Shown here piece after piece: positions 1 through 64,000 of a stretch of 64,000 bases of DNA. Both the position numbers and the translations under genes were made by a program. The stretch lies in the NCBI RefSeq assembly GCF_024266705.1, contig NZ_CP100756.1:434001-498000 (forward strand), given 5' to 3'. The notes below the pieces were generated by a model. It did no database searches. It was not told the origin of the DNA and worked only from the letters and a program-made list of their open reading frames with translations. The first letter of the stretch is position 1, and each line of letters starts with the position of its first letter. The stretch is from Natrinema gelatinilyticum. GTDB lineage: Archaea; Halobacteriota; Halobacteria; Halobacteriales; Natrialbaceae.

Positions 1-2
1 CG

Positions 3-458
3 ACGATTACCGTCCCCAGCGCGACGCGACCGAACGCACCGTTGCGACGATTGCTCGCCCTCCTTCGCGAAGCCGACGAGGTTCGGGCGTTCTCTCACAC
101 GTTCAACGAACAGACCCTGGCGGTCGTCAGGGAGCGGGTAACGGACGGCGACCAGCGGTTCCGTGGCGTCTTCGGCCGGAGTGCCATCGACGCGCTCGCG
201 GACGAGTCCGAACTCCGTGACCAGCTCGAGTCGCTGCTCGCAGCCGAGACCGCAGAAATCAGGGTTCGCGAGGAGGGCGTTCCGCTCGCGGTCATGATCG
301 CCGACGAGACCGTCTCACTGCTGCTTCGCGACGAAAAGGGCGTCCTTCGGGCCGCCGTCGATACCGACGACGACGCCGTTCGTTCGTGGGCCGAGGACTC
401 GCTGAACCACTACTGGCGGACAGCGACGCCACTCGAACCCGAGGGCCTGTTCGACTGA
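3..458 (+). CDS. FilR1-type transcriptional regulator, C-terminal part (5' end outside the window)
   Basis: The reading frame is open from the first bases of the window, so this is the 3' part of a longer gene (about 151 codons seen). The segment RAFSHTFNEQTLAVVRERV followed by EEGVPLAVMIADETVSLLL and WAEDSLNHYWRTATPL has the pattern of the FilR1 middle/C-terminal domain of haloarchaeal HTH regulators. Family members carry an N-terminal winged helix, which here lies upstream of the window. A TTG at 42 could be read as a start, but the in-frame residues before it also look coding. The gene converges on the membrane PABS gene, with 6 bp between stops. Ligand and targets are unknown. Confidence 0.75.
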   Translation, partial: TITVPSATRPNAPLRRLLALLREADEVRAFSHTFNEQTLAVVRERVTDGDQRFRGVFGRSAIDALADESELRDQLESLLAAETAEIRVREEGVPLAVMIADETVSLLLRDEKGVLRAAVDTDDDAVRSWAEDSLNHYWRTATPLEPEGLFD

Positions 459-464
459 TCGCCG

Positions 465-2156
465 TCAGCCGCTAGCGCTAGCGCTGGTGGGATGGACCGT
501 CGATGTCGGATCGACCCCCACCGAATCGGAAGCCTCGATCGTCGGTGCCGGCCGTGCGAGCGTGGCCGGCCGGATCCCGGTCGCGATGGACGAAGCAGGT
601 TCCGATTCCCGATCACCCTCGGTCTGTTCGATGACGTAGTCCTGGCCGATCGTCGACGCCTGGAGGTTGTCGACGGGCGCGTGGTCTTCCGTCAGGATCG
701 GAACGTCTCCGGTCGCTGGGTCATCCATGTAGCTGTCGACCTCGGCGTTCAGGTCGATTCCGAGGTCGCGGCGTTCGTTTCGCGCCGCGAGTTCGGCCTC
801 GGTGAAGCTCGTTTCGTCCTTCGTCGCGACCACTTCGATGTTCTGAACCGAGTCCCAGCTCGATGTCCGGAAGCTGTACGTGGACTCGAAGGCTTCGTCG
901 ATGGTCTTGTATTGTGCCCGGTAGAATTCGGACCCCGTGCCACTCGGCGCGGCGATAACGTTCGCGAGGAAGACGCCGTCCTCGGTCAGATGCGATTCGG
1001 CGAGTTCCATAAACCCGAGTTGGGTCAAGTGAACGGGCACCTGATCCTTCTGGTAGGCGTCGAGGACGATCAGGTCGTATTTCGTATCGGTATTCTGTAG
1101 GAACACTCGCCCGTCTTCCGTGTGGGCGGTCAGGTTGTCACCTTCCTCGAGTCGGAAGTACTCCTTTGCGGTCCGGGTCACCGCGGGATCGAGTTCGACG
1201 ACGTCCACGTCGACGTCGTACTTCCGCTCGAAGTCCTTCGGTCCGGTGTAGCCGCCCCCGCCGATGAACAGCACGTTCTCGACCTCCTCGTGGTCGTCGA
1301 CCATCAACATGGGGATGTGGAAGTACCGCGTGTATTCGAAGACGTGCCGGTCGGGATTATCGAGATCCATCGCGCTGTGCCGGGCACCGTCCAGATACAG
1401 CGTCCGGACGTCCCCGTCATCGATCACCTCGAGTTCCTGATAGGCCGTCTGCGTCTGGTAGACGACGTCGCCGCGATGATCGAACGTAACCGGGCCGACG
1501 CCGGCTGCAAGCACGAGCAAGAAGGCGATGGCGACGCTTGCGACCGCGGGACGCGGCGGCAGCGTGGGCAGCGTGAGCGCGAAGGCGGTGCCGACGAGGA
1601 CGAATCCGAACAGGATGCCGATCATCTCGATGCCGAGCGCCGGGACGAGGACGTACGTCGTCACGCCCGCACCGACGATGCTGCCGATGGTGCCGAGCGC
1701 GTAGACGTGGCCCGACGCTTCGCCGATCCCGTCTTTCTGGGAGAGTTCGGCCGAATAGGGGCTAATAAAGCCGAGCAGGTAGGTCGGCGGCCCGAAGAGG
1801 ATGAGCACGGCCGGCACTGACGCGTACCGGGTCGGCAGTGGGAGCATCGACGCGGAGAGCAACAACTGGTCGCTCCCGTAGACGACGATGGCGACGTATC
1901 CCGCCGTTCCGAGCAGAATCCAGGTCATTCGGCGGATCGACGCGGTTGCGGCCCGTTTGCCGCCCTGCCAGTAGCCCAGGCTCAACGCGGCGAGGAAGAC
2001 GGTGATGATGCTCCCCCAGGTGTAGACGCTGCTCCCGAACTGCGGGGCGATGATCCGGCCCGCGAGAATCTCCAGCCCCATACTGGTCACGCCCGAGACG
2101 AATACCGCGACGTCTGGTTTCGTCGGCCGGAACACGGAGGGCTGGCGCAGACTCAT
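465..2156 (-). CDS. Membrane-anchored spermidine synthase-like (PABS domain) protein
   Basis: The protein has 563 aa. Residues about 10-235 contain around seven hydrophobic helices (e.g. VSGVTSMGLEILAGRII). Residues about 240-530 form a polyamine-synthase-type Rossmann fold with the SAM-like nucleotide motif VLFIGGGGYTGP and the acidic VDVVELDPAVTRTAKEYF. Fusions of this kind are widespread in archaea and bacteria; whether they aminopropylate polyamines is not established, and the role here is inferred from the fold only. I chose the ATG at 2156 because the open frame upstream of it is Arg-rich and unlike the family; MSLRQPSVF then leads directly into the first helix. The C-terminus is encoded by the palindromic GCTAGCGCTAGC stretch near 471. 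Confidence 0.8.
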   Translation of the reverse strand: MSLRQPSVFRPTKPDVAVFVSGVTSMGLEILAGRIIAPQFGSSVYTWGSIITVFLAALSLGYWQGGKRAATASIRRMTWILLGTAGYVAIVVYGSDQLLLSASMLPLPTRYASVPAVLILFGPPTYLLGFISPYSAELSQKDGIGEASGHVYALGTIGSIVGAGVTTYVLVPALGIEMIGILFGFVLVGTAFALTLPTLPPRPAVASVAIAFLLVLAAGVGPVTFDHRGDVVYQTQTAYQELEVIDDGDVRTLYLDGARHSAMDLDNPDRHVFEYTRYFHIPMLMVDDHEEVENVLFIGGGGYTGPKDFERKYDVDVDVVELDPAVTRTAKEYFRLEEGDNLTAHTEDGRVFLQNTDTKYDLIVLDAYQKDQVPVHLTQLGFMELAESHLTEDGVFLANVIAAPSGTGSEFYRAQYKTIDEAFESTYSFRTSSWDSVQNIEVVATKDETSFTEAELAARNERRDLGIDLNAEVDSYMDDPATGDVPILTEDHAPVDNLQASTIGQDYVIEQTEGDRESEPASSIATGIRPATLARPAPTIEASDSVGVDPTSTVHPTSASASG

Positions 2157-2333
2157 TGTCGGGACAAAGCGGGCCCGCGACGAGAACCTGTCGCCTCGCC
2201 ATCGCCGGTGTCGAGGTACCGGGTCGGGACCGGACGCCACTGGAGCGTGCCGTGACGCCTCTGATCGCTCGTCGAACCCGATCCCAGCGACACGGAATCC
2301 GTCTCGGATCGGCGCGTTTCGACGGGGTTCCAA

Positions 2334-2822
2334 TCAGGGAACTGGCTGGTCATCGAGTTCTCCGACGATTTGTTCGCCGAAGTGATCGAACGGCTGAACG
2401 GACGCGCTCTTGATTAGTTTGGAATTGACCACGGTCAGGCCCAGATCGCTCAACTCGTCGGTAATGCGAGCGACATCGTCGGTATTCGTTCCGACAGCTT
2501 CGATCTGAACGTTGGCTGATCCGTTGAGAACTTCCCGAATACCCACGACGCCGCGGACGGTTCGCGCTTCGGTTGCGAGCGCCTCTCGCCCGAGTTCGGG
2601 CGCGCGACAGATGAAGAGCAGATGGAGCTGGAGACCCGCTTTGTCGTAGTCGATCGACGGATAATAGCCGCGAATGATTCCCTCGTCTTCCATCTGCTCG
2701 ATACGGGTCCGTATCGCACTGGCCGACACCCCGATTCGCTCGGCCATCTCCTGGGTCGTGGTGCGGCGAGAATCCTGTTGAAGGAGGTATAAAATCGCCT
2801 TGTTCACGTCGTTTCCGTTCAT
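2334..2822 (-). CDS. Lrp/AsnC-family transcriptional regulator
   Basis: The protein has 162 aa. An N-terminal winged helix-turn-helix (about 1-60) contains AERIGVSASAIRTRIEQMED. It is followed by an RAM/AsnC_trans_reg ligand domain (about 65-145) with REALATEARTVRGVVGIREV. Such proteins form dimers or octamers and respond to amino acids or related metabolites; the ligand cannot be read from sequence. The start MNGNDVNKAILYLLQQDSR fits the family. The gene runs in the same direction as the PABS gene, with about 177 bp between its stop and that gene's chosen start, so it may regulate it. A solo tnpB lies 80 bp upstream. Confidence 0.88.
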   Translation of the reverse strand: MNGNDVNKAILYLLQQDSRRTTTQEMAERIGVSASAIRTRIEQMEDEGIIRGYYPSIDYDKAGLQLHLLFICRAPELGREALATEARTVRGVVGIREVLNGSANVQIEAVGTNTDDVARITDELSDLGLTVVNSKLIKSASVQPFDHFGEQIVGELDDQPVP

Positions 2823-2885
2823 GAATCACGGTTTCGCAGTCACAGCATTCCCTGATGATAGTTCCTCCAACATAACGCGGTAGTC

Positions 2886-3040
2886 TGTCAACTACCCCAC
2901 CCTAAGCACCTTCGGTACTTTGAGGGTGGGGCTTGTCCGTGAACTCGGCCTCGAACCCGTCAGGGTAGGCGGTGAATCCGCTCTTCGGCGTCACCGTTCC
3001 AGACTTGAGGGCGAGCTGACTGTCGCCCGTCCGCCGAGAC
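2886..3040 (-). ncRNA. Candidate omega-RNA scaffold / right end of the tnpB element
   Basis: On the minus strand the last codons of tnpB run into an inverted repeat. Arms CCCCACCCT (2895-2903) and AGGGTGGGG (2923-2931) enclose an inner imperfect stem AAGCACC/GGTACTT around a TTC turn. TnpB nucleases are known to use an RNA made from the 3' part of tnpB plus the right end, with the guide read from the DNA just beyond the element. The structure and position fit this. The 5' boundary is a guess, and the guide would begin just past the GTTGAC motif near 2886. Confidence 0.45.
2895..2931 (-). repeat. Subterminal hairpin at the tnpB right end
   Basis: A nine-base perfect outer stem (CCCCACCCT/AGGGTGGGG) and a seven-base inner stem with one mismatch overlap the tnpB stop codon (2902-2904). 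A related terminal motif (TTAGGGTGGG followed by GTTG) recurs at the relic element near 44091. This supports identification as an IS200/IS605-type right end rather than a chance terminator. Confidence 0.7.
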
Positions 3041-4155
3041 GACTGTAGGCCTCGACGGACGTACCGCATACCGATGTTCTTCGCCGCGTTGTAATCCGCG
3101 TTCGCTCCTGACCCACACTTCACGCACTGGAAATCGGTGCGCGACGGGCGATTCTCGTCTGCCGTGAATCCACACTCGGAACACCGCTTTGACGTGTACG
3201 CCGACCCCACTTGCTTCACCGATATTCCGACCGATTCGGCTTTGTACTCTACGTATTCGTAAAGTGTTCGGAACGCCCACTTGTGCCGCCATGACGCACC
3301 CGTTCGGTCGCGGATGTGGGTTAGGTTCTCGAACGCGATTACGTCGCAGTCGTAGCGGAGTGCTTCGTTTATCAGCGAGTTCGACGCTCGGTGTAGTACG
3401 TCGCGGACGTAACGGAGTTCCCGACCACTCGACTGTACGAGGGTCCGGTGGGCGCTTCGCGTCCCGGTCTGTTGCAACCCGGCGCGTACCTTCTCGAACT
3501 TGCGGAGGTTGTGGGTGAGCTCCCGTCCGCTGAAGAAGTAGGCAGTGCTGGTAACGGCGAGGTTTTCGATACCGAGGTCAACCCCGAGAACCGTTCCGTC
3601 CTCGGCGGTGTTCCGTTCGGTATCGTTCTTGTACCGGCGGAAGCCGATATGCAGGAAGAACTCGCCATCTCGGGCGGTGAGCGTACTTTCCGTAACACTC
3701 CATTCGTCCGAGTCGAGATACTGACACTGGTAGCCATCGTCAGCGTCGGGAAGGTCAAGCGGACACCGGACCCGGCTCTCCGTCGTGGAGAGGGAGACGG
3801 TATCGTCATCGAACACCGTCATCGTCCGCGTATCGTACTTCATGGTCGGCACGGTGAACGACGGCTTGCTGACCTTCTTGCCCTTCGACCGGCGATCGAT
3901 GCAACTGGTGATGGCTTGTGAGGCTTGGTGGGTGGCGAGAATCGCGTGCTGACTCCCGAGGTCGGTCTGGTCGCGCACAGAATCGTAGGCGAGAGGTTGC
4001 ACGTCACTCTTGGTGTTACACCGTTCCCATGCGAGGTCTGTGGCGATTTGGCACCCCCGCTTCCACTCGGAGATGGTATCTTCGAGCAAGTCGCGTTGCT
4101 CACCATTTACCAAGAGGCGGGTAATTGCCGTCCGACGCACGTAGTCGTCTGCCAT
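2902..4155 (-). CDS. tnpB: TnpB-like RNA-guided nuclease of an IS200/IS605 (IS1341-type) element
   Basis: The protein has 417 aa. The RuvC-like catalytic positions are present: Asp in TVLGVDLGIENLAVTS, Glu in DVIAFENLTHI and Asp in SGANADYNAAKNIG. A four-Cys zinc finger (CSECG … CVKCG) sits between the last two. All key residues are intact, so the protein may be active. No tnpA (Y1 transposase) lies beside it, so the element is a solo tnpB that would need TnpA in trans to move. Known TnpBs cleave DNA matching the guide in the omega-RNA made from the right end. The promoter is at 4179-4186. Neighbours are an Lrp regulator and the OBG GTPase gene. Confidence 0.92.
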   Translation of the reverse strand: MADDYVRRTAITRLLVNGEQRDLLEDTISEWKRGCQIATDLAWERCNTKSDVQPLAYDSVRDQTDLGSQHAILATHQASQAITSCIDRRSKGKKVSKPSFTVPTMKYDTRTMTVFDDDTVSLSTTESRVRCPLDLPDADDGYQCQYLDSDEWSVTESTLTARDGEFFLHIGFRRYKNDTERNTAEDGTVLGVDLGIENLAVTSTAYFFSGRELTHNLRKFEKVRAGLQQTGTRSAHRTLVQSSGRELRYVRDVLHRASNSLINEALRYDCDVIAFENLTHIRDRTGASWRHKWAFRTLYEYVEYKAESVGISVKQVGSAYTSKRCSECGFTADENRPSRTDFQCVKCGSGANADYNAAKNIGMRYVRRGLQSSRRTGDSQLALKSGTVTPKSGFTAYPDGFEAEFTDKPHPQSTEGA

Positions 4156-4178
4156 CTATTCAATGTAGCCATGTGGCT

Positions 4179-4186
4179 ATTTATAG
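4179..4186 (-). promoter_or_regulatory. TATA box of tnpB
   Basis: On the minus strand the sequence CTATAAATAG lies about 25-30 bases upstream of the tnpB ATG at 4155, so transcription would start at or very near the start codon (leaderless, common in haloarchaea). A small hairpin TAGCCA/TGGCTA lies between the box and the ATG and may be part of the element's left end. Confidence 0.5.
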
Positions 4187-4292
4187 ATGGATGAAATGCC
4201 CAGCTATACGAACGCGCTCCTCCCCTCCCTACCGCTCGCGTTCACTCGCGCTTGAGGAAGGGGACTCCGCGCTACCGTATAGTCGAGTGGCG

Positions 4293-5492
4293 TCAGTTCG
4301 TCGTAATAACTTCGATCACGTCCCGCGATTCGACCTCGTAGTCTTTGCCTAACTGGCGGTTCGTTCGGCAGTCGATGGCGTGTAGAAAGCCGGCGCCGAT
4401 ATCGGAGTGGAGGCTGTACGCGAACGCTTCCGCGGTCGAGTTCGGCGGTATCAGATAACAGTCCGGCAATACTTCGCCGTGTTCGTTCCCCAACCCGTTC
4501 GCGCCGCCGGGAAACACCGGTGTCACACCGAGGACGTCGAACAGCGCCGTCTCGAGAGCCGCCTGAACGCCGGTCGCGCCGTACTCGGTGAGGAATCCCC
4601 GGATCTGTTCGAGGCCCTCTTTCTGTCCGGCAGAAACGTCGCCTGTGATCTCGAAATCCGCGTCCCCCGGCCGGTAATCGACGACGCCCGCCTTGTCGGC
4701 CGACTTCAATGCTTTCTCGGCGTGAGCGCTGCAGGGGACGATCGTCAGGTGGTCGTAGTCCGGATCGTTCGCGATCTCCTCGAAGTTCTCCTGGGCGGCA
4801 GGCGTATCCATTTTGTTCGCCGCGATCATCAACGGCTTGGTCGCTGTCCGAATTTCGCGAGCTAACTCGAGTTCGTCCGTCTCGTCCCACTCGTCCGGAT
4901 CGAAGCCGATGTCGACCCGTCTGATGAGGCGCTTGATTTCGTCTTCGGTCGTCTTGAAGGCGCTCATCTGCTCGGCGAGTTCCTCCTCGATGGCGTCGTC
5001 CTCCGTGGTGTAGCCCGACGCGTAGCGTTCGATACCCTTCTCCAGGATTCCCAGGTACCACTGGTCGAGTTCCTCCTCGAGGAAGGCGATGTCGTCGCGG
5101 GGGTCGTAGCTCTCGGTCGGCTCGCCCTCTGCGTCGGTCGTGCCGGAAAAGTCGACGACGTGGACGAGCACGTCGGTCTCGTTTAAGTCCGTGAGAAACT
5201 GATTCCCGAGCCCGTTCCCCTCGTGTGCACCGGGGATCAGTCCAGCGACGTCGACGAGTTTCGTCGGCACGAACCGCGTCCCGCGGTCGCAGTAGCCGAC
5301 GGAGGGAGTACACTCCTCGTCAAACTCCGGTGCGGCGCAGTCTACGCGCACGAAGGCCTCGCCGACGCTGGGATCGATGGTTGTGAACGGATACGCACCT
5401 TCGGGAACGTCGTTCATCGTCGCCGCGTTGAAAAAGGATGACTTGCCGACGGACGGTTTCCCGACCAGTCCGATCCGGTAACTCGTACTCAT
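4293..5492 (-). CDS. OBG-family GTPase / YchF-like ATPase with TGS domain
   Basis: The protein has 399 aa. G motifs: G1 GLVGKPSVGKSSFFNA, G3 KLVDVAGLIPGAHEGNGLG and a G4-like ANKMD. A helical insertion fills about 110-200, and a C-terminal TGS domain carries the end …IGAGFLHAIDCRTNRQL. Archaeal OBG GTPases of this length associate with ribosomes; the bacterial/eukaryal YchF/Ola1 branch prefers ATP. The ANKMD here would fit GTP, but I do not call nucleotide preference. The start at MSTSYRIGLVGKPS places G1 at residue 8 as expected. The gene is single, with no clear operon partner. Confidence 0.93.
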   Translation of the reverse strand: MSTSYRIGLVGKPSVGKSSFFNAATMNDVPEGAYPFTTIDPSVGEAFVRVDCAAPEFDEECTPSVGYCDRGTRFVPTKLVDVAGLIPGAHEGNGLGNQFLTDLNETDVLVHVVDFSGTTDAEGEPTESYDPRDDIAFLEEELDQWYLGILEKGIERYASGYTTEDDAIEEELAEQMSAFKTTEDEIKRLIRRVDIGFDPDEWDETDELELAREIRTATKPLMIAANKMDTPAAQENFEEIANDPDYDHLTIVPCSAHAEKALKSADKAGVVDYRPGDADFEITGDVSAGQKEGLEQIRGFLTEYGATGVQAALETALFDVLGVTPVFPGGANGLGNEHGEVLPDCYLIPPNSTAEAFAYSLHSDIGAGFLHAIDCRTNRQLGKDYEVESRDVIEVITTN

Positions 5493-5753
5493 TATCCATT
5501 CTGGTCGCGGGATGACTAAACGGGTTTCTGTCCGACAGCGGCGTGGTATGGAGTCGCCTCACAGGCCCCGGTGTGGATCGGCTGGGTTCACTCGAGACCG
5601 AAGCACAGTCGTCGAGCCCACCGGTCTGGGCCCCCGACACCCGAACTCCGCCCTCCAGGTCACAAGTCCGTTCTCCGGGGCCCATTCACTCTGTGAGCTC
5701 GGAGCCTCCGTGCTGGGAACCGGTCGACTCCAATCCGTTCGATGCCGCTCGAG

Positions 5754-6728
5754 TCAGACGTGCGTCGGTGGCTCCACGGCCGTTTCGATGTCGAGTTCGT
5801 CGGCCACGTCCTCGAGCAGGTCGCCTTTGACCTCCGAGCTCCGCCAGCCGATTTCGGCAACCAGGGGCGGTTCGAACTCGGTTCGAATCGTCTCGAGTCG
5901 CTCCCGTTCCGTCGCCACGCGCTCGCGAAGGTAGCGTGCGCCGCGGCCGTTCTCGTCGGCGTCGGGCGACGGCGTGAGTTTGTTTGCGACGAGCCCGCGG
6001 ACCGCGAGATCCTTTTCCGCGAGGTCGACGATGGCTCGTCGGGTCTCGTTCAGCGACAGTTCGTCGGGATTCAAGACGAGAAAGAACGCGGCGTCGTCGT
6101 GGAGCGCCGACCCGGCGAATTCGAAGAACTCCTTGCGCTCCTGGAGGCGCGCGAGGACAGGATCACCCTCCATCACGCGCCGCGGCTCGTTGGCGCCGAC
6201 GGCGGCCTTCTCGAAGAGATCGATGCTCGTCCGCCGTTTGTGCATCAGCCGATCGATCCACCCCTCGAGCAGCTCCGGTAGCCCGAGGAGTCGGAGTGTG
6301 CTGCCCGTCGGCGACGTATCGAATACGACGCGTTCGTACGGATCTGCGCTACGCATCACGTCGACGAACCGGTCGAACAACGCCGACTCGTAGGCACCGG
6401 GGGTCCCGTGTGCCATCTCCAACTGGCGGTTGATCTCGTTGACCATCGCCGCCGAAACCTGCTCCGAGAGGTCCTGTCGAATTTCGTTTAAGTGTCGCGT
6501 CACCTCGTCGTCGGGATCGATCTGCATCGCGTCGAGTCCGTCGATTCCCGCGACCGGTTGCGGGGAATCGTCGAACTCCTGGTCGAACACGTCGGTGACC
6601 GAGTGGGCCGGGTCGGTCGAGACCACCAGCGTTCGGTGCCCGTCGCGCGCACATCGTAGCGCGTACGCACACGAAACGGTCGTTTTCCCGACGCCACCTT
6701 TGCCGCCGAAGAAGACGAAAGGTTCCAT
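5754..6728 (-). CDS. ArsA/Get3-family ATPase (single domain)
   Basis: The protein has 324 aa. The deviant Walker A FFGGKGGVGKTTVS, switch-like VVSTDPAHSVTDVFD and DTSPTGSTLRLLGLPE mark the ArsA/Get3 (TRC40) family. There is one ATPase domain rather than the duplicated form of bacterial ArsA. Family members either energise arsenite efflux or deliver tail-anchored membrane proteins; no arsB, arsD or arsR lies nearby, so a targeting role is a little more likely (inference). No CxxC pair is visible. The chosen ATG (6728) overlaps the stop of the upstream 98-aa gene (TGATG), so the two are probably translationally coupled. A longer in-frame extension exists but overlaps that gene. Confidence 0.9.
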   Translation of the reverse strand: MEPFVFFGGKGGVGKTTVSCAYALRCARDGHRTLVVSTDPAHSVTDVFDQEFDDSPQPVAGIDGLDAMQIDPDDEVTRHLNEIRQDLSEQVSAAMVNEINRQLEMAHGTPGAYESALFDRFVDVMRSADPYERVVFDTSPTGSTLRLLGLPELLEGWIDRLMHKRRTSIDLFEKAAVGANEPRRVMEGDPVLARLQERKEFFEFAGSALHDDAAFFLVLNPDELSLNETRRAIVDLAEKDLAVRGLVANKLTPSPDADENGRGARYLRERVATERERLETIRTEFEPPLVAEIGWRSSEVKGDLLEDVADELDIETAVEPPTHV

Positions 6729-7024
6729 CAGAAGTGGTACTGCTGACCCTTGCGTTCGATATACGAGTCGCGATCCCATAGCCGCCGTTCCCACGATTCG
6801 AACTCGTTTTCGAGGTAGGGCAATAGCTCCGACGTGTAGTACGAGACCGGCGACGGAATGCCGAACGCGTCCGGAAAACACGCAAGAATGAACGCGTCCT
6901 CGGTGTCCTCGGCTTCCTTCTCGATTTTCTCGTAGGCCGGATGCGATATCATTCCGTGGTAAAGGCCTCGCAACCACTCCTCGAGCGTTTCGCGATACCG
7001 TTCGATCCGGTCAGCCAGGGTCAT
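6728..7024 (-). CDS. Small conserved-looking protein coupled to the ArsA/Get3-like ATPase
   Basis: The protein has 98 aa, is acidic, soluble and aromatic-rich (RLYHGM-type N-terminus, then PDAFGIPSPVSYYTSELLPY, and WERRLWDRDSYIERKGQQYHF at the end). It has no Cys pair and no membrane helix apart from a weakly hydrophobic AFILACFPDAFGI. I do not recognise a named family. Its stop overlaps the ArsA/Get3 ATG by one base, so it is very likely a functional partner: an adaptor, regulator or substrate-capture factor of that ATPase. It could also simply be co-transcribed. Confidence 0.75.
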   Translation of the reverse strand: MTLADRIERYRETLEEWLRGLYHGMISHPAYEKIEKEAEDTEDAFILACFPDAFGIPSPVSYYTSELLPYLENEFESWERRLWDRDSYIERKGQQYHF

Positions 7025-7098
7025 GTCAGTGTGTGGGTCCTGAAGGCTAAAAACCCTCTTGGATCGGTTTCAAGGCGCTGCGACCCCAGTGGTCGAAC

Positions 7099-8328
7099 AT
7101 GGCTACGGAAACGGCCGAGAACATTCCTGTCACGATTCTCTCCGGGAGTCTGGGGGCGGGCAAGACGACACTCCTCAATCACCTGCTGTCGAACGCGGGC
7201 GATCGGACGCTCGCGGTCCTCGTCAACGACATGGGGGCAGTCAACGTCGACGCCGAACTCGTCGCCGAGGGCTCCGAACTCGAACTCGAGGGAGGCGTCG
7301 CGGAGCTCTCCAACGGCTGTATCTGCTGTGAACTTCAGGACGACCTCGAGACCGCCGTCGTCAGACTGGCCCGGGACCGGTCGTTCGACCACCTCGTCGT
7401 CGAATCGTCGGGGATCTCGGAACCCGCACCCGTCGCGCGGCTGTTTACGACCGAGTCCCGCGTCGCCGCGCGCTACGACGTTGACACGCTCGTCACCGTC
7501 CTCGACACGCCCGCCTTCCTCGAGGCGTTCGCCGGCGACGAAACGCCACAGCGGCGAGGTGAGGAGGGAGACCGGCCGCTTTCGGACCTGCTCGTCGAGC
7601 AGGTCGAGGTCTCGAACGTCGTGCTCCTCAACAAAGCCGACCTGTGTACCGAGACGGAACTCACGGAGGCTGCGGAACTCGTCCGCGCCCTCCAGCCGGA
7701 CGCAGAGACGATCTCCACGACGTTCTCGGCGGTCGATCCCGATCGACTGCTCGGGAAAGACCTGTTCGACCCGAAACGTGTGAACGACCTCCCCGGATGG
7801 AAACGGGTGCTGGCGGCGGCCGACGCCGATCACGAGCACGGCGACGAGGTGGCCCACGACTCCCATCACGGCCACCACCATCCGGACGAGGTCTACGGCG
7901 TCTCGTCGTTCGTCTACCGTCGTCGCCAGCCGTTTCATCCCGAGCGGTTCGCCGCGTTCCTCGAGACGCTCCCGGCGGCGATCGTCCGCGCGAAGGGGAC
8001 CGCATGGATCGCCGACAACGAGATGCGTGTTTCGATCGCCCAGGCCGGGCCGTCGGTCAGAGCCACCGCACGGGGGCCCTGGATCGCGAGCCTCCCCGAG
8101 GTCGAGCGCGACCTCTACAGATCGAACCGTCCAGACCTCGAGTGGCACGACGACCACGGCGATCGGCGGACGGAACTCGTCTTCATTGGCACGGACCACG
8201 ACGAATCGGTGCTCCGGACGGACCTCGAGAACGCGCTCGTCACCGACGACGAGTGGAGTGATCCTGCCTCTCTCGAGAGTCGCTTCCCCGACGAACAGGG
8301 TGCGGAAGTCCTCGTCCGCGAGCCCTGA
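7099..8328 (+). CDS. CobW/COG0523-family GTP-dependent metal chaperone
   Basis: The protein has 409 aa. It carries P-loop GSLGAGKTTLLNHLL, the family metal site NGCICCEL (CxCC), G3-like VVESSGISEPAPV and G4 LNKADL. A His/Asp-rich insertion (HEHGDEVAHDSHHGHHHPDE, about residues 253-272) precedes the CobW C-terminal domain. COG0523 proteins load Zn, Co or other metals onto client enzymes; the His-rich loop suggests zinc or nickel. It is divergent from the ArsA/Get3 pair (7024), with 74 bp between, and convergent with a zinc-ribbon gene that starts 205 bp past its stop and ends 2 bp from it. The metal and client are not known from sequence. Confidence 0.9.
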   Translation: MATETAENIPVTILSGSLGAGKTTLLNHLLSNAGDRTLAVLVNDMGAVNVDAELVAEGSELELEGGVAELSNGCICCELQDDLETAVVRLARDRSFDHLVVESSGISEPAPVARLFTTESRVAARYDVDTLVTVLDTPAFLEAFAGDETPQRRGEEGDRPLSDLLVEQVEVSNVVLLNKADLCTETELTEAAELVRALQPDAETISTTFSAVDPDRLLGKDLFDPKRVNDLPGWKRVLAAADADHEHGDEVAHDSHHGHHHPDEVYGVSSFVYRRRQPFHPERFAAFLETLPAAIVRAKGTAWIADNEMRVSIAQAGPSVRATARGPWIASLPEVERDLYRSNRPDLEWHDDHGDRRTELVFIGTDHDESVLRTDLENALVTDDEWSDPASLESRFPDEQGAEVLVREP

Positions 8329-8329
8329 A

Positions 8330-8533
8330 TCAGCACGCGCAGTTGCGACCCGTGGCGCGCTCGAAGCGCATCTCGGTTTCGCACTCCGGACAGACCGGCT
8401 CCCCCTCGAGGTCGACGTCCCTGATCCTGATATCGCAGTCGTCACACCAGTAGGTACCTCGCGACTTGTCGTCGGGACGATCCGTCGGCGATGCGGAGAC
8501 GAGCGCCGTTTGTATCGACTCAATGAATCCCAT
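8330..8533 (-). CDS. Small zinc-ribbon protein
   Basis: The protein has 67 aa. Two CxxC pairs (YWCDDCDIR and PVCPECETEM) form a zinc ribbon in the middle, and the tail GRNCAC adds two more Cys. The N-terminus MGFIESIQTALVSAS is helical. I chose the ATG at 8533; the longer open frame upstream is not protein-like. It is convergent with the CobW gene, with one base between stops. Function unknown; a metal client of the CobW chaperone would be a reasonable guess but is only inference. Confidence 0.75.
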   Translation of the reverse strand: MGFIESIQTALVSASPTDRPDDKSRGTYWCDDCDIRIRDVDLEGEPVCPECETEMRFERATGRNCAC

Positions 8534-8738
8534 AGTCGACCGATCACCGAGGATTCGAATAAAATCATGGTATTCCTTGGCATAGTTGAGAGGTCGCGGA
8601 TCGACGTCGGTCGGAACCCGTTCTGATGCAAACGTCGAGTACGCATCTATTCGGCCGCGCGACCACGCTACCACCCGATGACCGGCCCTCCGACGCTACC
8701 TCACCGACTGAGTACCCGATTCCCCATCTCTGGCACTA

Positions 8739-9059
8739 CTACCGGACGGCTAACGGAACTGCGAGCGCGACGATGAGCGCCGCAAGGATCGGAATGAGGT
8801 GGAACAGTCGTTCGGCGCGGACTGCAGACGGGACCGCACTGGCCGCCTCGGGGCAGAACGTCCACACCTGTCGGTAGAACGCGGCGACGGTTGCGACGGC
8901 GAACAGCGCAGCGGAGGCCGTGATTCCGAGCTCGAGCGACAGGCCGAGAGCCTGCCCGTACAGCGGCCCGAACGACAGCAGGATCATGAAAGAGAGCCCG
9001 ACGACGACGAGGAACGGGACCGGATCGACCGCCGATCCGTGGCGGTTTCGCAGGTTCAT
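8739..9059 (-). CDS. Small integral membrane protein (three helices)
   Basis: The protein has 106 aa with three hydrophobic segments: FLVVVGLSFMILLSFGPLYG, LGITASAALFAVATVAAF and LIPILAALIVALAVPLAV. A short polar N-terminus (MNLRNRHGSAVDPVP) precedes them. Family and function are not recognised. The codon pattern is typical of the neighbourhood. It is divergent from the 74-aa membrane protein at 9224. Confidence 0.65.
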   Translation of the reverse strand: MNLRNRHGSAVDPVPFLVVVGLSFMILLSFGPLYGQALGLSLELGITASAALFAVATVAAFYRQVWTFCPEAASAVPSAVRAERLFHLIPILAALIVALAVPLAVR

Positions 9060-9223
9060 ACGAGTCTTTCACCGTGGGAGTGCAAAGAGGTATGCCGAGC
9101 ATTCTCAACTGGCGCTCGAGGTCGAGGGACGAGCAGCGCGAGTCCTCGGACGTGCGGGAGCCAAGCGACACAAGAGCCGCGAGGGCGGCGAACAGTTAAG
9201 TGTCGGTACCGTCCTCACCCTGT

Positions 9224-9448
9224 ATGAGCGATGGGGACTCGGAACGGGACGGATTCGAGGCGGGCGTCTCGTCCTCGCAGGGTGATCCACGCGTCCTGCT
9301 CGTCATGAACGCCGTCCTGTCGACGCTGTTTGCGTGGACCGTGGTCTGGGGGCTGTCGTTTCTGGGTATCGTCGAGTTCGGAATCGTCAACGTCGGAACG
9401 GCCGCGATACTACTGTTCACGATAACGTATCTCGTGACGAACGCGTAA
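9224..9448 (+). CDS. Small membrane protein (two helices)
   Basis: The protein has 74 aa. The N-terminus is acidic and polar (MSDGDSERDGFEAG); helices are VLSTLFAWTVVWGLSFLGIV and GTAAILLFTITYLVTNA. I preferred the ATG at 9224 over a GTG at 9200, because GTCCTCACCCTGT upstream does not code sensibly. Orphan haloarchaeal-type protein of unknown role. Confidence 0.65.
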   Translation: MSDGDSERDGFEAGVSSSQGDPRVLLVMNAVLSTLFAWTVVWGLSFLGIVEFGIVNVGTAAILLFTITYLVTNA

Positions 9449-9469
9449 CGTCTTGCGCGCTCGTCGGAA

Positions 9470-9697
9470 TTACCGCCCGTAAATGAGCTTGCGCCCGATG
9501 TCGTCGACCCGATCGGTCACGCGTTCCGCCCAAGCAGCTGGCGAGACGCGGCGGAGCGTCTCGTCGTCGATCTCGATGGCGGCCTCGTCGAACGGGCTTC
9601 GGTTTGGGTTCTCCTCGCCGTCGTCGCCGGACGACGCGACGTCGACGACCGCCGACATCGAACAGCGGCCGCACGCTTCAGTTTTCTTCCCTCCCAT
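9470..9697 (-). CDS. Small soluble protein with N-terminal Cys pair
   Basis: The protein has 75 aa. It starts MGGKKTEACGRCSMSAVV, with a CxxC that may bind metal, followed by an acidic linker and the helix RVSPAAWAERVTDRVDDIGR. I chose the ATG at 9697; upstream residues in the same frame are Arg/Ser-rich and not conserved-looking. Family not recognised. Confidence 0.55.
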   Translation of the reverse strand: MGGKKTEACGRCSMSAVVDVASSGDDGEENPNRSPFDEAAIEIDDETLRRVSPAAWAERVTDRVDDIGRKLIYGR

Positions 9698-10010
9698 GCG
9701 TATTCCTCGCACGCTAGTTCGTCTCCATCGGCTAAAATCTACCGTCCGGATCCATTCGGACGACCGCCCCGATTGGAGCGATTGGGTCGATCGGAGCAGT
9801 CGGTCGACCGCGGCTATTGGACCGATCCGATAACGGGAGACCCAGCCCCGTTGCAACCGAGCGACCGGGACCGCGGACGGAGGCCATCCACCGACGAATA
9901 CTTGCTTTCCCGGCCGCAATCGATGGTATGAGAAAACAGGTCAAGGAGCTAGTCGAAGCCGAATGGGCACCGGGTCGTGGGCAGGCACCATCACACCACG
10001 CCGGCGTACG

Positions 10011-10619
10011 ATGAGCGAGAAAGCGACGCCGGATGAACTGCCAGCGGAGATCCGCGAGGCGGTCCCCGACTGGGACGACGAGTACCTGGACCGCGTGTCC
10101 GACCGGCTGATGTACAACTACGACCTCGAGAAGGATCACCGCAGCGACGGCGAGCGGTGGGACCTCTACGGGGAAATGCGCGTTCGCAGCCAGAAGCAGT
10201 TCTTTCATCCGGCACTTTCCTACGCCGACCACGAGGCCGAGGAATATCTCTTCGCCCGACGCGACCCCCGGCCGACGGTGGCGGAACTCGAGCGCCTCGT
10301 CGATCTGGGTCACGAGATGGCGGACGAGCGCGTCGTCCCGGACGAGGAACACTTCGGGACGGATTTTACGTTCGTCCTCGTGGCCGACGAACTGTCGGCG
10401 GCCGTCCGCGAGTACGTTTCCGGGTTCCGCGATCGGACGTTACTGAAGTTCGGCTATCACGGCCACTACGAGATCAATCTCGTCGTCGTGGTCCCCGACG
10501 CGGACGAGCACGCCGCCAGCGAGGCCGCGGACACTGTGGAAGCCTTCGCGCTGTGGGACGACGTCAGTACGCCCACGGAAGGAGTTCTCTCACGGTTCGC
10601 GAAACGATTCTGGAGGTAG
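10011..10619 (+). CDS. Uncharacterised soluble protein
   Basis: The protein has 202 aa and is acidic, with no membrane segment. An N-terminal helical half (IREAVPDWDDEYLDRVSDRL, aromatic-rich WDLYGEMRVRSQKQFFHPAL) is followed by an alpha/beta-looking half with FTFVLVADELSAAVREYVS and KFGYHGHYEINLVVVVPDAD. It ends in a basic tail SRFAKRFWR. I chose the ATG at 10011 (MSEKATPDELP); an in-frame ATG at 9963 would add 16 non-acidic residues. It stands alone between small genes and the convergent cstA. Function unknown. Confidence 0.75.
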   Translation: MSEKATPDELPAEIREAVPDWDDEYLDRVSDRLMYNYDLEKDHRSDGERWDLYGEMRVRSQKQFFHPALSYADHEAEEYLFARRDPRPTVAELERLVDLGHEMADERVVPDEEHFGTDFTFVLVADELSAAVREYVSGFRDRTLLKFGYHGHYEINLVVVVPDADEHAASEAADTVEAFALWDDVSTPTEGVLSRFAKRFWR

Positions 10620-10702
10620 CCTCGCCGCGAGACGGGCCGCGGCGATACCCACCGGTCGCTGGCGACTCGCGAAACGCGAAAAATTGAACGTGGTCGATTT
10701 CG

Positions 10703-12553
10703 TCAGTCGTCGCCCGGTTCGGCCGCTGCCGGTCCGGGTTCCCGACGGACGTGACTAATATTCCTGTACCCGAGCCTGACGAGTGCGAGCGCGAGGCCGA
10801 TCAACACCAGCCCGAGGACCATCTGCACGATCGCCGAGAGCGTTCCCTCGAGTGACGTCGCCCCGCCCTGAAGCAGATTCAGGTAGAGGTTCTCGTAGAA
10901 GACCAGGATCAACAGACCGAGGGTGGTGATCGTGACCATGATCGCCATCGGGACCCCGGTGGAGATGAGCTGCTTGTTGTCATCCCAGTTGGCCAGCCAG
11001 ACGGTCGCAGTCAGCAGCGCGAGCGCCGCGAGTAACTGGTTGGCGCCGCCGAATAGCTGCCAGAGAACGACCCACTGGCCGGAGACGACGAGCAGGTACG
11101 CAGGGACGATCTGGACGAGCGGATTCGTGTAGCGCCCACGAGCGAACGAGCGCGGATCCGCGCTGAGTCCGGTATCGGTCCGTCCGGCGGGCGTCCCGAC
11201 GATCTCTTCCATCATGTAGCGGCCGAGGCGGACGGCCGTGTCGGTCGACGTGAGCAGGAAGCTCACGAGGACGAGCGCCATGAACACTGCACCGATCGTT
11301 TCCGGCACCCCGAGACTGGTGAGGATGAGCCCGCCGCCGGACGCGAAGTTAGGGAGCGCAGCGCCGATCCCGCCGGCCGGGTCGGCAAAGCCCCACACTG
11401 CGAGCGTCGAAAGCGCAACCGCGGCGAGCAGCCCCTCGCCGAGCATCCCGCCGTAGCCGATCAGTCGAGCGTCGGTTTCGTTGTTGAGCTGTTTGGCGGT
11501 CGTCCCAGAGGAGACCAGCGAGTGGAACCCACTGATCGTCCCGCAGGCGATCGTGATGAAAAGCAGCGGGAACAGCGGCGCGTATCCGGCCGCTTCGACG
11601 CCCCAGAAACCTTCGAACGCGCCGATAGAGCTGTCGATGACGAGCGGTTCGGCAGACGTTCCGAGGAACGTTCCGACGATGACCGCGACGATCGTGCCAC
11701 CGACGCCCGCGTACAGCAGGAACGATGATAGGTAGTCCCGCGGCTGGAGCAACACCCACACCGGGAGTGCGCTCGCGATCGCGGCGTAGACCATCACAAT
11801 CGGGATCCAGCCCGCAGTGTTCGCGCCGAGCGCGCTCGCACCGGGCACCCACGCTCCCTCACCGCCGAGGAGGACGACCATTGAGAGGTCCGCCGTTCGA
11901 TCGGCAGTCGGCTGGAAGAGTGCAACCGGGAACTGAATCCCAATCCAAACTGCCGCGAACACGCCCGCGACGAAAGCGATCGTCCCAGGGACGAACGGAC
12001 CGTTGAACTGGTACAGATAGGCCCCGAAGGCGAGCGCCAGCAGGATATAAATGAAGGAAGCCGTCACCACCTCGGGAAACGAGTTGAAGACGATTCCGAC
12101 GACCAGCGCGAACACCGCGACGACGAGGATGATCGTTATGAACGCGAACCACAGCAGCATGTTCTTGCCGCTCTCGCCTACGTACTCGCCGATCATGTAC
12201 CCGATCGACTTGCCCTCGTGACGGAGGCTTCCGGAGAGCGAGACGAAGTCGTGAACGGCACCCATCAGCGGATTCCCGATCGCGATCCACAGCAGCGCGG
12301 GCACCCACCCCCAGATGGCACCCGCCGTGATCGGGCCCACAATCGGGGCTCCACCCGCAATACTCGAGTAGTGATGGCCCAACAGGACCGGTTTTTTCGA
12401 GGGGACGTACTCCTGTCCGTCCTCGTATTTGTGTGCCGGCGTTTCTGCCTCTTCGTCGAGTTCGACGAACCGTGTCAGGTATCTCGAGTACCCCACGTAT
12501 CCAGCGGTAAACGTCACCAGTACTGCCGCGATGATCCAAATAACCTGTGTCAT
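10703..12553 (-). CDS. cstA: CstA-family carbon starvation carrier (pyruvate/peptide transporter)
   Basis: The protein has 616 aa with about 16 hydrophobic helices. Family hallmarks are KKPVLLGHHYSSIAGGAPIV, GPITAGAIWGWVPALLWIA and GYMIGEYVGESGK near the N-terminus, FHSLVSSGTTAKQLNNETD in the middle, and LLTSTDTAVRLGRYMMEE. Bacterial CstA/BtsT proteins import pyruvate or peptides during starvation; the archaeal substrate is not established. I chose the ATG at 12553 (MTQVIWII); ten residues upstream (MQSLDVRGAI) are possible but not family-like. The long AT-rich region upstream carries a likely TATA box (12596-12606). Confidence 0.92.
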   Translation of the reverse strand: MTQVIWIIAAVLVTFTAGYVGYSRYLTRFVELDEEAETPAHKYEDGQEYVPSKKPVLLGHHYSSIAGGAPIVGPITAGAIWGWVPALLWIAIGNPLMGAVHDFVSLSGSLRHEGKSIGYMIGEYVGESGKNMLLWFAFITIILVVAVFALVVGIVFNSFPEVVTASFIYILLALAFGAYLYQFNGPFVPGTIAFVAGVFAAVWIGIQFPVALFQPTADRTADLSMVVLLGGEGAWVPGASALGANTAGWIPIVMVYAAIASALPVWVLLQPRDYLSSFLLYAGVGGTIVAVIVGTFLGTSAEPLVIDSSIGAFEGFWGVEAAGYAPLFPLLFITIACGTISGFHSLVSSGTTAKQLNNETDARLIGYGGMLGEGLLAAVALSTLAVWGFADPAGGIGAALPNFASGGGLILTSLGVPETIGAVFMALVLVSFLLTSTDTAVRLGRYMMEEIVGTPAGRTDTGLSADPRSFARGRYTNPLVQIVPAYLLVVSGQWVVLWQLFGGANQLLAALALLTATVWLANWDDNKQLISTGVPMAIMVTITTLGLLILVFYENLYLNLLQGGATSLEGTLSAIVQMVLGLVLIGLALALVRLGYRNISHVRREPGPAAAEPGDD

Positions 12554-12583
12554 GATTGCCCCACGCACATCAAGGGATTGCAT

Positions 12584-12922
12584 AAACCTTAATTGTTTTT
12601 TATAATCATTTGGGAGGCGGGAAGAATATTTAACTCTTTACTGTATGCAATATATAAAGATAAGTCAGCTAATAGATTGCGAGCGCCGTCGAAGCGGAAC
12701 AGCCGTCAACTGAATCATCGTATATCGGTAGGGTTCTCCCTGCCCACAGTATTCATAGGTTTTCTGTAGAATTTAATTATTTGAATCGCGAGAGTTGAAT
12801 TCGCAGACGTCTCTCGATTCGGTTGAACTGACCCGACGGCCGGTTTGGGCCGTGATGGCCGGTCGGTTCAGACGGAGATACCCACTCGTTACGGAAGGCG
12901 AGAACTAAGCCCGACGCATCTG
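12584..12922. other. AT-rich intergenic region upstream of cstA
   Basis: About 340 bp without a convincing gene on either strand. GC drops sharply between about 12590 and 12790, as in haloarchaeal promoters. The minus strand carries GATTATAAAAAAC (12596-12606) about 45-50 bases upstream of the cstA ATG, and a second AT-rich stretch AATATTTAACTCTTTA near 12627-12642. The right part returns to high GC and leads into the 81-bp hairpin element. Confidence 0.5.
12596..12606 (-). promoter_or_regulatory. Candidate TATA box of cstA
   Basis: The minus-strand sequence TTATAAAAA would place transcription start near 12573, giving a leader of about 20 nt before the cstA ATG at 12553. The spacing fits archaeal promoters. 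Confidence 0.4.
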
Positions 12923-13003
12923 ATACGGACTACCGAAAGTCATTACCGGTGCAACCGCAGGATGATCGCGGTTGCACCGGTAAATCGTTACAGCAGACCG
13001 TAT
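12923..13003. repeat. 81-bp palindromic hairpin element, copy 1
   Basis: Two 36-base arms (12923-12958 and 12968-13003) surround a 9-base loop AGGATGATC. The innermost 16 bases are perfectly paired (TTACCGGTGCAACCGC); by eye 28 of 36 arm positions pair. A related element lies at 37715-37795. It sits between the promoter region of cstA and the stop of the aminotransferase gene. The core recalls hairpins I have seen in other haloarchaeal genomes, from memory only. Confidence 0.85.
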
Positions 13004-13015
13004 GACGCACCTGTC

Positions 13016-14083
13016 CTACTCGAGAACGGTTCCGAGTGCGTCCATCGTCCGTTCGACGCGGTCGATGCGTGCGTTGTGGCCCATGTGGCCGACCCGGAGG
13101 ACGTCCTCGGCGAGGTCTCCGAGCCCGGTCGCGAGAACGATATCGTGGTGGTCTGCGAGCCGCTGCTGAACGGACACTGCCCGTCCGGGTATCTCGAGTG
13201 CGGTCACGGTCGGAGACGATTGCGCGCCGTCCGGGTACAGCGACAGGCCGAGGTCGTCGGCTCGCTCCCGACAGCGCGTTGCGGCTTCGTCGTGGCGCTC
13301 GAAGACACGCTCAAGGCCTTCCTCGAGCAGCAGGTCGGTCGCCGCGTCGAACCCGTAGAGGTTCGACGACAGATGCGTGTATGGGAACCACTCGTCGTCG
13401 GCGGCGTCACGCCACGGTTCGAGGTCCGTATACAGGCTGTCCGTCTCGAAGGACTCGATTTTCGCCCAGGCGCGGTCGCTGATCGAACAGACGGTCAATC
13501 CCGGCGGCGCGCTGAAACACTTCTGGGAGGCACCGAGGGTGACGTCGATTCGATCAGTAGGCACCGGTGTCCCGCCGAGCGAGGAGACTGCATCGACGAC
13601 GGTGATGACGTCGTGGTCGTCGCACAGGCCGAGAACCGGTTCGAGGTCGTTCAGCACGCCGGTTGGCGTTTCGCAGTGGACCATCGTCGCGACGTCGAAC
13701 GCGCCGTCTTCGAGGTGGGACTCGATCGCAGCGAGGTCGAGCGGCTCCCGCCACGGCGACTCACAGACGACCGCGTCGCCGCCGTACATCTCAACGAAAT
13801 CGCCGAACCCCCCACCGTAGAGGCCGTTCGAAATACACAACACCCGGTCACTGGACTCGACCAGCGACGCGACTGCGGCCTCGAGACCGAGGATTCCCTC
13901 GCCGCCGAGGACGACGATGTCGTCGTCCCCGTGGATCGCCTCGAGCTTCTCGGTCAAGGCACGGTAGAACGCGAAAAACTCGGGTTCGACGTCGGGGTTC
14001 GGCGTGGGTTCGGCCATTCGCTCGCGGACGTCGGCCGGCACCTCGGTCGGCCCAGGCGTCATGCGAAGTCTATCGTCGGACAT
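13016..14083 (-). CDS. Class V PLP-dependent aminotransferase (alanine-glyoxylate/serine-pyruvate type)
   Basis: The protein has 355 aa. RMTPGPTEVPADVRERM is the classic N-terminus of the family. The PLP-contacting Asp is in TVVDAVSSLGGTPV and the Schiff-base Lys in TLGASQKCFSAPPGL. Family members move amino groups between alanine, serine or phosphoserine-type donors and glyoxylate or pyruvate; the exact substrate is not deducible here. I chose the ATG at 14083; the upstream extension in frame is not family-like. The stop lies 13 bp from the hairpin element, and the gene diverges from the methyltransferase at 14215. Confidence 0.9.
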   Translation of the reverse strand: MSDDRLRMTPGPTEVPADVRERMAEPTPNPDVEPEFFAFYRALTEKLEAIHGDDDIVVLGGEGILGLEAAVASLVESSDRVLCISNGLYGGGFGDFVEMYGGDAVVCESPWREPLDLAAIESHLEDGAFDVATMVHCETPTGVLNDLEPVLGLCDDHDVITVVDAVSSLGGTPVPTDRIDVTLGASQKCFSAPPGLTVCSISDRAWAKIESFETDSLYTDLEPWRDAADDEWFPYTHLSSNLYGFDAATDLLLEEGLERVFERHDEAATRCRERADDLGLSLYPDGAQSSPTVTALEIPGRAVSVQQRLADHHDIVLATGLGDLAEDVLRVGHMGHNARIDRVERTMDALGTVLE

Positions 14084-14214
14084 ACTGAGGATGCTGGTCC
14101 GTCCGGCCATAAAACCCTTCGAGACTGGGTGCGGACCTGTCGCCGCTCCCCCAACTGGCGGATCGACCCTGTCGGGACGGAAACGGTATACGTCCGTCGG
14201 ACATCGTGTTGACC

Positions 14215-14892
14215 ATGGCGAGTTGCGACCCACGCCGCGGCGCGGGCAACGAGGTGACGGGCCACCCGGCGTTCGCCGCGCTGTACGACCGGCTCATGCC
14301 AGATCGATTCCTATTTGGTCCCCATCGCGAGTACCTCGCGGCCGACCTCTCGGGACGAGTCCTCGATCTAGGTGCGGGAAACGGTGCGATGTTTCCCTAC
14401 GTCGCCACCTCCGCCGACGCCGACATCGAGTATCACGCGGTCGAACCGGACCCACACATGCGCCGCCGGGCCGCCCGAAAGGCAAAACAAACCGACCTGT
14501 CGGTCGATCTCCGCGGTGCTCGCGGCGAATCGCTCCCCTACGCCGACGATAGCTTCGACGTCGTCATCTCGGGGCTGGTGTTCTGTACGATCGACGATCC
14601 AGACGCTGCACTCGACGAAGTCACCCGCGTCCTGCAGCCCGGCGGCGAACTTCGATTTCTCGAGCACGTCCGTAACGACGGCTGGCGCGCGTGGGCCCAG
14701 GACCGCATCAATCCGATCTGGACCCGTGCGGCCGCCGGCTGCCAGTTGAACCGCGAGACAGTTGAACGGTTCGTCGGGCACGACGAGTTCGACGTTCTCG
14801 AGATCGAGCGTCTCGGCGTCGGTCTGTTCCCGGCGACGCCGATCGTCCGCGGACGACTTCAGCGCAGATCGGACGGGTTCTCGACGAGCTAG
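14215..14892 (+). CDS. Class I SAM-dependent methyltransferase (UbiE-like)
   Basis: The protein has 225 aa. Motif I is RVLDLGAGNGAMFPYV, the acidic motif II is EYHAVEPDPHMRRRA, and motif post II is SFDVVISGLVFCTIDDPD. The EVTRVLQPGGELRFLEHV strand ends the fold, as in the methyltransferase-11/UbiE group. Substrate unknown; quinone, lipid or small-molecule methylation are typical for the group. I chose the ATG at 14215 rather than one three codons upstream because it lies closest to the first conserved segment. Confidence 0.85.
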   Translation: MASCDPRRGAGNEVTGHPAFAALYDRLMPDRFLFGPHREYLAADLSGRVLDLGAGNGAMFPYVATSADADIEYHAVEPDPHMRRRAARKAKQTDLSVDLRGARGESLPYADDSFDVVISGLVFCTIDDPDAALDEVTRVLQPGGELRFLEHVRNDGWRAWAQDRINPIWTRAAAGCQLNRETVERFVGHDEFDVLEIERLGVGLFPATPIVRGRLQRRSDGFSTS

Positions 14893-14953
14893 CGCGTCCT
14901 TCCTGCCTCCGTGATCGGGGTTCCATGCCGGTAGATCGGCGGAAACGACGGAG

Positions 14954-14962
14954 TATTTATTA
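14954..14962 (+). promoter_or_regulatory. TATA box of the UspA gene
   Basis: TATTTATTA lies about 30 bases upstream of the ATG at 14989, matching archaeal TATA spacing for a leaderless or very short-leadered transcript. Confidence 0.5.
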
Positions 14963-14988
14963 AGAGGCTCGGTGTGGTATGAGAATTC

Positions 14989-15429
14989 ATGGTCATGCAA
15001 ACCCTCGTCGCGATGGACGATTCTCCACAGGCCTCGGCCGCGCTCTCGTACGCGCTCGAAGAGTTCCCCGAATCCGCAGTTACGGCACTGCACGTCATCC
15101 AGCTCCCGGAAGGGTACTGGACGTCGTTCACTGATTCGGAGACGGAGTTACCGGGGTACGAGAGCGCACAGGAGCGCGCCCGTGAGCTGCTGGAAACGGC
15201 TGAACAGACGGCCGCGGAGCACGACCGAGAACTCGAGACGACCGTCGAAACGGGGAAGCCGGCGCGAGAGATAATCGATTACGCGGTCGGAAACGGATTC
15301 GACCAGATCGTTATCGGAAGCCACGGACGAACGGGTGTCGACCGGGTCTTGCTCGGGAGCGTATCCGAACAGGTGGTCCGTCGGGCACCGATGACCGTCG
15401 CCGTCGTTCACGAACAGCTCAATCACTAG
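14989..15429 (+). CDS. Universal stress protein (UspA family)
   Basis: The protein has 146 aa in a single Usp alpha/beta domain. The N-terminal strand QTLVAMDDSPQASAALSYAL and the C-terminal ATP-binding pattern GSHGRTGVDRVLLGSVS (G-2x-G-9x-G-S) are intact, so it probably binds ATP. Haloarchaea have many such paralogues, which respond to stress or regulate partners. The second ATG (14995) is also a possible start and would leave the domain complete. Single gene, with its own promoter. Confidence 0.9.
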   Translation: MVMQTLVAMDDSPQASAALSYALEEFPESAVTALHVIQLPEGYWTSFTDSETELPGYESAQERARELLETAEQTAAEHDRELETTVETGKPAREIIDYAVGNGFDQIVIGSHGRTGVDRVLLGSVSEQVVRRAPMTVAVVHEQLNH

Positions 15430-15518
15430 CTGTTCGAGACGGGGACCGGTCGGTTCGGATCGGGAAAACGCCGGATCGGTTCCATCCTGGACGTGCGGAT
15501 GGAGTCGTTTCGATCCGG

Positions 15519-15791
15519 TCACCGGATCGTACTCAGAATCCGCGCGATCACGTCCGTGGCGACTACACCGGGGCCGTACTCGGCCGTCGCGAGTTTGCCG
15601 GCTTTACCGAGTATCCACGCGCCAAGTTCGGCGGCCTCGCGGCGATCCATCCCCCGACCGAGCAGCGAAGCGACGATGCCGACCATCGTATCCCCGGTCC
15701 CGGCGACGGTCAAGGCCGACGTGCCCGTCTCGTCTCGGATTCGGTCGCCGCCGGTGACGACCTCGTCGCCGTCCCCGGTCCGCGCGACGAC
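15519..15791 (-). pseudogene. Decayed C-terminal piece of ADP-dependent NAD(P)H-hydrate dehydratase
   Basis: In one frame, DEVVTGGDRIRDETGTSALT is followed by VAGTGDTMVGIVASLLGRGM and GAWILGKAGKLATAEYGPG. This matches the end of the YjeF-C/NnrD fold, where GTGD binds the nucleotide phosphates. The frame is closed upstream by a TGA at 15792-15794, and no ATG opens it (only a TTG at 15713). The region 15795-15945 shows another open stretch in a different frame (GRPVRPGEAKPLSETYGSLE) whose relation is unclear. The N-terminal epimerase and most of the kinase-like fold are missing, so this is a relic; repair of NAD(P)HX must rely on another copy. Confidence 0.6.
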
Positions 15792-15952
15792 TCACCCGTC
15801 TCCTCCGAGAACAGTTCGAGCGAGCCGTAGGTCTCGGAGAGGGGTTTGGCCTCGCCCGGTCGAACGGGCCGTCCGAGGATCGGTCGCGGGTCGGCCCCAG
15901 CGTGTGCGACGCAAACGCATAGTACGATGCGGGCGTAGCACCGTTTAGGTCA

Positions 15953-16594
15953 ATGTTCGACGACAGAACCGACGCCGGCGGACGACTCGCAACGGAACTC
16001 GAGCGCCGCGGCTTCGACGCGGACGTCGTCCTCGGCATTCCACGCGGTGCGCTACCGGTCGCTCGGCCGGTCGCGGACACGCTTGACGCATCCCTCGACG
16101 TGGTCGTCGCGCGCAAGATGGGGGCGCCCCGGAATCCCGAACTCGCGCTGGGAGCAGTCGCCAGCGACGGGAGCGTCTGGTACAACGACCACCTGATCGA
16201 TCGGCTGGGAGTCTCCGAGAAGTACCTCGAGGAGATTCGCACCGAGGAGGCCGAAAACGCGCGTCAGAAAGCAGATCGCTATCGTGAGTCGGAGGGGCTG
16301 CCCGAGTTACGGGGGAAACGGGTCGTGATCGTTGACGACGGTGTGGCAACGGGCGCGACCGCGACGGCCTGTCTCCGGCAGGTGCGAGAAACCGACGCGG
16401 AGTGGGTTGCGCTGGCCGTCCCGGTGGGCTCTCCCCGGTCCGTCGAGGACCTCGAGCGAGAGGCGGACGAGGTGATCGCCGTGGAGACGCCCGCGGACTT
16501 CCGCGCAGTGGGACAGTACTACCGGAATTTCGGACAAGTGACTGACGAGGAGGCAATTCAGTATCTCCGGGGCGATGCGAGCCGTGATTCCTGA
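15953..16594 (+). CDS. Phosphoribosyltransferase-like protein
   Basis: The protein has 213 aa. The PRPP-binding loop is KRVVIVDDGVATGATATACL; upstream VVLGIPRGALPVARPVADTL and VVVARKMGAPRNPELALGAV are the pattern of the stand-alone PRTase proteins often annotated as putative phosphoribosyltransferases. The substrate base is unknown, and it may be a regulator or hydrolase rather than a nucleotide-synthesis enzyme. The start MFDDRTDAGGRLA is close to the family start. It diverges from the broken NnrD fragment. Confidence 0.85.
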   Translation: MFDDRTDAGGRLATELERRGFDADVVLGIPRGALPVARPVADTLDASLDVVVARKMGAPRNPELALGAVASDGSVWYNDHLIDRLGVSEKYLEEIRTEEAENARQKADRYRESEGLPELRGKRVVIVDDGVATGATATACLRQVRETDAEWVALAVPVGSPRSVEDLEREADEVIAVETPADFRAVGQYYRNFGQVTDEEAIQYLRGDASRDS

Positions 16595-16838
16595 CGGGAT
16601 GCCGGAACGTCGCCAGCAGGGACCGCGTCGGACGTCGAGGGCCGCTGCCGGAAGTGATTCGTTGGCCATCGACCCGAGCGGCGGACCGTTTCCGGGATCG
16701 AGCCAGCGCGTCCGCGGGCGCCCGGACCTGAATCGACTCGAGCGCGAGTTCGAAGTCGACCGAGCGCGGGTTCCGCGGGGACCGCCTGGGCAGTCGCTCA
16801 GACGGTGGCCGACGAAGAACGCGGGTGAGACGGTATCC

Positions 16839-16979
16839 TTACTCGATCGGTGTGTGACGGTTGCGCATTTCCGCGCCGCAATCGGGGCAGGCATTCGGCG
16901 CGGTTGCGCGCACGACGGTACCGCAGCTGAAGCACTCGTAGGTCGATTCCGCCTCGGGATCGAGTTTGATATCTTTCAT
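16839..16979 (-). CDS. 46-aa rubrerythrin-like zinc-ribbon protein
   Basis: A tiny gene, easily missed. The protein starts MKDIKLDPEAESTYECFSCG and later has CPDCGAEMRNRHTPIE before the stop. The two CxxC knuckles form a rubredoxin/rubrerythrin-like ribbon. Several haloarchaeal genomes carry stand-alone proteins of this size and pattern (from memory). The AT-rich stretch upstream (about 17020-17090) could hold its promoter. Metal and function unknown. Confidence 0.75.
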   Translation of the reverse strand: MKDIKLDPEAESTYECFSCGTVVRATAPNACPDCGAEMRNRHTPIE

Positions 16980-17104
16980 GATGGATACGACGGACGGCAT
17001 CGCGTCGAGACGTTCGTCGCATCTAGGAATAATAGGGATATTAGGATGAGCGTGTTCGTCAGATAACTAGCGCCGAGAAAATTTACCTGTTCACTATTCA
17101 ACCC

Positions 17105-17310
17105 CAACCGTCGCCTTTGCCGGAAGTTCCATGTCGTCGAAGACAGCGACGAAAGGTCCCGCTGCACCGTCCGGACGTGGCGGTAGAACGCGAGCGGTGA
17201 AATATCGAGCGTTTCGGCGTCGTCTTCCCCGGAGCGTTCGTATGGCGATTCGAAGTAGCCGCGGTTGGACGCGGGGAAAACGACCTCGAGCGGGGGATCA
17301 GTGCGTCGAC
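17105..17310 (-). pseudogene. Relic of an HTH_10 (bacterio-opsin activator type) gene
   Basis: One minus-strand frame reads NRGYFESPYERSGEDDAETL then DISPLAFYRHVRTVQRDLSS. This closely matches the C-terminal HTH_10 domain of the intact regulator at 24978-27992 (GGYFESPREQSGEDIAETLD, ISPAAFYRHVRTVQRKLFES). The rest of the domain, the sensor domains and the start are missing. It directly follows the glycosyltransferase stop and is a remnant, not a functional regulator. Confidence 0.75.
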
Positions 17311-17369
17311 TAGGTCGAACTCATGGGTGGTGAAGTGCCGGACGTCGAGTCGCTGATGACGCCGAAGCG

Positions 17370-18725
17370 CTACCGATCGGTCCGTTTCGGCCACCCGTCG
17401 CACGTCCGTCTGTCCAGTCGGTCGTCGGTCATCGAGACCCAGCGTACCTCGTTCCAGCTCAATCGGTAGTGACAGGTCTCCGGTTGCAACTTCTCCCAGT
17501 AAATCGTCTGCATTGAGGGAGCGTCCCCATCGCCCGGCGTTATCGGCAGTGGTTCTCCCTCCGGCTCGGCCGCCTGTTGCTTCGTCTGGAGCGTCGATTG
17601 CAGGGCCGGCGAGCCGAGGTGCCAGCTCAGTCCCGACAGGACGAGCACCCCGACGACTGCGACGGTGCCAACGGTCATCCATCGACGACGGTCGGTCCGG
17701 GTAGTATCGTCGCCGCGGTCCGCTGGCGCCGCAGACAGCCACGTCGACACGCGTTCGACCGTGATGGCCACGCCGAGCGCGACGAAGGCGAGATAGAGGA
17801 ACGCGTCCGTCGAACCGTCCAGATCGACGAACAGCACCTGGAGTAAGAGAAACGCGCCGCCTGCGGGTATCCACCACCGCTCTCGGACGTCGCGGACGGC
17901 GGCGGTCGCCCAGCCATAGAACGCTACTGGCAGGAGCAAGGATCCGTAGCCGAAGACCAATAGGAGCGAGTAGATGCGCTCGGCCAGCGAGTACGGTGAA
18001 CCGGCGGACAGCGTCGCGACAACCGTTTCGACGAACATGGGGACGAACGCGCCCGCGGCTGCGAACGGAAGGACGACGGCGGCGGTCACGACGGCACCGC
18101 CGGCGACGGCCCAGAGCGCGCCCGTTCGTCCGTTTCGCTGGTAGGCCATCCCGATCACCAGGAGTGCGAAGACGCCGCCCGACTGCCACGACCCGGCGCT
18201 CAGCGCGGCGACGGCTCCGGCAGGGAAGGGTCGATCGCGAAGGGAGAGTGCGAGCGCGAGGGCGCCGAAGAACAGTGCGTAGACCTGGGCTCGCACCCCT
18301 CCCGGAGAGAGGAGGAAGAGTTCCGGGACGACGAGCATCGTCAGACCGGCAGCGATCGCCGGTGCATCCTCTCCGGTCACGAGCGCTGCCACCCATCCGA
18401 CGAGCAGAACGCTGGCGGCCGCGACGAGCGTCGTTACCACCGAGCTGAGACCGTGCAAGACGAGCATGTCCCCACCCGAGAAGAGGGCGAGGACGGCCGC
18501 GATCCCGAAGGGGACGGGTGGGTTCACGTCCCAGACGTCGATGTACGGAACGCCGCCGTTGAGGACGTACCAGCCCGTGTGCTGGAAGAACGCCGGATCG
18601 GTCCCGATCGACGGCCAGGTGTTGTGCATGAATCTGCTGAAGCCGGCGGCGAACAGGACAGCGACGACCGGTACGAGGACGACCAGCCACCTGGAGCGAC
18701 TCGAGACGCGTGAACGTACGACCAT
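17370..18725 (-). CDS. Multi-pass GT-C-type glycosyltransferase (DolP-mannose-dependent transferase-like)
   Basis: The protein has 451 aa and about 11 hydrophobic helices. Near the N-terminus, SIGTDPAFFQHTGWYVLNGG and VPYIDVWDVNPPVPFGIAA form the lumenal acidic loop typical of GT-C/ArnT-like enzymes that use polyprenyl-phosphate sugars; the Asp there is the likely catalytic base (family knowledge). The C-terminus is a soluble tail with two Cys. I chose the ATG at 18725, one base after the stop of the epimerase gene, so the two are an operon. The tail end near 17370 may have been altered by the adjacent HTH_10 relic. Sugar and acceptor unknown. Confidence 0.78.
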   Translation of the reverse strand: MVVRSRVSSRSRWLVVLVPVVAVLFAAGFSRFMHNTWPSIGTDPAFFQHTGWYVLNGGVPYIDVWDVNPPVPFGIAAVLALFSGGDMLVLHGLSSVVTTLVAAASVLLVGWVAALVTGEDAPAIAAGLTMLVVPELFLLSPGGVRAQVYALFFGALALALSLRDRPFPAGAVAALSAGSWQSGGVFALLVIGMAYQRNGRTGALWAVAGGAVVTAAVVLPFAAAGAFVPMFVETVVATLSAGSPYSLAERIYSLLLVFGYGSLLLPVAFYGWATAAVRDVRERWWIPAGGAFLLLQVLFVDLDGSTDAFLYLAFVALGVAITVERVSTWLSAAPADRGDDTTRTDRRRWMTVGTVAVVGVLVLSGLSWHLGSPALQSTLQTKQQAAEPEGEPLPITPGDGDAPSMQTIYWEKLQPETCHYRLSWNEVRWVSMTDDRLDRRTCDGWPKRTDR

Positions 18726-18726
18726 T

Positions 18727-19818
18727 TCAGATCTGCTGTGATAGTTTCTTCGCGACGGCGAGGGCACCCTGATCCCACGCGACGCGGTGGTCGAGACCGG
18801 TCTCGTCGCCCTCCTCGTCGGCCTCGTAGTTCTCGAGATACCACTCGTAGGTTTCCACGAGCGCCTCACGGTTGGAGTACTCGGGCTCCCAGCCGAGCCC
18901 TTTCAGTTTCTCGACGGAGACGAACGAGTCCTCGTAGGCCGTCTCGTAGACCCACGGATACAGCGGAGAGAGGTTCAGCCTATCCAGTACGCGGAGGGCC
19001 GCGACCGTGAGAAAGGCAGGCGTCCCGATGGTTCGCTTGCCTGTCCCCGCGTAGTCGATGGGTGCCTGAAAGTCCTCTTTCATCGTGCCGTATTCGTCGG
19101 TGCCGACGTTGAACGTGTCGTTGACGCTCTCCTCGTCTCCGGTAAGCATCAATTCGATGGCGGTGACGAGGTCGTGAACGTGCAGCAACTGGTACCGGTT
19201 GTTCCCCCAGCCGACGAGCGGAACGTTCGCGCCATCTTCGATCCAGTCGAACAGCACCTGAAACACACCGAGTCGCTGTGGGCCGATAAACGTCTTCGGC
19301 CGGATGATGGGGACGCACAATCCCATCCGTCGGAAGTCCTGACAGACTTTCTCGGCCTGGATCTTGGCCTCGCCGTACGGTCCGACGCCGTCCAGCGGCG
19401 ACTCCTCGGTGATGGGATGCGTATCGTGCGTTCCGTACACTGCGGTCGAGGAGATATAACAGACTCGCTCAACGCCGTGGTCGGTCGCCGCCCGGAGCAC
19501 GTTTCGCGTCCCGTCGATGGTCGTCTCACGAATGCGGTCGGCGTCCCACAATGGGAGCGCGGCAGCGGTGTGTACGACCGCGATGGCGCCGATCTCCTCG
19601 AGTGCGTCGGCCACGGCCGACTCGCTTCTGACGTCTCCTTCGATAAACGCGATGCCGTCCGTGTCGTCTTCCTCCGCGAACGACTTGAGGTCGAACGCTG
19701 TGACGTTCCATCCCTGATCGCGCAAATACTGACATGTGTGGAGGCCGAGAAATCCGGTGCCGCCCGTGACGAGAACTGAGTCACTCGAGTCGTCGCTAGC
19801 GCGCTCATTATCACTCAT
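18727..19818 (-). CDS. NAD-dependent nucleotide-sugar epimerase/dehydratase
   Basis: The protein has 363 aa. The Rossmann motif SVLVTGGTGFLGLHTCQYL, the Ser of CYISSTAVYGT and the GPYGEAKIQAEKVCQDF segment (YxxxK: Tyr and Lys of the extended SDR active site) are intact. It belongs to the extended-SDR/GalE-like group. The next gene, a membrane glycosyltransferase, starts one base after its stop, so the enzyme probably makes or modifies the sugar that this system handles. The start MSDNERASDDSSDSVLVTGG is acidic, as usual in halophiles. Confidence 0.92.
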   Translation of the reverse strand: MSDNERASDDSSDSVLVTGGTGFLGLHTCQYLRDQGWNVTAFDLKSFAEEDDTDGIAFIEGDVRSESAVADALEEIGAIAVVHTAAALPLWDADRIRETTIDGTRNVLRAATDHGVERVCYISSTAVYGTHDTHPITEESPLDGVGPYGEAKIQAEKVCQDFRRMGLCVPIIRPKTFIGPQRLGVFQVLFDWIEDGANVPLVGWGNNRYQLLHVHDLVTAIELMLTGDEESVNDTFNVGTDEYGTMKEDFQAPIDYAGTGKRTIGTPAFLTVAALRVLDRLNLSPLYPWVYETAYEDSFVSVEKLKGLGWEPEYSNREALVETYEWYLENYEADEEGDETGLDHRVAWDQGALAVAKKLSQQI

Positions 19819-20311
19819 CGTGTATCAAACGGGATGTCTATACGATGCCTCAATAGTGTATCGCCATTAGGAAACCTTAGGCTGAGCAAAGTGATTCTCA
19901 CGCTCGTGAAACCGAGGGACGGTAGCCTGAAAGAGGCGAACGCCGGTCGCACAGTGCAGGCTCGGTTGCCGTCGTGAAACCGGAACCAACGTCTACGAGC
20001 TGAACCGTGGTTTCCGCTGTAATAGTCGCTCGGATCACTTTTGCTCTGTACAACTCGCTATCACTCTACCAAGCGACCCATGCTCGGCGCGCACGGCAAC
20101 AAGATGTTATATCCGAAGGAAAGATCCTGTATCCTGATCTCCCGGTTTCCGTCACCGAAATATTACCACGACGTAACGGGAACCACTGCCCTCGATTAGA
20201 GCGAACCTCCTCTCTGGCGAGGCACCACGGTTTAACAGTCTCCTATCGTCGCAAATCGATGAAAACGAGTCGAATCTTTTTGTCCTCCCTTGTGGCAGGG
20301 GAGACAGATAC
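19819..20311. other. Divergent intergenic region of the glycan cluster
   Basis: 493 bp between the epimerase (minus) and UbiA (plus) genes. I see no convincing gene. It should hold both promoters: CGTATAGACAT on the minus strand around 19843-19855 is a possible TATA for the epimerase, and AT-rich stretches occur at 20102-20120 and 20270-20282 on the plus side. The length is generous for a simple divergent promoter, and the sequence is less GC-rich than the flanks. Confidence 0.4.
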
Positions 20312-21226
20312 ATGTCCCGCGCCCACGTTGACCAGAACCTATTCGGGGGAACCGTCTCGGGTCTGGTAAAGGAGATGCGTCCCTGGCAGTGGTACAAGCA
20401 GAGTATTCTGCTCCTGGGTCTCGTCTTCTCCGAGAACCTGTTCGATCCAACAGCCGTTACGAACGTCGCTCTCGGGATCGTCGCCTTCTGCGCCATCGCA
20501 GGTACGACGTACATCGGAAACGACATCCTCGACATCGAGGAGGACCGCAACCACCCGCGGAAGAAACACCGTCCCATCGCCAGCGGACAAGTCACGATCC
20601 CCGTGGCAGTGTCGTTCGCGATCCTGCTCTTCGTCGGAGGCATCGGTCTTTCCTGGTATCTCGGCCCGCTGTTTCTACTCGTTGTCATCACGTATTTGGC
20701 TCAGAACGCGCTCTACTCCTCATTTCTGAAGGAGATCGTCATCGTCGACGTGATGGTGATCGCCATCGGATTCGTCCTCCGTGCTATCGCGGGCGTCGTC
20801 GCCATCGACGTCTACCTGAGCCCCTGGCTCGTTGTCTGCACGTTCCTTGGGGCGCTAATGCTCGCACTCGGCAAACGCCGCCACGAGATGGTCGAAAGCC
20901 GCGATCCGGCCTCGTCGCGCTCGATTCTCGCCGAGTACACGAGGGAAACGCTCGATCAGTTGCTCGTCGTCGTTCTCGCGGCACTGGTCGTCTCCTACTC
21001 GCTCTATACCTTCTACCGCAGTGGGATGTGGATGATGGCTACGCTCCCGTTCGCCATCTTCGCGGCGTTTCGCTACCACTTTCTCGTCCACACACGCGAC
21101 CTGGGTGGCGACCCGAAGTTTCTCTTCTCAGATATGCCGTTTGTCGTCAATCTCATCGTCTGGGGAGTGCTCGTCGTCGCAGTCCTTTATGGTGTTCCGT
21201 CCCAATTCGTCGAACTGATCGGCTGA
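20312..21226 (+). CDS. UbiA-family prenyltransferase (decaprenyl-phosphate phosphoribosyltransferase-like)
   Basis: The protein has 304 aa and about 8 helices. MRPWQWYKQSILLLGLVFSE near the N-terminus is the signature of the DPPR-synthase branch of UbiA. The first Asp motif is YIGNDILDIEEDRNHPRKKH, followed by RPIASGQVTIP; the second Asp-containing region is EIVIVDVMVIAIGFVLRAIA. Mycobacterial homologues transfer 5-phosphoribose from PRPP to decaprenyl phosphate. Here the acceptor would be a dolichol- or polyprenyl-type phosphate (inference). It is first gene of a UbiA-PHP-flippase operon. Confidence 0.88.
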   Translation: MSRAHVDQNLFGGTVSGLVKEMRPWQWYKQSILLLGLVFSENLFDPTAVTNVALGIVAFCAIAGTTYIGNDILDIEEDRNHPRKKHRPIASGQVTIPVAVSFAILLFVGGIGLSWYLGPLFLLVVITYLAQNALYSSFLKEIVIVDVMVIAIGFVLRAIAGVVAIDVYLSPWLVVCTFLGALMLALGKRRHEMVESRDPASSRSILAEYTRETLDQLLVVVLAALVVSYSLYTFYRSGMWMMATLPFAIFAAFRYHFLVHTRDLGGDPKFLFSDMPFVVNLIVWGVLVVAVLYGVPSQFVELIG

Positions 21227-21252
21227 CTATCTCCCTCCGTACTGAGTCCATC

Positions 21253-21939
21253 ATGACACGACGATACGATCTTCAGGTGCACACGGACGCCTCACCCTGC
21301 TCGAGTACGCCTCCCGAGCGTGTGGCTCAGGCAGCAGTGAACGCGGGACTCGACGGCATCGCCGTCACGGACCACGACACGCTCACTAACGTCGACGCCG
21401 TTCGTGAAGCCGCACCGGACGACCTCGAGGTTATCTCGGCCGTCGAGGTGACGACGACCGAGGGCCACCTCCTGGGGCTCGACGTCACCGAGGCACCGCC
21501 TCCAACCGATCCGCTGGCGGTAGTCGATCACATCCACGATCAGGGCGGCCTCGCCGTCCTCTCGCATCCGTTCGACACGCTCCGTCAGTACTACGAGACT
21601 GACCTCGAAATTCTCGCAGACGCCGTCGACGGCGTCGAAGGGGTGAACTCCCGCTGCGTCCGCCGCAGGTTCAACGAGCGTGCGACGGGATTCGCCGACG
21701 ACCACGACCTGCCGGTGACCGGAGGGAGCGACGCCCACTTCCCGATGGAAGTCGGCCGCGCGTACACTCGCATCGAGGGGGACGGGGCGCTCGCGGACGC
21801 GATTCGGGACGGGCGCGTCCGACCAGGTGGTCGCGGACGGTTCTTCTCGGGGCACGTCGCGACGAAATATCACCAGTTTCGGACAGCCACCGGTCGCGCT
21901 ATGACGAGCCTCGCGTCAGGGGGGTTCCTGCGACGATGA
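21253..21939 (+). CDS. PHP-domain metal-dependent phosphoesterase
   Basis: The protein has 228 aa. The PHP metal-ligand motifs are seen in order: LQVHTDASPCSSTPPE (the first His lies in the HxD position), GIAVTDHDTLTN, ISAVEVTTTEGHLLGLDV, LAVLSHPFDTL and TGGSDAHFPME. Stand-alone PHP proteins of this size hydrolyse phosphomonoesters such as nucleoside or sugar phosphates. It sits 26 bp behind UbiA and overlaps the flippase gene by 4 bp (ATGA). I infer that it could remove the 5-phosphate from the UbiA product. I chose the ATG at 21253. Confidence 0.88.
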   Translation: MTRRYDLQVHTDASPCSSTPPERVAQAAVNAGLDGIAVTDHDTLTNVDAVREAAPDDLEVISAVEVTTTEGHLLGLDVTEAPPPTDPLAVVDHIHDQGGLAVLSHPFDTLRQYYETDLEILADAVDGVEGVNSRCVRRRFNERATGFADDHDLPVTGGSDAHFPMEVGRAYTRIEGDGALADAIRDGRVRPGGRGRFFSGHVATKYHQFRTATGRAMTSLASGGFLRR

Positions 21940-22901
21940 GCGACTACGAGGGGACCGTCGTCAACCGCGGGAGGGCGATCGTTCGCAACCACGGCGTCTG
22001 GCTGACGGCACTCCTCTCGGTCATCGTCTTCCTCGGCCTCGCCGCGTACGCGAACGTCGGCGAGGTGACGAGCGCCCTCATGACCCTGCAATGGCGGACG
22101 TTCGCGGTCGTCATCGGCCTGACGACCGTCGGCTACGGCTTCCGGTTCGCCAAGTGGCACTATTACCTCCGACGCCTCAAGGTGGACGTCTCGCTCGAGA
22201 CGAGTGCCATCGCCTTCTTCAGCGGCCTGATGATGGTCGTCACGCCGGGGAAAGCGGGTGAGATCTGGAAGGCGTGGTTCCTCCGCGACAAGCGCGGCGT
22301 GCCCGCGAGCAAGACCACCTCCGTCGTCGGCGCCGAGCGGATCACGGACCTCATCGCGCTGAGCGCGATGGCCGCGCTCGGGTTGCTGATCTACAGCCGT
22401 TCGTCGCTCCCCGTTGTCGTCGTCCTCTGTGCCATCGTGGCCGGTATCGTTCTGCTCCAGTGGCGACGGGCCAGCCTGGCGGTCCTCGGCCGACTCGAGT
22501 CGGTTCCAGTCGTCGGCGATTACGCGACCGAACTGGAGCGATTCTACGAGAGTACGTACCGCCTGTTCCGATTGCGCCCGCTAGTCGCCTCGACGCTGTT
22601 CAGCCTCGCGGCGTGGGGCCTCGAGGGCGTCGCACTCTGGCTGGTACTCGAGGCGTTCGGCGTCGAGGCCAGCGTCGTGATCGGCCTATTCGTCTTCGGT
22701 CTCGGGTCGGTCGTCGGTGCAGTGTCGATGCTCCCCGGAGGACTCGCGGCGGCGGAGGCGTCGATGGTTGGCGTCTTGCTCACGTTCGGCTACCCCGAAG
22801 CTGTCGCAGCCGCTGCCACGATCGTGATCCGCGTCGGAACGCTGTGGTACGCCGCAGCACTCGGTACGGCGGTGTTTCTCACGTACAAGGCGACCCGCTG
22901 A
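21936..22901 (+). CDS. Lysylphosphatidylglycerol synthase TM region / AglD-like flippase-type membrane protein
   Basis: The protein has 321 aa and about eight helices. MMVVTPGKAGEIWKAWFLRD and KTTSVVGAERITDLIALSA are typical of the LPG_synthase_TM (UPF0104) family, as are FGLGSVVGAVSMLPGGLAAA and the following EASMVGVLL. Haloarchaeal AglD-type proteins of the wider family act in dolichol-linked glycan assembly, and some members are proposed to flip lipid-linked sugars. The ATG overlaps the PHP stop (ATGA), so coupling is likely. It converges on the arylsulfotransferase-like gene. Confidence 0.87.
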   Translation: MSDYEGTVVNRGRAIVRNHGVWLTALLSVIVFLGLAAYANVGEVTSALMTLQWRTFAVVIGLTTVGYGFRFAKWHYYLRRLKVDVSLETSAIAFFSGLMMVVTPGKAGEIWKAWFLRDKRGVPASKTTSVVGAERITDLIALSAMAALGLLIYSRSSLPVVVVLCAIVAGIVLLQWRRASLAVLGRLESVPVVGDYATELERFYESTYRLFRLRPLVASTLFSLAAWGLEGVALWLVLEAFGVEASVVIGLFVFGLGSVVGAVSMLPGGLAAAEASMVGVLLTFGYPEAVAAAATIVIRVGTLWYAAALGTAVFLTYKATR

Positions 22902-22976
22902 GCAGTCCGTCGGGTGGACGTAATCGTACTATTCGACGAACGCTACTAACGCAGGAGAATGCGAGACCGGGGTAGA

Positions 22977-24281
22977 TTACTGGCCGACGTCGAACCGCCG
23001 CCAACCGAGGAGGAGTCCCTCCGCACAGAGCCAGAGCAACCCGAGGGCGATGCCGACGACGTGCAGTAACTGCGGAAGGTGCATCCACGTCGGGAAGACG
23101 TACTGGGCCAGGGCTTCCCCCGTCTCGATCGTCGACCTGACGGGGCCGGGGTCGTCGTCGACTTCAGCCAGTTCGGTCCCGGAAGGGGCGTCCGATGGTT
23201 CCCCGACCCCGATGCGGTCGGCCTCGTACGGGAGCGGAATAACTTCTCCGTCGTGGTCGTGGAACTGCCAGACGACCTCGCCGTCGGGATTGACCTCGAG
23301 CACACGGTTTTTCTGGGAGTCGGTGATCAGTGTGTTACCGTTCGGTAACCGGTCCGCGTCCCGGGGCCACTTGAGCCGCTCACTCGAGGGGCCCGTGTAG
23401 CGCCAGATGTACTCTTCGGACTCGAGGTCGAGTTCGATGATGCGATCGTTCCTGCTGTCGGCAACGACCATCGTTCCTTCATCTTCGATGTATTGGGGAT
23501 TGTGCTGTTCGTCCAGTATGTCGTTGTTCCCGGGTTCGCCGGTTACGTCGACGACCTCATTGGTCTCCGGATCGACTTCGATGACCGCGTCGAAGTTGCG
23601 GAGGCTTATCAGAAAGTTACCGTTCTCGAGTTGGTCGATGTCGTTCGCGTGCGTCCAGTCGTCTTCTTCCCCCTCCTTTTCGGGGCCGCCGTACTTCTCG
23701 TAAAAGGGAGTTCCGGGGGTCAGGTGATTCTCGGCCTGCCACTCCCAGGTAATCTCGCCGTCGCGGTTGACGGTGAACGCGCGATCGTTCCCCATGTCGA
23801 TGATCGCCGTCTGCCCGTTATCCAGACGCTCGACGTCGTGGACCTCATGGTCGTGTATGAATTCGTCGTACCAGTTGTACTCCCAGACGATCTCGTTCGT
23901 TTCCTTGTCGATTTCGACGACGCGATTGTTGACGCAGTGGTCGTCTTTCTCCTCGACCTCGAGATGCTCTTCGGCACACGCTTCGGCGGGCGTTTTGACG
24001 GCGACCGCCGCGAGCACTGTCTCCTCGTCTAGCTGTTTGACGGCAAACACGCGCGAGTCTGGCACCGACCACTCCCAGGCGACCTCGCCGTTCGGCGTCA
24101 GTTCGACGACCCGGCCGTTGTCGTCGTACGAATGAACGCCGACGAGCGTGTTGCCCGGGTACCGTTCGCTCTCGTTCACGACGGTTGGCTCACGATCGAC
24201 GACGGACGCCTGGACGCCGAGCGATGCGGCAAGAAGGACAACGACGGCGGCAGCGACGGCGATACGGGTTCGCCGATTCAT
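22977..24281 (-). CDS. Membrane-anchored arylsulfotransferase-like beta-propeller protein
   Basis: The protein has 434 aa. An N-terminal helix (IAVAAAVVVLLAASLG) serves as signal or anchor. A bladed propeller follows, with repeated NGxxxWEW- and xDRIIELD-type strands (GRVVELTPNGEVAWEW; GNFLISLRNFDAVIEVD; NRVLEVNPDGEVVWQF). HDHEVHDVERLDNGQ carries conserved His residues of the arylsulfotransferase/ASST group. The C-terminus has a second helix (HVVGIALGLLWLCAEGLLL). ASST enzymes transfer sulfate between phenolic esters; archaeal members near glycan genes may sulfate surface sugars (inference). I chose the ATG at 24281. Confidence 0.8.
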   Translation of the reverse strand: MNRRTRIAVAAAVVVLLAASLGVQASVVDREPTVVNESERYPGNTLVGVHSYDDNGRVVELTPNGEVAWEWSVPDSRVFAVKQLDEETVLAAVAVKTPAEACAEEHLEVEEKDDHCVNNRVVEIDKETNEIVWEYNWYDEFIHDHEVHDVERLDNGQTAIIDMGNDRAFTVNRDGEITWEWQAENHLTPGTPFYEKYGGPEKEGEEDDWTHANDIDQLENGNFLISLRNFDAVIEVDPETNEVVDVTGEPGNNDILDEQHNPQYIEDEGTMVVADSRNDRIIELDLESEEYIWRYTGPSSERLKWPRDADRLPNGNTLITDSQKNRVLEVNPDGEVVWQFHDHDGEVIPLPYEADRIGVGEPSDAPSGTELAEVDDDPGPVRSTIETGEALAQYVFPTWMHLPQLLHVVGIALGLLWLCAEGLLLGWRRFDVGQ

Positions 24282-24977
24282 ACGGACAGTGTGTCGCCGA
24301 GTCGATTTGAGGAATGGGCAGGTGATCGAGACGAATAGAGTATGTAGGTCACGGTTTTTTCGGACGGAGTTATGCAACGACTGTAGATAAATCTATGGAG
24401 CATAATAACTTGACTGCAGACCGTTATACAGTGGATTACCTCACGGTTGGCGGCGGTGAGGCTAAACGAGTTGGGAGCATACACTGGATTGGGCGTCACA
24501 GGGTGCAGTAGCAGCTCATTTGGCCTGCATGGACGGTGCGGCTCTCGCTGTCAGGCACGAACCACCAGTCGTGGGTGCTGACCCTTGCGCGTTCTGCAAC
24601 GCCCCTTTTCGTGACTACCATATGAGTAAGTCAGGATAACGCTGTTTGTTGTCACTGGTGAAACTGACAACCACTCGACGTTCGAAGTCAAGGAATAAGA
24701 CAGTGAGGCCGTGATCTCAGCGCCGAGTACGTTCTCAGTCGGTAGCGTTGTTGCCGTCGTCGCCGTTCGGATGGCGGTAGGCCGGATTCTGGATCGGCGA
24801 TAAACCGATAAAACACTCGTCAACGTTCGTGAGGGCCGGAGACCGCTCATCTCGTGAATCTCTCGATTCGCTCGAGCGAGATCATCACCCGGTCGACCGC
24901 TACGGGGTGCTCGAGGACAGCATCGTCGATGGTCCGTCTCGCCGACGCGACTGATTCTCGGCGAAGAGAGCGGTTCG
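24282..24977. other. Gene-poor region with reduced GC
   Basis: About 700 bp in which I find no gene that I can defend. GC and GC3 fall clearly between about 24340 and 24700 relative to both flanks. Open stretches exist on both strands (for example the plus-strand end TGETDNHSTFEVKE before a stop near 24697, and a minus-strand YRHPNGDDGNNATD ending near 24738), but none has a credible start or family. It could be the scar of an element or a decayed gene. Confidence 0.4.
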
Positions 24978-27900
24978 CTATTCGATTCCGTCCGTCGACG
25001 TCGCCGGAAGAGTGATTTCGTCGAAGATACTCTCGAAGAGCTTGCGCTGCACCGTCCGAACGTGTCGGTAGAACGCGGCCGGCGAAATATCGAGTGTCTC
25101 GGCGATGTCTTCGCCGGATTGTTCCCGCGGTGATTCGAAGTAGCCGCCGTAGTAGGCCAGGCGAACAACTTCGAGCTGTCGCTCGGTGAGACGGTCGCGT
25201 AGGTCGGTGTGGAAATCCCCGGACGTCGTCTGTTCGACGGTCTGCTTGGATTGGAGTTCGACTCCCGAAAACACCCTCGAGACGATGTTTGCGCTTTCTC
25301 GCGCATCGACTGACCTGGGAACATCGACGACGACTCGCGTGCTCGAGGGCGTTGCCTCGACGCTCCGGACGACGACACCGTGATCCGCGAGCTGCAGGGC
25401 GAACACCGGCCGTGAGAGATCGACGAGGATCGCGCCACCAACACCGTCTCCCACCTCGCTTTCGCTACCGAGTTCGTTGTTACCGTCGCTACCGCGTGCG
25501 TCCGCGCTGTCGCCAGCGTCCCGATCGAAGCTGATGACTCGTGCGCCGTCGACGGCGACGAGTTCGTCGGCCGCGGCGGCGACGGCATCTGGCCGCGCTC
25601 CGTCGACGGTGACGATCACCGATACACCGTCTTCGCGCTGGCGGATGCCCCCGTCGAACGAGAGGACACAGTCGGTTTGCCGGGCGAGACGCGAAAAGAC
25701 GAACGCCTCGTCGGCTACCTCGAACTCGAGTCGTGTGCTCGCGTTCGACAGCAGGGCGTGCTTTCGCTCGACCGCGACGATCGCAGAGGCGATCGTCTCG
25801 CCGAGTTCCGCGAGGACGGCACGAATCATGTCGTCGAACGCCCCCGGCTGGTCCGCATAAACCGTCAGAACGCCGTACGTGAATTCGTCGTAAGCCATCG
25901 GGATGCTCACAGCCGACTGGTACGTACGTGCGAGCGCCTCCGAACGCCACGCTTCCTCGCGCAATCCATCGGCCACGTTCAAAACGACAGTTTCCTCGCC
26001 ACCAGTCGCCGTCCTGACGGCGGGTTCGCTCCCGTCCGCGAGCGAAAGCGAGACGCTATCGAGGTACTCACGTCCCTCGCTCGTGCCACCGTGAGTCCGC
26101 GACTCGAGGCGGTCACCGCTCGCGTCTTCCGTGCCGATCCAGGCGAACGAGAAACGGTCAGCGGTCGTGAGCCGATCGCAAACGGCGCGTTCGATCTCCT
26201 CGCGCGTCTCAGCCCTGACCAGTGCCTGATCGAGTTCCCTGATTATCTCGTTGATCTCGTTGAGGCGGGTGAGCTGACGGTTCCGGCGCTCGAGTTCGCG
26301 ATCCCGCTCGCGGAGCGTCCGCTCCCGTTCGACCCGATCGAGTGCTGCTTCCGCGGTCGCCGCCAGCAGGTCCGTCAGTTCGCGCGAGACCTCGTCGAAC
26401 GTTCCCGACGTCGCCGATCCTACGACGAAGACGCCGTGATCCCCAAGTGGAACGTACGCCGCGCTGCGCAGATCGGTCCCGGGATTCGAAAGCGACGGAG
26501 AGTCGTGGACGTCCGAGAAGAACCGACTCTGACCGTCGACGAAGACGCGTCCGGGAATACTGTCTTCGGTTGCCCGATGATCGTGAACCGGACCGTGCAA
26601 CCGCTCCATCCCCATCGAGGACGCGACCGGTCGGAACACGTTCTCGTCCGTGTCGAACAGGTACGCGGCGCTGGCTTCCAGGTCCAGTACGTCAGTCGCG
26701 TCCGCGACGACGATGTCGGCGATCTCGCGGTCGGTCTCGGCGTACAGGAGCTGGCGGGCGGTCCGGTGGAGCGCCGTCAACGCCTCCTCGCGGCGCTTTC
26801 GCTTTGTGATATCACGACAGCTGTAGAGGGTCGTCCCACCCTGGATCGAAACCTCGCGAACGTTGACCAGCAGGGTGTGTTCGCGACCCGCTCTATCTGT
26901 CGCCGTACACTCGATGTTGGTCAACACGCCGGCCGACTCGAGATCGGCGCGGTCGAAGAGGTCAGGACCGAGCAGTTCGTCGATCGAGCCCATTTCGTGA
27001 ATCTCGTCGTCGGAGTACCCGAAGATGAAGTGGACGTTCGGACAGACGTAGGTGAACGCGCCGTCGTCGTCGGTGATGAGAACGGTGTCCGTCATGTTGT
27101 TGAGCGTCACCCGATGGAGCTCCTCGGACTGACGGAGATCCCGCTCGAGGCGGGCGCGCTCGGTAACGTCGGTCGCCCGCGCGAGTAGCGAGTCGACTTC
27201 GCCCGACTCGTCTCGAATAGGCCGGACGGTCATCTCGAGCGTGCGGACCGCCTCCGGTCGCTCGGTCCCGCTCGGCGATTTAGTCCGAGTCAGGTCGGCC
27301 ACGCAGGTCTCATCGGCGGGGACCTGGGTCAATTCCCGGTGGGCGACCGCGCCGGTCGCTGCTCGCTCGATCGTCCCTCGAACTTTCGCGGGGCCATCGG
27401 CGGTCTGCTGCCACAGGGGAAGGTCCTGGAACGGTCGGCCGAGAACGTCGCTCGCGTCGGTCGCCGCGAGTGCGGGCTCGTTGGCCCGCCGCACGATTCC
27501 GTCCGACTCGAGTATCCACGAGTACGTCTCCGGATCCTCGAAGATCGCTTCGAACTGGCGAGCGCGGGCTCGTCGACGCCGCCGCGTCTGTCCCCTCGAG
27601 AGCGCCCGTTCGATCGCCGTCCGACAGTCCTCGATCGTCTCGTCTTCGGTACCATCGTGCGGAATGTACGCGGTGACGTCCGCGGCGATCGAATCGCTGG
27701 CCAGCGACTCGTCACCATCGGCTGGGGCGAGCACGACCGGGAGGTCGGGGTCACGCTCGCGGACCGCCTCGAGGAGGCCGAGACCAGTCAACTCCGACTT
27801 CGGGAATGATTGCGCGGTCAGGAGACAGTCGACGGAACGAGACGCGATGGACTCGAGCGCCGCGTCAGCGGTCGAAACCTCGATCACGTCGTACACGTCG

Positions 27901-27992
27901 TCATCGAGCGCGCTCGATAGGGTCACTGAATCCTTCTCAGGTGGTTTGACGACGAGGATTCGAGCGTCGTCAAGCGTCCATGCGGAAGCCAT
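24978..27992 (-). CDS. Multidomain sensor-regulator of the bacterio-opsin activator type (receiver-PAS-PAS-GAF-GAF-HTH_10)
   Basis: The protein has 1004 aa. Approximate order: receiver-like fold 10-130 (DLPVVLAPADGDESL), PAS 145-280, PAS 285-400 (TVLITDDDGAFTYVCPNVHF), GAF 405-560, GAF 570-740 (ERAVCDRLTTADRFSFAWIG), bat domain 750-920 and C-terminal HTH_10 about 935-990 (LTERQLEVVRLAYYGGYFES, AAFYRHVRTVQRKLFESIF). The receiver-like N-terminus may lack a normal phospho-acceptor, so it could be a degenerate receiver. Ligands (light, oxygen, redox?) are unknown. No histidine kinase lies beside it. A fragment closely related to its C-terminus occurs at 17.1-17.3 kb. Confidence 0.9.
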   Translation of the reverse strand: MASAWTLDDARILVVKPPEKDSVTLSSALDDDVYDVIEVSTADAALESIASRSVDCLLTAQSFPKSELTGLGLLEAVRERDPDLPVVLAPADGDESLASDSIAADVTAYIPHDGTEDETIEDCRTAIERALSRGQTRRRRRARARQFEAIFEDPETYSWILESDGIVRRANEPALAATDASDVLGRPFQDLPLWQQTADGPAKVRGTIERAATGAVAHRELTQVPADETCVADLTRTKSPSGTERPEAVRTLEMTVRPIRDESGEVDSLLARATDVTERARLERDLRQSEELHRVTLNNMTDTVLITDDDGAFTYVCPNVHFIFGYSDDEIHEMGSIDELLGPDLFDRADLESAGVLTNIECTATDRAGREHTLLVNVREVSIQGGTTLYSCRDITKRKRREEALTALHRTARQLLYAETDREIADIVVADATDVLDLEASAAYLFDTDENVFRPVASSMGMERLHGPVHDHRATEDSIPGRVFVDGQSRFFSDVHDSPSLSNPGTDLRSAAYVPLGDHGVFVVGSATSGTFDEVSRELTDLLAATAEAALDRVERERTLRERDRELERRNRQLTRLNEINEIIRELDQALVRAETREEIERAVCDRLTTADRFSFAWIGTEDASGDRLESRTHGGTSEGREYLDSVSLSLADGSEPAVRTATGGEETVVLNVADGLREEAWRSEALARTYQSAVSIPMAYDEFTYGVLTVYADQPGAFDDMIRAVLAELGETIASAIVAVERKHALLSNASTRLEFEVADEAFVFSRLARQTDCVLSFDGGIRQREDGVSVIVTVDGARPDAVAAAADELVAVDGARVISFDRDAGDSADARGSDGNNELGSESEVGDGVGGAILVDLSRPVFALQLADHGVVVRSVEATPSSTRVVVDVPRSVDARESANIVSRVFSGVELQSKQTVEQTTSGDFHTDLRDRLTERQLEVVRLAYYGGYFESPREQSGEDIAETLDISPAAFYRHVRTVQRKLFESIFDEITLPATSTDGIE

Positions 27993-28148
27993 TCGGTTTC
28001 CCTACGAACCGCTGCCGATAGAAAGCATCGTTCCGTTCACGACGATCGGTCGCTGACTGACGCGAATCCAACGCGTCGGACGGGTCGAACGAATCGAAGA
28101 ACAGGCGCGGCTGATCGGCCGGCGGTACTCAGACGGCCCCGTTTCGGA

Positions 28149-28322
28149 TTATCGCTCGTCGTCCAAAACCGGCGTTTCGGACGTCGACATCGCGATCCAG
28201 GCGTCGTCGCGGCCGATGTCGGCGATGACGAGGTGCGACTGGCCGTCGATTTCGTCGATCGAGGCCACCACGTCGCTCGATGCGTCCACCGGTCGTCCGA
28301 TTGGTTTGCCATCAGGTACCAT
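28149..28322 (-). CDS. 57-aa conserved haloarchaeal-type protein
   Basis: The protein begins MVPDGKPIGRPVDASSDVVA and continues SIDEIDGQSHLVIADIGRDD then AWIAMSTSETPVLDDER. The HLVIADIxRDDAW pattern matches a small uncharacterised haloarchaeal family I recall as DUF7556. It is acidic and soluble, with no metal site. It is divergent from nothing close; an AT-rich stretch at 28340-28450 separates it from the YwbE-like gene. Function unknown. Confidence 0.7.
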   Translation of the reverse strand: MVPDGKPIGRPVDASSDVVASIDEIDGQSHLVIADIGRDDAWIAMSTSETPVLDDER

Positions 28323-28467
28323 AGGTGGTCCTTACTCAACAGCAACTATGAATGTATCGGAACGAGTTCGATTAGTGTTTGAATATCGGATACGATCACC
28401 GAGTTTCAAGGACACTTCAAACCAATATCCGATTTTATTAGAAATGTGAAACCAGTCAAATAGGCTA

Positions 28468-28674
28468 CTATTCGTCGGCGACGACCGACTGGACGTGTCC
28501 GACGACGCCACTTTTCAGTTTGACCTGCGGCCCCTCCAGTTCGTCGCCGTACACTGAGGCGATCTCGCCGATTATCGGCTCGGTATCGCTGGACCGGACG
28601 TCTTGATCGCCCTGAACGATTTCGACGGTGAGTCCCCGACGCAGTTCCGCCGCCGTCGGTCGTTCATCGGACAT
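28468..28674 (-). CDS. YwbE-like (DUF2196) small protein
   Basis: The protein has 68 aa. The KOW-like beta pattern is AAELRRGLTVEIVQGDQDVR … IGEIASVYGDELEGPQVKLK and SGVVGHVQSVV, which fits the DUF2196/YwbE family (short SH3-like barrel). Function not established; nucleic-acid binding is plausible from the fold. I chose the ATG at 28674 over one three codons earlier. It lies downstream of msrB, in the same direction, with 135 bp between. Confidence 0.78.
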   Translation of the reverse strand: MSDERPTAAELRRGLTVEIVQGDQDVRSSDTEPIIGEIASVYGDELEGPQVKLKSGVVGHVQSVVADE

Positions 28675-28809
28675 ACCCGCCACTGAGGCTGGTATCTAAA
28701 AAAGAACGCTGCCTGCAATTGCCCGTTCGGCGGCGCTCGTTTTCCGGTGGCTTTGTCCGCACTCGTTTCTCGAGTCGAATTCGACCGTTCGGTCCGACCG
28801 AGAGAGCGG

Positions 28810-29211
28810 TTAGGATTCGTCGAATCCAAGGGCGACCGAGTTGATGCAATATCGTTTGCCCGTCGGATCGGGGCCGTCCTCGAAAACGTGGCCGAGGTGG
28901 CCGCCGCAGTTTGCACACAGCACTTCGGTTCGGCGCATGCCGTGGCTCGTGTCGGTCCGAGTCTCGACCCGGTCGTCGTCGACGTCGTAGAAACTCGGCC
29001 AGCCGCATCCGGACTCGAACTTCGTTTCGGAATCGAACAGTTCGGCACCGCAGCCCGCACAGACGTACGTCCCTTCGTCAGTGTGCTCGACGAACTCGCC
29101 GCTAAAGGGGGGCTCTGTGCCGGCTTCGCGGAGGACTCGGTACTCCTCGTCGCTCAATTCCTCGCGCCACTCCTCGTCGCTCGCTGGGACGCGATTTGTC
29201 TCGTTGCTCAT
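28810..29211 (-). CDS. msrB: Peptide-methionine (R)-S-oxide reductase
   Basis: The protein has 133 aa, full length for MsrB. It has [20 protein letters not shown], two zinc knuckles ([12 protein letters not shown] and [14 protein letters not shown]) and the substrate motif [10 protein letters not shown]. The catalytic end is [12 protein letters not shown], with the Cys in RYCIN. It repairs R-sulfoxides of methionine in proteins, with thioredoxin-type reductants. I chose the ATG at 29211 ([15 protein letters not shown]). Probably single; no msrA is seen in the window. Confidence 0.95.
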
Positions 29212-29333
29212 GATCGTCCCTTGGCGCGTCCGCCCCAAGAATCTGTCTGCGTGCGGGGTCCGCTCGCGTTCCTCGCGTCGAAGCGGTTCGCTTCACGCGC
29301 TGGAGAAGCTCCCGCCGATTCGAGTGACTGCAG

Positions 29334-29501
29334 TCAGCGACTCGTGATTACGTCCGTGCTTTCACACGAGGGGCACTGGGTCATTCGACCCAATTTCGGG
29401 ACCGTAATCCGTTGCCACTCGTCGTCCCCGCCGGGTGCTTCGAAACCGCAGTTTCGACACCGTGACTGTCCGTGGGGTGAATGGGCACTCGCCATATCCA
29501 T
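29334..29501 (-). CDS. 55-aa zinc-finger protein
   Basis: CRNCGFEAPGG and QCPSCESTD give two CxxC knuckles spaced by about 27 residues. The start MDMASAHSPHGQS at 29501 is chosen; an ATG seven codons upstream also exists. It is one of several tiny zinc-ribbon proteins in the window, of unknown role. It lies about 120 bp upstream of msrB and runs in the same direction. Confidence 0.65.
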   Translation of the reverse strand: MDMASAHSPHGQSRCRNCGFEAPGGDDEWQRITVPKLGRMTQCPSCESTDVITSR

Positions 29502-29927
29502 CGTTATGCCATAGATCCCCATAGTCGTTTGTCCACTCGACGATGAGTGTCACCGGTTCCAACGGGTCGAGCGGCCGATCACCGTGTGGTGATCGGCGGC
29601 GAGACGTCCGTGACAGGGGGTGAGCGTGGACAACGCGTTCGGTCGGTGGGATCTGAACGGAGGCGAACAGTCCTCGGCCCGCACCGTCCGTTCGCGCGGA
29701 GTTCGATCGGAGATCTCCTCGTCACCGTACCCACCGTCTTCGAGTACCTGTCCCGTGGCGGACCGTGATGACAGGAGTCCGCCGATCCGGCACCCGGATC
29801 GTCGTCGAAGTGGATCAGTATCCCAGCACGCCTGATCTCCGTAGAAGATGTCCACGAACGGATATAAAAGAGTTTCTGGAAATATAATATAATTTTTATT
29901 TCCAGATCCATCGTGCGGCGACAGTTA
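29502..29927. other. Intergenic region without a supported gene
   Basis: About 425 bp. The left half is GC-rich and contains a compact hairpin at 29575-29596. The right half (29855-29910) is very AT-rich (a run of TATAAAAG, ATATAATATAATTTTTATT), so it is likely a promoter or the boundary of the decayed gene that follows. Open frames here have no credible family. Confidence 0.4.
29575..29596. repeat. Short perfect inverted repeat
   Basis: CCGATCACC and GGTGATCGG (9 bases each) enclose a GTGT loop. It could be a weak terminator or a protein-binding site. No second copy was noticed. Confidence 0.4.
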
Positions 29928-30371
29928 TCACCGGCGACGAACCGCGAGTCCGCCGACGAGTGGCGCAACTGCGACGGAGGCGGCCGGTCGGCTGAATCTG
30001 GGGACGCCGTCGTCCGAGGCCGGTTCTTCGGAATTGGTACTCGTGTTCTCGACTTCCTCACTGTCGGTATCGGTACCGTCCGGACCGACTGAGTCGCCGT
30101 ATTCGTCGGTAACGGTACCGCCGACGGTCTCGCCGAGGATAATCCGATCGTTCGTGGTCTCGAGAGACAGTGACGGCGTCCGTTCGATCTGGTACATGCG
30201 GCTCGTGTCGGTTCCCCCGGTCGGCAAACCGATCGAGGAGGGTCGAATTACTGCTGTGAAACTCCCCTCGCTCCGGGAGGCTGTCGGACCACAGCAGATG
30301 AACGACTCCGCTACGCGGACCGAGCGCCGCTCGCACGAGTCACTCGCGTTCGTTATGGGGTAGAAAGGCAT
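29928..30371 (-). pseudogene. Probable decayed C-terminus of a surface-protein gene
   Basis: The readable part is SLSLETTNDRIILGETVGGT then VTDEYGDSVGPDGTDTDSEE. An acidic Ser/Thr-rich linker and a hydrophobic-basic end (PAASVAVAPLVGGLAVRRR) follow, the layout of haloarchaeal secreted proteins with a C-terminal sorting or anchoring tail. The 60 residues before this part do not look like a protein start and have no signal peptide, and the tail lacks a clear PGF motif. I therefore regard it as a remnant. A short genuine protein cannot be excluded. Confidence 0.4.
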
Positions 30372-30382
30372 AGGATCATCCG

Positions 30383-31984
30383 ATGGATATCCGCCACAAT
30401 CTCGCCGCAGCGGCCCTCGAGACGCTCCCGATCACCGTGGCTATCATCGACGACGACGGAGAGATCCTACTGACCAACCGGTCCTGGCGCGAGTTCGGTC
30501 CCGACGATGCGACGGTCGACCACGTGGGCCACAATTACCTCGCGACGACGGCCGTCGACAACGACGAATACGCCGAGCGGTCGATAGTGGGCATCGAGGC
30601 CGTACTCGCGGGCGATCAGGAATCGTTCTCGATGGAATATCCGTGTCACTCACCCGAGGAAAAGCGCTGGTTTTTGATGCGAGTCAATCAGTTCAGCCAC
30701 GACGGCGAGCGACTGGCCTCGCTCGTCCACCTCGAGATCACCGAGCGAAAACTGGCGGAAATCGCCGCCTCGGAGACCGCCGATGAGTTGCGCCAGGAGC
30801 GCCAGGCGCTCGAACACGTCCTCGAGCGCGTCGACGGATTGGTCCAGGACGTCACCGACGCCGCCGTCGGTGCAGGGACGAGAACGGAAATCGAACGGGA
30901 CGTCTGTCGGCGGCTCGTCGAGACCGACCCCTACGTTCTCGCCTGGATCGGCTGCGTCGACGTCACGAATCGACGATTATCACCCCGAGAGTGGGTCAGC
31001 GAGAACGAGTTCCCGCTCGAGGACGACGAACTCGTCCTCGAGACCGACGACGCTCACCCCGCCGTCCGGGCGCTGTCCACCGACAGTCCGCAGACGATCC
31101 AGGACATCGCGTCGTTCGACGGTGCAGACGAGTGGTGGCCGACGGGAGCCGGGGAGCATCTCCAGTCCGTCGCTGCACTCCCCATTACGTACGGCGACGT
31201 CGTCTACGGCGTCCTCGTCGTGTTCGCTGGCGAACCCGACGCGTTCGACGAGCGTGAACTCCTCGTCCTCGAGTCGCTTTCCGAGACGGTCGCAACCGCG
31301 ATGAATGCACTCGAGACCAGGCGAATGCTTACGAGCGAAACCGTAGTCGCCATCGAACTCGCTATCGAAGACCCCTCACTGTTCGTCACGAACCTATCCG
31401 ACGAAATCGATGCCGCGATCAGCTATCGTGGGCAGACGTACGACCGCGACGGCACGCCGCTCGTCTTCCTCACCGTCGACCGCGGCGTATCGGCCGACGA
31501 CCTGTCCGCTACGGCCGGCGACGATCGAACTGTAACGATCCTTTCGGATGCGGAGGACAGCACCGTCCTCGAGGTCAGGGCACCGAGCGGACTGATACCG
31601 GCGCTGAACGAACACGGTGCGGTGCTCAGAGAGTGTACGGCTTCCGATGGGATCGCCGACCTCGAGATCGAACTGGCGGATGGACAGTCCGCGCGGTCTG
31701 TCTACGATCTGTTCGAGCGCCGGTACGATCGCGTGGAACTGGTCAGCTACCACGAACGGGAGGACCCAACGCAGGCGCCACGGGATACGACGGCCCGACT
31801 CGAATCGGCCCTGACGGATCGCCAACTCACGGCGCTCCGGACGGCCTATTACGCCAATTACTTCGAGTGGCCTCGCGACGTGTCGGGCGAAGAGCTGGCC
31901 GAGTCGATGGATATCTCCCGGTCGACCTTTCACCAGCACTTGCGGACCGCTCAGCGGAAACTGCTCGACGAACTCTTCGAGTGA
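30383..31984 (+). CDS. Bacterio-opsin activator-type regulator (PAS-GAF-bat-HTH_10)
   Basis: The protein has 533 aa. A PAS domain covers about 12-125 (ITVAIIDDDGEILLTNRSWR), a GAF-like domain about 155-315 (TDPYVLAWIGCVDVTNRRLS), the bat domain about 320-465 and HTH_10 about 475-530 (SALTDRQLTALRTAYYANYF, SGEELAESMDISRSTFHQHL). Bat of Halobacterium activates bop, brp and crtB1 under low oxygen or light; this protein has the same architecture and lies 141 bp upstream of crtB in the same direction. It is probably leaderless, as the ATG is only 12 bp from the end of the divergent relic frame. Confidence 0.9.
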   Translation: MDIRHNLAAAALETLPITVAIIDDDGEILLTNRSWREFGPDDATVDHVGHNYLATTAVDNDEYAERSIVGIEAVLAGDQESFSMEYPCHSPEEKRWFLMRVNQFSHDGERLASLVHLEITERKLAEIAASETADELRQERQALEHVLERVDGLVQDVTDAAVGAGTRTEIERDVCRRLVETDPYVLAWIGCVDVTNRRLSPREWVSENEFPLEDDELVLETDDAHPAVRALSTDSPQTIQDIASFDGADEWWPTGAGEHLQSVAALPITYGDVVYGVLVVFAGEPDAFDERELLVLESLSETVATAMNALETRRMLTSETVVAIELAIEDPSLFVTNLSDEIDAAISYRGQTYDRDGTPLVFLTVDRGVSADDLSATAGDDRTVTILSDAEDSTVLEVRAPSGLIPALNEHGAVLRECTASDGIADLEIELADGQSARSVYDLFERRYDRVELVSYHEREDPTQAPRDTTARLESALTDRQLTALRTAYYANYFEWPRDVSGEELAESMDISRSTFHQHLRTAQRKLLDELFE

Positions 31985-32061
31985 GCCCCCCGAGCCGAGT
32001 CGGTACCCGTCGCGGGAATCCGTCCGATTCGATGTGAGTATACATAGTGAGGGACTGGTAC

Positions 32062-32069
32062 TTTATATA
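32062..32069 (+). promoter_or_regulatory. TATA box of crtB
   Basis: TTTATATA lies between the regulator stop (31984) and crtB (32126), so crtB has its own promoter. Transcription would start near 32092, giving a leader of about 34 nt. The bases just upstream (AGTGAGGGACTGG) are where Bat binds in the known bop-type promoters, but I cannot match the UAS consensus with certainty. Confidence 0.5.
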
Positions 32070-32125
32070 CACCTGTTGTAGGATGCTCATCCGACCGCCG
32101 TCAGACGGAGTCAACGAGGCCGAGG

Positions 32126-33076
32126 ATGCAACAGGAACACATCAACGAAAGCAAGGCGATACAGAAGCGGACCGGCAAGACGTTCTATCTCGCAACGCGG
32201 TTTCTCCCCGAGCGAGTTCGACGCGCCACCCACGTCCTCTACGCGTTCTTCCGGATCGCAGACGAGGTCGTCGACGACGCCGACGGTGTCGACTCCGAGA
32301 TCCAGCGGACCCAACTCGAGCACCTCCGGGCCCAGGCACTCGGCGAGCAGGCGCCCGACGACCCCGTTCTCGAGGCGTTTCAGGAACTCCGGGAGCGTTA
32401 CGGGATCACCGACGAGGAGATCGACACCTTCATCGACGCGATGGCGACCGACATCGAGACGAGCCGGTACGAGACGTACGCCGATCTCGAGTCCTACATG
32501 CGGGGGTCGGCCGCCTCCGTCGGCGTCATGATGACCGCAATCATGGAACCCGACGCCGAGGAGACCGCGCTTCCCCACGCCGTCAAACTCGGTGAGGCCT
32601 TCCAGATGACGAACTTCCTGCGAGACGTTCGGGAGGACGTTCTCGAGCGCGGGCGGATCTACATCCCGCAGGAGACGTTCCGGGAACACGATGTTGATCC
32701 CGCACAGATCGAACGACTCGAGTACTCCGACTCGTTCGCGGCGGCGATGGCCAGCGAACTTCAGCGAACGGAAGCCCTCTACCGGGAGGGCGTCGCCGGG
32801 ATTCGGTACCTCCCCGAGGACTGCCAGCTCCCGGTCTTGCTGGCGGCGGTCCTCTACGCCGAACACCACACCGTGATCCGATCACAGGATTACGACGTCC
32901 TCTCGTCCAAACCGTCGCTGTCGACAGCCCGGAAACTGTGGTGTCTCGTGAAGACGCGCTGGCACTGGCACTGGCACCGTGATCCGGAGGCAGTGTTTCA
33001 GCGGGTGTCTGCGGTCCCGACGGCTGAACCCGGCCGTCGCGGTCCCGAGCATGGAGACCGCATTCCGATGCGATAG
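32126..33076 (+). CDS. crtB: Phytoene synthase (squalene/phytoene synthase family)
   Basis: The protein has 316 aa. The two Asp-rich motifs that bind diphosphate-Mg are intact: FFRIADEVVDDADGV and TNFLRDVREDVLERGRIYIP. YMRGSAASVGVMMTAIME and the C-terminal PVLLAAVLYAEHHTVIRSQD also fit the family. It condenses two geranylgeranyl diphosphates to phytoene, the first step to bacterioruberin or retinal. Two phytoene synthase paralogues are common in haloarchaea; the one next to a bat-type gene is usually crtB1. The last ~40 residues (from WHWHWHRDPEAV) are variable. Confidence 0.92.
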   Translation: MQQEHINESKAIQKRTGKTFYLATRFLPERVRRATHVLYAFFRIADEVVDDADGVDSEIQRTQLEHLRAQALGEQAPDDPVLEAFQELRERYGITDEEIDTFIDAMATDIETSRYETYADLESYMRGSAASVGVMMTAIMEPDAEETALPHAVKLGEAFQMTNFLRDVREDVLERGRIYIPQETFREHDVDPAQIERLEYSDSFAAAMASELQRTEALYREGVAGIRYLPEDCQLPVLLAAVLYAEHHTVIRSQDYDVLSSKPSLSTARKLWCLVKTRWHWHWHRDPEAVFQRVSAVPTAEPGRRGPEHGDRIPMR

Positions 33077-33212
33077 CAACGAACGGAGGACGAAGTCCGA
33101 CGCGGTGACAAACCGACGGCAATCAACCCCACGATATCGTGGCTCTCGTTTCGTAGGCTCGACGGCCCACGTGAGCACTACGTCCGCTGAAACGTTCTCC
33201 GCGTCGTGACCT

Positions 33213-33338
33213 ATGGATGACAAACGAACGATGGCCAGAACGACGGCGATTACTCTCGGCGTGTGGATCGCCGTGACGATCGCCGCCGTGATACTACTGC
33301 TTCTGTTCGTCGACATCATCTCGAGTCTGTTCCTGTGA
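33213..33338 (+). CDS. 41-aa single-helix membrane peptide
   Basis: The frame reads MDDKRTMARTTAITLGVWIA followed by VTIAAVILLLLFVDIISSLF and L: a short charged N-terminus and one long membrane helix. The length, charge and clean start/stop favour a real gene, but no family is recognised and there is no operon link. It is followed by a GC-poor spacer with repeated CTCACAC near 33395-33412. Confidence 0.45.
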   Translation: MDDKRTMARTTAITLGVWIAVTIAAVILLLLFVDIISSLFL

Positions 33339-33513
33339 AACAGAGGCTGGAGTACACAACTACTCGATCAGTACCTCGCAACTACCGTTTCACTCACACA
33401 CTCACACTCACACGATCCCTTGCTGGCGGCCTCGAGCCGAAAACTGTGTAGCGGTGACGAACCCGTTCTCGCGTTCGGCCCACGGGCAAAACCTTGGGCC
33501 GGCGAGCGACGAG

Positions 33514-34251
33514 TTAGTCGCGATATTCCGCCAACGTCTGTGCGCCGTGTTCCAGCGACGCAGCTGGATCCACTGGCTCGTCGTGCTCGTAGATCAGCCA
33601 TTCGGCCCCGGCGTCGCGGGCGGCTGCCACACATCCATCGATGTCTACCACTCCGTCACCGAGTTCGACCGGGTGACCGTCGGCGATATCTTTGATGTGT
33701 ACCAGTGGTGCGCGCCTCTCGAGACGCTCGAGCAGCGCGATGGGGTCGTGACCGGCCGCGGTCGCCCACCCGACGTCGAGTTCGATCGAGAGGGCGTCGT
33801 CGGTTACGTCGAGCAGCAGCTCGAAGGCGCTTCGGTCGTCGTCTACGAGGTCGACGAACTCGTGGTCGTGGTTGTGATAGCCGAGCGCGAGGTCGCGATC
33901 AGCGAGTCTGTCAGCGAGATCCGAGAGCCGAGTTGCGGTCTCCCGAACCGCCATCGAGTCTTCGAAGTGTTCCTCGGCGAGATGGGGGACGACGACGTGT
34001 TCGCATTCGAGGGCAGTGCACGCCTCGCGGACGCTGTCCGGGTCGTCCTCGAGTACGTCGATCCCGATATGAGCGCTCGCAGCCTCGAGTCCGGTCGCTT
34101 TCAGTACCTCGGCTGTCTCCCATGCTGACGTCTCGCCGAATCCGGCGAACTCCACGCCGTCGAACTCGGTTTCGCCGACGCGACGGAGGAGGGCCGGGAG
34201 TCCACCCTCGAGATCGCGCAGCGTGTACAACTGGATCGCGGTTCGCACCAT
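33514..34251 (-). CDS. Sugar-phosphate isomerase/epimerase (xylose-isomerase-like TIM barrel)
   Basis: The protein has 245 aa. AIQLYTLRDLEGGLPALLRR starts the AP-endonuclease-2-type TIM barrel. LALGYHNHDHEFV contributes conserved His residues, SIELDVGWATAAGHDP the Asp/His ligands, and APLVHIKDIADG and EWLIYEHDEPVDP the final metal site. Members isomerise or epimerise inositols, tagatose or related sugars; the substrate is not deducible. I chose the ATG at 34251. The longer frame upstream is Arg/Thr-rich and not family-like. Confidence 0.88.
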   Translation of the reverse strand: MVRTAIQLYTLRDLEGGLPALLRRVGETEFDGVEFAGFGETSAWETAEVLKATGLEAASAHIGIDVLEDDPDSVREACTALECEHVVVPHLAEEHFEDSMAVRETATRLSDLADRLADRDLALGYHNHDHEFVDLVDDDRSAFELLLDVTDDALSIELDVGWATAAGHDPIALLERLERRAPLVHIKDIADGHPVELGDGVVDIDGCVAAARDAGAEWLIYEHDEPVDPAASLEHGAQTLAEYRD

Positions 34252-34485
34252 GTTCAGCGTGCTACGATCTGGAGGCGGAAATTTCCTCCTTCGGTTTTCC
34301 CTCCTCGTCGCCGTCGATGGATGCGAGAATAGAAGTCGCAGACGTGCCCGAGTGGCCCGCCAGACGCGAAGACTGGTCCGTTCCGTCGGTCGGATCACGG
34401 ATACGTCCCTCCCCATCCCCAGCACCGTCACTGACCTCGGCACCGTCGAGTAGACGGACAGCGGTGTATTCGGCGACGGACGTCG

Positions 34486-35538
34486 TCAATAGAGGGATTT
34501 CCAGAAGAACGGATAGCTCTCGACCGCGACGGTTCGAAGGAGCGCCGGACCACGACCGGCGTGAACGACCCCGTTCATCGCAACTATCGCGGCGTTGTCA
34601 CCGAGGTGTACGACTCTCGGATGCCATCGGATGTCGTGTTCTCTCGGTCGTCGTCCCCGAACGTCACGAACGGCGTTCTTTGCAGCAGTTCTGGCTTCTC
34701 GCCCCGCCGAGTAGCCGTCGTTTACTTTTCCCGGATAATCGACCACGTCGCCGGCTGCATACACGTCGTCGGTCCCATCGCAGCGGAGGAAGCGATCGAC
34801 TCGCAGGCCGCGGTCGGTCACCGGGAGGCCGAACCGTTGGATCACCGGATTCGGTCGGACGCCTCCCGCCCAAATGGTCAGGTCGCTTTGCTCGGCGCGT
34901 CCGTCGTCGAGAACGACGCGATCCTCCGTCACATCACTCACTCGAGCATCCGATCGAACGTCGACCGATCGGTGTCGGAGGTGTCGTTCGGCGAGCCGAC
35001 CCGCCCGCGGCGGAAAGTCTGGGAGCAAACGGTGACTCGACGTGAGGAGCGTCGAGTCAACGTTTTCGGGGATGGTCGAGAGCGTCGCGGCCGTCTCGAC
35101 GCCTACGGGCCCCCCGCCGACAATGACGACATCGTGAACGTCGGGAGACCTCACTCCGTCCCGTACCTCGCGTGCGTCGGTCCGGATATCGGAGACGTGT
35201 CTCCGATCGTCGATCGAGTACGTCGTCACGCCGCCGACCGCAATCAGGAGTGTATCGAAGGTCAGTGCCCCGCTCCGAAGTTCTATCTTGTGGTTCGATA
35301 CGTCCACCTCGTTGGCGATACCCTGGACGAAGGTGACGTCCTTGTCGCGGAACACGCTTCGGAGGTCGAGGCACGCGTCGGCAAACGGCGTCCCCTCGAG
35401 CACATCGTAAAGGAGAAACGAGAACACGTGGAAATCCCGATCGGAGACGACGACCACGTCCGTCTCGTCGGCCCGCTCGAGGGACGCCGCCGCGATCAAT
35501 CCCGCTTCGCCGCACCCGAGGACGACTGTCCGTTCCAT
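34486..35538 (-). CDS. FAD/NAD(P)-dependent oxidoreductase (NDH-2/SQR-like)
   Basis: The protein has 350 aa. The FAD-binding start is VVLGCGEAGLIAAASLERA, a second dinucleotide motif is DVVIVGGGPVGVETAATLST, and the FAD-ribityl motif is TDDVYAAGDVVDYPG. The C-terminus ends in hydrophobic-aromatic YPFFWKSLY, possibly a membrane-contact helix as in type II NADH dehydrogenases. No redox Cys pair is visible, which argues against a thioredoxin-reductase or disulfide role. Electron acceptor likely menaquinone (inference). 80 bp separate it from the antiporter gene upstream, same strand. Confidence 0.85.
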   Translation of the reverse strand: MERTVVLGCGEAGLIAAASLERADETDVVVVSDRDFHVFSFLLYDVLEGTPFADACLDLRSVFRDKDVTFVQGIANEVDVSNHKIELRSGALTFDTLLIAVGGVTTYSIDDRRHVSDIRTDAREVRDGVRSPDVHDVVIVGGGPVGVETAATLSTIPENVDSTLLTSSHRLLPDFPPRAGRLAERHLRHRSVDVRSDARVSDVTEDRVVLDDGRAEQSDLTIWAGGVRPNPVIQRFGLPVTDRGLRVDRFLRCDGTDDVYAAGDVVDYPGKVNDGYSAGREARTAAKNAVRDVRGRRPREHDIRWHPRVVHLGDNAAIVAMNGVVHAGRGPALLRTVAVESYPFFWKSLY

Positions 35539-35618
35539 CGTTTCTGGGACCCCCGTTCCGTGAGTCTACGGGTCCGAAACACGTCAGGTCGCTCGGACCC
35601 GCATCCGTGTCGCCGATC

Positions 35619-36905
35619 TCAGACGTTGGCGAACGTCGACGATGAGTCTGTTTCGTCTCGATCCTCCGACTGCTGTTGTACTCGTCCGATCGAGCGGCCG
35701 TATAGTTTCGTCAGGGGCGTCGCCGTGATGCCGTGGACCAGTATCGAACTCGCGACGACGAGGCTGGTCACGCCCCAGACGAGTTCGTTGCCCAGGAGCC
35801 GGTGAGTGATGGTCGCATAGAAGATCGCCGCAATACCGATCGGCCCGAACCAGCCGGCAAAGAGCGCACCGCGTGTCCCGATCGGATCGACGGTGCGGTC
35901 GAACACGACCATCATGGGCACGCGCCGGAACAGGAGGATGCAACCCGCGAGCGCAACACCCGACCAGCCCAGGGCGAGCCACTGGTCCCACGGCAGCGCC
36001 AGGCCGAAGAGGACGAAGATCGGGAACGTGAACAGGCGAAGCACCGTCTCCTGGACCTTCTGTTCGTCGACTTCGTCGGTCGCCTCGGCAAACCGGTTGA
36101 AGAGTAGCCCAGCGACGAATACCGCGAGGATGCCGTCGCTTCCGAGCAGTTTGACGCCGCCGAGGACGGCAAAGGTGAACGCGACGGTCACGCTGAGCAG
36201 CGACGACTTCTCGAGGAAGGCGCGTTCGCTGGACTCGCTCTCGATCCAGCCGGCCGTGGCACCGACGGCCGCGCCGATGGCGATGGCCGCGCCGACCTCC
36301 CAGAGCAGCGTCCCGACCACCCAGTCGACGATCGCTCGCTCGGGCGGGTACAGGAGGACCAGCAGCGGAAGGAAGACGAGCGGGTACGCGAGCCCGTCGT
36401 TAGCTCCCGATTCGGCGGTGAGAAGGTTTCGTATCGACGACGGAATGTACCTCTCCGCGATATTGCCCGTGACGATCGTGCCGGCGAGAACCGGATCGGT
36501 CGGCGTCACGATTGCGCCGATGAGAAGTGCGGTCCAGCCGGAAACGTTCACCAGTACGTAGACGAGCCCGCTGCTGACGAGCCACTTGCCGACCATCCCC
36601 GGGACGAGAACCGCCGACATCGCTCGAGCGTTCGTCGGAACATACCGTTGCGGGAGCCTGAGCGCGGCTGCCATGACAGCGAGTCCGACCGTGACTCTGG
36701 CGAACTGCTCCAGAACGGCGAAGGGATCGGATATCCCGCCGAGGTGGAGGATGTCCAGTCCGTAGGGGCCCAGAGCGACGCCCAGGGCCGCCGCAGCCAT
36801 TGGTTCCGAGGGCAAGTAGGACCTGTCCTGTAGCAATTCGGAGACGAGGCTCAAGACGAGGGTCAGGCCGCCGATCGACAGGAGCGCAATGTTCAGGTCT
36901 CGCAT
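35619..36905 (-). CDS. CPA1-family Na+(K+)/H+ antiporter
   Basis: The protein has 428 aa and about 12-13 helices. GAIVTPTDPVLAGTIVTG holds the transport Asp of CPA exchangers, and LTAESGANDGLAYPLVFLPL the ND pair and the conserved Glu. Electroneutral Na+/H+ exchange is known for this group; salt-in halophiles use it for sodium extrusion and pH control. I chose the ATG at 36905 (MRDLNIALLSIGG); an in-frame extension upstream is hydrophilic and Arg-rich. The C-terminal tail (KLYGRSIGRVQQQSEDRDET) is short and acidic. Confidence 0.9.
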   Translation of the reverse strand: MRDLNIALLSIGGLTLVLSLVSELLQDRSYLPSEPMAAAALGVALGPYGLDILHLGGISDPFAVLEQFARVTVGLAVMAAALRLPQRYVPTNARAMSAVLVPGMVGKWLVSSGLVYVLVNVSGWTALLIGAIVTPTDPVLAGTIVTGNIAERYIPSSIRNLLTAESGANDGLAYPLVFLPLLVLLYPPERAIVDWVVGTLLWEVGAAIAIGAAVGATAGWIESESSERAFLEKSSLLSVTVAFTFAVLGGVKLLGSDGILAVFVAGLLFNRFAEATDEVDEQKVQETVLRLFTFPIFVLFGLALPWDQWLALGWSGVALAGCILLFRRVPMMVVFDRTVDPIGTRGALFAGWFGPIGIAAIFYATITHRLLGNELVWGVTSLVVASSILVHGITATPLTKLYGRSIGRVQQQSEDRDETDSSSTFANV

Positions 36906-37090
36906 GGTTCGATCCCGGAGTCGGACTGTGAGTGAACCCGTTCCGACGTCGAGTGTTCGAATGTCTGCGAGCGACGGAATAGGAATTCGGCCTGCGTTCG
37001 CACTCCTCTCGCGCTGCGTTCGCACGACGGTGGACGATCGGCAGTCGCCGGTGTGAGACCTACCTTCCTGCGCGGCGACGGTCCGTTCGA

Positions 37091-37606
37091 ATGGTCAACG
37101 CCTTCTGGCTCGACCGCGACGTAGAGCAGGCAGCGGCGTGGCTCGTCGATCGGCACGTGACCAGCAGCGTTTTCGAGTGCTCGATGGTGCTTTCGACCGC
37201 GGTACGACTGAATGGCTTTCCGGAATCCGACGCGCCGTATTTCACCCATCAGAACCATCCGCTGACCCGCTGGGCGGCGCGGTCGGCCGCCAACTGGCGC
37301 TACCTGCGCGACTACACCGGGGCTGCCCACGAGGAGTGGCGCTACCGCTGGGACCACGACTCGACCGAGCGCCACGGCTGCTGGGACGCGGTCCACTCTC
37401 TGGACGGGGCGGCCGTCTTCGACCTCGAGTGGGCGGCCGAGGGTCGCGACGATCCGCCTCAGCTCACGGGAGAGTGGAGTGCCGACGACTACGTCGACGC
37501 CTACCGGTACTACTACGCGAACGAGAAACGACACCTGTTCAGCTGGTCGAAGGATCGGTCGATGCCCCCGTGGATTAGCGAGTACACGGTCGACGACGGC
37601 GGGTGA
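37091..37606 (+). CDS. Unknown protein resembling a phage/virus-associated family
   Basis: The protein has 171 aa and is Trp/His-rich. MVNAFWLDRDVEQAAAWLVD, RHVTSSVFECSMVLSTAVRL and FTHQNHPLTRWAARSAANWR contain a scattered pattern (D.HV … LSTA … NHP..W..S..N) that I recall in small phage and nucleocytoviral proteins of unknown function. No membrane segment. It diverges from the antiporter. The hairpin element copy 2 lies about 110 bp downstream. Function unknown; a DNA- or nucleotide-related role is only a guess. Confidence 0.7.
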   Translation: MVNAFWLDRDVEQAAAWLVDRHVTSSVFECSMVLSTAVRLNGFPESDAPYFTHQNHPLTRWAARSAANWRYLRDYTGAAHEEWRYRWDHDSTERHGCWDAVHSLDGAAVFDLEWAAEGRDDPPQLTGEWSADDYVDAYRYYYANEKRHLFSWSKDRSMPPWISEYTVDDGG

Positions 37607-37961
37607 ACGCCACGCAACGAAACGACGACGCGGCGAGCGCCGCTGGTCCATGCCAGGGACGTCGACGATGGCAGGTCGGTCAAATCGGCGACGGAGCGGT
37701 CGACCTCGAGGCTTGTACGGTCTGCTGTACCGATGTACCGGTGCACCCGCAGGACGGTCGCGGTTGCACCGGCAATGACTCACAGTAGTCCGAATGTACC
37801 GCCGCCGTTCGCGACGCGAAAACGGAGTGGTTCGCAGAGAGGGGCTCACCGCTGCCGGTGCTCTGGACCGTGACGGGGATGGCCGAGACGAATCAACTCG
37901 AGCGACTGTCGAGCAGAAGTCGGCAAAAGGGTGTTTGCCGACACCGGCGTAGTCCCGCACG
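37607..37961. other. Intergenic region holding hairpin element copy 2
   Basis: 355 bp without a supported gene. The middle is the 81-bp palindrome. The flanks are GC-rich and non-coding-looking. The last ~60 bp lead to the UDG-family gene and hold no obvious TATA box. Confidence 0.45.
37715..37795. repeat. 81-bp palindromic hairpin element, copy 2
   Basis: Arms 37715-37750 and 37760-37795 flank a 9-base loop AGGACGGTC. By eye 23 of 36 arm positions pair, with the best stem next to the loop (CCGGTGCA…CCGC). The left arm is most similar (about 32/36) to the reverse complement of the right arm of copy 1, and the right arm (about 31/36) to the left arm of copy 1, so the arms are exchanged while the loop keeps its direction. 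Confidence 0.85.
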
Positions 37962-38567
37962 ATGACCGATCAGATCGAGTGGGAGTTCGAGACGGAGTTC
38001 GCGAACGCGCTCGAAGCAGTACCCGACGATCAATACGATCGAGAACGGTTCGTCCCCGGCGTCGGGCCGTTGTCCGCGGACGTGATGCTCATCGGCGAAG
38101 CCCCAGGCAAACAAGAGGTCGAGCAGGGTGAGCCGTTCGTCGGCCAGGCCGGGGCGCAGCTCGATCGCGTTCTCGAGGAGAGTGGGCACGACCGTTTGGA
38201 GCTGTACATTACGAATCTCGTCAAGGTGCGACCGCCCGAGAACCGCGATCCGTACGTCGCCGAGATCGAGGCCTGGTGGCCGGTCCTCGAAGCCGAGATA
38301 GAACGCGTCGACCCGAACGTGCTCGTTCCGCTGGGGAGTTTCGCCACCGACGAACTCCTCGACACCGACGAAACGATCACGGATCTGCACGGCCGGGTGT
38401 TCGAGAGCGGGTTCCAGCACACCACGGACTCCTCGAACGGGCGCGGTTCGCGAGAGGGCGAGGGGCGGACCGTCGTTCCGGCGTTCCACCCGGCAGCGGC
38501 ACTCTACGACCGCAGTAAGGTCGACGTAATACAGTCGGACCTGGCGACCGCCCTCGAACGGGCCTGA
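37962..38567 (+). CDS. Uracil-DNA glycosylase superfamily protein without Fe-S cysteines
   Basis: The protein has 201 aa. [20 protein letters not shown] followed by [20 protein letters not shown] is the UDG-fold motif 1 region, and [17 protein letters not shown] the C-terminal motif with its His. [14 protein letters not shown] sits between. Type 4 and 5 UDGs normally carry four Cys for a 4Fe-4S cluster; this protein contains no Cys at all. It may be a cluster-free branch of the family. It excises uracil or other damaged bases if active. The start [13 protein letters not shown] leaves room for only a short N-terminus before motif 1. Confidence 0.85.
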
Positions 38568-38624
38568 AGCGAACTGCGAGGTCCTCGTCCGCCGCCATCA
38601 AAACCGGCTTCGGTCCGCCGACCG

Positions 38625-38905
38625 TCAGTCGGCTGTCGACGCTTTCCTCCCTCCGCTGGCGCGGGCATCGTCGATCAATTCCTGGACGTCGATTCTGCGA
38701 CCCTGGTCGGCGTCTCGAAGTCGGCACCGGCCGCAATCTCGGTCTCGTAGGTCGTGGCACCGCGTTCAGTGACGCGGATCCGCTCACCGTCGTACGTGAG
38801 TCGACCGTCGGTCCCCTGGATCGCGTACCCTCCTGGGGACTCGCCGTCGACGCCGGCGCCGCTGACGGAGACGCTCGCGGTTACCGGCTGGCCGTCACGC
38901 TCGAA
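38625..38905 (-). pseudogene. Frameshifted fragment of a secreted/surface-type protein
   Basis: One frame reads ERDGQPVTASVSVSGAGVDG, GYAIQGTDGRLTYDGERIRV and TERGATTYETEIAAGADF, and then a second frame continues DQGRRIDVQELIDDARASGG to a stop. A TGA closes the first frame upstream (near 38903). The repeating V-x-V/TD-G-R/T pattern looks like an Ig-like or carboxypeptidase-regulatory module of surface proteins. At least one frameshift and one missing 5' end make this a relic. Confidence 0.5.
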
Positions 38906-39164
38906 TCAGATCAGGCAACCCGACGGAACTCGAGGGTCGATGTGCCGATTACGAGTTTCCTTCGTCGCGGCCACCGACCGCGGATTGCAGTAGGTTGGCG
39001 ATAACAATGTCGTCGGTTAGTGACCGTCCGGGCAGTGATCAGGAACGTCTTCGCACGTCGAGACCGACGGGACAGTCCAGCAGTCCACGCTCGGTTCGTG
39101 AGAGCGAGACCGACGACGCCGGTCCATCGTCGTCACGTGACCGCTTCGGCGATTTCATCGATCA

Positions 39165-40631
39165 ATGTCGGTTACTGAGCGGATCGTCGACGGCTTCAAG
39201 GCGACGCTCGGGGCTCGCCTCGTCACGAACATCGCCAACGGGGTGTTGATGTTGTTGCTCGCTCGCTTCTTGCTCACTCCCGACGAGTACGGGCTGTTGT
39301 TCTTCGTCGTCGCGGTCCTGGGCGTCGCGAGCATGGTGACCGACCTCGGAAGCGCCCGCTCGGCTGCGCGCTACGTCTCCGAGTACAAGGAGACCGACGA
39401 CGGGAAAATTCCGTATATTCTCCGGACTTCCCTGGGATATCGTCTGGTTTTGATCGCTATCGTTACCAGTACGATGGTCGTCGGCCACGAGCGTCTCGCG
39501 GGCCTCCTCAACACGCCGGAGGCGGCAACGCTGTTGATAGTCGGCGGCATATACCTCGTCTTCCAGTCACTGAACTCCTACGGCCAGACGCTCTTTCAGG
39601 GGTTCAATCGCGTCGAACTCAGCGCTGTCGTCAGCGTCGTCAACAACGTCACGCGGGTCGCATCCGTCATCGCACTGACCGTCCTCGGACTGGGTGTCGT
39701 CGGTGCGATGCTCGGGTACGTGGTGGGCGCGGCGCTCGCGGCGATCGTCACACTGGTCGCTCTCTACCGCCGATTCTACACGGCCTACGACGACGACGGT
39801 GGTGAGAAAGCCCTTCGTAACCGGATGTTCAGGTACAGTATTCCGCTGACCGCGTCGACCAGCGCAAACATACTCGACAACCGAATCGACACGATCCTCG
39901 TCGGATTCCTCCTCAATCCGCTCGCAGTGAGTTACTACGTCCTCAGCAAGCAAATCTCCCAGTTCGTCCTCGTCCCCGCTGGCTCGCTCGGCTTCTCAGT
40001 CTCGCCCACCTACGGCGAGCAGAAAGCGACCGACGCGCTCGAGAAGTCGGCCCGAATCTACGAGTCGACACTGCAGTACGTCCTCCTCCTCTACATTCCC
40101 GCTGCCGTCGGGTTGATCCTCGTCGCGGATCCCGCCGTTCGACTGGTGTTCGGGGCCGATTACGCCGGGGCCGCACCCGTCCTTCAGCTGATGGCGATCT
40201 ACGTCGTCTTCCAGGCCATCACTAACGTGACGACCAACGCCTTAGACTACCTCGGGCGTGCATCTGACCGCGCGGTCGCGAAGGGGGTGACCTCCGCAGC
40301 CAATGCCTGCCTCAACGTGCTCTTGATCCCGCGCTTCGGTGTTCCTGGTGCCGCGTTCGCGACCGTGGTCACCTACGGAATCTACACTACGGTCAACGTC
40401 GCCGTGATGTATCGGGAGCTCGGGTTCGATTACGCACGGATCGCCCGCTCAGTCGCTCTCATCGCCCTGATTTCTGCGAGCATGGGCCTCGCGGTGCTGT
40501 TTTTCGTCCCGTACGTGTCGAACATCGTCGCCCTCGCCGGCGTCATCGGCCTCGGTGTCCTCATCTGGGGCGTTCTCGTGACGCTAAGCGGGCTGGTCGA
40601 TCCAAGGAAAACGATCGCCTTGCTCACCTGA
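39165..40631 (+). CDS. MATE/MVF-like polysaccharide (lipid-linked oligosaccharide) flippase
   Basis: The protein has 488 aa and about 12-14 helices. The N-terminal half contains ARLVTNIANGVLMLLLARFL and GLLFFVVAVLGVASMVTDLG; a mid-protein loop has DDDGGEKALRNRMFRYSIPL and DNRIDTILVGFLLNPLAVSY. These are typical of Wzx/RfbX-type (PST) exporters, and haloarchaeal AglR is of this kind. It moves polyprenyl-linked sugars across the membrane. It is 15 kb away from the UbiA cluster and may serve another glycan. The start MSVTERIVDGFKATLG directly precedes the first helix. Confidence 0.88.
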   Translation: MSVTERIVDGFKATLGARLVTNIANGVLMLLLARFLLTPDEYGLLFFVVAVLGVASMVTDLGSARSAARYVSEYKETDDGKIPYILRTSLGYRLVLIAIVTSTMVVGHERLAGLLNTPEAATLLIVGGIYLVFQSLNSYGQTLFQGFNRVELSAVVSVVNNVTRVASVIALTVLGLGVVGAMLGYVVGAALAAIVTLVALYRRFYTAYDDDGGEKALRNRMFRYSIPLTASTSANILDNRIDTILVGFLLNPLAVSYYVLSKQISQFVLVPAGSLGFSVSPTYGEQKATDALEKSARIYESTLQYVLLLYIPAAVGLILVADPAVRLVFGADYAGAAPVLQLMAIYVVFQAITNVTTNALDYLGRASDRAVAKGVTSAANACLNVLLIPRFGVPGAAFATVVTYGIYTTVNVAVMYRELGFDYARIARSVALIALISASMGLAVLFFVPYVSNIVALAGVIGLGVLIWGVLVTLSGLVDPRKTIALLT

Positions 40632-40800
40632 TCGGGTCCTCAACGGTCGTCACCAGTTCCGATATATATAGATATACCTCGTTCTTTCCGCTACCGAGTC
40701 CCACGAGCGGTGCGACTGGCATCCGTTCTCTCGTCTTTCGTTGCCGGCATCGGTGGGTAACAATACCATTATTGAGCACTCTATATCGGTAACACGATCA

Positions 40801-41693
40801 TGTCAATATTTGATACAGTCAGTAGCCGGACTGTGCACCCGAATCCCGTCCACTCGATACCGATACGCCAGCCGTTCGGTCGTTCGTCGACCGATTCGTG
40901 CGGGACGAGCTCGACGCCGCGGTCGATTCGCTGCCCGAGGCGGCGTTCGAGCCGCGCTCAGTACTGACGTCCCTCTTCGGTGTCGGATACGATGGCTGGT
41001 ACGCCCTCGTCGCAGACGATATCTCCGGCCATCGCCTCGATTGCACCCTCGGCTGGGGTCGGACGACGCCACTTCGTCTCGCACTCGCCGACAGCGTCTC
41101 CAGCTACCGGCGCTCGGACACGGGCCGTCGGTTCCTTGAGCCTATACGGAACTCGACGGCGACGACGTCGTTCCGATCGACGGCGACGATATCACGTCGG
41201 CGATCGACGGTCGCTCGTTCGACACGATCGTCACGACGGGACCGCGACCACTGGATCGCGAGTTCTTCGACCACGTCGATCGCTCGCCGCGTTCGCGTTC
41301 GGCGGCTTCGAGGCTGGCGTTCGAGCGACCCTGCTTGAGGAGACCCCATATTCGATCCGCGTCGCCGACTGCGATGCGACCGGCATCCGACCGCGAACGT
41401 TCGCCACCTCTCTCGGCCACTCGCTCGTGAGACAGATCGATATCCACTTCGAGACGGGGAGTCCCTGGCGCTTCCACGCGAACCCCCGCGAAACAGTCGA
41501 CCGGCTCTCCGTTCTCTTCGATGGTCTCGACCAGGTATCGCGCCGGCTCGGCGAAGCGCGAACGAGCAGTGCCGGTGTCAGCCTCTCTCCGACGACCGAA
41601 TCATCCCCAACCGATCCCGAGACACCGGCCGGTCACCACCGTCCGGAATCTTCCACCGATTTCGACGCCTCCCGCGAACCCGGTCATCGGTGA
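40801..41693 (+). pseudogene. Multiply frameshifted gene of an unrecognised family
   Basis: Three coding-like stretches follow one another in different frames. A: RDELDAAVDSLPEAAFEPRS then VLTSLFGVGYDGWYALVADD (about 40880-41120). B: ELDGDDVVPIDGDDITSAID then GRSFDTIVTTGPRPLDREFF (about 41140-41280). C: LAAFAFGGFEAGVRATLLEE, SIRVADCDATGIRPRTFATS and HFETGSPWRFHANPRETVDR (about 41290-41570). A further shift separates the start region (40801) from A. The protein does not match a family I know. GC3 stays high, so decay is recent. Confidence 0.6.
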
Positions 41694-41947
41694 GGCGAAC
41701 GGACCGACGTCGCCGTCGATGGCGGGTTCGGATTCGAACCAGAGGCGCGAGGCGTACGGGTGAAACTCGAGGGTGAGTACTGTAGGGGGGACGAAACACG
41801 GTTCGGCGACGATACCGTCGATAGCGACGAGAACGCAGACAGAACGATACCGACGTGCAAAACGAGAAGCCAGACAGACGGTCAGACCAGACAGACCGGA
41901 CACGAATTGGGTCGATCACCGGCGACCAAAACTCGATACGCGCCCGC

Positions 41948-42214
41948 TTATTGGATCGAGTACCCGGCGGCGAGGGTCAATAGGAGCACCATGAACAATG
42001 CCGTGAGCATCAGGTAGGTGATCGAGCGCGGTTCGTCTTTCAGGTGCTGGAAATAGCCGGCGATCAGTGACGTCTTGGTGGCGGCCAGGATTAGCGTTCC
42101 GGTGACCGCCATCCCGTAGGTGAAGATGCCCTCGAAGTGGAAGAAGACAAATTTTCCCGTCGCTAACAACATCAGTGCTACGTAGACCAGGGCGTAGGTC
42201 CGAACGCTCGTCAT
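41948..42214 (-). CDS. Cytochrome c oxidase subunit IV-type protein
   Basis: The protein has 88 aa and three helices: YALVYVALMLLATGKFVFFH, MAVTGTLILAATKTSLIAGY and LMLTALFMVLLLTLAAGYSI. FQHLKDEPRSITYL between them fits COX4_pro. These small subunits stabilise haem-copper oxidases. I chose the ATG at 42214 (MTSVRTYALV); the in-frame upstream extension is Arg/Ser-rich. It belongs to the oxidase locus that continues to 48178 but is read in the opposite direction from its neighbour. Confidence 0.82.
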   Translation of the reverse strand: MTSVRTYALVYVALMLLATGKFVFFHFEGIFTYGMAVTGTLILAATKTSLIAGYFQHLKDEPRSITYLMLTALFMVLLLTLAAGYSIQ

Positions 42215-42348
42215 TGGTGGGGATTGTGAGTGATGGCTACTTATACCTTCCTCATGCCATCGAATGGATCGCGGCACCCGACGTGAACGCGATCGGTTGA
42301 AAAACACAAAGCGACACGTAGATGCGTCGCCAGCGTGACTAGCCGGCA

Positions 42349-43749
42349 ATGAGTGAACGTTCGGCTCTCGCTCGCCGGACCGGTATCGTACTGGCACTCG
42401 CACTCGTGGCCCTTACCGGAGGGATCGGCGTCGTCGCCGCGAGCAACGTCGCCGCGGGCCTCACCGGGTCGACCGACGTGACGGTTCCGACGTGGCTGTA
42501 TCTCGCGACGGGAGGCGGTACCGTCGGCGCCTCGGCGCTGCTGACGATGCTCGTCACCGACCGCGGCGTGATCGGAACCTACCACGACCGCGCGCTCGAG
42601 GCACCGGCCCGACGACTGGTGGCCGCCGGGTCATTTCTTCTCGGCGCAATCGGTGTCCTCGGACTCGCGGTCATCGCCGTCGCCGGGATCGCCGGGCCGA
42701 ATATCGGTCTGGTCAGCGCGACCGTCTTGGCGACGTTCGTCGGCGGACGCGCACTGCTGACGATCGTGACCTACACTGTCGGGAATCCGTGGCCGGCGCT
42801 GAATCCCTGGCGCCGGATCGCGGCGGCGCTGCCGAACGGCTACGAATCGTACCCCGAATCGTACCGCTCCTGGCCCGCTGTCGTGGCTCTGTTGACGTTC
42901 GTCTGGCTCGAGGTCGTCGCACCGTTGACGTCGTCTCCGGACGCGCTTCTCGCGGTTCTCGTCGTGTACTCGCTGTTTACGATCTCGAGTGCGGTCGTCT
43001 ACTCGCCGGAAACGTGGTTTCGCCGCGGCGACCCGCTCTCGCTGTGGTTTCGCTGCTACGGTGCGGTTGCACCGATCCAGCGCACCGACGACGGCTTGAA
43101 ACTGCGATACCCGGGATCGGCGCTGAGCGACGACGAGCTCATCACCGACGCCTCGCTCGTCGCGTTCGTCCTCGCGCTAGTCTGGGAACTGACCTTCAGC
43201 GGGTTCATCGTCACACCACTCGGCGTCAGTACGATCGAAGTACTGGTCGAGCTCGGGATACCGCCGGTCCTCGTCTATCTGGGCTTGCTCGTCGGCGGCT
43301 TCGGTCTGTTCTGGAAGGTATACTGGCTCGCCATCGATCGAACTCGCGAGCGAGCCGAGACGTACCTCTCACGACACTACCTCGGGCTCCGATTTGCCGC
43401 GCCGCTGCTGGCGATTGCAGCGGGCTACCACCTCGCCCACTACGTCAGCTTTGGGCTCTCATTGTGGCCGTCGCTGCTCGACGCCCTGGCGATGCCGCTG
43501 AACCCGCCGCCGAATCCGACCCAGTATGCACTGCCGGGCTGGTTCGGCTACGTCGAGATAGCCGGCATCCTCGTCGGCCACATCCTCGCCGTGTGGATCG
43601 CACACACCGTCTCCTTCGAACTGTTCCCCGGCAAACTGCAGGCGATCAGGAGCCAGTTTCCGCTCATCGTCGTCATGGTCTTTTTCACGATGGTGAGCCT
43701 CTACCTCGTCTCCCAGGGTTCGATGAGCCCGCCGTACGTTCCGAGCTGA
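42349..43749 (+). CDS. Multi-pass membrane protein of the oxidase locus
   Basis: The protein has 466 aa with about 11 helices and few charged loops. Recognisable segments are NPWPALNPWRRIAAALPNGY, SPETWFRRGDPLSLWFRCYG and LRFAAPLLAIAAGYHLAHYV; His residues recur in or next to helices (AGYHLAHYV, VGHILAVWIAHTVS). I do not recognise a named family. Its place between oxidase genes suggests an assembly factor (haem or copper insertion) or an accessory subunit. It diverges from the subunit IV gene by 134 bp. Confidence 0.75.
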   Translation: MSERSALARRTGIVLALALVALTGGIGVVAASNVAAGLTGSTDVTVPTWLYLATGGGTVGASALLTMLVTDRGVIGTYHDRALEAPARRLVAAGSFLLGAIGVLGLAVIAVAGIAGPNIGLVSATVLATFVGGRALLTIVTYTVGNPWPALNPWRRIAAALPNGYESYPESYRSWPAVVALLTFVWLEVVAPLTSSPDALLAVLVVYSLFTISSAVVYSPETWFRRGDPLSLWFRCYGAVAPIQRTDDGLKLRYPGSALSDDELITDASLVAFVLALVWELTFSGFIVTPLGVSTIEVLVELGIPPVLVYLGLLVGGFGLFWKVYWLAIDRTRERAETYLSRHYLGLRFAAPLLAIAAGYHLAHYVSFGLSLWPSLLDALAMPLNPPPNPTQYALPGWFGYVEIAGILVGHILAVWIAHTVSFELFPGKLQAIRSQFPLIVVMVFFTMVSLYLVSQGSMSPPYVPS

Positions 43750-43803
43750 GGTCCCACGTCGAACCGGCAAACACTTGCTCGCACCGCCGTAATGGTCGAC
43801 TGA

Positions 43804-44091
43804 ATGGCGACCGACGGCACGCTCGAGCGAGAGTACGACGTCCCCGTGGACGAATCGCCCAGCGCGACCTGTCCGTACTGCAGTCGTCCATTTCGATCCG
43901 AGCGATACGTGACGTTTCACATCGGTGTCGAACACTCCGACGTCTGCTCTGCAGACGAACGTGAGGCGTTCGACGACGAACGAGACGACGAGGAGTACGA
44001 ACTGTTCACGTTCCACTTCAAGGCGGCAATCTCCGTGTTCCTGGTCTACTTCCTGTTTACGTTCGTCTACGCGCTCGTCTGGGCAGGTTGA
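43804..44091 (+). CDS. Zinc-finger protein with C-terminal membrane helix
   Basis: The protein has 95 aa. CPYCSRPFRSERYVTFHIG and the nearby His of GVEHSDVC form a C2H2-like finger. An acidic linker (DDERDDEEYEL) is followed by one helix (AAISVFLVYFLFTFVYALVW), which would anchor it in the membrane. Small proteins of this type are found beside haloarchaeal oxidase genes (recalled as DUF7410; uncertain). It ends exactly at the right end of the tnpB relic. Confidence 0.75.
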   Translation: MATDGTLEREYDVPVDESPSATCPYCSRPFRSERYVTFHIGVEHSDVCSADEREAFDDERDDEEYELFTFHFKAAISVFLVYFLFTFVYALVWAG

Positions 44092-44510
44092 CAACCTCCC
44101 ACCCTAACGGGCGAGGATTCCACGACGTAGATATTCGGGTTACGCGTTTCCCCTGGCCGCACGTACGCTTTCGCGTGGGCCGTCGACGGTCGCCACCGAA
44201 TCGTGACCAACGGTTGTGCTTCCCAGCACGTGTAGCCCTGTCAATGGGATCTTCCTCCCTGTTACTCGCAGGCGTCAAAGATGGCTGGCTATGCAACCAG
44301 CGAGGGAGCACGATCCGCCTCACCCGAGGTGGTAGGCCGTGCATGGTTCACCCACTCGTCGTGCAATATTCTCCGAAGCGTTCAGGTCGACGTGTCGTCC
44401 ACGGTTGCAGGCCGAACACGAAACGTGGTCGCCATCACGAGTTCCCATCGAGTCGCACGAGTGCGCGAGTGTGGCACATGCACAACCGACGGTGACTCGC
44501 CATCGACCGT
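44091..44510 (-). pseudogene. TnpB relic with preserved right end
   Basis: In one minus-strand frame the C-terminal zinc finger and last catalytic Asp region are legible: [20 protein letters not shown] then [20 protein letters not shown] and CTAYHLG before a stop at 44320-44322. The rest of tnpB is gone, and the first finger is damaged. The downstream DNA ends with CCCGTTAGGGTGGGAGGTTG at the 3' boundary (minus strand), which resembles the right end of the intact element at 2.9 kb. It therefore is a separate, older insertion between the zinc-finger gene and the oxidase operon. Confidence 0.75.
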
Positions 44511-44648
44511 CTGAAGACTCCTCGAGTAGCGTCCGGTCGCGATGGACGATCCGAAGGCGACCGATGCGGTCTCCGACGATGGAGAGACGAACTGAATTGC
44601 GACGGCAGAATCAAGAAGCGTCCACGAACTCGCGCGAACGGAACCCGG

Positions 44649-44668
44649 TGTAGCGCCGAGGCGCTACA
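44649..44668 (-). terminator. Hairpin at the 3' end of the oxidase operon
   Basis: TGTAGCGC and GCGCTACA (8 bases each, loop CGAG) overlap the stop codon of the fused subunit I+III gene. A hairpin at this place may limit transcript decay or contribute to termination. A poly-T tract is not obvious. Confidence 0.4.
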
Positions 44669-47150
44669 TCAGGTAGAACAGCGGGAAGAGGAACACCCAG
44701 ACGATGTCCACGAAGTGCCAGTAGAGCCCGAAGTACTCGACCGGCATGTGATCCTCGAGGTAGGCGTCGATCGAGACGACCCTGTAGATCATGAACAGGG
44801 CGATCAGCAGTCCGAGGATGACGTGCAGCGCGTGCAAGCCGGTCGTTACGAAGTAAAGCGAGTACTCGATCCCGCTGAACCAGTAGTGACCGTCTGCGAA
44901 CTTGCTGCTGTACTCGAAGGCCTTGACGCCCATGAACACGAGTCCGAGCAGGACCGTAACGCCGAGCGATGCGAGCAGTCCCTTCTTGTTTCTGCGTTCG
45001 GCCATCACGTGCGCCATGACAACCGCGAAACTCGAGGTCAACAGAACGTACGTGTTGAATAGCCCGGCGATGGTGATCGAGTCGAGATGCCAGTTACCCC
45101 AGCCGCCGTGGATGCGCATGAAGATGTACGCGCCGATAGCGGCACCGAAGACGACGACGTCCGACGCCAGGAAGAACCAGACGCCCATCTTCTCGTTGTT
45201 GATGCCCTCGAACGGCCAGCGCTCGGCGACCGCCATCTCGGGTGCATCGAATTGCTCGCGTCCGAACTGGAACAGCGTGACCCCGAGGAGGCCGATCCCG
45301 ATCGCGGTCAGAGCCGGATAGACGATGCTCTTTGCCGGAGCCGAGTCAGACAGCGTCACGAAGTCGCCGGCGTGGATGTGATTGCTGACGAACGAATGGA
45401 TGTACGGTGTCATCCCGCTTAAGCCGAGGAAGAACGTCGCAGTGGCGACCCCGATGCCGAACGGCCAGATACTCGCGTGATCGGCGTGTCCTTCCTCGTG
45501 GCTGACCGTCGCCGTTCCGGTTGCTTCTTTTCCGTGTGCGACGCCGCCGTCGGTCGCAGTCGCCGCGTCGTCGACGAACTCGAGCGACCCGCTGGCGTAG
45601 CTGGGCCGGTCAGGCCAGTTCTCGAGCGGCGGTGGCGAGGGAATCGCCCACTCGGCGGTTCGGGAGAACGTCCACGGATTGTCCGGGGCGTCGGGGCCGT
45701 CCACCAGGCTCTTTCCGAGCGTGATGAACACGAGGAGGAACGATGTGCCGAGGACGAACGCTCCGACCGTCGCCAGCTGGTGGAACAACTGCGTCCCCTC
45801 GGGGTAGTGGAAGACGCGCCGCGGCGTCTCCCAGGCGAGGAACATCGGGAAGTAAAGCAGGTTGAACCCGATGAAGTAGACGGCGAAGCTAAGCTTGCCG
45901 AGTGTCTCAGAGTACATCTTCCCGGTGATCTTGGGCCACCAGTAGTAGAGGCCACCGACCAGCGCCGTGACGCCCGAGACCATCACGTAGTGGAAGTGTG
46001 CGACGACCCAGTAGGTACCGCGGAACTCGTAGTCGAGGACGACAGCGCCCAGGAATACGCCCGTAATCCCGCCCAGGATGAACAGCAAGAGCGCACCGAG
46101 CGAGAACAGAAACGGCGTCGTAAATCGGACGCGCCCCTTGACCATCGTATAGATCATCGCGAAGACCATCAGGTCGAACGGCAGTGAGATTCCGATCGTC
46201 GTCGCCATGAACAACGTCTTGATCGGGAGATTGATCGTCGACAGGAACATGTGGTGCATCCAGACGAGGAACGACTGCACCGCGACGAGGACCATCGCGA
46301 TAATGACCCACTTCCGGCCGACGAGTCGCCGACCGGTGAACGTCTGGAACGTCTCGAACATGATCCCCAGCGCGGGGAAGAAGACGATATACACCTCCGG
46401 GTGCCCGAAGAACCAGAACACGTGCGCCCACATCAGGCTCGAGCCCTCGTTCGTCGCGAAGTACTGCGTGAGGAAAAGGCGGTCGATCGACAGCAACAGA
46501 ACCGCCGCCAGCAGCGCCGCGAACGCGAACAGCATCATCCAGACCGTCAGCAGCCACGACCAGGAGAACATCGGCATGTTCCACAGGCCGAGGCCCTCGG
46601 CGCGGGACCGATGCATCGTCGTCAGGAAATTGACCGTCCCCATCGTAATCGAGATGACGAACAGGGTCAACGCGAGGATCGTCCCGTTACCGCCCGCCGT
46701 CACCTCCATCACGGAGTTGTACATGGGAACGTTCAGCGGTGAGTACATCGTCCAGCCACCGGAGAACGATCCACCCTGGAAGAACGAGATTCCCATGATG
46801 ACGCCCGAGAACAGGTAGAACCAGTAACTCAGAGCGTTCAGGCGGGGGAATGCGAGATCTTTCGCCCCGATCTGCAGCGGGACGAAGTAATTCGCGAAGC
46901 CCGACGCGATCGGCGAGAGGAACCAGAAGACCATCAACAGACCGTGACCGGTCACCGCCTGGTAGTACTGATCGTTCGAGAGCAGGCCCGTCCCGCCGGG
47001 CACCCACAGGTGTGCGCGGAACAGCAGCGCGAGTACTCCACCGAACACCAGGAAGAAGAGGGCGGTTCCCAGGTACAGGACTCCCACGTCCTTGTGATTC
47101 GTCGTGACTAGCCACCGCTTGATCGACCGCTTCGGCGGAAGGTCACTCAT
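44664..47150 (-). CDS. Cytochrome c oxidase, fused subunits I and III
   Basis: The protein has 828 aa. Residues about 10-560 are subunit I: haem His in AVTGHGLLMVFWFLSPIASG, the Cu_B/Tyr segment VFWFFGHPEVYIVFFPALGI (A-type Glu), the HH pair in VWMHHMFLSTINLP, and low-spin and a3 His in WVVAHFHYVMVSG. A linker of about 40 residues is rich in His, Asp and Glu (GKEATGTATVSHEEGHADHA). Subunit III begins about residue 580 (WPFEGINNEKMGVWFFLASD) and ends with GLYWHFVDIVWVFLFPLFYL. It reduces O2 and pumps protons. Its start overlaps the subunit II stop (TGATG). Confidence 0.95.
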   Translation of the reverse strand: MSDLPPKRSIKRWLVTTNHKDVGVLYLGTALFFLVFGGVLALLFRAHLWVPGGTGLLSNDQYYQAVTGHGLLMVFWFLSPIASGFANYFVPLQIGAKDLAFPRLNALSYWFYLFSGVIMGISFFQGGSFSGGWTMYSPLNVPMYNSVMEVTAGGNGTILALTLFVISITMGTVNFLTTMHRSRAEGLGLWNMPMFSWSWLLTVWMMLFAFAALLAAVLLLSIDRLFLTQYFATNEGSSLMWAHVFWFFGHPEVYIVFFPALGIMFETFQTFTGRRLVGRKWVIIAMVLVAVQSFLVWMHHMFLSTINLPIKTLFMATTIGISLPFDLMVFAMIYTMVKGRVRFTTPFLFSLGALLLFILGGITGVFLGAVVLDYEFRGTYWVVAHFHYVMVSGVTALVGGLYYWWPKITGKMYSETLGKLSFAVYFIGFNLLYFPMFLAWETPRRVFHYPEGTQLFHQLATVGAFVLGTSFLLVFITLGKSLVDGPDAPDNPWTFSRTAEWAIPSPPPLENWPDRPSYASGSLEFVDDAATATDGGVAHGKEATGTATVSHEEGHADHASIWPFGIGVATATFFLGLSGMTPYIHSFVSNHIHAGDFVTLSDSAPAKSIVYPALTAIGIGLLGVTLFQFGREQFDAPEMAVAERWPFEGINNEKMGVWFFLASDVVVFGAAIGAYIFMRIHGGWGNWHLDSITIAGLFNTYVLLTSSFAVVMAHVMAERRNKKGLLASLGVTVLLGLVFMGVKAFEYSSKFADGHYWFSGIEYSLYFVTTGLHALHVILGLLIALFMIYRVVSIDAYLEDHMPVEYFGLYWHFVDIVWVFLFPLFYLM

Positions 47151-48178
47151 CAGTTCCCACCTCCGTCGTTCGATTGGGTTTCGTTTCCGTTCGATTGGGT
47201 TTCGTTTCCATTCGTGTTACTATCAGTCGCGTTCATTCCCTCGAGCGTGAAGGTTTCGTCGACCGGGCCGGTCATATCGATTTCTTTCGTGATCGGTTCG
47301 AACTGGCCGTCGGTTGACGTGAGCGTCGCGTTGTAGGGACCACCGTACTCGATTTCGGTGATCTCGATCGTCCCGTTCTCGAACTGGTCGGCCGAGTACG
47401 TCTGCTCGAAGTCACGCTCCTGGTGCTCGACAGTCAACTCGTACCCCTCCGTCACGGGCGTCTCGTTCGCGTCCTGAACCGTGTACGACATCGTCAGCTG
47501 ACTGTTCATCCACTCGTCGAACGCTTCTGGCTCCATGACCTGGACGGTCCCGGTCATCGAGGTGTGGAACTCGCCACAGAGTTCGAAACACTGGATCTCG
47601 TGGGTCGCGCCAGCGTCTTCGGCTTCGAACCACGTCCTGTCGTACTCGCCCGGAATCGCGTCGGCTTTTACCCGTTGATCGGGTATGCCAAACGCGTGCC
47701 AGACGTCACCTGACGTCACATTCAGCCAGATACGTTCGTCGGCGGGAACGCGGAGCGTACTCGTCGTCTCGATTCCGGTATCGTACTCGAAGAACCACGC
47801 GAAGCCTTCTCCAGTGACTTCGACGTTGAGCGCCTCCTCTTGTCCTTGCTGCTGGCCGGGGTCTTCGACGTACAGCAGCATGCTATACGTCCAGACCACC
47901 AGCGAAATGACGATAATCGCGCTGATGCCGAACGAGAGGAACAGTTTCTTGCCGCCCTTTCCGCCTGTCGGTAACTCCCCGACCGATGGCAGGTTCTCGT
48001 CGGCGTCATTCTCGTCGGTATCGCGGTATTTGTACGCGTTGTACAATGTATACGCGACGACGACGATGCCGACGAGCGTTCCGAGTGCGAGGAAGACCAG
48101 AAAGATCTCCTGGAACACGTCAACTCGAGTTCGAGCCTGCTGCAGCGGGGTCGTAAATGCGCTGTAGATTGTATTCAC
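47150..48178 (-). CDS. Cytochrome c oxidase subunit II
   Basis: The protein has 342 aa with two N-terminal helices (FLALGTLVGIVVVAYTLYN; LSFGISAIIVISLVVWTYSM) and a cupredoxin domain. The Cu_A site is complete: VWHAFGIPDQRVKADAIPGE and IQCFELCGEFHTSMTGTVQV (C, E, C, H, M). A C-terminal extension of about 100 aa follows and ends in NGNETQSN-type repeats (the coding DNA repeats near 47165-47215). The start codon is GTG at 48178, preceded by CATATAAG on the minus strand (48194-48201) as TATA box. The electron donor in halophiles is likely a halocyanin. Confidence 0.93.
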   Translation of the reverse strand: MNTIYSAFTTPLQQARTRVDVFQEIFLVFLALGTLVGIVVVAYTLYNAYKYRDTDENDADENLPSVGELPTGGKGGKKLFLSFGISAIIVISLVVWTYSMLLYVEDPGQQQGQEEALNVEVTGEGFAWFFEYDTGIETTSTLRVPADERIWLNVTSGDVWHAFGIPDQRVKADAIPGEYDRTWFEAEDAGATHEIQCFELCGEFHTSMTGTVQVMEPEAFDEWMNSQLTMSYTVQDANETPVTEGYELTVEHQERDFEQTYSADQFENGTIEITEIEYGGPYNATLTSTDGQFEPITKEIDMTGPVDETFTLEGMNATDSNTNGNETQSNGNETQSNDGGGN

Positions 48179-48506
48179 CTCTTTTGAAGGTCGCTTATAT
48201 GTCGGACGATGATTGCCGGGGCCACTTATCTATTTGGAAACCGCCCTGCTGCTGCCGTCTGCTGGCTGCCGGTACGACGAATCGTGCTGTCAATTCCTGG
48301 ACTAAATACTGCCGGACGTTCCTGCTCCATCACTCCCTCGTTAGGGCCGATGACCTTCTGTCTATCGTTGTCTCCCAGGCGGCGTTTTCCCATCGTTGCC
48401 CGTCCGTCCCATCGTTGCCAGTTTTCGGTTCGTGCGTGCGAGCGTCCCGTGTTCGGGCGCCCACACGGTCCCTGGCAGGTCCCGTCCCTGACCTAGTCCG
48501 AATCGG
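48179..48506. other. Intergenic region upstream of the oxidase operon
   Basis: 328 bp. The subunit II promoter is at 48194-48201. The rest has slightly lower GC and an atypical CTGCTGCCGTCTGCTGGCTG stretch, and no gene I can support. The stop of the permease-Usp gene follows at 48507, so oxidase operon and permease are not co-transcribed. Confidence 0.45.
48194..48201 (-). promoter_or_regulatory. TATA box of the oxidase subunit II-I/III operon
   Basis: On the minus strand CATATAAG precedes the GTG start at 48178 by about 16-23 bases, so the mRNA would be leaderless or the true start slightly downstream. The spacing is slightly short; a start one or two codons downstream is not excluded. Confidence 0.4.
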
Positions 48507-50750
48507 TTACTCACGCCAGCCGAACAGCCGTTCGCGAAGCGAACGGTCGTGTCGTTTCTCGGCGAGCAGAACCGAACAGTCGACGGCTTCGGTGACGTCG
48601 CTGATCATCGAGCGGCTCACGAGGCGCGAGAGAAGCCCTCGTTCGGTCGCGCCGATCATCAGCATCGTGTGGTCGTCGGCCGCTCGTTCGATCGCGCTCT
48701 GGGGATCGCCGCTCTCGATCACTCTGTCCGCGGTCTCGAGATTATGATCGGTCGCCCACTCCTCGAGGAACGATTCGGCGTCCGCCATCGATTCGTCGTC
48801 GTCGCGAACGTACAACAGCGAAATGTCGCTGTCGTACTCAGCCGCAAGCAGCCGGGCAACGCTGGCGCCGAGTTCTGAGTCAGGCCCGCCGGCCGTCGGA
48901 ACGAGGATTCGGGAGGCGTCGAATCCACGGTCCTTGAGAACGAGGAAGTCGCAGGGGAGGTCGCCGGTGAGTTCGTCCATCCGTTGTTCGGCTCGCCCGT
49001 GTGCGTGTGGTCCCCATCCCATCACGACGAGATCTGCGTCGTTCGTCCGTGCAGCGTCGAAGACCTCCTCGAACGATCGGTGTGAGAGGATCGTCCTCGT
49101 CTCGACGTCGACACCGAACGTCTCGGCGTCTCGACGGGCGCTTTCGAGCAACTGTTCGGATTCGGCGTCGAGCTGGTCGACGTGATCGGCACCTTTCTCG
49201 AGCGGCGTCTGGTCGGGAACCTGGACGATGTGAGTCGCGACGACCGTGCCGTCGCGCTGGTTCGCGATTGCGCTCGCGAGCGTGATCAGATTGGTTTCGT
49301 GATCCGGGTTGGCGAGCGGTACCATTACGCGGTAGGTGCCACCGTCGGGTTTGACGGTCGTGGCCGCGGTGACCGCGGGTTCGGGCATTTCATCGGCTCG
49401 ATGGAGAATAAACTCGCTGAGGACGCCCTGGTCCTCGGTCTTGTTCCTGGCGTAGATGAGATACCACAGCGCCGCGACGATCACGAATGCGACACAGAGG
49501 GCGATCACCCGTGGATCGATGAACGCGATCAGGGCGATCGAGAAAAGCGCACCGAGAATCGGCGTCACGGGGTAGAACGGGACGCGGTAGTCCGGCTCGT
49601 ACTCCGCTGGTTCGACTTCGCGCATCACGATCAACGCGACGTTCAACAGCCCGTAGATGACGAGGTGGAGAACGCTGCCGGCCGTCGAGAGCGTTCGAAT
49701 ATCCCCGATCAACAGGAAGAGAACGATGAAGCCGCCCGTGACTGCGATCGATCGATAGGGAGTCCCGTACCGAGGATGTATCTCGTTCAATTCCGGACTG
49801 ACGAGCTTGTTCCGCCCCATCGCGAAGTTGATCCGCGACGACGCGAGGATCGACGCGTTCGCCGAGGAAGCCGTCGCTAGCAGGCCTCCGAGCAGGAGTG
49901 CTGCGGCACCGATCGGCCCGATGAGCCGGCTCGCAACGTCGACGACCGCCGTATCGTTGTTGGCGACGAGGTCGGTTTCGACGGCGGCGAGGACGGCGAG
50001 CAGGACCAGGACGTAGATGGCCGTCACGAGGACGACGCTGCCGATGACTGCTCGGGGGAGGTTTCGACCGGGGTCTTTGATCTCTTCAGCGACGGACGTG
50101 ATCTGGACGAAGCCGAGATACGAGACGAAGATCAGTCCGGTCACTGGGAGGAGAGGCGTGAATCCCTCGTCCGGCGGAGCGATCGGCCGAAGTGTCGCGA
50201 GGTCAGCGTTCATGATCCCGAACGCGGTAAAGACCGCCAGAATGCCGACGAGCGTGATGACGATGACGTTCTGGAGAGTGCCGGTTTCCTTCGCGCCGAC
50301 GTAGTTGACGGTGATAAAGAGTAGCGCCGCACCGAGTCCGATCAGCTGTGCGGCGGACAACGAGAGAACGGACAGTTCGACCGGCCCGAACGAGATGCCG
50401 GCCATGCGGACGATGTACTCGCCGAACCCGTAGACGTAAAACGCCGACGCGAACGCGAGGCCGATCCAGTTCCCCCAGCCCGCGATGGATCCAAACAGGG
50501 GCCCGAGCGCCCGGTTGACGTAGAAGTACGCGCCGCCCGATTTCGGCATCGCCGTCCCGAGTTCACTCGCCGAAAACGCCGTCAATAGGGCGATTCCGCC
50601 GCCGAGGACGAACGCGATTGCAGTCAGCGGTCCGGCCATTGCGACGGCCTCGCCGGGCAACACGAAGATACCGGCCCCGATCATCGTCCCGACGCCGATC
50701 GTCAGCGCGGCCAGCGGTCCGAGGTCCTTCGCTAATTCTTCGTCACTCAT
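48507..50750 (-). CDS. APC-family amino-acid permease fused to two UspA domains
   Basis: The protein has 747 aa. Residues about 10-440 form a 12-helix APC transporter (LGPLAALTIGVGTMIGAGIF at the start, with the GxG motif of helix 1). Then two Usp domains follow: about 470-600 (VMVPLANPDHETNLITLASA … DLVVMGWGPHAHGRAEQRMD) and about 605-730 (RILVPTAGGPDSELGASVAR … MLMIGATERGLLSRLVSRSM, with the G-2x-G-9x-G type site). The Usp parts likely bind ATP and modulate transport. The architecture is common in haloarchaea. Substrate unknown, a neutral or cationic amino acid. Confidence 0.92.
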   Translation of the reverse strand: MSDEELAKDLGPLAALTIGVGTMIGAGIFVLPGEAVAMAGPLTAIAFVLGGGIALLTAFSASELGTAMPKSGGAYFYVNRALGPLFGSIAGWGNWIGLAFASAFYVYGFGEYIVRMAGISFGPVELSVLSLSAAQLIGLGAALLFITVNYVGAKETGTLQNVIVITLVGILAVFTAFGIMNADLATLRPIAPPDEGFTPLLPVTGLIFVSYLGFVQITSVAEEIKDPGRNLPRAVIGSVVLVTAIYVLVLLAVLAAVETDLVANNDTAVVDVASRLIGPIGAAALLLGGLLATASSANASILASSRINFAMGRNKLVSPELNEIHPRYGTPYRSIAVTGGFIVLFLLIGDIRTLSTAGSVLHLVIYGLLNVALIVMREVEPAEYEPDYRVPFYPVTPILGALFSIALIAFIDPRVIALCVAFVIVAALWYLIYARNKTEDQGVLSEFILHRADEMPEPAVTAATTVKPDGGTYRVMVPLANPDHETNLITLASAIANQRDGTVVATHIVQVPDQTPLEKGADHVDQLDAESEQLLESARRDAETFGVDVETRTILSHRSFEEVFDAARTNDADLVVMGWGPHAHGRAEQRMDELTGDLPCDFLVLKDRGFDASRILVPTAGGPDSELGASVARLLAAEYDSDISLLYVRDDDESMADAESFLEEWATDHNLETADRVIESGDPQSAIERAADDHTMLMIGATERGLLSRLVSRSMISDVTEAVDCSVLLAEKRHDRSLRERLFGWRE

Positions 50751-51026
50751 TGGAAGCGGACTGGCCGCCGGTTACTGATCGTCGAACGATCGCCCGTGGT
50801 GGTCCCCAGCACCGAGGTCTCGACGCTTGCGATTGCCTCGTAACCTGTCCTGCACGGCGAACAAGTTGGTCGTCACTTCGGGACAAGTCCATATCGGCAC
50901 TTACTACTCATCGTATTATAACTTCTCGATACTGTTCGACGGCAGCATCTCGGAGCGAGACTATCCGCTGGTAGCCATATCATCCGACCCTTCAGTCCCA
51001 AACTGATTTGAGTGATGATAATCGTG

Positions 51027-51488
51027 TCACACTTCGGCTACCCACACGCGACTCGTCGCCGGCAATTCGTACACGTCGAGGAAGACCGCATCGATGAACT
51101 GGGCGATCCGGTTCGGATCCGCTTTCGCGCTGATCCGGACGTTGATCCCTTCGGCGTCTTCGGGTCGGATCAGGTCGTCGATCTTGAACGCCGGAAACTC
51201 CTCGAGAAGGGATTTCAGTGCATCGAGTTCCGACTCGGTGCAGTCCAGGTTGACCGTGCCGTCTCCGAACTGGACCCAGGGAACGCCGAGTACGGCGCTC
51301 TGGGTGTCTGCGTCGGCGCCTGGGTCGGGTCCGTCGACCGCCTCGTCTGTACCACTCGCCGCCGCATCCACGATGGCATCGTCGGCCTCGAGCGTCAGAA
51401 ATCCGCTTTCGCGTTCCCGGTGAGCGGCGATGGCGTCGACGTACAGTTTCCGTCGTTCGATCGGTTCGGCGGCGTCAAAGCGAGTCAT
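51027..51488 (-). CDS. Uncharacterised haloarchaeal-type protein
   Basis: The protein has 153 aa, acidic and soluble. [40 protein letters not shown], then an acidic linker and [20 protein letters not shown] plus [20 protein letters not shown]. Family not recognised with certainty. The chosen ATG (51488) diverges from adk by 58 bp, an arrangement seen in other haloarchaea as I recall. It could be linked to the translation-related cluster; function unknown. Confidence 0.78.
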
Positions 51489-51509
51489 ATCGAACGAACG
51501 GGCCCGATT

Positions 51510-51517
51510 CTTTAAGC
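51510..51517 (+). promoter_or_regulatory. Candidate promoter element of adk
   Basis: TTTAAGCC lies about 30 bases upstream of the adk ATG at 51547 and could act as a weak TATA box. It overlaps the start region of the divergent gene, so both promoters share this short spacer. Confidence 0.3.
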
Positions 51518-51546
51518 CTTTATGTGCCGCCCCTGAACGATTCACT

Positions 51547-52182
51547 ATGGCTCAGCCACGAATCCTGATCCTCGGAGCACCCGGGGCCGGTAAGGGAACT
51601 CAGAGTGCAAAGATCACCGCGGAATTCGATGTCGACCACATCACTACTGGGGACGCACTGCGAGCGAACAAGGAGATGGACATCTCCGACATGGACACTG
51701 AATACGACACGCCGGCTGAGTACATGGATCGGGGGGAACTCGTCCCCGATGATGTCGTCAACGCCATCGTCGACGAGGCACTCAACCAGGCTGACGGCTT
51801 CGTCCTCGACGGCTACCCGCGGAACATAGAACAGGCCCACGAACTCGAGGACATGACCGATCTCGACGTCGTCGTCTATCTCGAGGTCAGCGAGGAGGAA
51901 CTCGTCCACCGACTGACCGGCCGGCGACTCGATCCCGAGACCGGCGACATCTACCACGTCGAGTACAACCCTCCCGAGGATCCGGCGGTCGAAGAGCGAC
52001 TCGTCCAGCGCGACGACGACACTGAAGAAACCGTCAAGGAGCGGCTGTCAGTTTTCCACGAGAACACCGAACCCGTCGTCGAGTACTACGACGAACAGGG
52101 GGTCCTGAAGCGCGTCGACGGCGAGCAAGCGCCCGACGACGTCTGGGAAGAACTGAAGACGACGATACAGAACGCCGTGTAA
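51547..52182 (+). CDS. adk: Adenylate kinase
   Basis: The protein has 211 aa. The P-loop is [20 protein letters not shown], the NMP-binding region [20 protein letters not shown], and the LID start [19 protein letters not shown] is complete without zinc Cys. [15 protein letters not shown] carries the Arg that binds AMP. It interconverts ATP, ADP and AMP. I chose the ATG at 51547 ([13 protein letters not shown]). In archaea adk belongs to the secY-DUF106-cmk-truB neighbourhood; here a surface-type gene is inserted between adk and DUF106. Confidence 0.96.
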
Positions 52183-52191
52183 GAAATCGGA

Positions 52192-53664
52192 CTACTCGTT
52201 CGTCACATCAATTTTGTGATGGGCGTTGTTCAGATACGTGATCCGAGGCGGTAGCGTGTACGATTCCGGGTGAAGCGGTATATCGGCGGTATCAAGACTC
52301 GAGTCGTAGGCCAGTTCCGTACTCGTTGCGTGAATTTTCACTGACGACGCGACTATCGAGCCGTACACGTCGAGGTTCGAGTGAACACAGACCTGGCTTT
52401 CACAGCCGTTTCGTGTCGGCCAATCGTCCTCGTTGCTTGCAGCGTAGAGGACACCTTCGAAGCGGGAGTTTCCACCCGGTCCGAAGTCGACTTGCATTTC
52501 GGACGTTCCGAACACGTGGATCCGTTCTGCATCGACGTCCGTAGCGCAGGGATCGACACAGATGTCGCCGCCGTTCCTGGCGTCTAGATCACCCGTCGTG
52601 TAGACCTTCAGCGCGTTGTTGCCACTCCAATCGGTGACCGTGATCGTCGATCCGCTGGCGTCGATGTCTCCATCGACGAACAGCGTCGCGTTGCCCTCCG
52701 TGAGATCGAATCGAAGGTGTCCCGCCTCTTCGATACTGTCGGCGACGTAGGCCCCGTCCCCCCTCGTTAGAGTCGTGTCGACCGTTCCGAGGTCGTCGTC
52801 GACGTTCATCTCTCCCGATTCCGTATCGTTGATCATCTCACTGACGACGGTATCCAGCAGCGGCAAGTTTCCCTGGCTGGTCGGCCCGTCGACGTCCGCA
52901 TTTTTGTGAACGGTGTAGTCGTCCGAATAGGTCACGCCCGAATCGAACGCCACGTCCGCTTCCAGGTACCCCAGCTCTACTGACACCGTTCGGTTCGAGT
53001 GATCGACATTCCGGATCACCGCATCACCGGCCTGGTGTCTAAAATACGACTCCCAGCCCCGGTAGTAGTCGCTGGTGATGGTCAACGTGACCGTTTCGTT
53101 CTGGACGACATCCTGTATCGGGACCGTTTTCTGGTGCACCATCGATAGCTTTTCCGACGACAGCCCCTCATCTTCGCTGACGTCCGAGACGGAGAGCCAC
53201 AGCGTCTCTTTCTCGGCATCGTACTCGATCGGTGGTGCAGAGAGCATCAGTGTTTGGTTCCCTCGCTTGCGCCAGACGCCGCCGGCCTGATAGGCGACGA
53301 TGTTCCCGTCGTCGCCGCTATATTCGATCGCGCCGAGTTGGATCGTTTTGCTGAAGTCACTGGATTGGATTTCGATCGAAACAGCGTTGGTCTTCGTGAT
53401 CGCCCCCGACTGACCAGAATCGAACGACATGGAATGTGTCACATCGTCGTTGATAGCGGCCGACGATATCTACTGGCTCAATTTGACGAACGATTGTTCG
53501 ACCCGGTCCTGTTGGGACTGATACTCGGTGTTCGTCATCATTTCGGCGCCGACGAAAAAGATCCCGACGCTGATCGTCGCCACCATTCCGATCAGCAGGA
53601 CGACCGCCAGAATGGAGGATTGCCCTCGGATCTCCACGCACCTTTCTTTCACGAGATAATTCAT
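52192..53664 (-). pseudogene. Archaellin/pilin-like surface protein gene with an in-frame amber codon
   Basis: Read through, the gene would give about 489 aa. The first part begins MNYLVKERCVEIRGQSSILA and has a type III (prepilin-like) signal with a helix AVVLLIGMVATISVGIFFVG. It ends FVKLSQ, then TAG (53470-53472), and the same frame continues ISSAAINDDVTHSMSFDSGQ to …ITYLNNAHHKIDVTNE. The two halves match one haloarchaeal family (recalled as DUF7289). The amber codon is the only visible interruption, so decay is very recent, or the product is a short pilin-like peptide plus a silent remainder. It is antisense to its cluster, between adk and the EMC3-like gene. Confidence 0.75.
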
Positions 53665-53848
53665 ACACAGAACTAGTTCACTGTGATTGATAAACAATCG
53701 GCTTCATCAAAAACTATATCCATTTGATAGTAAGGTGCTACATTACTAGATGAACGCTTGAAATAGACTGCTACGTGAGTACCAACGCCGTCACAGCTGC
53801 CGACCGAAGAAAAACACTTGTATACCGGACGATGCCTAGCACAACCAG

Positions 53849-54796
53849 ATGACGCGTACAGCCGAGAAGATCGATGCCCTCGTTCGCGAGGATCCCGCGA
53901 TGGCGGATGCCCTCGAGTCAATCCGCGAGGAAGCCGACAGAGACGCCGGCGAAGTCCAGTGGGCCGACGTCAACGACGAGTTGACGAGTGGTCAGTGGGG
54001 TCGACTCATCGAGAAGGGCGTACTGGTCGATGGCGACGAGGGGTTCGTGATAGCCGATCGCGACGCGTTCGATCGGGCCCTCGACGGAGACGAGGATAGC
54101 GTCGGTAGCGCCGCAGCAGACGTCGATATCGACGACGATGAGTCGAGTTGGTCGCAATGGGACAAACTGGCCGGTATCGGCGCGCTCCTGTTGATGCCCG
54201 GGTACTGGTTCGACTCCATTCGGAATGTCGTGGGGAACACGGTGGACATCGCGCTCGGTCCCCTCGATGCAGTGTTACCGTTCTACGCCGTGATCCTGAT
54301 AGTCGCACTCATTACTGGCCTCTACTCGTCGTTGCTCCAGGCGAATCTGATGAACACGGAACTCATGGGTAAGTATCAAGAGCGGATGAAAGCGGTCCAG
54401 GAGGAGCAAAAGGACCTCCGTCAGCGCAAGAAAGATGCCGAAGACCGCGGTGCGAGTGACGCGGAAATCGAACGCCTCGAGAACGAGTTAGAGAGCGCCC
54501 GCGAGGAGCAAATGGAAGCGATGGCGGAAAACCTCGGGATGTTTAAACTGCAGCTCCGCCCCATGGTCTGGATCATGCTGTTGACGATTCCGTTGTTCCT
54601 CTGGATGTACTGGCGAATCCAGGCCGTCGGTCTCCAGGGCTCACAGGCCACCGTCGTCATGCCGATAGTCGGGGAAACGACCTGGCAAGCAGGACTCTTC
54701 GGTCCGATGCCGGCGTGGATCGTCTGGTACTTCCTGTGTTCCATGGGATTCTCCCAGATGCTTCGCAAGTCACTGAATATCGACATGTCACCGTGA
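53849..54796 (+). CDS. EMC3/Get1/Oxa1-superfamily membrane protein (DUF106)
   Basis: The protein has 315 aa. An acidic N-terminal region of about 105 residues (TRTAEKIDALVREDPAMADA … DVDIDDDESSWSQWDKLAG) precedes the DUF106 part: helix VLPFYAVILIVALITGLYSS, coiled coil QERMKAVQEEQKDLRQRKKD … ERLENELESAREEQMEAM, and helices WIMLLTIPLFLWMYWRI and PAWIVWYFLCSMGFSQML. Homologues insert membrane proteins (YidC-like) or form the EMC/GET insertases in eukaryotes. It is a regular member of the archaeal secY-adk-DUF106-cmk-truB neighbourhood. Confidence 0.9.
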   Translation: MTRTAEKIDALVREDPAMADALESIREEADRDAGEVQWADVNDELTSGQWGRLIEKGVLVDGDEGFVIADRDAFDRALDGDEDSVGSAAADVDIDDDESSWSQWDKLAGIGALLLMPGYWFDSIRNVVGNTVDIALGPLDAVLPFYAVILIVALITGLYSSLLQANLMNTELMGKYQERMKAVQEEQKDLRQRKKDAEDRGASDAEIERLENELESAREEQMEAMAENLGMFKLQLRPMVWIMLLTIPLFLWMYWRIQAVGLQGSQATVVMPIVGETTWQAGLFGPMPAWIVWYFLCSMGFSQMLRKSLNIDMSP

Positions 54797-54934
54797 CCAT
54801 CCGCAACTGATTCTCGGCACTCCCCTGTCGTCGAATCCAGTTTCCCACGGACGATTGTGGCTACTCGCCGACACGGCGAGAGAACCCATACGCGGATTCA
54901 AAACCCATTTTACCAGCCCCCTCGCAAACCAACT

Positions 54935-55510
54935 ATGTTACTTACAGTCTCCGGCCCACCGGGAAGCGGCAAGAGTACGACCGCGGAGTTGCTCGCCGAG
55001 GCTTTCGATTTCGATCACGTCAGCGGCGGCGACATTTTTCGGACGCTCGCCGACGAACGGGGCTACACCCCGCTCGAGTTCAACAAACTCGCCGAAGAGA
55101 ACGACAAGATCGACCGCGACCTCGACCGGCGGTTGCGCGAAATCGCCGTCGAGGGGGACGATCTGGTGCTCGAGTCGAGGCTCGCCGGGTGGCTGGCAGG
55201 CGACGAGGCCGACTTTCGATTCTGGTTGGACGCCCCAGTGCGTGTTCGCGGGGTGCGAATCGCCGATCGCGAGAACAAAGACCCCGACCGGGCGACCGAA
55301 GAGACGAGAGCCCGCGAGGCAAGCGAAGCCCAGCGTTATCAGGAGTATTACGGAATCGATATCCAGGATCTGACCATCTACGATCTCTCGGTGAACACGG
55401 CTCGCTGGGAGCCCGATGCCGTCCTCGATATGCTCGTCACCGCTGTCGAACGCTACGACGCCGACCGCGACGAAGGAAAAGCGCTCGTCGACCTCGAGTC
55501 GAATTTCTGA
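54935..55510 (+). CDS. cmk: Cytidylate kinase
   Basis: The protein has 191 aa, the usual archaeal length. The P-loop is [20 protein letters not shown], and the archaeal Cmk signature [20 protein letters not shown] follows. [20 protein letters not shown] and [20 protein letters not shown] complete the fold. It phosphorylates CMP and dCMP. I chose the ATG at 54935 ([13 protein letters not shown]); an in-frame ATG 26 codons earlier lies in the leader. Its stop overlaps the start of cbf5 (TGATG). Confidence 0.95.
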
Positions 55511-56418
55511 TGACTCTCCGTGGCCCACCAGCGGATCGGTCGCCCGCCGAGTTGCTCACCTTCGGCGTCGTCAACCTCGATAAGCCGCCGGGTCCCTCCT
55601 CACACCAGATCAGTGGTTGGTTGCGAGACGCCATCGACGAGACGCTCGCCGAACGCGGTTCTGACGAGACGATCGACCGAGCCGCTCACGCTGGGACGCT
55701 CGATCCCAAAGTGACCGGCTGTCTGCCGGTCATGCTCGGCGACGCGACTCGGCTCGCACCGGTCTTTCTGGAGGGCGGTAAGGAGTACGTCGCCGTCCTT
55801 GAATGTCACGCGCCGGTCCCCGTCGACGCCGAGTCCATCGTCGCCGAGTTCGAGGGACCGATCTACCAGAAGCCGCCACGCAAGAGCGCTGTCTCTCGGC
55901 GGCTGCGTATCAGGGAAATTTACGAACTCGAGGCTCTCGAGGCCGAGGAACGGCGGCTCCTGTTGCGCATTCGCTGCGAGAGCGGGACGTACGTTCGCAA
56001 GCTCTGTCACGACCTGGGTCTTGCCCTCGGTACCGGTGGTCACATGGGCCACCTCCGTCGGACGGCCACAGACCCGTTCGACGATCGAACGCTCCACAGT
56101 CCGTCCGACCTCCTGGATGCCCTGGCGTTCTGGCTCGAGGACAACGATCCCGACCGTCTGTACGACGTTGTCGAACCCGCCGAACGGATCCTCGAGGGGA
56201 TCCCGCGCGTCGTCATCGCCGAAAGTGCTGCTCGAGAGGTGGCCAACGGTGCGCCGGTCTACGCACCGGGTGTACTCGAGGTCGACGGCGGGATCGATAC
56301 GGGGGCGCTCGTGGCCTGTTATACGCCAAACGACGCGGCAGTCTGCCTCGGCAATCTGGCCGGGAGCGTGGACGCGGAGCACGGGGTTGCGGTGGATCTC
56401 GAGCGCGTCCTCGTCTGA
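55510..56418 (+). CDS. truB: RNA-guided pseudouridine synthase catalytic subunit (Cbf5/TruB)
   Basis: The protein has 302 aa. The catalytic Asp lies in AAHAGTLDPKVTGCLPVMLG. YQKPPRKSAVSRRLRIREIY and RCESGTYVRKLCHDLGLALG are the RNA-contacting segments, and the C-terminal PUA domain covers about 215-300 (GIPRVVIAESAAREVANGAP). In archaea it works with Nop10, Gar1 and L7Ae in H/ACA RNPs and also acts on tRNA Psi55. The ATG overlaps the cmk stop. The longer frame upstream is a shadow of cmk. Confidence 0.95.
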   Translation: MTLRGPPADRSPAELLTFGVVNLDKPPGPSSHQISGWLRDAIDETLAERGSDETIDRAAHAGTLDPKVTGCLPVMLGDATRLAPVFLEGGKEYVAVLECHAPVPVDAESIVAEFEGPIYQKPPRKSAVSRRLRIREIYELEALEAEERRLLLRIRCESGTYVRKLCHDLGLALGTGGHMGHLRRTATDPFDDRTLHSPSDLLDALAFWLEDNDPDRLYDVVEPAERILEGIPRVVIAESAAREVANGAPVYAPGVLEVDGGIDTGALVACYTPNDAAVCLGNLAGSVDAEHGVAVDLERVLV

Positions 56419-56579
56419 GTGCACTTGGACCGGAAGCGAGTCACAAGACTGTCTCCGCAGTGAAATTGGCTTCATCCGACCCGTGGGTCGGTCAACGAGT
56501 TACAGTGCTGTTCTCCCCAAACCACGGTGTGGGTGAAAGAGCACCAGTGAATACGACGCGAGGACTGATATTACCCGTA

Positions 56580-57044
56580 CAATCGACTCACGCTGAACAC
56601 GAAGCATACGACTGTCCGTTCGTCGATACGACGGACGACCACGACGTTTCGTTTTCCCTATTCAGTGGCGATTCGGTCCCGCCATCGTGGGCTCGAGTCA
56701 TCGGCGTTGCGTGAACATCCGAACGTGCAGGAACTGACGCCGGTCAAGAAACGCGACGGGAACGGTGGGCAGTCGGTTTCGACGACGAAATCACGAATAA
56801 TGCGCTCGCGAAACTCGAGTGTCATAACGAGTTCGCGGTCGAGTCGCGAGACTCCCTCGGACTCGGCCAGTTGTTTGCCCTCCTCGCAAATGCCGAGGCG
56901 CCGAGCGAACTACCTGACAGCTACCGGGACCGGACGGCCATCGAGTGGGTGACGCTCTCGGACGCGGCAGTCTCGAAGAACGTCCATCGCGTCGAGCGAA
57001 CGGTCCTCCGACGCCTCGTGAACGTCCACAAGGCCGTCGATTAG
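56580..57044 (+). pseudogene. Gene relic with an in-frame TGA and no start
   Basis: One plus-strand frame contains HAEHEAYDCPFVDTTDDHDV, SFSLFSGDSVPPSWARVIGV then A and TGA (56712-56714). It continues in the same frame with RERWAVGFDDEITNNALAKL, ECHNEFAVESRDSLGLGQLF, LPDSYRDRTAIEWVTLSDAA and VSKNVHRVERTVLRRLVNVH to a stop. The second half looks like a real helical protein end, but has no ATG, GTG or TTG start. I do not recognise the family. Probably the 3' half of a decayed gene. Confidence 0.45.
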
Positions 57045-57142
57045 GGAGCAGTCCCGGTCGCTGTCGGGGAACCGAACCTCCCTCTCAGATCGGTTGGCCG
57101 GTTCGCGGACCGCATAGACGGCTGGCTTGTTCGCCTACAACA

Positions 57143-57158
57143 GGTTAACATGTCAACC
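57143..57158. promoter_or_regulatory. Candidate operator of the liv operon
   Basis: GGTTAACATGTCAACC is a 16-bp palindrome with one mismatch (perfect form GGTTGACATGTCAACC) and lies 40 bp upstream of the substrate-binding protein ATG, where a regulator could block or assist the basal transcription factors. The protein is unknown. Confidence 0.5.
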
Positions 57159-57197
57159 TTGTATGTCATGTTCCTTTTAGTCAATTCTTCGTTCGAT

Positions 57198-58547
57198 ATG
57201 GTGGATAATATCAATCGGCGAGTGGTACTGAAGCGGACAGGTGCACTGACGACGGCCGGCGCGATCGGGGTCGCAGGATGTCTGGAACAGCAGGGGTCCG
57301 GCGGTGACGGACTGCGAATCGGTGCGATCCAACCCGTCTCTGGCGACCTCAAGTACTACGGCCAAATCAGCCTAATGGGTTTTTACTCCGGGCTGGCCTA
57401 CAGGTACGATCTCGATCCGATCGAGGAACTGACGACGGGGCGATACGAACTCGATCCGGACGACGGGCCGTCCATCGAGATCATCGTCCAGGACACGGAA
57501 TTCGATCCCTCGACGGCACAGCGGGTCGCCGAGGACCTCGTCGTTGACGAAGACATCGACCTACTGTTCGGCGCCTCGTCGTCGGACTCTGCGCGACAGA
57601 TCATCCCGAACGTCATCGACGAGGCAGACATTCCCTACATAATCGGCCCCGCCGCAGATGCGGACATTACCGCGTCCAGCGAATACTGTCACGAACTGGC
57701 GTTCCGGGCCAGCGAACACACGGCGATGGACGCCCGCGCCGGCGGCCGACACGTCGCCTTGCTGGGCGACGTGTCGACCGTCGCCATCTTCGCTGCGGAG
57801 GGGGCGTTCGGAGAGGGGGTAGCGAACAACTATCGAGAAGTACTCGAGGCGGAGGGCATCGAAGTCCTCGAACCCCGGTTCGTCGAGCCAGGGTACAGCG
57901 AATTCGGAGGGATGTTCGACGACGTCATCGATCAGGGTGCCGACGGTGTCGTGGGCGGATTCACGTTCATCACGCTTCCCGAATTTCTGCCGACGGCGAT
58001 GGTGTACGAAGACATGCAGGTCTTCGGCGGCTTCGCGGAACTCGTCACGACACAGATCACTGGGAAGGCAGTTCAGGAAGCGCTCGGCGATGACTTCACC
58101 GCGGAGGACATTCAGGACGCTGGACTCGGCCCGTTTACCACGCGATACCACTGGAATCAGTACGACAACGAGATCAACGACGAGTTCATCGACATGCACA
58201 TCGACGCCTACGGACAAGTGCCGGACCTGTTCAGTGCCGGTACGTTCGTCGGTGGCTCGGCCCTCGCACAGGCGATCGAGGAGAGCGGCTCGACCGACGG
58301 AACCGACATCGCCGATGCGATGCACGGGATGAGCGTCGAAGACACGCCGAAAGGCGAAGGTGCCTACACCTTCCAGGAGCACAACAATCAGGCCGCCTCC
58401 GAGATGACCGTCGCCTGGCCGGTGCCGACCGATTCAGTGTTCGAGGAGACCTGGGACGCCGCGGTGATGCCCGGCGAACCGATCGAGACGTACAGCGCCG
58501 ACGAGGTCACGGTCCCGGCCGAGGAAGTCAGTTGCAATCTCAGCTGA
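57198..58547 (+). CDS. ABC transporter substrate-binding lipoprotein (branched-chain amino acid/amide type)
   Basis: The protein has 449 aa. The Tat motif and lipobox are in MVDNINRRVVLKRTGALTTA and GAIGVAGCLEQQ (twin Arg, Cys at about residue 28), so it is exported folded and lipid-anchored. Periplasmic-binding type I fold: RIGAIQPVSGDLKYYGQISL, VAEDLVVDEDIDLLFGASSS and ASEHTAMDARAGGRHVALLG. The family binds branched-chain amino acids, amides or urea; the exact solute is unclear. I chose the ATG at 57198 so that the Tat motif is near the start. Confidence 0.92.
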   Translation: MVDNINRRVVLKRTGALTTAGAIGVAGCLEQQGSGGDGLRIGAIQPVSGDLKYYGQISLMGFYSGLAYRYDLDPIEELTTGRYELDPDDGPSIEIIVQDTEFDPSTAQRVAEDLVVDEDIDLLFGASSSDSARQIIPNVIDEADIPYIIGPAADADITASSEYCHELAFRASEHTAMDARAGGRHVALLGDVSTVAIFAAEGAFGEGVANNYREVLEAEGIEVLEPRFVEPGYSEFGGMFDDVIDQGADGVVGGFTFITLPEFLPTAMVYEDMQVFGGFAELVTTQITGKAVQEALGDDFTAEDIQDAGLGPFTTRYHWNQYDNEINDEFIDMHIDAYGQVPDLFSAGTFVGGSALAQAIEESGSTDGTDIADAMHGMSVEDTPKGEGAYTFQEHNNQAASEMTVAWPVPTDSVFEETWDAAVMPGEPIETYSADEVTVPAEEVSCNLS

Positions 58548-58556
58548 GGTGATCCC

Positions 58557-59405
58557 ATGTTACTATCAACGCACGACCTCACGAAGAAATTCGGTGGAAT
58601 CACCGCAGTCGACGGTGTCGACTTCACGCTCGAGAAAGGGGAACTCTGTTCAGTCATCGGACCGAACGGGGCGGGCAAAACGACGTTTTTCAACCTGCTA
58701 ACTGGCGTTCTCGAGCCGACGGCGGGGTCGATTGAGTTCGCGCCATCCAATCCCGAGGGCGACCGCCGCGACGACAGCGTTATCGATATTACTGCCGCTT
58801 CCCCCCACAAGACGGCGTTACTCGGACTCCACCGTTCGTACCAGATAACCAATATTTTTCCGACGGTGTCGGTCCGCGAGAACGTCCGCATTGCCGTTCA
58901 GGCCCATCGGGGCAGGGACTCGTGGCAGTTCTGGCGGAACGTCGGCGCGTTCGACGATCACATCGCGGAGGCCGAGCGGATTCTGCAACGCATCGGACTC
59001 ACCGCCGCGGCCGACCGGCCCGCCGAGACGCTGAGCCACGGCGAGAAACGAACGCTCGAACTCGGCATCGCCCTCGCCGGCGATCCAGATCTGCTTTTGC
59101 TCGACGAACCGACGGCAGGCGTCTCGAGCGAGGACGTGAGTCAGGTCACGGCGATCATCGAGGATATCGCCGCCGATCACGCGGTCATGCTAATCGAGCA
59201 TAACATGGACGTCGTGATGGGGATCAGCGACCGCGTCGCCGTGTTGAATCAGGGCGAGTTGATCGCACAGGACGTTCCCGAGACGGTACGGGAGAGCGAA
59301 GCCGTGCAGCAAGCGTATCTGGGCGGGTACGATCCCGGCGGTGTCGATGCGGGTTCCGAGACGGACGCTGACGATGGTGGCGAATCGGGGGTATCCGCCG
59401 GATGA
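58557..59405 (+). CDS. livG: ABC transporter ATP-binding protein (LivG-like)
   Basis: The protein has 282 aa. Walker A is VIGPNGAGKTTFFNLLTGVL, the signature TLSHGEKRTLELGIALAG, and Walker B DLLLLDEPTAGVSSEDVSQV. The helical insertion and C-terminal QAYLGGYDPG (YLGG-type) are typical of LivG. A tail of about 30 acidic residues (GSETDADDGGESGVSAG) is extra. It follows the binding protein by 9 bp and pairs with LivF to drive transport. Confidence 0.93.
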   Translation: MLLSTHDLTKKFGGITAVDGVDFTLEKGELCSVIGPNGAGKTTFFNLLTGVLEPTAGSIEFAPSNPEGDRRDDSVIDITAASPHKTALLGLHRSYQITNIFPTVSVRENVRIAVQAHRGRDSWQFWRNVGAFDDHIAEAERILQRIGLTAAADRPAETLSHGEKRTLELGIALAGDPDLLLLDEPTAGVSSEDVSQVTAIIEDIAADHAVMLIEHNMDVVMGISDRVAVLNQGELIAQDVPETVRESEAVQQAYLGGYDPGGVDAGSETDADDGGESGVSAG

Positions 59406-59424
59406 TCGCGGAGGTGATTCGTCG

Positions 59425-60123
59425 ATGAACCTCCTCGAACTCGAAGGCGTTCATACCTACTACGACGAGAGCCACATCCTACAGGGCGTCGACCTCGCCG
59501 TCGAAGAGGGTGAGATCGTCGCGCTCCTTGGGCGAAACGGGGTCGGCAAGACGACGACGCTCCGGTCGATCTTGCAACTGACTCCGCCGCGGAAGGGAAC
59601 CGTCCGGTTCGAGGGCGAGAACATCACCGGAGTGCCGACCCACGACGTTGCCGCGGGCGGTATCGGCTGGGTACCCGAAGAGCGGCGGATGTTCGGCTAC
59701 CTCTCCGTCGAGGAGAACCTCCGCGTCGCAGTCGCTCCCGACGACGACTTCGAGGCAATGCGCGAGTACGCGTTCTCACTGTTTCCCGACCTCGAGCGGT
59801 TCCGGGAGAAGGAAGCGCGGAACCTGAGCGGCGGCCAGCAGCAGATGGTCGCGATCGCACGCGGCATGGTTGGCGACAACGAACTTCTGTTGGTCGACGA
59901 ACCCAGCGAGGGGCTGGCACCGCAAATCGTCGAGCAGGTCGTCGAGGCGCTCCGGGAGGCCTCCGCCGAGACGACGATGGTCCTCGTCGAACAGAACTTC
60001 CCGCTGGCGATGGACCTCGCCGATCGGTTCTATCTGCTCGATCACGGGACGGTCGTCGAGTCTGGCACGACCGAGGGCGTCACGGCGAACGACGAGAACA
60101 TCCGGAGGTACCTCTCGGCATGA
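59425..60123 (+). CDS. livF: ABC transporter ATP-binding protein (LivF-like)
   Basis: The protein has 232 aa. Walker A is LLGRNGVGKTTTLRSILQLT, then EERRMFGYLSVEENLRVAV, the signature NLSGGQQQMVAIARGM and Walker B ELLLVDEPSEGLAPQIVEQV. MNLLELEGVHTYYDESHILQ is a typical LivF start, so I chose the ATG at 59425 rather than upstream in-frame codons that overlap livG. Its stop overlaps the livH ATG (ATGA). Confidence 0.93.
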   Translation: MNLLELEGVHTYYDESHILQGVDLAVEEGEIVALLGRNGVGKTTTLRSILQLTPPRKGTVRFEGENITGVPTHDVAAGGIGWVPEERRMFGYLSVEENLRVAVAPDDDFEAMREYAFSLFPDLERFREKEARNLSGGQQQMVAIARGMVGDNELLLVDEPSEGLAPQIVEQVVEALREASAETTMVLVEQNFPLAMDLADRFYLLDHGTVVESGTTEGVTANDENIRRYLSA

Positions 60124-61157
60124 TGGGGATGACGACGGACCTCGCGCCGCTGGTAGATACTCCATTGGTCGTCGATGCTGTCGGCCGATTGCTCCAATTC
60201 GATACGCTCGCTCGAATCATCATCGAAGGATTCGGCAAAGCGGCGATCTACTTCATTATTGCCGTCGGGCTGACCATCGTCTTCGGCCTCATGGGGGTTC
60301 TCAACTTCGCCCACGGAGCGTTCGCGATGCTGGGAGCATATCTGGGCGGCGTCTTGATGGTCGTCACGATCTCGAGCGGCACGTCACCGGTGGCCCGGTT
60401 CGCCCTCTTCATCGTCGTCGCCGCGGTCATCTTTGCGCTACTGACCGCATTCGGCTCCGCCCTCGAGATCGGGCTCGTTCGTCCAATCTACGACCGGACA
60501 CCGATGTACCAGATCCTGTTAACCTTCGGCGTTGGCCTGATCCTCGAAGAACTGACTCGGATCGTCACATCCGCTCGTGGTATTCAGCCGGAACCGACCT
60601 GGACGGGCGCGGCAGCGACGATTCCCCCGTCGCTGGAGCGGTTCTACTCGATCCTCGGCGCGAACATTCGCGGATTCTATCTGTTCGCAATCGTCGCCGG
60701 AATCCTGATCGCGGCTGTCGTCTGGACGTTCCTGACGCGAACTCTGTACGGCCTGTACATCCGCGCTGGCAGCGAGGACGACGAGATGGTCGAGGCACTC
60801 GGTATCGACGTCCGGAAGGCGTTCACGATCGTCTTCGGCCTCGGAACCGGACTCGCGGCTGTCGGCGGCGTCTTCCTCATGTGGGATCCGACGCAGGGAC
60901 CGAGTGTCCTGCTCAACATCGAGGTCCTGCTATACGCCTTCGTCGTGGTCGTCATCGGCGGGCTCGGCTCGTTCAAGGGCACGCTCGCCGCGGCTGTAAT
61001 CGTCGGAAGCGCCGACTCGCTGACGACGTGGGTGTTCAATACCGGTCTCGTCGATTTCCCGGGACTCTCGGAGGTCACGATCTTCCTGTTGTTGGTGATC
61101 GCACTCGTCGTTCGGCCACAGGGACTGTACGGCGTCGAGGAGGTGGGCGGCCATTAG
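60120..61157 (+). CDS. livH: ABC transporter permease (LivH-like)
   Basis: The protein has 345 aa and about eight helices. AIYFIIAVGLTIVFGLMGVL and NFAHGAFAMLGAYLGGVL are the classic LivH N-terminal signatures; the EAA-like loop is RAGSEDDEMVEALGIDVRKA, which docks the ATPases. MMGMTTDLAPLVDTP precedes helix 1. The first ATG overlaps the livF stop, which indicates coupled translation. Confidence 0.93.
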   Translation: MMGMTTDLAPLVDTPLVVDAVGRLLQFDTLARIIIEGFGKAAIYFIIAVGLTIVFGLMGVLNFAHGAFAMLGAYLGGVLMVVTISSGTSPVARFALFIVVAAVIFALLTAFGSALEIGLVRPIYDRTPMYQILLTFGVGLILEELTRIVTSARGIQPEPTWTGAAATIPPSLERFYSILGANIRGFYLFAIVAGILIAAVVWTFLTRTLYGLYIRAGSEDDEMVEALGIDVRKAFTIVFGLGTGLAAVGGVFLMWDPTQGPSVLLNIEVLLYAFVVVVIGGLGSFKGTLAAAVIVGSADSLTTWVFNTGLVDFPGLSEVTIFLLLVIALVVRPQGLYGVEEVGGH

Positions 61158-62520
61158 CTCCACCCGTGACGGGGACGGTGACCGCGTCCAGGAGGGTGGC
61201 GGTTCGAACGCCGATATCGTCTTCGAGGAGTCGGCCGAACCGGAAGGTGGTGAGCCGACGCCCGGCGCAGTCGGGACCGCTCGAGACGGGACCTGGATCC
61301 GTAGCTACCTTCGTGATCACGTCGTTCACGTGTCGGTGGTCGCCCTATTCGTGATCTACCCACCGCTGTACGGTATCCTGCTCCGGACGCCGCTGGGTGC
61401 CGAGTTCGACGCGTTCCTGCCGGGAACGACGTTCCTCATCGCGATGCTCTACCTCGGCCTGTTTGCGATGAGCTTCGACTTCATCAGCGGCTACACCGGC
61501 TATCTCTCGTTCGGCCACGCCACCTTCTTCGGCGTCGGCGCGTACGTCATCGTCCTCACGGCCAACGGGAAGGTGCCAGGGGTTTCCGAGGGGATGCCAT
61601 TTATGATCACGATGATTCTCGGCGGCCTGGTCGCGTTCACGCTCGCGCTGGCGATCGGAGCCGTTTCCTTCCGGCTCACCGGCGTCTACTTCGCGATGAT
61701 CACTCTCGGCTTCGCACAGGTAGTGTACGAGCTCGTTCGCAATTGGGATTACGTCGCGGTGAATCCACAGAGCGGCCCGACGATCGGCGGTCCGACGCCC
61801 GAGATCGGCGTGCCGTACGTCGATTCGCTCTCGGTCGCGCTCGGACGGCTCGCCGGTGATAGCTTCGAGAACGTCCTCGGCCTCGGGATCGATATCTCGG
61901 CGACGCTGACTACCTACTACGCGATCGGCCTGGTCGTCCTACTCAGCTACTTCGCGATGCAGCGGATCATTCACTCGCCGTTCGGTCGCGTCATGATCGC
62001 GGTTCGCGAGAACGAAGAACGGGCGCAGGCCATCGGATACAACGTCTTCTGGTACAAGATGGCCGCGTTCGGCTTCAGCGGGTTTTTCGCCGCGGTCGCC
62101 GGTGCGCTGTTCGCCGCCTACGTCGGCACGGCCCCACCCAACGAGACCTTCCACTTCCTCGTGACCGCCGACGCCCTGATCGTCACGATCATCGGCGGTA
62201 TCGGCACGCTGGCTGGTCCGTTCTTCGGCACCGTCTCCTACGAGTGGCTCGAGGACATCCTCTCGTCCGAACAGGGCGGGCTCGCTCCCTATCTCCGGGC
62301 GACGCTTCCGGACGGGGTCCTGACGACCGATATCGCCGGCGTCACCGTTGCCGACGTGATCAACACTGCCATCGACGGCCGCGCCCCGCTATATCTCGGC
62401 ATCGTCTTTGTGCTGTTCGTGCTGTTTGTCCCTAACGGGCTGCTCGGCACGGTCCGTGATCGACTCGGCGACACCGTCGGGTCGGCGGTGGGCGATCGAC
62501 TCGAGCGATATCGGCACTGA
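61153..62520 (+). CDS. livM: ABC transporter permease (LivM-like), start codon uncertain
   Basis: From the first clear start (GTG, 61330) the protein has 396 aa with about nine helices; GYTGYLSFGHATFFGVGAYV and AVRENEERAQAIGYNVFWYK (EAA-like loop) define LivM. The frame, however, is open and coding-like for 59 further codons upstream: SSTRDGDGDRVQEGGGSNAD, IVFEESAEPEGGEPTPGAVG, and TWIRSYLRDHVVHV just before helix 1. No ATG, GTG or TTG exists there. An ATT at 61153 overlaps the livH stop (ATTAG), so the gene could start at ATT, or an ATG was lost. I annotate the extended form. Confidence 0.85.
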   Translation: MSSTRDGDGDRVQEGGGSNADIVFEESAEPEGGEPTPGAVGTARDGTWIRSYLRDHVVHVSVVALFVIYPPLYGILLRTPLGAEFDAFLPGTTFLIAMLYLGLFAMSFDFISGYTGYLSFGHATFFGVGAYVIVLTANGKVPGVSEGMPFMITMILGGLVAFTLALAIGAVSFRLTGVYFAMITLGFAQVVYELVRNWDYVAVNPQSGPTIGGPTPEIGVPYVDSLSVALGRLAGDSFENVLGLGIDISATLTTYYAIGLVVLLSYFAMQRIIHSPFGRVMIAVRENEERAQAIGYNVFWYKMAAFGFSGFFAAVAGALFAAYVGTAPPNETFHFLVTADALIVTIIGGIGTLAGPFFGTVSYEWLEDILSSEQGGLAPYLRATLPDGVLTTDIAGVTVADVINTAIDGRAPLYLGIVFVLFVLFVPNGLLGTVRDRLGDTVGSAVGDRLERYRH

Positions 62521-62657
62521 TCTGAGAGAAGAGCGATTTCGCTCGAGCGGGGGCGCGATCCTCGAGCCGGTGTCACCGCCCAGCACGGTCGGTCTGGTCG
62601 GATCCCGTCGGGTGAAAACGACATCCTTAAACAGCAGACGCCCATCGGTCCACGTGC

Positions 62658-62728
62658 GGGACCGTGGGGTAGTGGTATCCTCTGCGGATGGGGTCCGTAG
62701 GACCCGAGTTCAATTCTCGGCGGTCCCA
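62658..62728 (+). tRNA. tRNA-Pro (anticodon GGG)
   Basis: Folds as a cloverleaf: acceptor GGGACCG/CGGTCCC, D arm GGGT…TCCT, anticodon stem TGCGG/CCGTA with loop ATGGGGT (anticodon GGG, reads CCC and CCU), variable GGAC, T arm CCGAG-TTCAATT-CTCGG and discriminator A. CCA is not encoded. No intron is visible. A hairpin with T and A runs follows. Confidence 0.93.
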
Positions 62729-63199
62729 CTTTTTGCGACGCAAAAACGGGAGTACGGGCTGCCGCGAAGCGGTCTCTCGATGGCTCCGCTCGAAATTAAT
62801 ACGTATTCAACTCATCGCGGCTCGCACCCTCGAGGCGGCCGAAAGCCCGATTCCCGGTTTCGAAACAGGCTCCGGAATCCGTCGGTCCGTCCGGAGGCGC
62901 CTGTGTCGTTCGAGAGACCGGTCGGTCAGTGCGTCGTCCGGTCCGGTCGTGACCTGCTCGCGAGATCTCACGGGGCGAATCCACATCCGTCCGTCTCGGG
63001 CACTGGTTCACGGGAGCAATAGCTGGAACCCTCGGTTCGCGTGTTCAGGTCGGTACTCTCTTTCCACGGTCCGACTGTTGTTTAACAAGTGGCCTCGATC
63101 GTTGGCCTGAGAACAACTGTCCTCTTCGTCCGACGTCTGTCAGTCGGACGTCAGTAAAGTATCGTAGGTCTTATTTGGGCCCTCGTTGCCGAGGGAGAC
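62729..63199. other. Intergenic region after tRNA-Pro
   Basis: About 470 bp with no supported gene. The first part holds a hairpin (62730-62746) directly after the tRNA. The middle (about 62770-62820) is lower in GC. I compared the tRNA 3' end with downstream sequence and saw no repeat of it, so there is no sign of an integrated element using this tRNA within the window. The last ~40 bp (AAAGTATCGTAGGTCTTATT) should hold the promoter of the HalOD1 gene. Confidence 0.5.
62730..62746 (+). terminator. Hairpin after tRNA-Pro
   Basis: TTTTTGC and GCAAAAA pair around a GAC loop right behind the tRNA. The T run could act as a terminator or processing signal for the tRNA transcript. Confidence 0.5.
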
Positions 63200-63475
63200 A
63201 TGCCGAAAACAATGCCCACCAGTATGCGGGTTGTCTATGCAGTCGCGGCTCAGGAAAACGTCGATCCGGCCGAACTGCAACCACCGCTTCACGCAGTCGT
63301 CGATGCGGATGCACTCGACGAACTGTTCCCGTTGGGGGGCGCTGACTCGAGCAGTCTCGCCAGGTCCGTCGAATTCACCTACCGTGGTAATCAGGTGTGT
63401 ATCGACGACCGGGGCAACGTCGACGTGTTGGCACAGTCCGCCGAGTCAGGGGTCTCGACGACTCCCGACCAGTAG
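63200..63475 (+). CDS. HalOD1 output-domain protein
   Basis: The protein has 91 aa. SMRVVYAVAAQENVDPAELQ, PPLHAVVDADALDELFPLG and VEFTYRGNQVCIDDRGNVDV follow the HalOD1 pattern, a haloarchaeal output domain often fused to signalling domains but also found alone. The function is unknown; it is predicted to be a protein-protein or regulatory module. The start MPKTMPTSMRVVYAV has alternative Met codons at residues 5 and 9. Confidence 0.8.
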   Translation: MPKTMPTSMRVVYAVAAQENVDPAELQPPLHAVVDADALDELFPLGGADSSSLARSVEFTYRGNQVCIDDRGNVDVLAQSAESGVSTTPDQ

Positions 63476-63581
63476 GGTACCGAACGGATCGTCGCTACGG
63501 CCACCAGACGTCGTTCGATTCCAAACCGGGGGACTCCCCGCGCTCGAGCGGGGGTGACTGCTGGAGGTCGAACGACTCGAA

Positions 63582-64000
63582 TTAGCCACCGACGGCGACG
63601 GCCGATGTCGACGGCGTAAACACGTAGTCGTCGATGTACTCCCAGTCGTCACATCCGTCGCTATCGGCCGTGGTCGGACCGGTGTCGTGGTCCCGGCCTT
63701 CCGACCCGTCCTCGAGACTACCATCCGTGTCATCCTCGAGTGTGTTCGTTGCCGTCCCCGTCGAGGTTGGCCCCGTCCGTGCGCTCATCGCCGCCGGTCC
63801 AGTCTGTATCGGATCTGGTTTGGTCACCACCGTCGAACCCGTCCCCGTCCGTGTCTGCGGCCAGGACGGCGGGCCCGTCGTGGAGTTCGGTCAGTGGGGA
63901 ACGCCGTCAGCATCGGGACCGACGGTCGTCGTCCCACCGACGAGTCCGGTCGTGAGAAGGCCGAGCGCGAAAGCGAATCCGTCCAGCTGCGATAGTTGTA
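63582..64000 (-). pseudogene. Broken secreted protein gene with Asp-rich repeats (partial)
   Basis: From the window end on the minus strand, LDGFAFALGLLTTGLVGGTT looks like a signal helix, followed by TVGPDADGVP and a stop. In another frame TELHDGPAVLAADTDGDGFD then GGDQTRSDTDWTGGDERTDG resembles a thrombospondin type-3/Ca-binding repeat. A third frame ends DGCDDWEYIDDYVFTPSTSA before the stop at 63582. At least two frameshifts separate them. The 5' end lies outside the window. A surface or extracellular protein relic. Confidence 0.5.

What the first reader, a model, noticed from the sequence alone, without database searches (positions are those of the whole stretch)
12923..13003. 81-bp hairpin element whose two arms are exchanged between copies
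Seen: two copies (also 37715-37795), each 36-base arm, 9-base loop, 36-base arm. The arms are not identical within a copy, so they can be told apart. The left arm of copy 1 matches the right arm of copy 2 (about 31/36), and the right arm of copy 1 matches the left arm of copy 2 (about 32/36). The loop, however, reads AGGAyGrTC in both as written. So the loop is inverted relative to the arms, as expected if the stem flips by recombination or if the element transposes as a hairpin. The core CCGGTGCAACCGC is nearly invariant. Inference: a small dispersed mobile or regulatory palindrome.
Basis: partly seen in the sequence, partly recalled or inferred. Interest (0 to 1): 0.72.

Follow-up and report, generated by a model that had tools for sequence, protein, structure and literature searches.

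The report
Stop-codon hairpin transposon with flipping loop
In the genome of a salt-loving archaeon, an 81-letter hairpin occurs in about a hundred copies, most of them flanked by a 3-letter target duplication and many lying exactly at the TGA that ends a long reading frame, and the hairpin's tip is reversed between related species at a few shared sites, likely through strand switching during DNA replication.

Summary
In detail: the two copies have exchanged arms but the same loop. They belong to a family of about 105 copies in this haloarchaeal genome; 66 of 125 Natrialbaceae genomes have 20 or more arm matches. It is a non-autonomous transposon: inverted ends TACGGnCTnCTGT, a 3-bp target duplication (TCA, TGA or TAA; 75 of 85 copies), and empty single-copy targets at 14 loci in sister genomes. 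The loop is inverted relative to the arms in about half of the copies (36 against 49 of 85), without association to arm variants. At orthologous sites the loop is reversed at 3 of 12 loci; one pair, 96% identical, is a clean in-place inversion. Best mechanism: spacer inversion by template switching between hairpin arms, as published for yeast. Transposition as a hairpin is not supported. No partner transposase was found, in an incomplete search. Class: new variant of a known kind (MITE).

The parts
12924..13002 (+). Element copy 1 (79 bp inserted unit, arm A on the left, loop in orientation n = AGGACGGTC-like)
   Evidence: (L089); absent at this site in sister genome G053
12921..12923 (+). Left copy of the target duplication, TGA
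   Evidence: family pattern
13003..13005 (+). Right copy of the target duplication, TGA
   Evidence: family pattern
12946..12958 (+). Inner stem, left half (CCGGTGCAACCGC)
12959..12967 (+). Loop AGGATGATC, the part that inverts in the family
12968..12980 (+). Inner stem, right half (GCGGTTGCACCGG)
37716..37794 (-). Element copy 2 (79 bp, arm A on the right; read from arm A its loop is in the inverted orientation f = GACCGTCCT)
   Evidence: L090; no clear target duplication
37751..37759 (-). Loop of copy 2, AGGACGGTC as written on the + strand
13016..14233 (-). Neighbouring gene, class-V aminotransferase; its stop codon TAG lies 10 bp to the right of copy 1's right triplet
37962..38567 (+). Neighbouring gene of copy 2, uracil-DNA glycosylase superfamily

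Best explanation
The hairpin is one of about a hundred copies of a short inserted element with inverted ends and, in most copies, a 3-bp target duplication, predicted to be moved by a transposase made elsewhere, and its loop is reversed between related species at a few shared sites, likely by template switching between the hairpin arms during DNA replication. Shown: ends, duplication, empty sites, the excess of insertions at TGAs that end long reading frames, mixed loop orientation, and one clean loop inversion between orthologous sites. Inferred: a DDE-type transposase in trans; a target preference CGAC-TSA-GTCG that, together with selection against damaged genes, concentrates copies in stop codons, where the duplication leaves the stop intact; and a switch of the nascent strand between the two arms on sister templates, which reverses the loop and often the inner-stem mismatch with it.
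For: Target duplication: identical 3-mers in 75 of 85 copies (TCA 49, TGA 25, TAA 1); middle base equal in 76 against 41 expected. Also 32 of 36 pattern matches in G058 and 16 of 23 in named Natrialbaceae loci, spurious matches included. Empty sites: 28 G058 copies against G056 and G057 (56 comparisons) gave 19 exact 3-bp flank overlaps at 14 loci; in 11 of the 19 both flanks align to their very ends, in 8 they were extended without gaps; the single triplet is TGA or TCA in 15 of 19. Two more exact ones in G053, one single-TCA site in G000. Stop codons: 31 of 80 insertion TGAs end an open frame of 200 or more codons, against 169 of 5359 TGAs in the same loci and 26 of 384 within 100 bp; in 10 of the 15 empty alleles with TGA/TCA a frame of 100 or more codons already ends there; in 5 of 5 annotated plasmid genes opened, the stop codon is the triplet at the element's right edge. 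Flipping: 36 n and 49 f of 85; in 71 clean copies no outer-arm variant is associated with the loop, and 13 copies with identical outer arms split 6 n to 7 f. Orthologous filled loci: loop reversed in 2 of 5 for G000/G053 and in 1 of 7 for G058 with G056/G057. Pair L229/L393 is 96% identical, shares the same odd right triplet, keeps the stem mismatch, and differs by the inverted loop (8 of 9 bases). Precedent: template switching at inverted repeats gives arm homogenisation and spacer inversion, arms over 9 bp (PMC8604942, abstract and passages).
Against: No partner transposase was found, although the search was incomplete. Nine of the 56 ortholog comparisons looked empty but without an exact 3-bp overlap. 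Two of the three reversed orthologous pairs (L102/L236, L288/L380) differ at several other positions, so gene conversion from another copy or independent insertion at the same triplet is possible there; for L288/L380 the third genome is empty. In G058 only 3 of 35 classified elements are n, with 3 ambiguous, so flipping is not equally frequent everywhere. Outer-arm variants are themselves only weakly linked, so their lack of association with the loop is weak evidence alone. Compensated double changes do not exceed shuffles in the inner stem (2 against a mean of 4.0), so arm homogenisation is not demonstrated there.
Confidence: 0.72

Rival explanations
1. Two source lineages of the element, one per loop orientation, were amplified separately, and recombination or gene conversion between copies mixed their arms; no flipping in place is needed.
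For: G058 is mostly f, so orientation can be inherited by a burst; outer variants in G000 are only weakly linked, as recombination between copies would make them.
Against: The L229/L393 pair is 96% identical over flanks and arms, shares the right triplet CGA and keeps the stem mismatch in place while the loop is reversed. n and f both occur in a second subfamily with other arms and loop (TCTACTG...GCAAACC, loop AGGGCGGTC).
Confidence: 0.15
2. A site-specific invertase or the transposase itself inverts the inner hairpin, as in phase-variable switches.
For: Near-equal orientations in G000 would fit an enzyme-driven switch; whole-element reversal at one shared site (L270/L369) could be the same activity on the outer ends.
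Against: No recombinase gene was looked for. The stem (13 bp, loop 9 bp) is very short for a recombinase pair (recalled), and the reversed tract varies: in the 71 clean copies the stem mismatch goes with the loop, in L393 it does not, which fits template switching better than fixed crossover sites.
Confidence: 0.07
3. A REP-like or RNA-level element kept by selection at gene ends (terminator or mRNA 3' hairpin) rather than a transposon.
For: Palindromic, dispersed, and often directly after the end of a long frame; strong predicted fold of the minus strand of copy 1 (z -6.65).
Against: Target duplications and exact empty sites show insertion. No covariation beyond shuffles in the inner stem; copy 2 folds no better than 26 and 12 of 200 shuffles on its two strands; no Rfam match at gathering scores. 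Copy number differs strongly between relatives: about 105 in G000, 9 found in G053.
Confidence: 0.06

Closest known systems
[quoted passage not shown] those of Haloquadratum walsbyi (PMC3119063, passages read)
   Same: Short, non-coding, inverted ends, multi-copy, target duplication, insertions that differ between relatives
   Different: There the ends are related to a known transposon; here no matching transposon was found. Here the target is a TSA triplet that often ends a long frame, and the loop is reversed between orthologous copies
Small mobile repeats SMR-A/SMR-B of Haloquadratum walsbyi (PMC3119063, passages read)
   Same: About 80-110 bp, inverted ends unrelated to a known transposon, mobilising enzyme unknown
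   Different: SMRs cause no target duplication; this element does
Template-switch spacer inversion at short inverted repeats in yeast (PMC8604942, abstract and passages); hairpin-associated small inversions in plastid DNA (search listing only)
   Same: The loop between inverted arms of about 10 bp or more reverses
   Different: Described there at single loci in yeast or plastids; here in a mobile family of about 100 copies, in an archaeon
REP palindromes (search listing; passages of PMC12306157)
   Same: Dispersed palindromes outside genes
   Different: REPs are not known to me to leave a target duplication (recalled); here there is one

Membership tests
MITE | Short, non-coding, terminal inverted repeats | tested here: met
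   79 bp unit, TACGGnCTnCTGT ends
MITE | Target site duplication | tested here: met
   75 of 85 identical triplets; 19 exact 3-bp overlaps at empty sites
MITE | High copy number and dispersal | tested here: met
   213 arm matches, reversed control 5
MITE | Ends shared with an autonomous transposon that supplies the transposase | tested here: inconclusive
   Not found in 30 PF01609 loci of 4 genomes, at copy boundaries in 25 G000 loci, or around 53 of 72 core-less end matches in 125 genomes; search incomplete
SMR (Haloquadratum small mobile repeat) | No target duplication | tested here: not met
   Duplication present
REP/REPIN | No target duplication (recalled) | tested here: not met
   Duplication present
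REP/REPIN | Mobilised by a RAYT (Y1) transposase (recalled) | not tested
   No RAYT gene was sought
Template-switch spacer inversion | Loop reversed between otherwise matching alleles, arms of about 10 bp or more | tested here: met
   L229/L393; inner stem of 13 bp in copy 1
Template-switch spacer inversion | Dependence on replication and on arm complementarity | not testable with these tools
   Needs an experiment

The most novel reading that the evidence does not exclude
A transposon family that docks on stop codons: its target CGAC-TSA-GTCG matches the Asp-TGA gene ends of acidic haloarchaeal proteomes, the 3-bp duplication copies the stop codon so the protein is untouched, and its hairpin tip flips so fast in place that orientation is at equilibrium, making each copy a natural recorder of replication template switching in archaea.
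Probability: 0.4. Interest if true: 0.7.

Novelty: new variant of a known kind. Interest (0 to 1): 0.55.

Why it matters
If true, it shows how a mobile element can reach a hundred or more copies in a gene-dense genome with little damage, by landing on stop codons and duplicating them. It also gives about a hundred parallel hairpins per genome, with empty and filled alleles in sister species, in which loop inversion can be counted in archaea. Annotators would gain a defined repeat for about half of the Natrialbaceae genomes searched (66 of 125).

Tried and rejected
Rfam: no match in the window at gathering scores. Autonomous partner: 30 PF01609 loci of four genomes, no end pair like the element's around a transposase; copy boundaries in 25 G000 transposase loci, none with TACGG ends (duplications judged by eye only). 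A pattern for ends without the hairpin core gave 72 places in 125 genomes; I looked around 53 of them (loci). Long end pairs with equal triplets turned up in L293, L305, L321, L399, L405, L407 and L410 (and the listing). L399 and L405 hold a glycosyltransferase, an isochorismatase-domain protein and an AI-2E-type transporter; the frames scanned in L407 and L410 match no Pfam family, and those of L410 and one of L407 no NCBIfam family over its cut-off; some of these pairs begin with a whole copy of the element rather than a lone end. L293, L305 and L321 were judged by eye from their frames: no transposase seen. Conserved RNA structure: no excess of compensated changes in the inner stem (one search failed with a script error and was redone). 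In the outer ends the 18 double changes equal the largest of 500 shuffles (mean 12.0) and 16 come from one pair, 16/66. Viruses: one hit in viral contigs is a chance arm without the element; no match in phage records. Inner hairpin as an independent unit: rejected, since 20 of 21 perfect hairpins in the collection hits have both arms and the last has one. Fixed orientation relative to the gene: bias 31:14 in G000 (P 0.016), but 16:14 in the other sets pooled by hand, so not general. Papers: 10 searches listed no paper that I recognised as describing this element or a stop-codon-targeted archaeal MITE; the library holds open-licence papers only.

Rows dropped: 3 of 88 fetched G000 stretches gave a copy already counted. 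14 of 85 copies were left out of the arm-loop tables for low score or a length other than 81. About 20 of the roughly 105 G000 copies were not extracted. Of the 56 comparisons, 19 were exact empty sites, 9 looked empty without an exact overlap, 15 held extra sequence and 13 had a flank missing or on different loci. Of the 15, eight comparisons at seven loci are the filled pairs used; L263/L360, L277/L370, both L271, both L287 and L289/L364 were rearranged or misplaced and not used.

Full report
What was checked. The two window copies are real and related as described. The window lies at 434001-498000 of the main contig of a 5.44-Mb haloarchaeal genome, G000. The arm motif TACAGYAGWCCGTATNA occurs 213 times with up to two mismatches, the reversed motif 5 times, so there are about 105 copies. 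I extracted 85 distinct ones from 88 fetched stretches.

Anatomy. Read from arm A, the canonical copy is ATACGGACTACTGTACGTCATTG, inner stem CCGGTGCA[A/C]CCGC, loop AGGACGGTC, inner stem GCGGTTGCACCGG, TACATCGGTACAGCAGACCGTAT. The outer 15 bases form imperfect inverted ends, bases 17-23 differ between the arms and tell them apart, and the inner 13 bases form a stem. In RNA folding copy 1 on the minus strand is far more stable than shuffles (z -6.65; plus strand z -2.84); copy 2 is not (z -1.32 and -1.64). Perfect inner hairpins found in the genome collection lie in Natrialbaceae records; 20 of 21 carry both arms, so the hairpin does not look like a separate unit.

Insertion. The three bases on the two sides of the core are identical in 75 of 85 copies: TCA 49, TGA 25, TAA 1. 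The middle base agrees in 76 against 41 expected from composition. Flanks beyond the triplet show a weak symmetric target, CGAC-TSA-GTCG, stronger on the arm-B side. In G058 32 of 36 pattern matches and in named loci 16 of 23 have identical triplets. Sister genomes show sites before insertion. For window copy 1, G053 lacks the element; the single triplet there reads CGA. For two other G000 copies the flanks overlap by exactly 3 bases in G053, and one G053 copy has a single TCA at its site in G000. Of 56 comparisons (28 G058 copies against G056 and G057), 19 at 14 loci overlap by exactly 3 bases; in 11 of these both flanks align to their ends, in the other 8 the alignment was extended without gaps; 15 of the 19 single triplets read TGA or TCA, the others TCT twice, GCA and TAA. 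Nine more comparisons looked empty without an exact overlap. G056 and G057 have contig lengths equal to those of Natrinema hispanicum DSM 18328 and CDM_6 records, which I take as their identity by inference.

Stop codons. In 80 of 85 copies an outward-facing TGA stands at the insertion triplet. An open frame of at least 200 codons ends exactly there in 31 of 80, against 169 of 5359 TGAs in the same loci and 26 of 384 TGAs within 100 bp of the site. With 100 codons it is 45 of 80, against 62 of 384 local TGAs and 33 of 147 CGNCTGA-type sites. These are open frames, not annotated genes. Annotation was seen in plasmids: thirteen records hold the element, six have an annotated gene under the match, I opened five, and in all five the stop codon TGA is the triplet at the element's right edge. 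Of the 15 empty alleles with TGA or TCA, 10 have a frame of 100 or more codons that already ends there. So insertion would copy the stop codon and spare the protein. Window copy 1 is not in a stop codon: it lies 10 bp beyond the TAG of an aminotransferase gene. Whether the excess comes from target recognition or from selection against insertions inside genes is not decided.

Loop orientation. With arm A on the left, the loop reads AGGACGGTC-like (n) in 36 and GACCGTCCT-like (f) in 49 of 85 copies. The first table of 30 copies showed few inversions, I think because the query favoured its own loop. In 71 clean copies no outer-arm position with at least four minor variants is associated with the loop (all P at or above 0.13); the inner-stem mismatch at 32/50 is, so it turns with the loop. 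Thirteen copies with identical outer arms split 6 n to 7 f. A nearest-neighbour test on the arms finds no clustering by loop (0.516 against 0.501, P 0.35), but a control label does not cluster either (P 0.16), so this test has little power. In other genomes f prevails or the split is even: G058 3 n and 29 f of 35, with 3 ambiguous; G053 4 n and 5 f; named loci 5 n and 17 f of 23, 1 ambiguous.

Orthologous sites. Five filled sites shared by G000 and G053 were found: loop equal in three (L095/L230, L143/L231, L094/L233) and reversed in two (L102/L236, L393/L229). The last is the key case: 96% identity over 382 aligned columns, the same right triplet CGA against TGA on the left, the stem mismatch kept, and the loop AGGACGGTC against GACCGACCT, which matches the inverted loop at 8 of 9 bases and the uninverted one at none. 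G058 shares seven usable sites with G056 or G057: loop orientation relative to the arms is equal in six (L261, L265, L268, L277, L285, L270) and reversed in one (L288/L380); at L270/L369 the whole element is reversed relative to its flanks. In total the loop is reversed at 3 of 12 loci. L102/L236 and L288/L380 could also be conversion or repeated insertion.

Mechanism. Template switching between the arms of inverted repeats homogenises arms and inverts the spacer; [quoted passage not shown] This element has a 13-bp inner stem. The step is inferred here, not shown. Compensated changes in G000 do not exceed shuffles in the inner stem (2 against a mean of 4.0); in the outer ends 18 equal the shuffle maximum (mean 12.0), 16 of them at pair 16/66.

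Spread. By hand count, 66 of 125 Natrialbaceae genomes have 20 or more arm matches, while the reversed control never exceeds 9 in a genome. In a sample of 108 genomes of the order (13 of them Natrialbaceae), three of the other 95 have 10 or more matches at the stricter setting (G157, G190, G210). G000 and G053 differ by 7.7% in the gene next to copy 1 yet hold about 105 and 9 found copies, so copy number seems to change fast.

Partner. No transposon with these ends was found; the search was incomplete. By the classes of the Haloquadratum study (PMC3119063, passages) the element sits between MITEs (target duplication, ends of a known transposon) and SMRs (no duplication, no known transposon). 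I file it as a variant of the MITE kind. Ten paper searches listed no paper that I recognised as describing it.

Noticed in passing
L270 (G058) and L369 (G056), element at the same site: The whole element is reversed relative to its flanks at the same TGA, while G057 is empty there; could be inversion through the outer ends or independent insertion.
   Followed up: partly
G000 whole genome: 84 matches to DDE_Tnp_1 (PF01609), far more than in the three other genomes of the same search, G058 (16), G038 (18) and G098 (12).
   Followed up: no
L294 (TACGG ends 112 bp apart) and L305 (146 bp apart): Longer units with similar ends and matching TCA triplets: possible related subfamilies.
   Followed up: no
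L098, G000 C1 about 781813: One arm is normal while the other is replaced by a second arm-like sequence, perhaps a nested insertion.
   Followed up: no
G000 copies, positions 16 and 66 of the element: The two paired positions are dimorphic (C-G 31, A-T 16, A-G 12, C-T 10, T-G 2 of 71) and weakly linked (P 0.024), possibly traces of arm-to-arm copying.
   Followed up: partly
G190, G204, G210 (family f14, genus g60) and G157 and others (f7, genus g35): The arm motif is repeated in a few genomes outside Natrialbaceae, suggesting transfer or an older origin.
   Followed up: no
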